Of a stretch of 35,007 nt of DNA, positions 1 to 35,007 are shown piece after piece. Position numbers and translations under genes: made by a program. Every line of letters begins with the position of its first letter. The stretch's first letter is position 1. The stretch spans positions 1 to 35,007 of the forward strand of contig JAFGVM010000083.1 of NCBI GenBank assembly GCA_016937995.1, given 5' to 3'. Under the pieces are notes generated by a model. That model was not told where the DNA came from. It made no database searches and worked only from the letters and a program-made list of their open reading frames with translations. The stretch is from Candidatus Delongbacteria bacterium (GTDB lineage: Bacteria; UBA4055).

Positions 1-87
1 GAAGTAAGAAGTAAGAAGTAAGAAGTAAGAAGTAAGAAGTAAGAAGTAAGAAGTAAGAAGTAAGAAGTAAGAAGTAAGAAGTAAGAA
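1..87. repeat. Perfect heptanucleotide tandem array (GAAGTAA)12
   Basis: Twelve uninterrupted perfect copies of GAAGTAA occupy 1-84, followed by GAA. The array begins at the first base of the window, so its true length is unknown. It lies directly upstream of the DUF58 gene. Read on the + strand, the 7-base unit puts TAA in all three frames within 21 bases. Copy number in such a perfect array is expected to vary between strains by slippage (inference). Confidence 0.97.
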
Positions 88-121
88 ATTCACAGTTCAT
101 AGTTCATAACTCATAACTCAA
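87..121. repeat. Degenerate heptad array continuing the GAAGTAA array
   Basis: Five imperfect 7-base units follow: AATTCAC, AGTTCAT, AGTTCAT, AACTCAT, AACTCAA. Unit boundaries stay in the same 7-base register as the perfect array before them, so the two look like one structure. It ends 5 bases before the DUF58 start codon and takes up the place where a ribosome binding site would normally sit; none is visible. Confidence 0.85.
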
Positions 122-126
122 AAAAA

Positions 127-1455
127 ATGTCTGCAAAATTCTTTTATAACAGCTATGCAAAATTCTCTAAAAGGGGAAGAAAGATCAGATTATCTGTAAC
201 CCCTTTTGGTCTGCTTGTTGTATCTATATGCATAATAAGCGGTTTTGCCGGTTTGAATTTAACAGTTTCATTTTTGTACAGACTGTTTACACTTTCTTTA
301 TCTCTCCTTATAATTTCTTACCTGTCCAGGAATAAAGATTTTGACAATATTCAGATAAAACTTTTTTTTTCTAAACAATTTCCTGTTGGAGAAAGGGCAA
401 AATACTTAATTAAAATTTACAACTACCGTAAGGCTGATATTCATGACATCTGTATTATTCCAGTGGTGAAGGAAATTATTCCGACTCTTGATGAGTTTGT
501 TAACGTAAAAGAACCGAACGAAGATAAAAGAAATATCTGGGACAGGAATGTTTATACTTACAGGTGGATGTGGCATATAATCAGATTATTTAAAGCAGAA
601 TTCCATGCGATAGATGTAAAAACTGTTAGTGCCGGTTCTTTTTATGAGTGTGATTCCGTTTTTGAACCAGTAAAAAGAGGGAAAATATATATTACCGGTG
701 TATTTATTACCAAGAAAGATATTTTTGGTTTGTTCAATACTTCTAAATATTTTGAACTAAATGAAAATATTACTATTCTACCCAGAAGATATGAGATCGA
801 TAAAAAAACCGTTAACAGTATCAAATCTGATATTGATAGAACAAAAAATTCATTATACAACATTTTGCATAAACATAAAACAGGTGATTTTATTGGACTG
901 CGTAGTTATGTTCCTGGAGATCCTATCAGGAATATACATTGGAAATCTTGGGCAAAAACAAACAGACCGACTGTAATAGAGAAAGGATTTGGTAAAGTAA
1001 ATGAATTTAATATTGTACTTTTTAATCTCATCAGCACCGAGAATAATAATTCTGCTATAAAATTCGAGGATTCTCTATCATTCGTATATTCACTGCTGGA
1101 ATATTTTTCTAAGAACTGGTTCACAGTTAACTTCTATTACTTTCATAAAAATGAATTGAAGAGTATAACGGCATGTAATGACAAAGGTAATTATCCAATT
1201 CTTAACGAGATCATCTGCAGGATCGACTATTATATAGTTGCTGAAATAGAAAAAATAACAAATCAGTTAAAAAAGAAACTGAAAAAACATTCAAATACAT
1301 TCATTATTCTAACTGAGGATAATGAAAATATCATTAGATCGATCAAGTATTTTGATCCGATTATTGCTTCAAACACCGATAAGGAAACTAATAAAAATAG
1401 AATGATAAGAATACCTGAAGTGAATACAAATGTTGAACAAATAACTATATTATGA
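127..1455 (+). CDS. DUF58 domain-containing membrane protein
   Basis: A 442-residue protein. Two hydrophobic segments near the N terminus (about residues 25-43 and 48-66) anchor it in the membrane, and the rest should be cytoplasmic. The diagnostic DUF58 motif is clear at about residues 258-287: SYVPGDPIRNIHWKSWAK followed by a PTVIEKGFG-type stretch. The C-terminal part resembles the vWA-like fold usual in this family. DUF58 proteins normally sit beside a MoxR AAA ATPase and a transglutaminase-like membrane protein. Here the transglutaminase gene follows with a 4-base ATGA overlap, and a moxR could lie just upstream outside the window. No clear Shine-Dalgarno is seen before the ATG, and a heptad repeat array ends 5 bases upstream. 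The biochemical role of DUF58 proteins is unsettled; an envelope role is inferred from context. Confidence 0.9.
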   Translation: MSAKFFYNSYAKFSKRGRKIRLSVTPFGLLVVSICIISGFAGLNLTVSFLYRLFTLSLSLLIISYLSRNKDFDNIQIKLFFSKQFPVGERAKYLIKIYNYRKADIHDICIIPVVKEIIPTLDEFVNVKEPNEDKRNIWDRNVYTYRWMWHIIRLFKAEFHAIDVKTVSAGSFYECDSVFEPVKRGKIYITGVFITKKDIFGLFNTSKYFELNENITILPRRYEIDKKTVNSIKSDIDRTKNSLYNILHKHKTGDFIGLRSYVPGDPIRNIHWKSWAKTNRPTVIEKGFGKVNEFNIVLFNLISTENNNSAIKFEDSLSFVYSLLEYFSKNWFTVNFYYFHKNELKSITACNDKGNYPILNEIICRIDYYIVAEIEKITNQLKKKLKKHSNTFIILTEDNENIIRSIKYFDPIIASNTDKETNKNRMIRIPEVNTNVEQITIL

Positions 1456-3365
1456 GAAAGTATCCTTTTCTAATATCTTTTGCTCTGCTATACTGGGGAA
1501 TAAATACAGACAATCTTCTTATTGCCCTTATTTTCATGATACTGCTAGAATCTCACAGACTGATCAAATTCAGATGGGATTTTTCAACTAATGATTTCAA
1601 CATGATATCCGTACTTTCAACACTGGGCTCGATTGGATATTTGATATACTATTCTAACTCATCTCAGGAAACCGGATTTATTTCCTCTTTTCTTATTTTT
1701 CTTCCAGTGTTATTATTTCCTCTTAATTTTTTTTATCTGTACAGCACTTCTGAAAATATAAATGCAAAAAAACTCTTTCTGTTGTTCGTAGTTAACAAGT
1801 ATTCAATAGTTCATCCTTATACAAAAAGGTTCAGACCTGATTATATTTTCTTTTGCAGTTTGTTGATAGGCGGGAGTATTTCAGCAGGGCTCTATTCCTT
1901 TCCTGTTATGATATTACTGATTCTACCGTTACTTTTTATCAACAGGTCACAGAATTATAAATTTATAACATGGTTCTTAAGTTTATTGATTGTCATTTCG
2001 ATCGCTTTGATACTGCAGATATCCATGTCAAAAACCTTTTACTTTATTAAATATCTTGCAACGGATATCTATATAAATAATTTCATGAAGCACACTAACC
2101 GGAACAGCACAATTGGAAGTATCGGTGATAAAAAAAATGACTATAGAATTGAATTAAGAATGAAAATTTATGATAACAATAAACCTTTTTATCATTTAAA
2201 AGAAAATATTTACAACTTCTATCATTTCGGAACATGGCAATCACACAAAAGTGAAAATAAAAATTTTTCTCAGATCTATTTTGAATACGGGAATACCAAA
2301 CTTGATTCTATGAGAATATTCTTCTTCTCATCCGGGAGAAGGTCCCGGGTAAAATCAAATTTTAAAACAAGTAATATTTCGGGTATAAGTGAAAATGATA
2401 TGAGCATGAATTCACTCGGTACTATTACCGTTAAAGACCCACAATATCTTGTTGATTATAAGGTTTATTCCAGAAAAGATCCTATAACATATCTTTTCGG
2501 TGATCCCAATGAAATTGACCTTCAGTTAAATCCGGTTGATAAAAATTTAGTTCAACCGATAATTGACTCTCTGGGCTTAAGAGAACTGCCATTCAAAAAG
2601 ATCAACAGAAAGTTATCAAATTATTTTATTTCAAATTATAGATATTCCCTGGATTACATAAAACAGAAAGATCATAGCAAGTTACAAAATTTTATTACTG
2701 ATAAAAAAGGTCATTGCGAGCTTTTTGCAACATTAACATGCCTGATATACAGAGAATTGGGTTATCCGAGCAGATATGTGACCGGTTATCTTGTCAGTGA
2801 GTACGATGACACAAAAGATCTATACATTGCCAGGCAGAAAGACAGACATGCCTGGGTCTATGCTAATGATAATGAGGGCAACTGGTTTGAATACGACACT
2901 ACCCCACCGGATATTTTTATGAACAGGTCCGGTTCCGGGATCTTGGGAGGTGTTTATGACTTTGTATCGAACCTGTATTATAAAGCTTTTCTATTCAAGG
3001 CTGAAAACAATGAATTATTCAAGAATATTTTACTCCTGTCAATAATCCCTTTAGCATTGTTTCTTCTTTACAGGATACTTCGTGGTGTAAGGTATAAAAG
3101 TGATATTAAAAAAAATACGATCATATCTCATTATGAAGTGATCAAGGAACTTTATCAGATCCGGGAAAAATTAAAAGATCCTAAAATAGATGATCATGAA
3201 ACTTTAGCGAAATGGTTCGAACGAATTGGAACTGGTCGCAGGAATGAGGAGATCGATAAGCTAAAGAATGTTCAAAGTTTATACTATAATAAAAGATATT
3301 TTCCTGAAGGATTTACAAAAGAACTTGATGAAAAATTAAAAAAATATATTGAAGACATAACTTAG
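1452..3365 (+). CDS. Transglutaminase-like membrane protein (TgpA type)
   Basis: A 637-residue integral membrane protein. The N-terminal ~190 residues hold about six hydrophobic segments. A periplasmic region follows with a transglutaminase core whose triad is visible: Cys422 in GHCELFA, His466 in RHAW and Asp482 in EYDTTPP. One more membrane helix lies at about 525-545 (ILLLSIIPLALFLLYRIL), and a short cytoplasmic tail follows. This is the TgpA/DUF3488-DUF4129 layout. The start overlaps the DUF58 stop by 4 bases, so translation is probably coupled. The family is thought to modify or cleave envelope proteins or peptides, but no substrate can be read here. The gene converges on murG with 29 bases between the stop codons. 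Confidence 0.9.
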   Translation: MRKYPFLISFALLYWGINTDNLLIALIFMILLESHRLIKFRWDFSTNDFNMISVLSTLGSIGYLIYYSNSSQETGFISSFLIFLPVLLFPLNFFYLYSTSENINAKKLFLLFVVNKYSIVHPYTKRFRPDYIFFCSLLIGGSISAGLYSFPVMILLILPLLFINRSQNYKFITWFLSLLIVISIALILQISMSKTFYFIKYLATDIYINNFMKHTNRNSTIGSIGDKKNDYRIELRMKIYDNNKPFYHLKENIYNFYHFGTWQSHKSENKNFSQIYFEYGNTKLDSMRIFFFSSGRRSRVKSNFKTSNISGISENDMSMNSLGTITVKDPQYLVDYKVYSRKDPITYLFGDPNEIDLQLNPVDKNLVQPIIDSLGLRELPFKKINRKLSNYFISNYRYSLDYIKQKDHSKLQNFITDKKGHCELFATLTCLIYRELGYPSRYVTGYLVSEYDDTKDLYIARQKDRHAWVYANDNEGNWFEYDTTPPDIFMNRSGSGILGGVYDFVSNLYYKAFLFKAENNELFKNILLLSIIPLALFLLYRILRGVRYKSDIKKNTIISHYEVIKELYQIREKLKDPKIDDHETLAKWFERIGTGRRNEEIDKLKNVQSLYYNKRYFPEGFTKELDEKLKKYIEDIT

Positions 3366-3386
3366 GGTTCACTTATCTGTGTACCC
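3365..3386. terminator. Possible shared hairpin between convergent genes
   Basis: GGGTTCAC and GTGTACCC flank the 6-base loop TTATCT, giving an 8-bp stem with one mismatch. It begins at the last base of the transglutaminase stop codon and lies in the 29-base gap before the murG stop. There is no U-run on either strand, so intrinsic termination is only a possibility. Confidence 0.35.
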
Positions 3387-3394
3387 GTAACAAT

Positions 3395-5344
3395 TTATAC
3401 TTCGAAATCTTTGATCAACTGTTTAAATTTAAATACAGGAGAAAAACCGGTAGTTGTCTGCAGTATCCTGTGTAAAAATCCGTCAATAGTAGCCTTATCC
3501 TCAACAATACCTCTGTGATTCAAGTCCAGCAAAGCTTCAATTACTGCCTGTCTGACATTATTATTCGTGTTGAAGAAAATATGTGAGAATTTATTGAACT
3601 CGTTAATGTTCTTTATGAATTTTGTGTATGCAGCAACAGCGTTAATAACTATCAAAAAATTCTTATGCTTCAAAAGCCTTTCCACTTCTTTGATAATTTT
3701 TTCGTTTCCTTTTAAATTCTCAGAAAAATGACATACGTTCAGTAATCCTTCAGATACAGTTTCAAAATAATTGTCACTCAATGAATTCAGAATATCCTTC
3801 TCAACAGTTTCATTAAACCTTCCGATCTGTCTGTAAGATGTCATTATATTTCTTCTTATGAAACTCACCTGCTGATATTCACCACCTAATATCCTCTGAA
3901 TAAGTGAAACCTTTGTTTTATCATTGAATAATTTGTGTAAAAAAGGTAACTTTTCTTCAGCATAGGTCAGACCGGAGAGTTTCACAGCATAATTTCTTAC
4001 CTGCCATGAATCCGAATTGAAATAATGGCTAGTTCTATAGCGCAGATATTCAAGGTACTTGTTACTTATTACTTCATCCTTTGTCATTGATGAAAGAATA
4101 CTGATCAACTTGACAGCCCCATAATTCGCATATGGATTTTTTTCTATGATCTCTTCATTTGGATCTTTCGTGATATTATTATTGATTATCTGCACAATGA
4201 ACTCATAAATCTTATCAGTGCCTGAATCCTTGATATATTTCCTTGCATTTTCCTCAAGCTCAAGGATCCTGTCCCTGTTGTTGTAAAGTTCTCTTAATTT
4301 ATCACTCAGTTTTTTCCCGCTTACCATCACTGCAAATTCGTTATTGTCAATGATTATATCTTCATAAATCACTTCTGCCGCACCTGCATCTTTGATATTC
4401 TCAGCATTGATTACCTGATGATCTCCCGACAGATTTGCTTTCGGTATTATCAATGATGCCCTACCGCAAACTGCGATCTCATTAATAGTTCCTCCACCTC
4501 TTGTTATGATAAGATCTGCAGCTTTGTAATAATCTTTGATATTATCTGCATATTCCAATCTGCTGTAAAAAGGAAAGTCCTTTTCATCTATTGAGTTATA
4601 ACCGAACCGCCTTATTGTGTCAAGAACTCCATTATAAGCAGTAGTACCTTTTCCTGTAACATGTATAAGCTTTAGATCAGGCATATCCTTAATAAATTTC
4701 AAGCTGTCCACTATACTTCTGTTTATCGTTCTTGCACCCTGAGAACCTCCAACAGCAAAGACTACAAATGAATTTTCATCTATACCAAGTCTGTCTCTGG
4801 ACTCCTTCCTCGACCCATGCTTGAACTCATCTCTGACAGGATAACCTACATACTTACCATTTTTTTTAAAATATTCCAGACAAGATCTGTAGGAAAGCCC
4901 TACACCGTCACACATTGGACCTGCTTTTCGGATCATTTTACCCGGTTCAGCGTTAGCTTCATGCAGGAACAATTTAGCTTTGGTTAATTTGAACTTTCTT
5001 AATAGTCTTCCTGCAAATATAGGCGAAGCTGAAACAAATCCGCCTGTTCCAATAATTATATTGGGCCTGAAAAATATAATGTGGTAACAGCTTTTAAAGA
5101 CTCCTAAAAACAATGACAGTATGAATGTAATGAACTGTAAACTGAATTTTGAACCCGGAAGACCTGATGCAGGAATATACTTTATCTTATATCCTTTTGC
5201 CGGAACTATCTTTGATTCGATCTTTCCATAAGCTCCGATATATAAAAATTTAGCATCTTTATCTTTTTCTTTGATATGTTCCGCTATGGCAAGTGCGGGA
5301 TAAACATGTCCCCCTGTGCCTCCACCTGTCAAAATATATTTCAT
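3395..5344 (-). CDS. murG: UDP-GlcNAc:lipid I GlcNAc transferase MurG with C-terminal HEAT-like extension
   Basis: MurG adds GlcNAc to lipid I to make lipid II on the inner face of the cytoplasmic membrane, a GT28-family step in peptidoglycan synthesis. Family motifs are present in order: GGGTGGH (residues 7-13), IIGTGGFVSAS (about 97), HEANAEPG (about 128, usually HEQNA), VGGSQGA (about 195), ITRGGGTINEIA (about 280) and GDHQVINAEN (about 308). MurG is normally about 360 residues, but this protein has 649. The extra ~255 residues are helical with HEAT/armadillo-like repeats, for example DSWQVRNYAVKLSGL, SFIRRNIMTSYRQIG and NVRQAVIEALLDLNHRG. No stop or frameshift separates the parts. The gene stands alone here rather than in a dcw cluster with murC/ftsW. 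The MurG call is firm; the role of the extension is unknown. Confidence 0.95.
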   Translation of the reverse strand: MKYILTGGGTGGHVYPALAIAEHIKEKDKDAKFLYIGAYGKIESKIVPAKGYKIKYIPASGLPGSKFSLQFITFILSLFLGVFKSCYHIIFFRPNIIIGTGGFVSASPIFAGRLLRKFKLTKAKLFLHEANAEPGKMIRKAGPMCDGVGLSYRSCLEYFKKNGKYVGYPVRDEFKHGSRKESRDRLGIDENSFVVFAVGGSQGARTINRSIVDSLKFIKDMPDLKLIHVTGKGTTAYNGVLDTIRRFGYNSIDEKDFPFYSRLEYADNIKDYYKAADLIITRGGGTINEIAVCGRASLIIPKANLSGDHQVINAENIKDAGAAEVIYEDIIIDNNEFAVMVSGKKLSDKLRELYNNRDRILELEENARKYIKDSGTDKIYEFIVQIINNNITKDPNEEIIEKNPYANYGAVKLISILSSMTKDEVISNKYLEYLRYRTSHYFNSDSWQVRNYAVKLSGLTYAEEKLPFLHKLFNDKTKVSLIQRILGGEYQQVSFIRRNIMTSYRQIGRFNETVEKDILNSLSDNYFETVSEGLLNVCHFSENLKGNEKIIKEVERLLKHKNFLIVINAVAAYTKFIKNINEFNKFSHIFFNTNNNVRQAVIEALLDLNHRGIVEDKATIDGFLHRILQTTTGFSPVFKFKQLIKDFEV

Positions 5345-5377
5345 AGTAGTATCACTTTAGTTTTTACTGTCCCTGAA

Positions 5378-5406
5378 AAGATATATTTATGAGATGATTT
5401 TATCAA
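5378..5406 (-). promoter_or_regulatory. Candidate sigma-70-like promoter for murG
   Basis: On the minus strand TTGATA (5406-5401) and TATCTT (5383-5378) are 17 bases apart, about 33 bases upstream of the murG ATG. The -10 box is imperfect. Confidence 0.45.
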
Positions 5407-5472
5407 TGAAATTAATTATGTAAATTCGATTATTCTTTTTTGCCGGTGTAATACCTTGATCATTCCTGCCTG

Positions 5473-5488
5473 TCCCGATTTATCGGGA
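5473..5488. repeat. Short perfect palindrome TCCCGAT-TT-ATCGGGA
   Basis: A 7-bp perfect inverted repeat with only two bases between the arms. It is GC-richer than its surroundings and lies between the iorB stop and the murG promoter. It is one end of the composite intergenic element described in the findings. Confidence 0.7.
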
Positions 5489-5490
5489 TG

Positions 5491-5511
5491 TTGAATATTG
5501 AATATTCAGTA
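5491..5511. repeat. Heptad repeat TTGAATA x2 plus TTCAGTA
   Basis: Three consecutive 7-base units: TTGAATA, TTGAATA, TTCAGTA. They lie between two palindromes downstream of iorB and overlap the outer arm of the second palindrome. They share the period of the arrays elsewhere in this window. Confidence 0.65.
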
Positions 5512-5539
5512 GAGGAACGCATTCCTGCGTTCCCTACTG
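5507..5539. terminator. Long hairpin just downstream of iorB, possible terminator
   Basis: The arms CAGTAG-A-GGAACGC and GCGTTCC-CTACTG surround the loop ATTCCT. This gives 13 paired bases with one bulged A. It starts 4 bases after the iorB stop codon on the minus strand. The stem is strong, but no U-run follows, so it may be an mRNA-stabilising or REP-like element rather than a terminator. Confidence 0.5.
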
Positions 5540-5543
5540 ACCA

Positions 5544-6104
5544 CTATAACAATTTTAGATTTTTCTCCAGTCCTTTTCCCTGCATAAGCTCTGTTAAAGA
5601 TTCAACAACAAATTTTTTTGAAAATCCATCGATCCATTCAAGTTTTATCAGTTCAGATATCAATACAACATTCTGCATTCTCGGATCAGGAACATCATCT
5701 CGAAATACTCTGACCACCTGACCATGTTTTGATTTCACCGCGATCTCGAATTCATCCATATCCGGATACTTTTGAGTTCCAAGTCTGTTATCCACGGTCT
5801 GATACCGAACATCATAAAAAATAACTTTACCCTCATCCTTCATCATTGTGTGAACAGCTCTGAGCGCTTCCAGCCTTTCAAGAGCTATAACAATGTCAGC
5901 CTGTCCTGGTGGAACAAGCGGAGTATGAACTTTTTTACCTATCCTGAGATGAGAAACAACTGTTCCACCTCTCTGAGCTAGTCCGTGAGTATCAACACCT
6001 TTTACTTCATAACCTGCTTTACTGCAGGTCCTTATCATCATCTCAGCTAATAGACCGATGCCCTGACCACCTACTCCACACATATATATATTGAATTCTT
6101 TCAT
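5544..6104 (-). CDS. iorB: Indolepyruvate ferredoxin oxidoreductase beta subunit
   Basis: A 186-residue gamma-type subunit of the 2-oxoacid:ferredoxin oxidoreductase superfamily. The N-terminal MCGVGGQGIGLLAEMM and the following GVDTHGLAQRGGTVVSHLRIG are hallmarks of IorB. With IorA it oxidatively decarboxylates aryl pyruvates from aromatic amino acid transamination to aryl-acetyl-CoA, reducing ferredoxin. It starts on the ATG sharing one base with the iorA stop (TAATG), with a strong GGAGGGG ribosome binding site inside the end of iorA, so the two are translationally coupled. Length is normal for the family. A strong hairpin follows the stop. Confidence 0.93.
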   Translation of the reverse strand: MKEFNIYMCGVGGQGIGLLAEMMIRTCSKAGYEVKGVDTHGLAQRGGTVVSHLRIGKKVHTPLVPPGQADIVIALERLEALRAVHTMMKDEGKVIFYDVRYQTVDNRLGTQKYPDMDEFEIAVKSKHGQVVRVFRDDVPDPRMQNVVLISELIKLEWIDGFSKKFVVESLTELMQGKGLEKNLKLL

Positions 6105-7987
6105 TATTTCCCCTCCTTGTCAAAATCTATCGCTGTTACAGGACATGTCTGCTTACATGATCCGTCTCCTATACAAAGATCCTCATTCACAGTGATCTTA
6201 CCATCATCATTCCTTATGAACGAAGGGCATGCAAAATCCTCTAAACAAACATTATGATTTTCACATATATTCTGATCCACAATAACATGCTTTGCAGTAT
6301 AACTATCTTTCTTTCGCTGTCCACGCATGAATTTCAGCATACAAGGATGACTTGCAATTACAACTGCAAAACCTTTGTGATCCATTGCTTCTTTAACATA
6401 TTCTGTAAGTTTCTTCTGCTGGTAAGTATCCACTCTTTTAAGAAATTTTACTCCGAGCGATTCAAGAACTTTATCAATAGATATTTTTTCACCTATCTCT
6501 CCTGTTCCGGCATGTGGCTGATGACCTGTCATAGCAGTTGTTCCGTTCTCCATAACTACAAGCGTGAAATCATGATCATAAAGAACAGCATTTATTATAG
6601 CTGGAAGTCCTGCATGGAAAAATGTTGAATCTCCAATGAAACCGAGTACTTTTCTAGTTTTATTACCAATTGAAAGACCTGCTGCTGTTCCGCTGGAGTG
6701 ACCCATTGAAAGAAGCATCTGCCCCATGTTGTAAGGTTTGAAGAAACCGAGTGAATGACAACCTATATCACCTACAGTGATCGCGTCAGCAGGTAAAGCC
6801 TGTTTAATCGCATGGAAAGCCGATCTGTGACCGCATCCGGGACACATCTGAGGTATCCTATGGTTAGTGAAAGAAGAAGCGGCTGTGGTTTCTTTTACAG
6901 GGAATTCAACAGGCCATACCTCTGAAATTATTTTCCAGGTTCTCTCTGGACCGAGTTCTCCCATAAGATCTTCACTGTCCGACCTTGTATGTATCTTACA
7001 ATTTATATCTTCATCATAGGCAAAACTCTTTATCTCATTTTCCATTATCCTGTCTAGCTCTTCTATAATGATAACTTCATCATGGTCTTTGAGAAAAGAT
7101 CTCACTTTTTTCCTAGGCCAGGGATAACTGAAGTTCAATGCCATAACATCTACCGGTTGTTTGACTTCATCTAGATTTTCAAGGATTGAAAGAACAGGCA
7201 TTGACGAAGATATCACTCCGAGTCTTTTACCATTTATCCTATCAGAGCCGAACGGAGAATGAATAATATTGAATTTCGAGTTTTCCGAATCTTCTTCAAT
7301 AGCAGCTATTCTCGCAATAGCTTTTCTTTTTAAAGGAAATACACTTTTTGTAATAGGCAGAAAAGGTCCGTTCTTAACATCAAACAACGTTTCATATTTA
7401 TGCTCTGCTGTGTTGATCTTTCCGAATTTTATTATTTCTTTCGCATGACATACATGAGTGGTCATCCTCAGGAACACAGGTATCTGATGTTTCTTAGAAA
7501 GCTCAGCAGCATCATGGAAAGCATGATAAGCTTCGGTCGGAGTTGCAGGTTCAATTGTAGGAATGTATGCCATTCTTGCAAAGTGACGGTTATCCTGTTC
7601 ATTTTGGGATGAGTTTGCACCAGGATCGTCTCCGAGAATTATTACCAGTCCACCTACCATGTTCATCAACCCCAGCTGGACTGCTGAGTCGGAAGCTACG
7701 TTCAGGCCTACAGATTTGAAGAATACAACAGACAGATGTCCGTTTATTGTTGAACCGAAAGCTATCTCAGTAGCTACTTTTTCATTAGTGGCATATTCAA
7801 AATGTAACGGTCTTTTATACACAGGTACAGATAGAATAGCATCCGCTATCTCAGGAGTTGGTGAACCGGGATAGGTGGTCACTACTTTAACACCGGCTTC
7901 GAACATTGCTCTTGCCAGTGCATGGTTACCCATTATGAGCCCTTCCCATGGTTCTGGATCAATTATCATATCAGCAAACTTTTTCAT
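6104..7987 (-). CDS. iorA: Indolepyruvate ferredoxin oxidoreductase alpha subunit
   Basis: A 627-residue thiamine-diphosphate subunit. The N-terminal pyrimidine-binding part includes TTYPGSPTPEIAD and GLMNMVGGLVIILGDDPGA. The TPP pyrophosphate domain shows MCPGCGHRS (about 390), GDIGCHSLGF and GDSTFFHAGL...VVMENGTTAMTGHQPH. The C-terminal ~60 residues are a two-cluster ferredoxin-like domain. The usual second cysteine of each CxxCxxC motif is replaced: C575-x2-H578-x2-C581-x5-C587-P and C605-x2-D608-x2-C611-x3-C615-P. I checked the second motif against the DNA. The gene overlaps the upstream small membrane protein gene by 4 bases and iorB by 1. The enzyme is typical of anaerobes that ferment amino acids. 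Substrate preference is inferred from the family. Confidence 0.94.
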   Translation of the reverse strand: MKKFADMIIDPEPWEGLIMGNHALARAMFEAGVKVVTTYPGSPTPEIADAILSVPVYKRPLHFEYATNEKVATEIAFGSTINGHLSVVFFKSVGLNVASDSAVQLGLMNMVGGLVIILGDDPGANSSQNEQDNRHFARMAYIPTIEPATPTEAYHAFHDAAELSKKHQIPVFLRMTTHVCHAKEIIKFGKINTAEHKYETLFDVKNGPFLPITKSVFPLKRKAIARIAAIEEDSENSKFNIIHSPFGSDRINGKRLGVISSSMPVLSILENLDEVKQPVDVMALNFSYPWPRKKVRSFLKDHDEVIIIEELDRIMENEIKSFAYDEDINCKIHTRSDSEDLMGELGPERTWKIISEVWPVEFPVKETTAASSFTNHRIPQMCPGCGHRSAFHAIKQALPADAITVGDIGCHSLGFFKPYNMGQMLLSMGHSSGTAAGLSIGNKTRKVLGFIGDSTFFHAGLPAIINAVLYDHDFTLVVMENGTTAMTGHQPHAGTGEIGEKISIDKVLESLGVKFLKRVDTYQQKKLTEYVKEAMDHKGFAVVIASHPCMLKFMRGQRKKDSYTAKHVIVDQNICENHNVCLEDFACPSFIRNDDGKITVNEDLCIGDGSCKQTCPVTAIDFDKEGK

Positions 7988-8334
7988 TCTTCCTCCTTTT
8001 TCTTATGGAACATTCCAATTAAGAACAGGATCATACCCAGTAACCACATCGTGAACATAGGTGATCCTAACGGACTTGTTATTCCTATCACTGAAAAGAT
8101 GAAGCCCAGATTAAAATTCACTGTTTTTTTATCCTTTTCCCCTCCAGGTGAAAGTTCTCCGTCTTTTATCTTTTTTAAAGCTAAACCGTAAATTACTGCA
8201 GTTATAAGATACTGCGCACCTTTGATGAATGCCAGATCAATTATCATCATTGCTATTCCCAATACTGCAAACAATATAGCAGATATCAGAATAATGTTCT
8301 TTAAAACTTTTGCCTTATTCATTTTGTTTTTCAT
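7984..8334 (-). CDS. Small membrane protein of unknown function
   Basis: A 116-residue protein that I do not recognise. Three or four hydrophobic segments are visible at about residues 13-33, 38-53, 70-90 and 93-108. They are separated by a charged loop (KKIKDGELSPGGEKDKK), and the protein ends in a basic/acidic tail (HKKKEEE). Its stop overlaps the iorA start by 4 bases (ATGA), so it is very likely co-translated with iorA. A transport or membrane-anchoring role linked to the Ior enzyme is possible but only a guess. A second in-frame ATG lies four codons downstream; the first one has GGAAAA upstream. Confidence 0.75.
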   Translation of the reverse strand: MKNKMNKAKVLKNIILISAILFAVLGIAMMIIDLAFIKGAQYLITAVIYGLALKKIKDGELSPGGEKDKKTVNFNLGFIFSVIGITSPLGSPMFTMWLLGMILFLIGMFHKKKEEE

Positions 8335-8383
8335 TTGTTTTCCGATTGTTGTTGAACATTCTGTGATGGATATTCTTTTATTA

Positions 8384-9268
8384 TTATTTTATCGGCAGAT
8401 CGAACAATAAAAAATCCTCCTCTTCTTCCCAGCTTCTGAACCCGAATTGTTTGAACCATCTATTACATTCCTTATCTTTTAAATGAATTATAACGTTCAT
8501 ATGCTTCTGATGATTGATATATGTGATCTGTTTCATCTTTTGAAATAATTCTTTCGCATACCTGTCGCTATCCGCGGAAAAATAGCTGATGAAAAGCTCA
8601 TTCTTTTCTCTTACCATATAAAATCCTAAGGCTTTGATCCTTCCTTTTTTTATAATACCCAGACATTTTCCGGTTTTAATGAATTCATCTATTATCAGAT
8701 CATCCGTTACAGGATGCAGTACCCAGCTGATGTTTAAACCGTTCTTTAATAATTTGGCAGACTTTGATCTTTTAAAATAATCCAGAACAAGTTTTTCATC
8801 TTTGATGATCTCTACTCTGTTACCTTTATACACGGGTATCGACTTTAATTTTGGAAGTGTGTAGAATTTATTATTCCTCCTTTCAAGAACCTTAAAACCT
8901 ATCTTCTGGAACAGACCGATAGATTCAACGTTCCTAAAGTAAGTAGAAAAGCGAATAGTTTTAATTTTTTTATCATTTTTCAGTTTTTCTATAAAATAAT
9001 TCGAAAGAAATTTACCCACACCTTTCACACCGGATTTCAAGTCTTTTCTCAGACCTTCTATCCATGCATCATTTTCAGATACCATAGTAAGTTTTTCAAA
9101 ACCGACAAGCTTCCCTTTTTCATCAATAGCACCTACGAATTCACCTTTCTTATCTTTTACCCATTTGTCGAAGACCAAAGGAAGATAGTCATCTCCATCC
9201 CAGATATTCTTTGTTATATCTATAACACGCTTTCTGTCTTTCAAGGTCATTTTTTTAATTTTCATCAT
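8384..9268 (-). CDS. GNAT family N-acetyltransferase, probably two-domain
   Basis: A 294-residue protein. The first half is a GNAT fold: an N-terminal MKIKKMTLKDRKRVIDIT strand-helix, the AIDEKGKLVGFEKLTMV strand region, an acetyl-CoA loop in GVKGVGKFLSNYFIEKL, and RNVESIGLFQKIGFKVLERR, where the 'N-x-x-s-i-x-l-f-x-K-x-G-F' signature is clear. The second half (about 150-294) ends in NRWFKQFGFRSWEEEEDFLLFDL, which resembles a second, degenerate GNAT unit. It probably acetylates an amine, but the substrate is unknown. It is first in a probable unit with the small membrane protein and iorAB (49-base gap). Two adjacent ATG codons could serve as start. A palindrome overlaps its candidate -35 box. 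Confidence 0.85.
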   Translation of the reverse strand: MMKIKKMTLKDRKRVIDITKNIWDGDDYLPLVFDKWVKDKKGEFVGAIDEKGKLVGFEKLTMVSENDAWIEGLRKDLKSGVKGVGKFLSNYFIEKLKNDKKIKTIRFSTYFRNVESIGLFQKIGFKVLERRNNKFYTLPKLKSIPVYKGNRVEIIKDEKLVLDYFKRSKSAKLLKNGLNISWVLHPVTDDLIIDEFIKTGKCLGIIKKGRIKALGFYMVREKNELFISYFSADSDRYAKELFQKMKQITYINHQKHMNVIIHLKDKECNRWFKQFGFRSWEEEEDFLLFDLPIK

Positions 9269-9298
9269 ATTAATATTCCCTAAATGTTATGATCTGAT

Positions 9299-9326
9299 AA
9301 TATATGTAAATTCAGCTAAAAATCAA
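9299..9326 (-). promoter_or_regulatory. Candidate sigma-70-like promoter for the GNAT-ior unit
   Basis: On the minus strand TTGATT (9326-9321) and TATATT (9304-9299) are 16 bases apart. This predicts a leader of about 25 bases before the GNAT start. Confidence 0.5.
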
Positions 9327-9341
9327 ATTTTATAATTTGAT
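9322..9341. promoter_or_regulatory. Palindromic operator candidate over the -35 box
   Basis: ATCAAATT and AATTTGAT flank the 4-base spacer TTAT, a perfect 8-bp dyad. It covers five bases of the candidate -35 element of the GNAT promoter. The size and symmetry suit a dimeric repressor site, but the sequence is AT-rich and chance is possible. Confidence 0.35.
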
Positions 9342-9430
9342 CTGTAAGATTTATATTTTGAATTTATGATTTTGCTTTTCTAAATTTACGGAATATTACA
9401 CAAATGTGAGCAGGCTTCAACCTCAGGAAT

Positions 9431-9457
9431 AAAAAAAGGGATGCATTAACGCATCCC
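9431..9457 (-). terminator. Rho-independent terminator of the FecR-domain gene
   Basis: Minus-strand GGGATGC, loop GTTAAT, then GCATCCC form a perfect 7-bp stem. Seven T residues follow immediately (plus-strand A-run 9431-9437). It lies 25 bases downstream of the stop codon at 9483. Confidence 0.93.
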
Positions 9458-9460
9458 CAA

Positions 9461-9502
9461 ACTGTTCACTGTTCACTTGTCACTACTTCTTACTGTTCAT
9501 AA
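9461..9502. repeat. Degenerate heptad array spanning the FecR-gene stop codon
   Basis: Seven-base units on the + strand: ACTGTTC, ACTGTTC, ACTTGTC, ACTACTT, CTTACTG, TTCATAA. The array fills the space between the terminator stem and the gene and runs into the last codons, so the C-terminal MNSKK and the stop codon are themselves repeat sequence. Confidence 0.75.
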
Positions 9503-10280
9503 ACTCCTGCCATTCACGCTCCAGCTGCTCAATATCAGTCTTGAACTTATTATACCTTCCATCGTATCTGACACTGATCACCTCACCTTTGACAATAGAT
9601 ATCCACTCGTTAAGAGTGACCTCATAAGGACCTGGAACCTCTTTCGGAGGACCTACCTCTTTTGGGGCCATACTGTTGGATTTCTTGGGAGGAATAATAT
9701 TATACTTTGTCTTGACCTGTTGTTCAAGATCGACATTCACCTGACCTTCTCTGACAGCAATATTAGTCATTTGACCATCTGAAGTCATTTTATACGAAGT
9801 GCCGACAACAGCAGCAACAGCGATAGGAGATTTAACTTTAAAATCCCTTGCGTTCTTATCAGATTTGTTAACATTAGTCCAGCTCTCCCCTTTCAGAAGA
9901 TTACCTACGTAAGCAATATTCGGTTTGTCTGTATATGATTCAAAAACATACTGAGATTTCTCACTGATCCTGATGGTCGAACCATCATTAAGAATGATCT
10001 CACACTTAGACTCCTCACCGGTAGTAAGAGTATCAAGTGCAAATATCTTATCCTCCTCATCACAGTCGACATATTCCTTGGCACCTGTATGTTTCACAGA
10101 CAGCTCACCAAGTCTAAAATCAACTGTACCGATACTGTTAAGAGCGATCTTTACAGTTGCAGATTTACCTGACTCAGAACCGGATCTGGTACTGATAGCA
10201 AGTTCTCCATTATCAACAGACATTCCTGTGGCATAAGCGAATATCACGTACAAAAATACAATAATAATAACTTTCTTCAT
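9483..10280 (-). CDS. FecR-domain exported protein
   Basis: A 265-residue protein with an N-terminal signal sequence (MKKVIIIVFLYVIFAYATG). A FecR domain follows, with LTTGEESKCEIILNDGSTIRI (about 68-88), and VKSPIAVAAVVGTSYKM and IAVREGQVNV (about 150-185) as its clearest parts. The C-terminal ~60 residues are low-complexity and proline/lysine-rich, then helical. Classical FecR is an anti-sigma/signal transducer beside an ECF sigma factor. Here no sigma factor or TonB receptor is nearby and no inner-membrane helix follows the signal peptide, so this is more likely a stand-alone periplasmic or surface protein. The ATG has a good GAGGGA ribosome binding site. It appears monocistronic, with its own terminator. 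Confidence 0.85.
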   Translation of the reverse strand: MKKVIIIVFLYVIFAYATGMSVDNGELAISTRSGSESGKSATVKIALNSIGTVDFRLGELSVKHTGAKEYVDCDEEDKIFALDTLTTGEESKCEIILNDGSTIRISEKSQYVFESYTDKPNIAYVGNLLKGESWTNVNKSDKNARDFKVKSPIAVAAVVGTSYKMTSDGQMTNIAVREGQVNVDLEQQVKTKYNIIPPKKSNSMAPKEVGPPKEVPGPYEVTLNEWISIVKGEVISVRYDGRYNKFKTDIEQLEREWQEFMNSKK

Positions 10281-10437
10281 AATCCCTCACTAGGATATTA
10301 TATGTTATTTCACACTCAATATATCACGTTGTAACATAATATAAATCCAAAACTGTTTAAAAACAAGTTATTCAAGAAGTTAAATCAATTTTAAGATAGA
10401 GCTTAGTTTGCATGAGTGACATTGGAAAAAATTTGTT

Positions 10438-11634
10438 CTACGACGATAAAGAGCGAAGTTTTTCAGCAGTTTTTTCAAGTATTACATTTGCAATATCTTC
10501 TTTACTCATAGATGGAAGCTCTTCAACAGAATCCTTCGAAACAAGGGTGACCTTATTTTTGCCTGAACCAAATGCAGGATTCTCTTTACTGATAGAATTC
10601 AATACGATAAGATCAGCATTTTTCGTTAATAATTTCTTTTTTGCATTCTCAACAGCATCGTTCGTCTCCATAGCAAAACCAATTATGACCTGCTTCTCTT
10701 TTCTCTGACCCATAGTAAGCAAGATATCCTTAGTATCCTTTGTGTTCAGTTCGAAACCTGAACCGGATTTCTTGATCTTATCATTTGACATGTAAAATGA
10801 AATATCCGCAACAGCAGCTGACATGATCAGACAGTCACAGAAGTCAAATTCCCTATCCACAGCAGTGAACATATCGTCCGCGGTTATAATATTTATCCTC
10901 TTAACTTTAGAAAAAGTCTCCTGATCTGTAGGACCGGTGATCAAAGTAACTTCAGCACCCATACAGGCAGCCTGCTCAGCAATTCTGAAACCCGTAATTC
11001 CCGATGATCTGTTTGTCAAATATCTGACCGGATCAAGTGATTCCTCTGTTCTGGAAGCAGTAACAATTATTTTTTTTCCTGCAAGCAAACTGCTTCTATC
11101 CAGATGGAACCTGGCTTCTCTAAATATCTGTTCAGGTTCTGCCATACGTCCCTTGCCTTCATAACCGCATGCAAGATCACCTGTATCAGGTTCAATGAAC
11201 TCAACTCCATTTGCAGCTAAAAATTCCATATTCCTCTGTACAGCTGGATTATCGTACATCTTTGTATTCATAGCTGGAGCTATCAGTATCTGTCTGTTAA
11301 AAGCCAATAGGGATGTTGAAAGAGCATCATCAGCAATTCCGTTCGCAAGTTTTCCGATAATATTTGCAGTAGCAGGGGCTACAACAAAAATATCACCCCA
11401 GTCCGTTATTGAAATGTGCTCATGAGGTTTATTGTTCCATTCTGCAAAAGTGTCAGAGTAAACATTATTATTAGAAAGGCTTCTGAGAGTGGTTTCACCA
11501 ACGAACTTAAGACCGTTCTCAGTAGTCACCACTTTAACTTCAGCACCTGCTTTAACAAAATACCTGATAAGATAACAACTCTTATAAGCGGCTATACCAC
11601 CTGTGATACCTATTAAAACTTTTTTACCTTTCAT
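10438..11634 (-). CDS. coaBC: Bifunctional phosphopantothenoylcysteine decarboxylase / phosphopantothenate-cysteine ligase
   Basis: Makes 4'-phosphopantetheine in coenzyme A synthesis. The N-terminal CoaC flavoprotein half shows GITGGIAAYKSCYLIR, the substrate-clamp motif PAMNTKMYDNPAVQRN (about 120-135) and the catalytic-Cys region TGDLACGYEGKGRMAEP. The CoaB half begins near residue 185 with GKKIIVTASRTEE and includes RYLTNRSSGITGFRIAEQA. I chose the ATG at 11634 (398 residues) because AGGG lies 6 bases upstream. An in-frame TTG two codons earlier lies directly against that site. It is last in the kdsA-to-coaBC run, 121 bases after rpoZ. Synteny of gmk, rpoZ and coaBC is common in bacteria. 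Confidence 0.96.
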   Translation of the reverse strand: MKGKKVLIGITGGIAAYKSCYLIRYFVKAGAEVKVVTTENGLKFVGETTLRSLSNNNVYSDTFAEWNNKPHEHISITDWGDIFVVAPATANIIGKLANGIADDALSTSLLAFNRQILIAPAMNTKMYDNPAVQRNMEFLAANGVEFIEPDTGDLACGYEGKGRMAEPEQIFREARFHLDRSSLLAGKKIIVTASRTEESLDPVRYLTNRSSGITGFRIAEQAACMGAEVTLITGPTDQETFSKVKRINIITADDMFTAVDREFDFCDCLIMSAAVADISFYMSNDKIKKSGSGFELNTKDTKDILLTMGQRKEKQVIIGFAMETNDAVENAKKKLLTKNADLIVLNSISKENPAFGSGKNKVTLVSKDSVEELPSMSKEDIANVILEKTAEKLRSLSS

Positions 11635-11730
11635 AATCAACCCTGCTGTGTTTTATCGTTGTTGGTTTTCAGTTCGCAGCTGCGTGAACCATAGTGTTTA
11701 CTAGCCACTGCCACTGCCACCTTACAACTT

Positions 11731-11771
11731 GAAAGATATTGAATAATCAGACCGATTATTCAATATCTTTC
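11731..11771. repeat. Perfect 18-bp inverted repeat at the 3' end of rpoZ
   Basis: GAAAGATATTGAATAATC (11731-11748), spacer AGACC, then its exact reverse complement (11754-11771). One further pair (11730/11772) extends it to 19 bp. The right arm contains the last rpoZ codons (KDIE) and stop, so the left arm is an inverted copy of coding sequence. The RNA would form a very stable hairpin holding the rpoZ stop codon. No U-run follows. Confidence 0.95.
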
Positions 11772-12073
11772 ATTGCTTCATACTCAAATTCCAGCTTATC
11801 ATTCAACATCTCATCGATACTGACCCTGATAGCTTTAGGAAAAACAGGAAGGTCCTCTTCAGCTGAATCTGAGAAATAATCTCTAGTATATTCACTTTCA
11901 GATCTTTCATCCATCAATTCATTTCTCAATTTTTCGAACTCTTCATTGTTCGCTTTTTCGATCTGTCTGATCCTTTTACCAAGAACCATTATGGTCTCGT
12001 AGATATTGTCAGATTTCTCCTCCAGCTGTTCCTGGCTGATCTTTCTATCGTCCTTGTCATAGATTTTTTCCAT
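11756..12073 (-). CDS. rpoZ: RNA polymerase omega subunit (RpoZ-like)
   Basis: A 105-residue protein. Residues about 22-40, DNIYETIMVLGKRIRQIEK, match the conserved omega helix in the form found in Bacteroidetes-type proteins. A charged helical region and an acidic tail follow. Omega helps assemble and stabilise the beta-prime subunit and often forms part of a ppGpp site. Placement after gmk (11-base gap) is classical for rpoZ. The ATG has GGAG 7 bases upstream. The stop codon lies inside an 18-bp inverted repeat. The assignment rests on the helix and on synteny. Confidence 0.82.
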   Translation of the reverse strand: MEKIYDKDDRKISQEQLEEKSDNIYETIMVLGKRIRQIEKANNEEFEKLRNELMDERSESEYTRDYFSDSAEEDLPVFPKAIRVSIDEMLNDKLEFEYEAMKDIE

Positions 12074-12084
12074 GGATCTTCTCC

Positions 12085-12651
12085 TTATTTTATCTTTAAT
12101 TTTTTAAATATTTTCAGGATCTCCTCTACTGCATCATCAATTCTCTCATTTTTGACCTTATATTCGTAATGATCTATCTGATCAAGTTCTTTCTGTGCAT
12201 ATTTTAGTCTTTTCTCAATAATTTCCGGACTGTCTGTTCCTCTTATCTCCAGTCTTTTTCTCAGATCACCGATCGACGGAGGATAAATGAATATCATAAC
12301 AGAGTCAAGAGGATATTCTTTCTTAATTTCCAAAGCACCCTGAACGTCCACATCAAATATTATATTTTTACCTTCCTTCAATGACCGGTCGACATAACTT
12401 TTTAGCGTTCCGTAATAATTTTCGTAAACATTCTTATATTCAACGAATTCTCCGGCCTTTATCTTTGACTGAAAATCTTCTTTTGTAAGAAAGAAATATT
12501 CAACTCCGTTCTGCTCTTTTCCTCGAGGTTCTCTTGTTGTGGCTGAAATTGAAAATTCCAACTGACTGATCTTTTTTCTCAATTCAGTGATAATGGTGGT
12601 CTTTCCTGTTCCCGAAGGAGCGGAAAATATTAGTAATTTACCTTTACTCAA
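12085..12651 (-). CDS. gmk: Guanylate kinase
   Basis: Phosphorylates GMP to GDP with ATP. The 188-residue length is normal. The P-loop APSGTGKT is at residues 11-18. ISATTREPRGKEQNGVEYFFLT is the GMP-binding region, and FDVDVQGALEIKK and the lid RLEIRGTDSPEIIEKRL follow. The start is a TTG that overlaps the yicC stop by 8 bases (frames interlocked at TTGAGTAA), with AGG about 9 bases upstream, so expression is coupled to yicC. It precedes rpoZ by 11 bases. Confidence 0.96.
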   Translation of the reverse strand: MSKGKLLIFSAPSGTGKTTIITELRKKISQLEFSISATTREPRGKEQNGVEYFFLTKEDFQSKIKAGEFVEYKNVYENYYGTLKSYVDRSLKEGKNIIFDVDVQGALEIKKEYPLDSVMIFIYPPSIGDLRKRLEIRGTDSPEIIEKRLKYAQKELDQIDHYEYKVKNERIDDAVEEILKIFKKLKIK

Positions 12652-13522
12652 CGTTCTGAACCTGCTCTCTTATATTTTCTATCACTTCTTTCAGTTTAAC
12701 TGATATATGTGAAATCTCTGTAAGATTTGTTTTAGCTGAAGTTGTACTTGCCTCCCTGTGCATCTCCTGAACGATATTGTTAAGTATTTTACCTAACGGT
12801 TTATCAGAATCCATTGTATTTTTGAAGAGCTCCACATGAGCTCTCAATCTTGTTATCTCCTCGGTAATATCCACTTTATCACTGATAAGGACAAGTTCGT
12901 GTTCAAGTCTCTCTTTGTTTATCGAGTTAACATCAACGAATTTATCGACTCTTTCTTTCAGTTTTTCATATTGGATCTTAACCGCTTCTTTGGAATGTTT
13001 CTCAACTTCATCTACAAATTGACCCAGTTCAAATAACCTTACATCAAAATCATTTTTTAATTCCTCTCCCTCATGGTCTCTGTATTTATTTACATCATCG
13101 ATCGCATCTTTCAAAGCTTCCATTACAGCTTTTATCGTCTCTTCGTCACCTTCAGTTTTCTGATTCTGCTCGAAGATATCATTGAACTTCAACAGAATAT
13201 CAAGAGTAACTTCACCATCAATATTCAATTTCTGCTTAAGCCCATTCAGCATTTCAACGTACATCCGGGCAACACTCTCATCAATAGATCTGATATTCTG
13301 AACACCGGGCTTTTTGGTCAGATTAACAAAAACTGTAACACTGCCTCTTGCAATTCCTGATTTGATAATATCTCTTAACTGCATTTCTATACCTGCTAAA
13401 AATGCCGGAAGTCTGAAATTAAGGTCTAAAAATCTGTGATTAACACTTTTTATCTCCACCTGAATATCATATAATTCCGTTTGTGCTGAACCTTTGCCGT
13501 ATCCTGTCATTGATCTTATCAA
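12644..13522 (-). CDS. yicC: YicC family endoribonuclease-like protein
   Basis: The N terminus IRSMTGYGKG is the YicC signature, and the C-terminal DUF1732 part contains EITRLRAHVELF, PLGKILNNIVQEMHREASTTSAKTN and the final VKLKEVIENIREQVQN. YicC proteins act in RNA turnover; E. coli YicC has reported endoribonuclease activity. I prefer the TTG at 13522 (293 residues), which makes the protein begin just before IRSMTGYG as in relatives and has GGAG 7 bases upstream. An ATG at 13543 would add seven residues not expected for the family. It lies 41 bases downstream of lptC and overlaps gmk. Confidence 0.93.
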   Translation of the reverse strand: MIRSMTGYGKGSAQTELYDIQVEIKSVNHRFLDLNFRLPAFLAGIEMQLRDIIKSGIARGSVTVFVNLTKKPGVQNIRSIDESVARMYVEMLNGLKQKLNIDGEVTLDILLKFNDIFEQNQKTEGDEETIKAVMEALKDAIDDVNKYRDHEGEELKNDFDVRLFELGQFVDEVEKHSKEAVKIQYEKLKERVDKFVDVNSINKERLEHELVLISDKVDITEEITRLRAHVELFKNTMDSDKPLGKILNNIVQEMHREASTTSAKTNLTEISHISVKLKEVIENIREQVQNVE

Positions 13523-13563
13523 ATTATGTCTCCGTTTTTGCAAGTTATTTTATTGTTTGTTTT

Positions 13564-14121
13564 TTAGTCAACATCCTTCTCGTTTATCACTGCTTTCCCG
13601 CGGGGATTTTTCACTTCGTAGGATTCAAATTTATCATCAGTAGTGAATCCATTACCATATAACGTATCTTTTTCATTTTTTATCATCATCACAGGTGAAT
13701 CTGTTGTAATCACTGCCTCTTTTCTAAGCCATGTAAGCGTGTCTGTGTACAGAACATAACCTGTAGTTGATTTAAATACAACGTTATCAATCGCTTTGAA
13801 GATACCTTTGAAGTCATTAACTGCTCCTCTTTCACTCACAAGTTCACCGGTCTGCTTCTCTTTCTCAAAAAAAAGCAATGTCATACCGGAGTCTATCTTA
13901 CTTTCTGAATATTTTGAATTCCCGATATTATCCTTTTCAACGACTCCGCCTTTGAATTTTGCCTTAATAACCCCTGAGTTAGTAATAACAACATCCATAT
14001 CCCATATCTTGTTCTCAGGTAGATTACCTATTTTAGATCCGGAATTTGACTGCTGATCATCCGGCCGGTTAGAACATGAAATGAACAGGATCAGAAGTGT
14101 TAGTGAGATAATTTTAGTCAA
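13564..14121 (-). CDS. lptC: LPS export protein LptC-like lipoprotein
   Basis: A 185-residue protein starting MTKIISLTLLILFISC, a short signal sequence ending in a lipobox-like Cys16. The rest is a beta-rich LptC/OstA-like repeat region, seen in DMDVVITNSGVIKAKFKGG, SKIDSGMTLLFFEKEKQTGELVSERGAVND and EAVITTDSPVMMIKNEKDTLYGNGFTTDDKF. LptC bridges LptBFG and LptA in LPS transport across the periplasm. Classical LptC has an uncleaved N-terminal helix, but lipoprotein versions are common in the FCB group. It overlaps kdsC by 8 bases, and the order kdsC-lptC is a well-known pairing that strongly supports this call. Confidence 0.85.
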   Translation of the reverse strand: MTKIISLTLLILFISCSNRPDDQQSNSGSKIGNLPENKIWDMDVVITNSGVIKAKFKGGVVEKDNIGNSKYSESKIDSGMTLLFFEKEKQTGELVSERGAVNDFKGIFKAIDNVVFKSTTGYVLYTDTLTWLRKEAVITTDSPVMMIKNEKDTLYGNGFTTDDKFESYEVKNPRGKAVINEKDVD

Positions 14122-14623
14122 GGTATCTATCCTTCACTGTATCAAGTTTATTATCACGCTTGAGGATGTAATAAATAAATTCCCTTACAGCACCCTTACC
14201 ACCTACAGCTTTTGTTACAAAATCCACCCTTTTTAATATCTCAGGGTCCGCATCAGAAGGAGCAGCCTTCAATCCGGCATGTTGCATTGCTGACCAGTCG
14301 AACCAGTCATCCCCAATATAAGCGATCTCTTCATCTTCCAGGTCCATACTGTTTTTGATCTCGTAATAAGCTGATTCTTTGTCAACATGACCAGCATATA
14401 TTTTATCAATTCCCAGAACTTCCGCTCTTGTTCTCACGATCTCTCCAAATCCTCCAGTTATGATCGCAAAGTCTAGACCTGCTTCCGGGCCTACATGTTT
14501 AATAAAAAAACCGTCCCTTACGCAAAAAAGTTTTATAGATTCACCTGTTGAGCTGTAGAAAACTGTTCCGTTTGTCAGAACGCCGTCAACATCCATTATT
14601 ATCAATTTAATTTTTTTAGCCAT
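14114..14623 (-). CDS. kdsC: 3-deoxy-D-manno-octulosonate 8-phosphate phosphatase (KdsC family)
   Basis: HAD-superfamily phosphatase that removes phosphate from Kdo-8-P. Catalytic Asp11 and Asp13 are in IIMDVDGVLTNG. FAIITGGFGEIVRTRAEVLG holds the second HAD motif, and AYIGDDWFDWSAMQHAGLKAAPSDA holds the metal-binding aspartates and the KdsC-type capless core. The 169-residue length is normal. It starts 5 bases after kdsA ends and overlaps lptC by 8 bases, so it is within an LPS-core transcription unit. Confidence 0.94.
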   Translation of the reverse strand: MAKKIKLIIMDVDGVLTNGTVFYSSTGESIKLFCVRDGFFIKHVGPEAGLDFAIITGGFGEIVRTRAEVLGIDKIYAGHVDKESAYYEIKNSMDLEDEEIAYIGDDWFDWSAMQHAGLKAAPSDADPEILKRVDFVTKAVGGKGAVREFIYYILKRDNKLDTVKDRYLD

Positions 14624-14628
14624 TTTTC

Positions 14629-15450
14629 CTACTTTATCACATTATTGATTGCCAAACACTTCTGGAGTACATTTTCAAGCTCATCCAGTTTCAACATTGA
14701 CCGGCCGTCTGAAAGAGCTTTAGAAGGGTCTGTATGGGTTTCAATGAAAAGTCCGTCGATCACTCCTGTTGCAACAGCTGCACAAGCCATTTGTGAAACA
14801 TATTCCGGTTGACCACCAGAAACTTTTCCCTCTCCTGCTGGTCTCTGCAAAGAATGAGTGACGTCATATATCACCGGATAACCAGTTTTATTCATTTCCA
14901 TGAAATTTCGAAAATCCACTATAAGATTATTATAACCGAAAGTTGTTCCCCTTTCAGTAAGCATGATCTTATCATTTCCGGTTGATCTGACTTTTTCTGC
15001 TGCTAATCTCATCTCATTTGCAGACCCGAATTGACCTTTTTTTATATTTACTATCCTACCTGTAGTACCTGCACTGACTAAAAGATCAGTCTGCCTGAAT
15101 AAAAAAGCAGGTATCTGTAATATATCAACGATCTCTGCAGCGATCTTAGCCTCAGACGGAACATGAATATCTGTTAATAAAGGTAATTCCAGATCATGCT
15201 TGACTTTATTGAGTATCGCAAGACCTTTTTCAATACCCGGACCATTGAAAGAATCAATACTGGACCTGTTAGCTTTAGAGTAGGAACTTTTAAATATCAG
15301 ATCTATATTCAATTTCTCTGAAATTTTCTTCAGCTTTTCAGCGATCAACATAACGCTTCTTTCTGATTCGATCACACACGGACCGGCTATTAAAAAGAAA
15401 TTGTGTGTCTCATTAGAGAATATATTTTTCAAATTCAAGGTGCTGTTCAT
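14629..15450 (-). CDS. kdsA: 3-deoxy-D-manno-octulosonate 8-phosphate synthase
   Basis: Condenses PEP with arabinose-5-phosphate to Kdo-8-P, the first committed step of Kdo synthesis. At 273 residues it is full length. Motifs are FFLIAGPCVIESERS, FKSSYSKANRSS, PLLTDIHVPSEA, ILQIPAFLFRQTDLL, MLTERGTTFGYNNLIVDFR, VIYDVTHSLQRPAG and FIETHTDPSKALSDG. The 'Y-N-N' in the ERG loop fits the metal-independent class, but this should be checked by alignment. It is first in the kdsA-kdsC-lptC-yicC-gmk-rpoZ-coaBC run and has AAGGG six bases before the ATG. Confidence 0.96.
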   Translation of the reverse strand: MNSTLNLKNIFSNETHNFFLIAGPCVIESERSVMLIAEKLKKISEKLNIDLIFKSSYSKANRSSIDSFNGPGIEKGLAILNKVKHDLELPLLTDIHVPSEAKIAAEIVDILQIPAFLFRQTDLLVSAGTTGRIVNIKKGQFGSANEMRLAAEKVRSTGNDKIMLTERGTTFGYNNLIVDFRNFMEMNKTGYPVIYDVTHSLQRPAGEGKVSGGQPEYVSQMACAAVATGVIDGLFIETHTDPSKALSDGRSMLKLDELENVLQKCLAINNVIK

Positions 15451-15593
15451 TTTATACCCTTATCTATTATACCTACGTATCAAGGATTGAGAAAATAACT
15501 AATTTTTGCTAATAAAACAAGTAGAAAAAACAAACTAAAAACTTAATAACTTTTTAATATGATTATAAATCGTGACCAATTAATTTATATCCC

Positions 15594-15622
15594 TTGCCAG
15601 AAATATGTTTTATTCGTATTTT
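15594..15622 (+). promoter_or_regulatory. Candidate sigma-70-like promoter for rluD
   Basis: TTGCCA (15594-15599) and TATTTT (15617-15622) are separated by 17 bases, about 43 bases upstream of the rluD ATG, in the 215-base divergent gap between kdsA and rluD. Confidence 0.45.
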
Positions 15623-15665
15623 TCGCCATAATTGTGACTTACTGAAATATATAACGGTCTATTGA

Positions 15666-16661
15666 ATGGATATTGAAGAACTTAAAAATATTGAAACTCT
15701 TGAAATAAAGGTAGCACCAAATCAATCCAAACAGAGAATTGATAAATTTTTATTTTCAAATATCAAGAGGATAAGCAGGAACAAGATACAGAATCTAATT
15801 GACTCAGGAAATATTCTTGTAAACGGTAAAGAGATCAAATCCAATTACAGTGTCCTTCCCAATGATGATATCGTTGTTAATATCCCCAGACCTGAGAAGT
15901 ACGAGATCTTACCTGAAGATATAAAAATAGATTTTGTTTACGAAGATGAATATTTAGCTGTTATAAATAAGCAGATGGGACTTGTCGTTCATCCGACATA
16001 TTCTGTAACGGGAGGAACACTTGTAAACGCCCTTATGTTCCATTTCAAAGACCAGCTGTCGTCAGTTAACGGTAAAGAGCGACCGGGGATCGTTCACCGT
16101 CTTGACAAGGATACAACAGGCCTGATGGTAGTTGCGAAAAATGACCTGGTCCATCAGCCTTTAGCTGAACAGTTCGCAAGTAAAACAGCCGGAAGAGAGT
16201 ACATTGGTATATGTATAGGAAAATTCAGTGAAAAATCCGGTCGGATCGAAACATTGCTTACACGTTGGCAAAGAGACAGAAAGGTAATGATAGTATCTGA
16301 GTTTGAAGGAAAAAGAGCAGCTACAAATTATGAGGTTATAGAAGAGTTCAACAGGTTCACACTTGTTAAATTTGTACTAGAAACAGGCAGGACTCATCAG
16401 ATAAGAGCTCACATGAAGCATATAAACAGACCTTTGTTCGGTGATCCTTTCTACGGTGGCACCAACTTAAAAATGATCGATCTTCCAAGAAATCAAATGA
16501 AAAGATTATCACATATGCTTGATATACTTCCTAGACAGGCATTACATGCAAGAAAATTGGAATTTTTTCATCCGGTATTAAAAAAACATATGTCATTTGA
16601 AGCGGAAATTCCCGAAGATATAAACAAAGTACTGGAACTGATCAGAAAATACGAGTATTAA
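15666..16661 (+). CDS. rluD: RluD-type 23S rRNA pseudouridine synthase
   Basis: A 331-residue RluA-family enzyme. An N-terminal S4 RNA-binding domain (about 17-80; QRIDKFLFSNIKRISRNKIQNLIDSGNILVNG) precedes the catalytic domain. Catalytic Asp147 lies in GIVHRLDKDTTGLMVVAKN. The C-terminal motifs VKFVLETGRTHQIRAHMKHI and RQALHARKLEFFHP are typical. RluD modifies the helix 69 uridines of 23S rRNA; subfamily assignment (RluD rather than RluC/RluA) rests on the S4 domain and overall length. A candidate promoter lies upstream, and no terminator is seen after the stop. Confidence 0.93.
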   Translation: MDIEELKNIETLEIKVAPNQSKQRIDKFLFSNIKRISRNKIQNLIDSGNILVNGKEIKSNYSVLPNDDIVVNIPRPEKYEILPEDIKIDFVYEDEYLAVINKQMGLVVHPTYSVTGGTLVNALMFHFKDQLSSVNGKERPGIVHRLDKDTTGLMVVAKNDLVHQPLAEQFASKTAGREYIGICIGKFSEKSGRIETLLTRWQRDRKVMIVSEFEGKRAATNYEVIEEFNRFTLVKFVLETGRTHQIRAHMKHINRPLFGDPFYGGTNLKMIDLPRNQMKRLSHMLDILPRQALHARKLEFFHPVLKKHMSFEAEIPEDINKVLELIRKYEY

Positions 16662-16766
16662 CACTGTCATTTGTTAAAAAAAAATTTCTTGCTAAATATT
16701 TCAGTAAACAATATATTAATTGCTCGAATTAAGTCGTAGCTGAATTGAAAAATTTGGATAGTTAAA

Positions 16767-18965
16767 ATGCATAGAACTTTACTTAAAACAACCCTGCTAA
16801 TCACGATCATATTTTCAATATTATCAGTGTATAACCCTGTATTTGCAAAAGAGATCGTAGATGAATTCAATCATTCTTACGAAAGTGATCCGGGTGATCC
16901 TGCATTGGTTAAATTTGTACGTATCAGGGGTAAGAAAGTTCCTATCTATGACGACATCACCAATCGTGAGATAATTCAATATTTAGATCATAAACAATTC
17001 GTGCAGTTTATAGAAAAAAGTGGTAAATACTGTAAAGTAAGGGTTTTTCATCCTGATGGTAATTATGAGGGCTGGATCAACAAGTTCAAGGTATTTAACA
17101 CTAACGGTCTTATAAAATTCTTTTTCGGGAAACCATTTCTGATGATAAGTGATGAGAAAGAAATTGACCCTGCGGATGTTGAATTCGAAGTAAATAAAAC
17201 ATCTTGGGTAATAAAAGATAAGTCCCAGCTCCTTGAATTACCTAAGATCGACAGTTCTGTTAAATTCGACATCTATTTTGGCAAAGAACTGTTTGTCAAA
17301 AAGCAAAAAGGAGACTATTATCTCGTCGAGATCCCGAATACCATTAAAGAAGAAACTATCACAGGATGGGTAAGGGTCGCAGATGTGGGCAACAAGGAAT
17401 TCTATTTTGAAAAATATGATAGATCAATGGCTGAATTTACCCGTGAGAATAATTCTCTCTCAACTGAGATATCAGAATTGGAAAAATACATAGTTGAACT
17501 TAATGAAGAAATGGAAGATCTTGAAAATGAGCATCAGATGCTGATCTTTCAAAAAGAGGCAAATGAAAAAATACTTGCAAATTCTATAGCTAAAAGAAAG
17601 AATTTTTTGATCGAAGAAAAGAAAATAGCCGAACAGATAGAAGAGCTGGTTAAGAATTCAAAAAGTGAATTGGCTGATCTCAGGACAAAAAACTTAAAAC
17701 TTGATAAAGAAATTGAGAACGTCACCAATGACCTGTTTCAATTGAACGCTGAATACATAACTATGGGTAAAATGCTCGATCAGTGTAAAAATGAATTACC
17801 TTCAATACTACCAAAACTTAAAGAAGCATATGAACAGAAAAAGGTCTATTACTTAGCTAACAAAGAGGAAATTGATAAAAAACTTGCTGAAGAAGCTCAA
17901 TTTGCTAAGGAGAAACTTGAAAGAGAGAGACAGGAAAAAGAAAAGAAAAAAGAACCAGAAAAAGATACTGATCAGGAACACTTAGAATGTCAGGAGTTCG
18001 AAAAACTATATAAAGATAAGATCGCGGAGTTTGAAAAAGTGAAGGATGAAATGTCTAAAGGTGATATTTCAAAAAGTAGATATGAAGAACTTTATGAGCA
18101 GTATACTCAATTATGGAATGAGGCTAGTCAGTGTAAGAAAAATCTCAAGGAATGTGAGTTTAATCTCAATTCAAAACATAAATCTTTATACAATGAGGCT
18201 ATTGCTCTAAAAAAAGAAGATGAACTGGAGGATGCTCTTACAATACTGTTGGAAGCTGTTGAATTAAAAGATGATTTTGAGGAAGCTTATTTCCAGATAG
18301 TTCTGATCCTTATTGATCTTGACGAGGATACTCAGATAGACCAGTACTTAAATAGGATTTCTGATGAGGAGATGAGAGGAAAACTGATCAATCGTAGAGC
18401 TGGAAACATCAGGAACAATGATCCTCAGAGAGCGATCAAATACTATCAGGAAATGGCAAATTATTACAAACCTGAACTGGCTTATTACTATATCGGTCTT
18501 ATCTATATCGAAAAATACTCTGACCAGAAAAATGCTATTAAATACTTTAAAAAATCATTGGCCAAAGACCCTAAAGATCCAAAAGTCTACGAAGCTTTAG
18601 GCGCTGCTGTAATGGAGACAAAAGCCCCGAAAGGTCAATCAAAAAATGATATAATTGAAGAAGCAATTGATTACTTTGAAAAAGGAATTAAGTACGGTGA
18701 TGATTACAAAAATCTACATATTCTGTGTGCTCGTACAGCTCAGGCCTATAACGAACTTGGAAAATACAAGAGCGCTCTCAAATTTGCAGATATGTCAATA
18801 GAAAATGCAAATAACGATGATAACCCGACAGGTTTTCTTGAAAAAGGTAAAGCATTACTAAAAATAGGTAACAAGAAAGAAGCTGAAAAATATTTGAATA
18901 AAGCTAAAAATGATCTATTGACCAAAGATCAGGCGATTTTCTGGCTGAAAGAACTCAATAAATAG
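16767..18965 (+). CDS. Exported SH3 / coiled-coil / TPR protein of unknown function
   Basis: A 732-residue protein with a signal peptide (about 1-27, ending NPVFA). Two SH3b-like segments follow at about 52-110 and 142-200, each ending in a GWI/GWV strand (EGWINKFKVF, TGWVRVADVG). A long coiled coil covers about 220-375. A highly charged linker (ERERQEKEKKKEPEKD) leads to a second coiled coil at about 413-475. Tetratricopeptide-like repeats fill about 475-732; clear units include KSLYNEAIALKKEDELEDAL, AYYYIGLIYIEKYSDQKNAI and SALKFADMSIENA. A periplasmic scaffold that binds peptidoglycan or other envelope proteins is plausible, but I do not recognise a named family. It lies 105 bases after rluD. 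Confidence 0.8.
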   Translation: MHRTLLKTTLLITIIFSILSVYNPVFAKEIVDEFNHSYESDPGDPALVKFVRIRGKKVPIYDDITNREIIQYLDHKQFVQFIEKSGKYCKVRVFHPDGNYEGWINKFKVFNTNGLIKFFFGKPFLMISDEKEIDPADVEFEVNKTSWVIKDKSQLLELPKIDSSVKFDIYFGKELFVKKQKGDYYLVEIPNTIKEETITGWVRVADVGNKEFYFEKYDRSMAEFTRENNSLSTEISELEKYIVELNEEMEDLENEHQMLIFQKEANEKILANSIAKRKNFLIEEKKIAEQIEELVKNSKSELADLRTKNLKLDKEIENVTNDLFQLNAEYITMGKMLDQCKNELPSILPKLKEAYEQKKVYYLANKEEIDKKLAEEAQFAKEKLERERQEKEKKKEPEKDTDQEHLECQEFEKLYKDKIAEFEKVKDEMSKGDISKSRYEELYEQYTQLWNEASQCKKNLKECEFNLNSKHKSLYNEAIALKKEDELEDALTILLEAVELKDDFEEAYFQIVLILIDLDEDTQIDQYLNRISDEEMRGKLINRRAGNIRNNDPQRAIKYYQEMANYYKPELAYYYIGLIYIEKYSDQKNAIKYFKKSLAKDPKDPKVYEALGAAVMETKAPKGQSKNDIIEEAIDYFEKGIKYGDDYKNLHILCARTAQAYNELGKYKSALKFADMSIENANNDDNPTGFLEKGKALLKIGNKKEAEKYLNKAKNDLLTKDQAIFWLKELNK

Positions 18966-19002
18966 ATTAGTTCTTACGTATTTTGATTCTGTTTCTACAA
19001 GT

Positions 19003-19926
19003 ATGAAAACAATTTCAATTGATAAAATAAAAGAACCCGTCGTAATGACATTAGGTTCTTTTGACGGAATACATCTGGGACACAAATCCCTTTTAGAGCT
19101 TTTAGTTTCCAGCTCTAAACAATCAGGCTCAAGATCTTTGATCGTATCTTTTGAACCCCACCCGAAAAAAATTATTTATCCCGACATAAAAATAAATCTT
19201 CTTACAAATTTCAACGAGAGGAATGAAATATTTAACGATCTGGGTATTGATTATTTTTCAATTATAGATTTCAATAAAGATATCGCTTCTATGGCATTTT
19301 ATGAATTTTATGAAAAGTTCATATTTTCAAATCTTAAGATCAAGCACATAGTTACGGGATTTAACCACGAATTCGGTAAAGGACGAAAAGGGAATTTTGA
19401 AAGTTTAAAGAAAATGTGTGATGAAAGAAATATAGAGATAACTTCTGTAGGGCCTATGTACTACAAAGGAAGGAATATCTCAAGCACAAGGATCAGAAAA
19501 GCCATTCTTGAGGGTTCTTTAACTGAGGCTAATGAAATGCTCGGGCATACATATTTTCTTATCGGTAAAGTTGTTCATGGTAAAGGGATCGGAAGAAATA
19601 TAGGTTTCCCTACAGCCAATATTAAGATCATTCATCCTGATAAAGTAATTCCTTTGAATGGTGTATACTTCACCAAAACTTCGGTAGAAGGTATATCTTA
19701 TTTCAGTATGACAAATATTGGAGTCAACCCTACTTTTGGGAACGGTCAGGAGAATATTGAGACCAATATTTTTGATTTTAATGACAACATCTATGATAAA
19801 GATATCAAGATCGAATTTATTTCTAGGATCAGAGAAGAGAAAAAATTCAAAGATCCTTCAGAGCTAGCAAATATGTTGGTAATAGACAGGAAAACCTGTT
19901 TAGAACTGGCTAAAGATCACCGTTAA
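19003..19926 (+). CDS. ribF: Bifunctional riboflavin kinase / FAD synthetase
   Basis: Makes FMN from riboflavin and FAD from FMN. At 307 residues it has the usual length. The N-terminal nucleotidyltransferase domain has TLGSFDGIHLGHKSLL (about 16-31), SFEPHPKKI, and VTGFNHEFGKGRKGN, and SSTRIRKAILEGSLTEANEMLG marks the end of the FAD synthetase domain. The riboflavin kinase domain follows with GKVVHGKGIGRNIGFPTANI (about 190-210) and the catalytic-Glu region NIETNIFDFNDNIYDKDIKIEFI. No good ribosome binding site is seen before the ATG. It is 37 bases after the TPR gene and 18 bases before the phosphodiesterase. Confidence 0.96.
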   Translation: MKTISIDKIKEPVVMTLGSFDGIHLGHKSLLELLVSSSKQSGSRSLIVSFEPHPKKIIYPDIKINLLTNFNERNEIFNDLGIDYFSIIDFNKDIASMAFYEFYEKFIFSNLKIKHIVTGFNHEFGKGRKGNFESLKKMCDERNIEITSVGPMYYKGRNISSTRIRKAILEGSLTEANEMLGHTYFLIGKVVHGKGIGRNIGFPTANIKIIHPDKVIPLNGVYFTKTSVEGISYFSMTNIGVNPTFGNGQENIETNIFDFNDNIYDKDIKIEFISRIREEKKFKDPSELANMLVIDRKTCLELAKDHR

Positions 19927-19944
19927 ATCATTATTGTAACACTT

Positions 19945-20415
19945 ATGAAGATCATAATTTTATCAGATACTCATTTCAGAAAAGGTTATTCTTTGAGCAA
20001 CAAATTCATTGAAGAGCTTTCCGATAGTGATACTATTATTCATTGTGGAGATTTTGTAAGTCTTGAATTTTATAATTTTTTAAATTCTTCGAAGCAGCTT
20101 ATCGCTGTAAGAGGTAATAACGATTATTCACTTTCTTCAATTTTGTCTTATGAGGAAACTTTTGATATCGAAGGTTACAAAATATCAGTTACTCACGGGC
20201 ATAGATACAGACTGGAGAACATACATTACGCATTCCCGGACAGTGACATTATTTTTTACGGGCATGAGCACCATCCATCAATCGAAAAATATGAAAATAA
20301 ACTTATTCTCAGTCCAGGCAGTTTAACTTCAAATAGATATGTAGGTTACAATTCGTTCATGACTGTAGAATTAAATAAGAATACTGAACCAGTTGTAAAG
20401 TTACATCAGATATAA
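19945..20415 (+). CDS. YfcE/MJ0936-family metallophosphodiesterase
   Basis: A 156-residue calcineurin-like phosphoesterase. All metal-ligand motifs are present: D8-T-H10, G35-D36, G57-N58-N59-D60, GH at 85-86 (THGHRY) and G106-H107-E108-H109. The LILSPGSLTSNRY stretch near the C terminus is typical of the family. Relatives hydrolyse phosphodiesters such as cyclic nucleotide-like model substrates, and the natural substrate is generally unknown. Its stop shares a base with an ATG of the next reading frame (TAATG). Confidence 0.93.
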   Translation: MKIIILSDTHFRKGYSLSNKFIEELSDSDTIIHCGDFVSLEFYNFLNSSKQLIAVRGNNDYSLSSILSYEETFDIEGYKISVTHGHRYRLENIHYAFPDSDIIFYGHEHHPSIEKYENKLILSPGSLTSNRYVGYNSFMTVELNKNTEPVVKLHQI

Positions 20416-20432
20416 TGTTACCGGAGGGATAC

Positions 20433-21947
20433 ATGGGATCTTTTAATTTCACAAATAAAGATATTACTTTGATCAAAGAGCACGGGATCTCAATGGATGA
20501 AATTCTATCCCAGTTGGAAAAATTCAGAAAGGGTTCAACTTATTCAATTCTGGTAAAACCTGCAGTTTTAGGTTCAGGGATCTTTGACATTAATAATTAC
20601 GATAGAAGTGAACTTTTACAGTTATTCGATCAGGCATCGGAAAATGGAAGGATATCTAAATTCGTACCTGCTTCAGGAGCTGCTACAAGAATGTTCAAGG
20701 ATCTGCTTTCTTATGTTAATTCAGATAATTCAGGAAGATCAGAACTCTCTGAAAAAGAACTTACATCAGTAGCTGAGACAATGACAAATATTCAAAATTT
20801 TCCTTTCTTTGATGATCTTAAATTATCCATTGAAAAATCAGGTTTAAAGATGGATGATCTTGTCAATACTGAAGATTGCGTTACTATCCTTGATTTTCTG
20901 CTGTTCGAAAAAGGTCTGAATTATTCTAAGCTTCCAAAAGCTTTACTGAAATTCCATAAGTATGATAACGGATCCAGAACATCACTCGAAGAACATTTCG
21001 TCGAAGGAATGAAATATGCTGCCGACTCTTCAGGAAATATTAACTTGCACTTCACTGTTTCACCCGAGCATATTGAACTTTTTGAAAGTCTTATCACTGA
21101 ACTTAAGGGGAAATATCGATCAGGTTATAAATTCAATGTAACTCTTACAACCCAGAAACCCGAAACTGATACGATATCAGCAGATAAAAATAGTGATCCT
21201 TTCCGCGACAGAAACGGAAATATAGTTCTTCGGCCTGGAGGTCACGGTGCTCTGATACAGAACCTGAATTCTCTGAATGAGGACATAGTATTTGTTAAAA
21301 ATATCGACAACGTTCAACCTGAATATAATGACCTGAGCATTAATAAAAAATTACTCGCCGGCATTCTGATAAAGCTCCAAAATAAAATATTTCAATATAT
21401 CGAACTGCTTGAAAATTATGCTCTTGAATATCTTTTAGAGATCGAAAAATTCATTAATGACCTTCTGAATATTCAACTTAATGAAGATTATTTCATGAAA
21501 ACTCAGGATGACAAAATAGCATATCTTCTTTCTTTGCTGATCAGACCTGTCAGAGTTTGCGGAATGGTAAAGAATACCGGTGCTCCCGGAGGAGGACCTT
21601 TTTATGTGATAAAAAATGAACAGATCTCTCTTCAGATAGTCGAATCTTCTCAGATAGATATGGCAAAAGAAGATCAGAAAAATATATTTTTATCATCAAC
21701 GCATTTTAATCCGGTCGATCTTGTATGCGGAATAAAGGACAAAGAAGGTGATTCTTTCAATCTTTTAAACTACATTGATCATGATGCATATTTTATCTCT
21801 GAAAAATCCGTTGAAGGTAAGCCGTTAAAAGCACTTGAACTTCCAGGATTATGGAACGGTGCAATGGCTGACTGGATCACAGTCTTTGTTGAAGTTCCTC
21901 TTGAGACATTTACTCCGGTAAAAACTGTGAATGACCTGTTGAGGTAA
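20433..21947 (+). CDS. DUF4301 family protein
   Basis: A conserved protein of about 504 residues from the preferred start. The ATG at 20433 has GGAGG five bases upstream (20423-20427), whereas the in-frame ATG at 20415 has none and overlaps the phosphodiesterase stop. The motif KFVPASGAATRMFKDLL (about 70-86), GSRTSLEEHFVEGMKYA, VLRPGGHGALIQNLNSL, VCGMVKNTGAPGGGPF and HFNPVDLVCGIKD are typical of DUF4301, known mainly from Bacteroidetes. The 'SGAATRM' and 'RPGGHGALI' loops recall nucleotidyltransferase-type sugar-nucleotide enzymes, so a phosphoryl-transfer role is possible (inference). Heptad repeats begin 4 bases after the stop. Confidence 0.86.
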   Translation: MGSFNFTNKDITLIKEHGISMDEILSQLEKFRKGSTYSILVKPAVLGSGIFDINNYDRSELLQLFDQASENGRISKFVPASGAATRMFKDLLSYVNSDNSGRSELSEKELTSVAETMTNIQNFPFFDDLKLSIEKSGLKMDDLVNTEDCVTILDFLLFEKGLNYSKLPKALLKFHKYDNGSRTSLEEHFVEGMKYAADSSGNINLHFTVSPEHIELFESLITELKGKYRSGYKFNVTLTTQKPETDTISADKNSDPFRDRNGNIVLRPGGHGALIQNLNSLNEDIVFVKNIDNVQPEYNDLSINKKLLAGILIKLQNKIFQYIELLENYALEYLLEIEKFINDLLNIQLNEDYFMKTQDDKIAYLLSLLIRPVRVCGMVKNTGAPGGGPFYVIKNEQISLQIVESSQIDMAKEDQKNIFLSSTHFNPVDLVCGIKDKEGDSFNLLNYIDHDAYFISEKSVEGKPLKALELPGLWNGAMADWITVFVEVPLETFTPVKTVNDLLR

Positions 21948-21950
21948 TAA

Positions 21951-21999
21951 GTTGTGAGTTGACATTACTTCTCCATTCTCCATTCAGCTACAATTCATC
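21951..21999. repeat. Degenerate heptad array after the DUF4301 gene
   Basis: Seven consecutive 7-base units: GTTGTGA, GTTGACA, TTACTTC, TCCATTC, TCCATTC, AGCTACA, ATTCATC. TTACTTC is the exact reverse complement of the GAAGTAA unit at the window start. Confidence 0.65.
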
Positions 22000-22008
22000 T
22001 TAAAACAA

Positions 22009-22036
22009 TTGACTTTTCAATAATTCCTGCTATATT
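22009..22036 (+). promoter_or_regulatory. Candidate promoter for the Bax-like glucosaminidase gene
   Basis: TTGACT (22009-22014), a 16-base spacer and TATATT (22031-22036), about 44 bases upstream of the TTG start. The -10 region reads TATATTTG, which also matches the Bacteroidetes-type TAnnTTTG consensus, so either sigma class could fit. Confidence 0.5.
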
Positions 22037-22080
22037 TGTTTCAATTCTACAAATGATAATAGGAACGTGATATAAAGATA

Positions 22081-22845
22081 TTGACCATAATAATATTTCT
22101 TCTGGTATCAGGATTTTCTTTCGGTAAGGTAAACTTTATCGAGAAAGAGATTAAGACAGCTAAAGATATTTTACCGATTAAAGACTCCCTGGTCGTTCCT
22201 GTTCTTTACACAAAGACCATATCACTGAATCATTTACCTGTTGCTGAGAAAAAAAAGAAATTTTTTGAAATGATGCTTCCTGCTGTACTTGTTGCAAAGG
22301 CCAGGCTGGAGAAAACACTTGAACGAGTTATAGCGATTTCAAAAAAAGAGAAACTTACAAAAAGTGAATATGATTACCTTACTGAACTTTATGAAATTTA
22401 CAAAACAACAGATACGGAAGTTTTGATAAAAAGACTTCATCCCTTTCCTGTAAGCATCGCGCTTGCTCAAGCTGCGATAGAAAGCGGATGGGGAACATCC
22501 AGATTTTTTTTAAAAGCTGATAATCCGTTCGGTCTGTGGTCCTTTGATAAAAATGAGGAAAGAATTGTTGCAAAGGGCAGCAGAGACAGTAAGAGTGTTT
22601 ATTTAAAAAAATTCAGAAACCTCGGAGAATCTATTGATGCATATCTGAAAGTCATCGCAACTGGTCCGTATGCTACTTTTAGAGCACAGAATTTAAAGAT
22701 TAAAGATTCTTTGAAACTTGTGAAACATCTTCATCAGTACTCTGAAAAAAGAGAAAAATATGTTAAAGAGCTTTCACAGATAATAAGATCTAATGACCTC
22801 AGAAAATATGATACATACAGGATCTCTCCTGAATACATTAAGTAA
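22081..22845 (+). CDS. Bax-like exported glucosaminidase
   Basis: A 254-residue Bax/endo-beta-N-acetylglucosaminidase-family protein. The catalytic region is clear: PFPVSIALAQAAIESGWGTSRFF with the probable catalytic Glu134, then ADNPFGLWSF, VYLKKFRNLGESIDAYLKVIAT and GPYATFRAQN. An N-terminal hydrophobic stretch (TIIIFLLVSGFSFG) acts as a signal peptide. The start is a TTG with AGGAACG about 13 bases upstream; the upstream ATG at 22053 is in another frame and stops at once. It should cut peptidoglycan glycan strands in the periplasm. A candidate promoter precedes it and a heptad array follows. Confidence 0.88.
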   Translation: MTIIIFLLVSGFSFGKVNFIEKEIKTAKDILPIKDSLVVPVLYTKTISLNHLPVAEKKKKFFEMMLPAVLVAKARLEKTLERVIAISKKEKLTKSEYDYLTELYEIYKTTDTEVLIKRLHPFPVSIALAQAAIESGWGTSRFFLKADNPFGLWSFDKNEERIVAKGSRDSKSVYLKKFRNLGESIDAYLKVIATGPYATFRAQNLKIKDSLKLVKHLHQYSEKREKYVKELSQIIRSNDLRKYDTYRISPEYIK

Positions 22846-22864
22846 CTCCCTCCATAATAGTGCA

Positions 22865-22901
22865 TCAATTCTAAAATCCCAACTATCAATTGTCAACTAT
22901 T
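22865..22901. repeat. Degenerate heptad array after the glucosaminidase gene
   Basis: Units TCAATTC, TAAAATC, CCAACTA, TCAATTG, TCAACTA in strict 7-base register, starting 19 bases after the stop codon and ending just before the promoter candidate of the SPFH gene. Confidence 0.6.
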
Positions 22902-22907
22902 TTTCAT

Positions 22908-22936
22908 TTGATTTTAAAGAATTCAAGGAATATCTT
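22908..22936 (+). promoter_or_regulatory. Candidate promoter for the SPFH gene
   Basis: TTGATT (22908-22913) and TATCTT (22931-22936) with a 17-base spacer, about 39 bases before the preferred ATG. Confidence 0.4.
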
Positions 22937-22974
22937 TTAGTATACATTTTAATTAAAAGAACAAGGTGGTAAGT

Positions 22975-23316
22975 ATGGGAATTTTCAGCAAATTAAAAGG
23001 CGAATTAATAGACATTATTGAATGGCTAGATCCATCTAATGACACAATGGTCTACAGATTTGAAAGATATCAGAATGAGATAAAGAACGGTGCAAAACTT
23101 ACAGTCCGTGAAGGGCAAATTGCCGTATTTATAAATGAAGGCCAGATCGCTGATGTTTTCAATCCCGGAATGTATGAACTGAAAACAGAGAACTTACCTA
23201 TATTATCCACTTTAAAAGGATGGAAATACGGATTCAACAGCCCTTTTAAAGCTGAAGTTTATTTTCTTAGCACAAGAAATATCACTGATCAAAAATGGGG
23301 AACAAAAACCCTATAA
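22975..23316 (+). CDS. SPFH-domain protein, N-terminal part (frame ends early at a -1 frameshift)
   Basis: About 113 residues that begin an SPFH-domain ('virion core protein'/YdjI-like) gene. Visible parts are SKLKGELIDIIEWLDPSNDTMVYRFE, KLTVREGQIAVFINEGQIADVFNPGMYEL and FKAEVYFLSTRNITDQKWGTK. In this family the text continues ...WGTKNPI, and exactly that continuation (NPITLSDNRFGMIEIRAFGTY) lies in the -1 frame of the next ORF. The break falls in the A-run of AACAAAAACCC at about 23302-23306; one more A would join the frames. I prefer the ATG at 22975, with AAGGTGG five bases upstream, over the GTG at 22966. It is either a real or assembly indel, or a slippage site. Confidence 0.85.
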   Translation: MGIFSKLKGELIDIIEWLDPSNDTMVYRFERYQNEIKNGAKLTVREGQIAVFINEGQIADVFNPGMYELKTENLPILSTLKGWKYGFNSPFKAEVYFLSTRNITDQKWGTKTL

Positions 23317-24080
23317 CATTATCTGATAACAGATTTGGAATGATCGAGATAAGGGCATTTGGTACTTACGTTATGAGAGTGAAAGACGGTCCTGTATTTA
23401 TCAAAGAGATCGTAGGTACAGATGGTCATTTCACTGCAGAAGAGATCGCTTCACAGCTCAGAAGTCTCATTGTAACAAGATTTACAGATGCAATAGGAGA
23501 AGCAGACATTCCTATAGAAAAATATGCTATGGATATGAATGAGATATCTGATGTAGTTCATGCTATAATTCAGCCTGAATTTGAAAAATACGGTATTGAG
23601 GTTACAAAATTCCTTATTGAAAATATTTCTATGCCTGAAGAGGTTAAAAAGGAGATCTTTGAGTTGAGCAGACTTGATAAAGTAGATCTAAATAAACTTG
23701 CACAGATGAAGGCTGCAAAAGCAATGGAAAAAGCCGCTGAGAACGAAAGCGGAGCCGCTGGAGCAGGTATCGGTATGGGGATGGGATTCGGAATGGCAAA
23801 TCAGATGGCAAATACTTTCTCAGGTAATCAGCAACAACAACAAACACCACCTGCCGCACCTCCGCCTATCCCGCCGGCTATAAAATTTTTCATTGTTGTA
23901 AATGGTCAGCAGAACGGCCCGCACGATATTCAGTCATTAAAGAACCTTTTATCTCAGGGACAATTCACAAAAGAAACACTGGTCTGGAAAGAGGGAATGG
24001 CAAACTGGACTGCAGCCGGTCAGGTGACTGAACTCAATGCTGTATTCGGAAGTGTTCCACCACCTATACCTGGAGCTTAA
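23295..24080 (+). CDS. SPFH-domain protein, C-terminal part with GYF_2 domain
   Basis: Continues the preceding SPFH gene in the -1 frame. The first residues (GNK) overlap the upstream frame, and the true join gives WGTK-NPITLSD. The rest of the SPFH domain is intact (RAFGTYVMRVKDGPVFIKEIVG to FLIENISMPEEVKKEIFELSRLDKV). An alanine/glycine-rich linker with GIGMGMGFGMANQMA, a QQQQQ tract and a proline-rich stretch (PPAAPPPIPP) leads to a C-terminal GYF_2 domain (KFFIVVNGQQNGPHDIQSLKNLL...TLVWKEGMANWTAAGQV). The next gene, a zinc-ribbon membrane protein, starts 3 bases after the stop. In Bacillus the related YdjI works with zinc-ribbon YdjG at stressed membranes with PspA (family knowledge). No good ribosome binding site precedes this ORF's own ATG, so independent translation is unlikely. 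Confidence 0.87.
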   Translation: MGNKNPITLSDNRFGMIEIRAFGTYVMRVKDGPVFIKEIVGTDGHFTAEEIASQLRSLIVTRFTDAIGEADIPIEKYAMDMNEISDVVHAIIQPEFEKYGIEVTKFLIENISMPEEVKKEIFELSRLDKVDLNKLAQMKAAKAMEKAAENESGAAGAGIGMGMGFGMANQMANTFSGNQQQQQTPPAAPPPIPPAIKFFIVVNGQQNGPHDIQSLKNLLSQGQFTKETLVWKEGMANWTAAGQVTELNAVFGSVPPPIPGA

Positions 24081-24083
24081 AAA

Positions 24084-25205
24084 ATGGAGAAAACTGAAAA
24101 TACAATTGAAGAACAAAATATAGAATCATCCACTTTTGCCTGTACTAATTGCGGTGCTGATCTAAAGTATAAGCCCGGAACAGTTCATCTTAAATGTGAA
24201 TACTGCGGGACAGAGAATGAAATACCTCAGCTGGAAGTTGATATTAAAGAACTCGATTTTTATTCTTACCTTGAAAATAATTCTTCAAAAGAAGCTCATA
24301 TCTCTGTGCATGTTGTTAAATGTGAAAGTTGTGGAGCTTCATCAACTCTAGATCCGAATGTAACCTCAGCATCATGTCCATACTGCAACACTACTTTGAT
24401 CACAGAGTCAGCATACGATGAAAGTATTCTTCAGCCAAAATCAATGTTACCTTTCAAGATAGAAAAAAAAGATGCTTTAAAAGAATTTTCTACATGGGTG
24501 AAAAAATTATGGTTCGCCCCCAATGATCTGAAAAAAGCTGCTTTGAACTTCGATCATTTCAAAGGAATTTATATCCCTTACTGGACTTACGATTCTGATA
24601 CGAATTCCTACTATACCGGACAGAGAGGTATTTATTACTATGTTACAGAAACATATACAACTACCGAGAATGGAAAAAGTTTAACTAAGACAAGGCAAAA
24701 AAGAAAGACACGATGGTATCCTGTAAGCGGTCATGTAAAAAGATTCTTTGATGATGTTCTTACTGTTGCATCAAGATCTTTACCGGAAAAATATATCTAT
24801 GCACTTGAACCGTGGGACCTTGAAAACCTGGTACCATTCGATAAAAAATATCTAAGCGGTTTTATTACTGAAAAATATCAGATAGATCTGAAAGAAGGAT
24901 TTGATATTGCTAAAAAGATCATGGATGGAACTATTAGGTCGGATGTCAGACAGGATATTGGCGGAAATGAGCAGAGAATATTCCAGGTAAGTACGAGTTA
25001 TAATGATATAACCTTTAAGCATATTCTTTTGCCTGTATATGTAAGTGCGTATGCATACAAGAACAAACTGTTCAGATTCTTTGTAAATGCCAGAACAGGA
25101 GAGGTTCAGGGTGAAAGACCTGTAAGCTGGTTAAAAATTACTTTTGCAGCATTAGTGGTAATAGCAATAGTTGCAACAATATTTTATTTAAAAAATAAGC
25201 AGTAA
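24084..25205 (+). CDS. Double zinc-ribbon protein with C-terminal membrane anchor (YdjG-like)
   Basis: A 373-residue protein. Two zinc ribbons are explicit: C20-x2-C23...C38-x2-C41 and C80-x2-C83...C98-x2-C101. A large conserved domain follows, including FKGIYIPYWTYDSDTNSYYTGQRG (about 165-190) and LLPVYVSAYAYKNKLFRFFVNARTGEVQGERPVSW (about 315-350). One transmembrane helix lies at about 350-369 (ITFAALVVIAIVATIFYL), followed by a short basic tail. It resembles proteins often labelled 'TFIIB-type zinc ribbon' or mis-labelled 'primosomal protein N-prime' that accompany SPFH/YdjI-like proteins. It starts 3 bases after the SPFH gene, so the pair is an operon. A role in membrane-stress sensing is inferred from the Bacillus ydjFGHI system. 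Confidence 0.85.
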   Translation: MEKTENTIEEQNIESSTFACTNCGADLKYKPGTVHLKCEYCGTENEIPQLEVDIKELDFYSYLENNSSKEAHISVHVVKCESCGASSTLDPNVTSASCPYCNTTLITESAYDESILQPKSMLPFKIEKKDALKEFSTWVKKLWFAPNDLKKAALNFDHFKGIYIPYWTYDSDTNSYYTGQRGIYYYVTETYTTTENGKSLTKTRQKRKTRWYPVSGHVKRFFDDVLTVASRSLPEKYIYALEPWDLENLVPFDKKYLSGFITEKYQIDLKEGFDIAKKIMDGTIRSDVRQDIGGNEQRIFQVSTSYNDITFKHILLPVYVSAYAYKNKLFRFFVNARTGEVQGERPVSWLKITFAALVVIAIVATIFYLKNKQ

Positions 25206-25213
25206 GATGTTTT

Positions 25214-25250
25214 ACAGACAGGGTGGATTTTGTATATCTGCTCTGTTTGT
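25214..25250 (+). terminator. Possible hairpin terminator after the zinc-ribbon gene
   Basis: ACAGACAGGGTGGA pairs with TCTGCTCTGTTTGT to form a stem of about 14 pairs including several G-U, with a 9-base loop, starting 9 bases after the stop codon. No proper U-run follows, so termination is uncertain. Confidence 0.4.
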
Positions 25251-25271
25251 GTTTCATAAGTATTATTCCAC

Positions 25272-25300
25272 TTGACATTACAATTTAACATAAGTATATT
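25272..25300 (+). promoter_or_regulatory. Strong sigma-70-like promoter with a long leader before nnrE/D
   Basis: TTGACA (25272-25277), a 17-base spacer and TATATT (25295-25300), a near-consensus match. The next gene starts at 25468, so the leader would be about 160 bases. The leader contains GTGGAA...TTCCAC (25342 to about 25375), a 6-bp stem around a large AT-rich loop. I do not recognise a riboswitch class in it. Confidence 0.6.
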
Positions 25301-25467
25301 GCACCGTAACATTTTTTAATTCTTTTGAAATAATTTTTACGTGTGGAAGCAATTTTAATGGTTTTATAATTCCACTTTGTTTCAGTAATTAAAATTTAAA
25401 GGTTCGAAAAGCTGTAATATTAAACACTACATTGATTTATTTTTAATAATTTTCTAAGGAAATTTCT

Positions 25468-27018
25468 ATGAAAAAGCTTGTTACTGCCGAGATCATGAGG
25501 CAATTGGACAAAATGGTCATTGAAGAACATGGTATAAAAAGTTTCACATTGATGGAAAATGCCGCACAAAAATTCTTTGATAAAATGATCGAATATGAAG
25601 AAAATGTCAAAGGTAAAAAGATCACTGTTGTATGCGGAAAAGGAAATAATGGCGGTGATGGACTTCTTATAGCTCAGCACTTGAAAAATGCCGGAGCAGA
25701 TATTGATGTATTTATTCTTGCAAAGAAAACAGAAATCTCCTCAGATTCAAAAAAAGCTTTAACTCAATTGGCAAAAGTATATAAAAAATCTGTTTTCGTT
25801 GAAAAAATTGAAGATTTTGAATTATCCGAACCTGAATTGATCGTCGATGCAATATTTGGAACAGGATTTAATTCAAACCCTGAAGGTATTTTTTACGATA
25901 TCATAAAACAAATTAATGAATCAGAAGCTATAGTATATTCTGTTGACACTCCGTCAGGATTACATGGAACGACCGGTAATATTGAAGATATTGCTGTGAA
26001 GGCAAACCGAACTATCACAATGGCTTACGGGAAAGTAGGACTATATGTAAATGACGGTTATATCTATAGTGGAGATGTTGACGTGGTCGATATTGGTTTT
26101 CCAGCCATAATTGATGAGGAGATCCAGGATACCAGAATGCTTACAGAGGAAATTGATGCTACAGGCAGTTTTAAGAAAAGAGAATTGACCGTTGATAAAA
26201 AGGATTTTGGAAAAGTATTCAACTTCTCCGGATCGTTATCAATGCCGGGTGCGGCTGTCCTTTCATCCACTGCAGCATTAAGGTCCGGAACAGGTTTGCT
26301 AAAACTCGGAATTCCAATGAACATTTCTGCTTCAGTATCAACTCTTTTTCCCGAGATAATGTCAATACCATTAGGTTACGCACAACCAGGATTCACTTCC
26401 ATAAATGCAGAGAAAGAAGTTCTGAAGGGATACAAGTGGTGCGATGCATGTCTCACAGGACCTGGATTATCCGTTCATCCTGAAACAAAAAAAGTTGTAA
26501 AAAAACTGATCCAGAAATCAAACGGTAAACCATTGGTACTAGATGCTGATGCTTTGAACATTATGGCAGAACAAATTGAACTGTTTGAGAAAATGGGTCC
26601 CAACGTCGTACTTACACCTCATAACAGTGAAATGGCAAGAATGTTAAATACCAGTAAAGAATTATTTTTACTCGAAAGAATTGAGATCGTAAGCCAAAAA
26701 GCAATTGACTGGAATTGTTATATAGTACTGAAAGGAACTCCAACTTTAATCGCTTTTCCCGACGGAAGAATGTATACACATATTAATAAAAATCCTGCTA
26801 TGGCCGTTGGTGGTATCGGAGATACTCTTTCAGGTATAATTATCAGTCTGCTTGGTCAGAATATTCCAATGGAGAAAGCAATAATAACTTCTCTTTATAT
26901 CCACAGTATCGCTGGTAGATTTGCAACAGAAAAATACGGGGAAGTTAGTATGTTACCATCTGATCTGATCAATGAGATACCAAATGCCATAAAGTACATC
27001 CGATCATTGGAAAAATAA
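25468..27018 (+). CDS. nnrD: Bifunctional NAD(P)HX epimerase / NAD(P)HX dehydratase
   Basis: Repairs hydrated NAD(P)H. The N-terminal YjeF epimerase domain (NnrE, about 1-215) has FTLMENAAQKF, VVCGKGNNGGDGLLIAQHLKNAG, DAIFGTGFNSNPEG and SVDTPSGLHGTTG. The C-terminal ribokinase-like dehydratase domain (NnrD, about 225-510) has CLTGPGLSVHPET, LVLDADALNIMAEQ, VVLTPHNSEMARML, IVLKGTPTLIAFPDG and the catalytic NPAMAVGGIGDTLSGIIISLLGQ. At 516 residues it is the standard fused form. The leader is AT-rich with AAGGAAA before the ATG. A strong upstream promoter and a clear downstream terminator suggest a monocistronic unit. Confidence 0.95.
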   Translation: MKKLVTAEIMRQLDKMVIEEHGIKSFTLMENAAQKFFDKMIEYEENVKGKKITVVCGKGNNGGDGLLIAQHLKNAGADIDVFILAKKTEISSDSKKALTQLAKVYKKSVFVEKIEDFELSEPELIVDAIFGTGFNSNPEGIFYDIIKQINESEAIVYSVDTPSGLHGTTGNIEDIAVKANRTITMAYGKVGLYVNDGYIYSGDVDVVDIGFPAIIDEEIQDTRMLTEEIDATGSFKKRELTVDKKDFGKVFNFSGSLSMPGAAVLSSTAALRSGTGLLKLGIPMNISASVSTLFPEIMSIPLGYAQPGFTSINAEKEVLKGYKWCDACLTGPGLSVHPETKKVVKKLIQKSNGKPLVLDADALNIMAEQIELFEKMGPNVVLTPHNSEMARMLNTSKELFLLERIEIVSQKAIDWNCYIVLKGTPTLIAFPDGRMYTHINKNPAMAVGGIGDTLSGIIISLLGQNIPMEKAIITSLYIHSIAGRFATEKYGEVSMLPSDLINEIPNAIKYIRSLEK

Positions 27019-27049
27019 TAAGTTATTTGCATAAATATTCAAACACAAA

Positions 27050-27075
27050 GGCAGATCGTTGATCTGTCTTTTTTA
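27050..27075 (+). terminator. Rho-independent terminator after the NAD(P)HX repair gene
   Basis: GGCAGATC, loop GTT, then GATCTGTC make an 8-bp stem with one G-U pair. Six T residues follow, then ATT. It lies 31 bases downstream of the stop codon. Confidence 0.92.
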
Positions 27076-27088
27076 TTAAGAATTTAGC

Positions 27089-27117
27089 TTGGATATAACA
27101 TTCGTCTAAATTATATT
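27089..27117 (+). promoter_or_regulatory. Candidate promoter for the rel gene
   Basis: TTGGAT (27089-27094) and TATATT (27112-27117) with a 17-base spacer, about 40 bases upstream of the ATG and just downstream of the preceding terminator. Confidence 0.55.
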
Positions 27118-27157
27118 ATACCGAACAGAAAAATTCCTTCAATTTGGAGTAATATAA

Positions 27158-29290
27158 ATGCCATCCAGATATACAATCCAGATAGACAATATCATTAAGA
27201 GACTACAAGAGAACGGTAGTAACGTAAATGAGGATCTTATCAGAAAAGCATATGAGTTCGCTTTTGAAGCTCATAAAAATGTTTTTAGACGCAGTGGAAA
27301 ACCATACATAGAACATCCTGTGATGGTATCTGAGATATTATCAGAACTGAATGTGGATGATATTACTATTGCTGCTGCATTATTGCATGACGTTGTCGAG
27401 GATACAGATATCTCCGGGCTTGAAATAAGAGAGAATTTTGGTGAAACTATTTATCAGATAGTAGACGGAGTTACAAAGATCGATGAGATAAATTTTGGTA
27501 CTCTGGAAGAGAAACAGGCGGAGAACTTTAGAAAATTGATCATCTCGATGATCAAAGATATCAGGGTAATTATAATAAAGTTTGCAGACAGACTTCATAA
27601 CATGCGCACTATAAAATTCATGAGCGTGGAGAAGCAGAAAAAAATAGCAAAAGAAACTTTAGAGATCTACGCACCGCTTGCTTACAGACTTGGTATGTAT
27701 AAAATAAAAAGTGAACTGGAAGACCTGTCATTTGAACTTCTTGAACCTGAAAATTTCAAGATGATAAAAAATAAGATTGAACTATCCTATGATAAGATGG
27801 AATCTGTTATCAATAAGATACAACCATTAATAATTTCAAAACTAAGCAGTCAGAATATTGAGTCAACAGTGAATGGAAGGATCAAACATTTTTATTCAAT
27901 ATTCAAAAAGCTCAAGACAAGAAAAAGCAGCTTCGAAGAGATCATGGATATTATCGCGATCAGGATAATTATTCCAAAAGAGGAGGATTGCTATAAAGTA
28001 CTGAGTATAGTACATGAAATGTTCTCCCCGGTCCATAAGATGTTCCATGATTATATTGCAGCTCCAAAAGAGAACGGATATCAGTCACTTCACACTAAAG
28101 TTATATTTGAAAATAAGATCATAGAGATACAGATCAGATCTACTAAAATGCATGAAATCGCCGAATGCGGTCTGGCAGCACACTGGAAATATAAACGTAC
28201 TGATATGGAAAATGATCATCATGCACTAGATAAATACATTATCAGACTTAGAGGAATACTTCAGGAAAGCTTTGAGTCAAAAGATCCTAAAGAATTCCTG
28301 GAAGAATTGAAGATCAATCTGATCTCAGGAGAGATATTTGTATTTACACCAAAAAAAGATCTTATAACGCTCCCGGTGGGATCTACCCCAGTTGATTTTG
28401 CATACAAGATCCATGAAAATATCGGAAATCACTGTATCGCTGCAAAAGTTTCTGGACAGATCATTCCGCTGTATACCCCATTGGAAAATGGGAATGTTGT
28501 TGAAATAATAACTTCCAATAAGTTCACTCCAACATACAACTGGTTAAAATTCGCTAAAAGCCCCCGTGCAAGAACATCAATTAAACACTTCCTTAAAAAG
28601 ATCGAGTTCAATAAAACTTTAAAACTGGGAAGAGAGACTTTTTATAATGAACTGGAGAAGTACAAGATCAAACCTGATCGTGATATAATCAGACAAACTT
28701 CTTCTGCTTTTGGCTATAAAACTATTGAAGAATTTTATAACTCAATAGGTAATGGAGTTATCAAACCTATACATTTTATGAGAAAAATAAGCAGTTTTAA
28801 GAAAGAGGGTATGTTTGAAAAACTTATTCATAAAATAAGGTTGAAGTCCAGGGATAAGAGAGAAATTTTCAATACTTCTGTCGAAAATGCAAAAATGATA
28901 AATGCTGACTGCTGTCATCCTCTACCCGGGGATTCTATAGTGGGCGAGATAGTTGATGAGATGATAATAATCCATATTGCGAACTGTTCAAAGATCGGTG
29001 CTGTTGAACCGCAAAATTTGATCAATATCAATTGGGAAACAGAGAAATATGAAAATTATGATGTTAAATTCAAGGTCGCAGCGGAAGATAGACAACAGCT
29101 GTTACTTGATATGATCAAAGCACTCAATTCCCTGAATATTAATTTATCCCACCTTGTCATAAAAGTTGAAGATTCTATCGCTGTTGCGGAATTTATTGCA
29201 AAAGTAAAAAACCTTAATCATTTTATTAAACTCAGAAAAAAACTTCTTGGTATAAAAAGTGTTCTAAGCGTAGAAAGATTTCTCGAGTAA
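27158..29290 (+). CDS. rel: RelA/SpoT-family (p)ppGpp synthetase/hydrolase
   Basis: A 710-residue long RSH protein. Hydrolase HD residues H53, H77-D78, E81-D82 (HDVVED) and D144 are present, in the same numbering as the Streptococcus Rel enzyme. Synthetase residues R241, Y308 (NGYQSLHT) and E323 (IEIQIR) are also present, so it should be bifunctional. The synthetase specificity motif, usually RFKD in bifunctional enzymes, reads M295-F296-H297-D298. A TGS domain follows (EIFVFTPKKDLITLPVGSTPVDFAYKIHE), then a Cys-Cys zinc-finger-like segment (NADCCHPLPGDSIVGEI) and a C-terminal ACT domain (VKFKVAAEDRQQLLLDMIKAL). It sets alarmone levels during starvation. It appears monocistronic and converges on the WYL gene with 10 bases between stops. 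Confidence 0.95.
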   Translation: MPSRYTIQIDNIIKRLQENGSNVNEDLIRKAYEFAFEAHKNVFRRSGKPYIEHPVMVSEILSELNVDDITIAAALLHDVVEDTDISGLEIRENFGETIYQIVDGVTKIDEINFGTLEEKQAENFRKLIISMIKDIRVIIIKFADRLHNMRTIKFMSVEKQKKIAKETLEIYAPLAYRLGMYKIKSELEDLSFELLEPENFKMIKNKIELSYDKMESVINKIQPLIISKLSSQNIESTVNGRIKHFYSIFKKLKTRKSSFEEIMDIIAIRIIIPKEEDCYKVLSIVHEMFSPVHKMFHDYIAAPKENGYQSLHTKVIFENKIIEIQIRSTKMHEIAECGLAAHWKYKRTDMENDHHALDKYIIRLRGILQESFESKDPKEFLEELKINLISGEIFVFTPKKDLITLPVGSTPVDFAYKIHENIGNHCIAAKVSGQIIPLYTPLENGNVVEIITSNKFTPTYNWLKFAKSPRARTSIKHFLKKIEFNKTLKLGRETFYNELEKYKIKPDRDIIRQTSSAFGYKTIEEFYNSIGNGVIKPIHFMRKISSFKKEGMFEKLIHKIRLKSRDKREIFNTSVENAKMINADCCHPLPGDSIVGEIVDEMIIIHIANCSKIGAVEPQNLININWETEKYENYDVKFKVAAEDRQQLLLDMIKALNSLNINLSHLVIKVEDSIAVAEFIAKVKNLNHFIKLRKKLLGIKSVLSVERFLE

Positions 29291-29300
29291 CTGAAATCAA

Positions 29301-30362
29301 TTAATCCTTGATCATTTTGTACATTTTCTTAATTTGTTCTTTCCATTCTTCTCTAAGAGTAGCAGGTGAAAGAATCTCAGCATAACTACCATACCTCAAA
29401 ACCCTTCCGATCAATTCTCCTGAAGCTTTAACTGGATAAGGCAGCTCAAACTGGGTATAAGCACCTTTGTTTTTGTCTGTCGAAACAGTAGTTTTCTGTT
29501 TTTCAAACCAGAGAATTTCACTCATACTTTTATTTACCGGATCGTAAAATCTTATAGTTGCAGTTTCAGTTTTACTGCTCATTATAATTCCGAAAGAATC
29601 TGAGTAGGATAATTTTTCGTATTTCTTTACTACGTATGGATACGATGTTTTAAAAATGTTACTGATCTGGGACAGATTGAACATTCTAGCTTTACTGGAT
29701 TTTATAGATTCAGAACTCTCAATAACTATTCCTATCAAATACCACTTGGCTGTGTAATGTATTAGCTTTATAGGTTCAAACAAAAGATCTTTGTTATTAT
29801 AAGTGAACTTAACGAGCATTTCATTTTCGAATGAATGGATGATAGTGTTTATCATGTTACCGAATTTTAATTTCTGCTCTATCTTGTAATGTTCAGACAT
29901 ATGATACTCTATCTTCTCTGAGATCTCCTTATCCTTATCAGAAAGTACACTTTCCATTATCCTCAAAATAGGTTGATAATCTGTAACTGTTTTACTTTGT
30001 GTTTTAGAATTTATCGGAGGAAAATAGAATTCACTGTTGATCATACTTTTAACAAAGCTGTAGAAAAACAATATGTCATTATGAGTATAAAGTTCATTAT
30101 AGAATTCATTGAACTTATCAAATAAAGTTTCCTCGATCATATTTTTTTCACGATCTTTGTCGATCTTGTAAAGATGATCTTTCCTGTCGTAAAATAACGG
30201 GATATTAAATAATTCCTCAAGATCCTTTAATGATCTTTTAAAAGAACTCTCGCTGATCTCTCCGATGAAACTGTCCATAATTTCATTCTTGGACAATTTA
30301 CCTTTTGAAATAAGAGTATTCAGCATTAAAGCAATTCTACCCAGGTTTTTTTTATCGGTCAT
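29301..30362 (-). CDS. WYL-domain transcriptional regulator
   Basis: A 353-residue protein. The N-terminal ~75 residues look like a winged helix-turn-helix (RIALMLNTLISKGKLSKNEIMDSF...SESSFKRSLKDLEELFNIPLFYDRKDHLYKID). The WYL domain is at about 175-265 (LVKFTYNNKDLLFEPIKLIHYTAKWYLIGIVIE), where KWYLIGI is the namesake motif. A WCX-like C-terminal extension has ELPYPVKASGELIGRVLRYGSYAEILSPATLREEWKEQI. WYL proteins respond to nucleic-acid or nucleotide ligands and control defence, DNA-damage and phage genes. No defence cluster is adjacent here. The ATG has GAGGG upstream. Confidence 0.88.
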   Translation of the reverse strand: MTDKKNLGRIALMLNTLISKGKLSKNEIMDSFIGEISESSFKRSLKDLEELFNIPLFYDRKDHLYKIDKDREKNMIEETLFDKFNEFYNELYTHNDILFFYSFVKSMINSEFYFPPINSKTQSKTVTDYQPILRIMESVLSDKDKEISEKIEYHMSEHYKIEQKLKFGNMINTIIHSFENEMLVKFTYNNKDLLFEPIKLIHYTAKWYLIGIVIESSESIKSSKARMFNLSQISNIFKTSYPYVVKKYEKLSYSDSFGIIMSSKTETATIRFYDPVNKSMSEILWFEKQKTTVSTDKNKGAYTQFELPYPVKASGELIGRVLRYGSYAEILSPATLREEWKEQIKKMYKMIKD

Positions 30363-30418
30363 TTTACCCTCTTAAATGTTATAGGCAAAACTTATAGTAT
30401 TTTGTGAAGTTTTTCAAT

Positions 30419-30444
30419 AAAAAAAGGCCGATAAAAATCGGCCT
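30419..30444 (-). terminator. Rho-independent terminator of the bamA-skp unit
   Basis: Minus-strand AGGCCGAT, loop TTTT, then ATCGGCCT form a perfect 8-bp stem. A T-run (plus-strand A residues 30419-30425) follows. It sits 23 bases downstream of the OmpH/Skp stop codon. Confidence 0.94.
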
Positions 30445-30467
30445 ATATAACTAAAGAAAATTTAGTA

Positions 30468-30971
30468 CTACTTGTTAAGCTCTTTTAATATTTCATCTGT
30501 TATTTCATACTCCGGTTTTGCAAATAATAAAGTTCCTGTATTAGCATCAAACACATAATCATATTTACCTTTTTCAGAAACAGATTTGATCACTTCGTTA
30601 ATCTTATCAATTATAGGTTGCATCAAAGTCTGGTTCTTTTTGTAAAATTCACCTGTTTGACCCCAGGTCATCTCTTTAAACTGCTGATACTCCATTAACT
30701 TCTTTTGACCTTCCTGCATTTTTTCATTTTTCTTCTCTTCAGATATCATAACTGACATATTCTTGAATTCATCTTCAAGTTTTTTGATTTCCTGTTCCAT
30801 TTGCATTGCTTTGTTTTCCTGCTCCTTATTCCATTTACCAAGCTCTTCTTTAGCTTTCTTTGCTTCAGAGTATTCTGCTAATACTTTGTCAGAATTGATG
30901 TAAGCAAATTTCATCTCTGCGAACATAGCGATCGAAATGATCAGAATGAAAAATGTTATTAGTCTTTTCAT
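30468..30971 (-). CDS. skp: OmpH/Skp-family periplasmic chaperone
   Basis: A 167-residue protein with a signal peptide (MKRLITFFILIISIAMFAEM). The short strand KFAYINSDKVLAEYSEAKKAKEEL typical of OmpH follows, then long charged helices (about 45-115) that form the tentacle coiled coil, and a closing strand region (KGKYDYVFDANTGTLLFA). Skp trimers hold unfolded outer-membrane proteins for delivery to BamA. It lies directly downstream of bamA (66-base gap), the conserved order, and a terminator follows. The gap between the two is largely a heptad repeat array. Confidence 0.92.
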   Translation of the reverse strand: MKRLITFFILIISIAMFAEMKFAYINSDKVLAEYSEAKKAKEELGKWNKEQENKAMQMEQEIKKLEDEFKNMSVMISEEKKNEKMQEGQKKLMEYQQFKEMTWGQTGEFYKKNQTLMQPIIDKINEVIKSVSEKGKYDYVFDANTGTLLFAKPEYEITDEILKELNK

Positions 30972-31003
30972 TATCCTTCTCCTGTCTATTTAAATTTATC
31001 TTT

Positions 31004-31045
31004 CGTAACTTCTAACTTCTGATTTCTAAATTCTGAATTATAAAT
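31004..31045. repeat. Degenerate heptad array through the bamA stop codon
   Basis: Six consecutive units on the + strand: CGTAACT, TCTAACT, TCTGATT, TCTAAAT, TCTGAAT, TATAAAT. The bamA stop codon (31038-31040 on the minus strand) and its last codon lie inside the array, which fills most of the bamA-skp gap. This is the clearest of the degenerate arrays. Confidence 0.82.
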
Positions 31046-33374
31046 TTGTCCCCATTCTGAAGTGAGTTCTTAAGTTATCTGTCCAGTCAGCTTTCTGACC
31101 AAACTCTTCAAAGTAATCAAATCCATATCCAAAATCAAGTCCCATCATTCCAAGCATCGGAACATTTATCCTTATACCAAGTCCTGCTCCCTTCTGAAGA
31201 TCAAAGATATTAGCTTCTTTGAAATCTCTCCATAAGTTTCCCGCATCAAAAAATGCTAAACCGTATACAAGCATAGGATCGTCAGTAAATTTAAATCTCA
31301 GCTCAATTGATGATTTAAACATATTTCTACCACCGATATAGTAACCGTTATTATACGGACCAATAGAATTCTCATCATAGCCTCTCAAAGGTTCACCCCC
31401 TGAAAGTCCTCCTCCACCCATGTAAAAGTATTCTCTTGAGCTGATATATGATGACTCTCTTAGTTTGTCCATTACCCCAGCCACGTACTGGGTGTAGAGC
31501 ACTAACCTGTCCTTGTATAAAGGTTGATACCATTTGATATCGAGTTTGTGCTTGTGGAACTCCTCATCACCACCAAAAATACCACCTGCCATTTTTGTCA
31601 TTAGTGTCAGTGTCGATCCTCTCGAAGGAAAGTCAGCTCTGTCTCTGCTGTCCCTTATCAGATATTCTGTCATTGCGGAAGAAATTATAGTTTTACCCTC
31701 AAATAATTCATACTCAGGTGGTGAATCTTCCCTGACATTTGTATATTCCACCCTGTCAAGAGAATAATACCATAATCCTCTCATCCAGTTGTCACTCCAT
31801 GCGAATCTTCTACCCAGTTTTAACAATCCCCCTACAATATGGGTATCAGAGTAAGAGTCACTCCTTTTTTGATAGTTGGCACTCATTCCTACAAGTGTAG
31901 GGGTATCATAAAGCCATGGTTCTTCAACACTTATTGAATATTTATAATACTCAGCACCGAATTCTATATTGGTTGATAATTTTTGTCCATCACCAACTGA
32001 GAACGGGTTACTAAAAGAAAAGTTATTAAATACAAGCCCCACTGATCCGACAAAACCGTCAGATTGAGAATATGCAATAGAAGTTTGAGCCTGTTCAGTG
32101 GCTTTTTCTTTTATCGTGAATACAAGATCGACTTCCTTTTCATTGACCGGGACCATGTCTGGCATAACCATTTCAAAGTAATTAAGTATCATTGCATTTC
32201 TCTGACTTCTCAAAATTTTTGTTTTGTTGAAAACATCACCTGGATAAATTGCCATTTCCCTTCTAAGAACTTTTTCGTTCGTTCTGGTATTACCAACAAA
32301 ATTTACCTTCCTGATCCTTGCTCTGGTACCTTCAGTTATCCTGAACCTGTACGAAATAGTGTCTGTTCCAGTTAATTCCTCTTCCGGAACTATTTGTGCT
32401 CTCAGATAACCCTTATCCATATACATTGTTGAAAGGTTATTATACAAAGACATATCAAATTTTTCTCTGTTGTACTCCTCGCCCTTTTCAAAGTCCAGAC
32501 CTCTTTGCAATTCATCAGCAGAGAATAAAGAATTCCCTTCAAATCTTGTATTTCCAAAGTAATATTTAGTTCCCTCAGAAATGTTGATGTCGATATATAT
32601 CTCATCGTTCTTATCATTGTAATAAACACTGTCACTTACGATCTCAACATCTTTATATCCGTTATTCTGATAAAAGTATACAAGTCTTTCAAGATCCTGT
32701 TCGAAAAGATCTCTTTTGTATACACCGTCCCTCCACCATGCGTCTTCATGGGTTTCTTCGAAGTTATCCATAAGATCATCTTTGTCAAAAACTGAATTCC
32801 CTTTGAAAGTGATCTTTTCGATGAATATCTCTTTACCTTCTTCAATTGTAATTTTCAGATCAACTTCTCTTTGATTAATATGCTCAGTTTTAAACTCAAC
32901 ATCAGCCAGAAGAAAATTTTCTGATCTATAAAAATCTTTAATCCTGTTTTTTATATTTACCAGGTCATTTTTCTTAAGTATTTGTCCCTTCCTTAATTTT
33001 ACCAGAGGCTCAATCTCTTCCTCTTTAAACTCATCAACACCTATTATCTTTACATTATTCAACCTTGGTGATTCTTCAACGATTATTTTTAAATATATCT
33101 TACCGTTATCCAGGGTTTTAGCTTCGATAATGATGTTCGAGAACAGATTAAGACCCCATAATTTCCTGATCGCATTCTGAATATCCTCACCGAAAACTTT
33201 TTCACCTTTTCCCAAACCTGATGAAAGTTTTATCACATCCTGTGAAACTGTTGTTCCCTCAACTACAAGATCGACTATTTCCATAGCCTCCTGAGTATTT
33301 CCAGAATTCTGCTGAGAGTTTAATAAAAACGTAGTCGCAAGTATGAATAATATAAAGATCTTATTGTTGAGCAT
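31038..33374 (-). CDS. bamA: Outer-membrane protein assembly factor BamA
   Basis: The central subunit of the BAM complex (Omp85 family). From the preferred start it is 778 residues. A signal peptide (MLNNKIFILFILATTFLLNS) is followed by five POTRA-like units (about 30-420), each with the 'V...V.G...f..d.l' pattern (e.g. IVDLVVEGTTV, KITFKGNSVFDKDDLMDNF, NTRFEGNSLFSADELQRGL, KVNFVGNTRTNEKVLRREM). The C-terminal beta-barrel carries YLIRDSRDRADFPSRGS and the lid-loop region GGGGLSGGEPLRGYDENSIGP, a variant of the VRGF/LRGY motif. I chose the ATG at 33374 over 33410. AGGA lies 6 bases upstream of it, a signal peptide begins at once, and the predicted promoter start would make the 33410 ATG leaderless. 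Confidence 0.95.
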   Translation of the reverse strand: MLNNKIFILFILATTFLLNSQQNSGNTQEAMEIVDLVVEGTTVSQDVIKLSSGLGKGEKVFGEDIQNAIRKLWGLNLFSNIIIEAKTLDNGKIYLKIIVEESPRLNNVKIIGVDEFKEEEIEPLVKLRKGQILKKNDLVNIKNRIKDFYRSENFLLADVEFKTEHINQREVDLKITIEEGKEIFIEKITFKGNSVFDKDDLMDNFEETHEDAWWRDGVYKRDLFEQDLERLVYFYQNNGYKDVEIVSDSVYYNDKNDEIYIDINISEGTKYYFGNTRFEGNSLFSADELQRGLDFEKGEEYNREKFDMSLYNNLSTMYMDKGYLRAQIVPEEELTGTDTISYRFRITEGTRARIRKVNFVGNTRTNEKVLRREMAIYPGDVFNKTKILRSQRNAMILNYFEMVMPDMVPVNEKEVDLVFTIKEKATEQAQTSIAYSQSDGFVGSVGLVFNNFSFSNPFSVGDGQKLSTNIEFGAEYYKYSISVEEPWLYDTPTLVGMSANYQKRSDSYSDTHIVGGLLKLGRRFAWSDNWMRGLWYYSLDRVEYTNVREDSPPEYELFEGKTIISSAMTEYLIRDSRDRADFPSRGSTLTLMTKMAGGIFGGDEEFHKHKLDIKWYQPLYKDRLVLYTQYVAGVMDKLRESSYISSREYFYMGGGGLSGGEPLRGYDENSIGPYNNGYYIGGRNMFKSSIELRFKFTDDPMLVYGLAFFDAGNLWRDFKEANIFDLQKGAGLGIRINVPMLGMMGLDFGYGFDYFEEFGQKADWTDNLRTHFRMGTNL

Positions 33375-33416
33375 TAACTTTCCTGTTATTAAAGTATTTA
33401 ACTGTTGCACGTGCAG

Positions 33417-33445
33417 AATTTAACTTTTGGTTTAATAAATGTCAA
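33417..33445 (-). promoter_or_regulatory. Promoter of the bamA-skp unit
   Basis: On the minus strand TTGACA (33445-33440), a 17-base spacer and TAAATT (33422-33417). Transcription would start near 33410, about 36 bases before the preferred bamA ATG. Confidence 0.6.
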
Positions 33446-33609
33446 GCTATTAAATTTATGTATGTACACTATGATCACCTGATTTTTTTATAATTCTCTT
33501 TTATACACGCTAAAACCCAGTTTGTTCTACCAGACCATTAATTTCATTTTTTGTTTTTATAAAATACGTGAGACCTGTTGATAGAAATAAATATTATGGT
33601 CTTTTAGTG

Positions 33610-33638
33610 TTGTTTTTGATCCTTCAAGTAGTTAAATT
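33610..33638 (+). promoter_or_regulatory. Candidate promoter for uvrB
   Basis: TTGTTT (33610-33615), a 17-base spacer and TAAATT (33633-33638). Transcription would start near 33645, which supports the ATG at 33670 over the one at 33646. I see no obvious LexA-type palindrome. Confidence 0.4.
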
Positions 33639-33669
33639 CGCTGTTATGAAAAATGTTAGAAATCACACT

Positions 33670-35007
33670 ATGAAAAATAATTTCAAACTGGTGTCCCCGT
33701 TTTCCCCTACTGGTGACCAGCCTGAAGCAATCGAGCAAATATACAATAATTTTATATCCGGAGTGGAAAAACAAACATTACTGGGAGTGACTGGTAGTGG
33801 TAAAACATTCACAATGGCAAATGTAATTAATAAATTGAACAAACCCACTTTGATAATATCTCATAATAAAACTCTGGCAGCTCAACTTTATGGAGAATTA
33901 AAAGAATTCTTCCCTGAAAATGCTGTTGAATATTTTATCAGCTATTACGATTATTATCAACCTGAGGCTTATTTACCCAGCAGAGACATTTATATTGAAA
34001 AAACTACATCCTCAAATGATGAGATAGAAAAGTTAAGACTACGGGCAACATCCTCCCTGATATCCAGGAATGACGTGATCATAGTAGCATCCGTAAGTTG
34101 TATTTATGGACTTGGATCTCCTGATGATTATAAAGAACTGTCAGTTGAAGTACATACCGGTGATACACTGAATAGAAATTCATTTTTTAAATCTCTTGTT
34201 GAAATGCAGTATGAGCGAAATAATTATGAGCTTTCTAATGGGAAATTCAGGATAAAAGGTGATATAATAGATATCCATCCTTCCTACGATGACACTGGTA
34301 TAAGATTGCATACTTTCGGAGATGAGGTTGAACGTATCGAAATAATAAATCATGTGACCGGTAACGTAATCGAAGTATTGAATGAGATCAATATTTATCC
34401 TGCAAAACACTTTGTTGTGACCCAGCCCAAATTAAAAAAAGCAATAAATTTGATAGAAGAGGAACTTGAAACCAGAATTCCATTCTTTCAAAACAGAAAT
34501 ATGCTTGTAGAGGCTCAAAGGATCGAAAATAGAGTCAAAATGGATATTGAATTTCTCAAAGAAATGGGATTCTGTCCCGGTATAGAAAATTACTCCAGAC
34601 ATATTTCAGGAAGAAAAGAGGGTCAAAGACCGTATTGTTTAATTGATTTTTTTCCTGATGATTTTTTACTGATCATCGACGAATCTCATGCTACAGTTCC
34701 TCAGATAAGAGCTATGTATAAAGGTGACCGTTCCCGAAAGACCACACTGGTAGATTACGGCTTCAGATTACCTTCTGCTTTGGATAACAGACCGTTACAG
34801 TTCGAAGAGTTTGAACAGATCACTAACAAAACACTTTACCTTTCTGCAACTCCTGCAGATTATGAACTTGAAAAGTCGAAGGGATTGATCGTAGAGCAAA
34901 TTGTAAGACCTACAGGAATATTGGACCCAATGATAGAGGTAAGATCTTCTAAAGGTCAGATCGATGATCTGATGGAGGAAATAAAGAAAACAACTGATAA
35001 TAAAGAA
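33670..35007 (+). CDS. uvrB: Excinuclease ABC subunit B, 3' end outside the window
   Basis: 446 codons are visible of a protein usually near 670 residues; the frame is open to the last base. UvrB is the helicase-like damage-verification subunit of nucleotide excision repair. Motifs are FSPTGDQPEAIEQI (about 10-23), the Walker A region LLGVTGSGKTFTMA, SHNKTLAAQLYGELKEFFP, the beta-hairpin FISYYDYYQPEAYLPSRDIY, SVSCIYGLGSP, and the Walker B-type LLIIDESHATVPQIRAMYKGD. RLPSALDNRPLQFEEFE and TLYLSATPADYEL follow. The start at 33670 gives the usual short N terminus MKNNFKLVSPFSPTGDQP; an in-frame ATG at 33646 would add eight residues. Confidence 0.96.
   Translation, partial: MKNNFKLVSPFSPTGDQPEAIEQIYNNFISGVEKQTLLGVTGSGKTFTMANVINKLNKPTLIISHNKTLAAQLYGELKEFFPENAVEYFISYYDYYQPEAYLPSRDIYIEKTTSSNDEIEKLRLRATSSLISRNDVIIVASVSCIYGLGSPDDYKELSVEVHTGDTLNRNSFFKSLVEMQYERNNYELSNGKFRIKGDIIDIHPSYDDTGIRLHTFGDEVERIEIINHVTGNVIEVLNEINIYPAKHFVVTQPKLKKAINLIEEELETRIPFFQNRNMLVEAQRIENRVKMDIEFLKEMGFCPGIENYSRHISGRKEGQRPYCLIDFFPDDFLLIIDESHATVPQIRAMYKGDRSRKTTLVDYGFRLPSALDNRPLQFEEFEQITNKTLYLSATPADYELEKSKGLIVEQIVRPTGILDPMIEVRSSKGQIDDLMEEIKKTTDNKE

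Follow-up and report, generated by a model that had tools for sequence, protein, structure and literature searches.

A HEAT-type domain fused to MurG in Candidatus Delongbacteria and its linkage to a distinct MraY subfamily in other bacterial phyla

The murG locus and its reading frame

The window, meaning the whole stretch of DNA analysed, was 35,007 bp of a Candidatus Delongbacteria genome (contig JAFGVM010000083.1, assembly GCA_016937995.1). Its minus strand encodes a MurG whose ORF is extended by about 255 residues, from about residue 392 to residue 649, and the C-terminal HEAT-type domain of this ORF is named EXT here. Two plus-strand ORFs at positions 127-3365 are convergent with murG and presumably encode a DUF58-type protein and a transglutaminase-type membrane protein. 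The coordinates of the fusion gene and of MurJ-containing loci in other genomes are listed in Table 1.

Table 1. Features of the fusion gene (positions in the window) and of related loci containing murJ (positions in the named locus).
Feature	Position	Strand	Remarks
murG-EXT fusion gene	3395..5344	(-)	ATG start, 649 aa ORF; in-frame homologues in 13/13 genomes of the phylum
MurG glycosyltransferase, residues 1-383	4196..5344	(-)	TIGR01133 residues 2-383; Pfam GT28 N and C; PDB 1f0k
Variable linker, residues about 384-429	4058..4195	(-)	Low conservation
EXT, putative HEAT-type solenoid, residues about 430-649	3398..4057	(-)	HEAT_2 in 33/34 aligned members; profile matches alphaRep/PP2A-A; all-helical AF2 model
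WxxxN (W447, N451) in EXT	3992..4006	(-)	Both residues in 31/34 members
FxRRN (F495-N499) in EXT	3848..3862	(-)	F495 and R498 34/34; F and N together 31/34
DxYxE (D524-E528) in EXT	3761..3775	(-)	Y526 and E528 34/34; D524 31/34
C-terminal PxFxxK (residues 635-641) of EXT	3422..3442	(-)	P636 29/34, F638 28/34, K641 26/34
MurG-MurJ-EXT fusion, then mraY	L083 7034-11008; L182 3927-7895; L183 2814-6800		1323-1329 residues
murJ directly upstream of murG-EXT-mraY	L090 2742-4610; L092 3314-4924		G330, G198

The murG model TIGR01133 matched the ORF with 205 bits (E 1.6e-60), a score below the model cutoff of 250.25, and the match covered model positions 7-353 of 353. Both GT28 domains, PF03033 (90 bits) and PF04101 (82 bits), were above the Pfam cutoff at residues 4-142 and 194-366. 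Alignment to 1f0k placed H13, E289, Q310 and N313 of the window MurG on H19, E269, Q288 and N292 of E. coli MurG, which, with the GGTGGH motif, are active-site residues. Judged by these matches, the MurG part of the ORF is complete, ending at about residue 383. Since the fusion ORF was the single MurG match found in the genome of the window, it is very likely the lipid II synthase of this organism. The initial annotation, which described MurG followed by a HEAT-like extension of about 255 residues, was borne out, and the domain boundary it placed at position 4160 (about residue 395) was correct to within the linker.

EXT was in frame with MurG in all 13 genomes of the phylum Candidatus Delongbacteria, which answers in the affirmative the question of the initial annotation whether the lineage shares the extension; two of these ORFs (G008 and G009) were cut by the contig end. 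The Delongbacteria sequence GLR157 (L031) showed 81% identity; it is probably the contig already present as G001 and was not entered as an extra case beside the 13 genomes.

Repeat family and fold of EXT

The window extension alone matched HEAT_2 with an E value of 4e-4, which is below the Pfam cutoff. Among the members of a 34-member EXT alignment, HEAT_2 was matched in 33 and HEAT in 29 at E<1e-3, with a best HEAT_2 value of 1.5e-21. A search with the extension alone had been suggested at the outset, and the family profile indeed found HEAT proteins in the PDB, namely the designed alphaRep HEAT proteins (4.5e-29) and also Integrator subunit 4, PP2A-A and adaptins. By these profile matches, EXT is a member of the HEAT-repeat family.

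The AF2 model of EXT alone was all-helical and weak (mean pLDDT 61) and that of the full-length fusion was unusable (pLDDT 36). Fold searches with the weak EXT model returned HEAT/ARM chains at the top, with a best Foldseek E value of 0.027, and the VIA fold comparison also gave HEAT/ARM chains (best Z 11.0, rmsd 9.9, 124 aligned); neither result is significant alone. A membrane tether as the main role of the extension was set aside, short of exclusion, as it reads as soluble helices.

Distribution and gene context of EXT

EXT was not confined to Delongbacteria. It was found in 36 genomes elsewhere, in at least five further phyla, a phylum count that leaves out seven families. The search of 386 genomes gave 38 matches at E≤1e-6, comprising 13 from the own family, 23 others and two weak generic HEAT matches (G173 and G324). 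Searches within phyla showed EXT in 9/39 genomes of the phylum of G019, and in 3/4, 3/7, 3/6 and 4/8 genomes of the phyla of G054, G362, G105 and G268, respectively. The matches in G173 (L098) and G324 (L097) and a second match in G268 were partial and were omitted from the EXT count; no mraY was seen near those of G173 and G324.

Probing of the loci with E. coli dcw proteins showed mraY directly downstream of EXT on the same strand, with abutting or overlapping frames, in all 36 EXT genomes outside Delongbacteria. The gene preceding mraY was a MurG-EXT fusion in 24 of these genomes and a MurG-MurJ-EXT fusion in three (G362, G425 and G426), while in another three (G105, G377 and G428) EXT was encoded separately, with murG on one side and mraY on the other. 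In the remaining six (G054, G367, G236, G268, G127 and G431), a separate EXT preceded mraY and murG was not adjacent; five of the six have a normal-sized MurG elsewhere, and no MurG was found in the genome of G431, which is 78% complete. These six genomes, with EXT and mraY and no adjacent murG, make mraY the constant neighbour of EXT. Overall, EXT was joined to MurG in 40 of the 49 EXT genomes.

The three genomes with MurG-MurJ-EXT represent three genera of family f237. The fusion of G362 matched Pfam MurJ at 1.3e-89, and those of G425 and G426 had a MurJ match and the MurG start in the same frame, so that a lipid II synthase and a flippase would be held in one polypeptide.

In Delongbacteria, mraY followed EXT in only two of 13 genomes (G004 and G007), and EXT was covalently on MurG in the other 11. 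The mraY gene has moved away from the murG-EXT locus in at least 10 of the 13, and none was found in G010. No third gene common to the EXT neighbourhoods was found. Two ORF clusters, covering 18 and 10 loci, were set apart because their example frames look antisense or shifted over mraY or murG, and no other cluster reached more than 6 of 34 loci.

Two further observations were made at these loci. The dcw cluster of G054 (L106) reads murE-murF-murD-ftsW-murG-murC without mraY at the usual place, and its mraY lies with EXT at L076. In G063 (L040), the start of the MurG frame carries VNHGGLTA twice as a short tandem-like repeat, in the N-terminal region that would be expected to hold the glycine motif.

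Two sets of EXT-negative genomes were used as controls. The first comprised 30 of the 348 genomes without an EXT match in the 386-genome search; mraY was found in 28, with an upstream dcw neighbour of murF in 23, murE in one and none in four. The second was drawn from phyla that also contain EXT genomes and comprised 28 of 30 EXT-negative genomes of the G019 phylum (without G091 and G098) and two of the G362 phylum. Again 28 had mraY, preceded by murF in 19, by murE in eight and by no dcw gene in one. Neither murG nor EXT was upstream of mraY in any of the 28 loci of the first set or the 28 of the second. Inspection of ORFs by eye and a profile search showed no hidden EXT beside mraY of G014, G020, G022 and G029, which had no upstream dcw gene within 1.5 kb.

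The MraY subfamily of EXT genomes

All five of the EXT-genome MraYs scanned with the NCBIfam mraY model (TIGR00445) scored 256-312 bits against a cutoff of 192. The residues D115, D116, N192, D195 and D267 (E. coli numbering) were kept in 47 of 47 sequences. The PxHHHxExxG motif is described as highly conserved in the fifth cytoplasmic loop of MraY, with a proposed role in substrate specificity (PMC5039524). Its HHH was intact in only 3 of the 45 EXT-genome MraYs that were readable at the motif (those of L121 and L044 were not), compared with 27/27 and 28/28 in the two EXT-negative sets, from which G031, with an MraY split over frames, was left out. The third His was mostly Thr, Ala or Ser, M321 was replaced by Arg in 40/45 and E329 by Gln in 29/45. 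At the level of single loci (L119, L111 and others), an altered PxHHHxExxG loop was seen with the catalytic residues kept and often with NFADG replacing NLTDG.

The three MraYs that kept HHH belong to one genus, g133 (G142, G279 and G407), and the EXTs of these genomes are the only three of the 34 without W447, N451 and N499. This paired exception comes from one lineage and is a hint only.

Phylogeny of MraY and MurG

In the MraY tree, the 47 EXT-genome rows formed one side of a branch with an SH-aLRT support of 100; G001, whose mraY is divided between two contigs, and G010, for which no mraY was found, were left out. The split persisted (46 versus 50 rows, support 100) once the tree also included 27 rows for EXT-negative members of the EXT phyla. 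The five very divergent controls L141, L146, L148, L149 and L150 were excluded from this second tree, as were L121 and G072 (two pieces), and G031 was excluded from the control trees. Within the G019 phylum, and even inside family f50 (G063 versus eight others), MraY type is therefore tied to EXT rather than to species. In the MurG tree, one clade (99) held every fused and every mraY-adjacent MurG, and the MurGs distant from a separate EXT grouped with the dcw type; the row L017_CTL in this tree is G054 itself and no true control.

Genomes with a separate EXT branched first on the MraY tree, and the simplest history would begin with EXT beside the variant mraY, after which murG was brought adjacent, the fusion arose and mraY left the locus in most Delongbacteria. 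The trees were quick searches with midpoint rooting and this branching order is a suggestion. In addition, because the EXT MraYs form one clade, neither the 36 adjacencies nor the motif change can be counted as independent events, and joint inheritance as a cassette could explain them.

Proposed function of EXT

Gene context, co-inheritance and the changes in MraY sequence single out MraY as the likely partner of EXT. Four roles had been offered for the extension in the initial annotation (membrane, division or elongation machinery, MraY and envelope sensor), and it is the MraY role to which these three lines point; from them we infer physical binding of EXT to MraY, its site and the hand-over of lipid I. 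We propose with moderate confidence that EXT is a dedicated cytosolic partner of the distinct MraY subfamily which, where it is carried on MurG, tethers the lipid II synthase to the lipid I synthase. Stated more broadly, EXT on MurG probably holds MurG and MraY together or serves MraY directly. A separate EXT would bind MraY from the cytoplasmic side, with the surroundings of the altered fifth cytoplasmic loop as the most plausible site, and a putative WxxxN-like groove of EXT could hold a cytoplasmic segment of MraY. On the C-terminus of MurG, EXT would keep MurG at MraY, and lipid I would be handed straight on and converted to lipid II. Counting against the tether are the weak AF2 models, the absence of mraY from the locus in most Delongbacteria and the fact that E. 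coli carries out the MraY and MurG steps without an EXT-like domain. An interaction of MurG and MraY has itself been reported in E. coli (PMC5039524, PMC6420597). Also in favour of the tether is MurJ, which shares the polypeptide in three genomes and is encoded directly upstream in two.

Alternatively, EXT may act chiefly on the variant MraY, as its subunit or regulator. It would then support or gate the active site of an enzyme in which the PxHHHxExxG loop has lost its third His and its Glu, with the MurG fusion being only a convenient supply in fixed ratio. This would suit the six genomes with a separate EXT beside mraY and no adjacent murG, the early branching of separate-EXT genomes and the loss of HHH, which goes hand in hand with EXT even in the one genus that is exceptional for both. 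We consider it possible but rather unlikely, as it leaves unexplained why EXT is joined to MurG in most EXT genomes and why the fusion was kept where mraY moved off.

HEAT/ARM solenoids are general protein-binding scaffolds, and EXT could bind some other target, such as the Mur ligases, MreB or division proteins, or another membrane protein, and recruit MurG or MraY there, the link to mraY being positional. Contacts of MurG with MurD, MurE, MurF and MreB are reported in other bacteria (PMC6420597). Such a target is doubtful, however, given that no third gene is common to the EXT neighbourhoods and that EXT follows the MraY type within phyla.

It is still less probable, and in our view very unlikely, that EXT is a passenger in an operon that was passed on whole, by inheritance or by transfer, and is adjacent to mraY by history without contacting MraY. 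The single clades of EXT MraYs and of linked MurGs mean that the adjacency may have arisen once, but it was kept in at least five phyla besides Delongbacteria and along long branches, despite the changed state of the gene (separate, fused or with MurJ inserted), and the invariant F495, R498, Y526 and E528 (34/34) show selection on EXT. Finally, a frameshift, sequencing or assembly error near position 4160 that joined two genes, which the initial annotation asked to be checked against separate-gene homologues, is virtually impossible: such homologues do exist, in nine of the 36 EXT genomes that are not Delongbacteria, but the same in-frame fusion in 13/13 phylum genomes and 24 others has already refuted it, and the fusion is genuine.

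Taken one step further, and tentatively, EXT would be an as yet undescribed accessory subunit for making lipid I, present in at least six bacterial phyla, which co-evolved with a second kind of MraY with a changed HHH loop. Its joining to MurG, or to MurG and MurJ, would then make a two-polypeptide lipid II assembly line in some lineages. As targets for antibiotics, MraY and MurG are essential and almost universal; the transfer of lipid I between them is not settled. The natural MurG-EXT proteins with their separate-gene relatives, and MurG-MurJ-EXT, offer a ready system for tests of direct coupling, and an MraY subfamily whose HHH loop has changed bears on the purpose of this motif and on inhibitors that bind there.

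Comparison with known systems

In the open-licence literature, no description was found of a HEAT domain on MurG or tied to MraY. The combination of MraY and HEAT repeat returned only cohesin, that of MurG and HEAT repeat returned eukaryotic proteins among the matches listed, and open-licence titles on Delongbacteria peptidoglycan included nothing on a MurG-HEAT fusion.

EXT belongs to the same repeat class as bacterial HEAT proteins such as YibA (1oyz; Pfam HEAT_2), but differs from them in its own invariant residues and its fixed linkage to mraY. The ARM groove of importin-alpha, in which WxxxN is reported to bind extended peptides (PMC3885797), has the same aromatic-xxx-Asn spacing as two EXT repeats (W447-N451 and F495-N499). 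Importin-alpha is an ARM protein, whereas EXT is HEAT by sequence and has two such pairs only, so this likeness is a lead and no test of homology or peptide binding.

The catalytic part of the fusion is that of MurG proteins in general (TIGR01133, GT28), to which about 255 C-terminal residues are added, and the fused and mraY-adjacent MurGs form a clade separate from the dcw-type MurGs. Known fusions of peptidoglycan enzymes, described as MurE-MurF of Bordetella, MurG-MurC, MurB-MurC, MurC-Ddl and MraY-MurG (PMC6420597), likewise place pathway partners in one polypeptide. Unlike these two-enzyme fusions, the fusion polypeptide in the window has MurG as its only enzyme. Its other part is a HEAT domain, not an enzyme, which elsewhere is a separate neighbour of mraY; MurJ is added in three genomes. 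The passage of lipid from MraY to MurG has been explained by affinity gradients in a native-MS study (PMC9046198), and an EXT fusion would instead achieve it by physical means. Bordetella MurG is likewise described as an organising centre for Mur proteins, as an oligomeric scaffold (PMC6420597); it does this by oligomerisation, whereas the window MurG would do so by an added solenoid domain.
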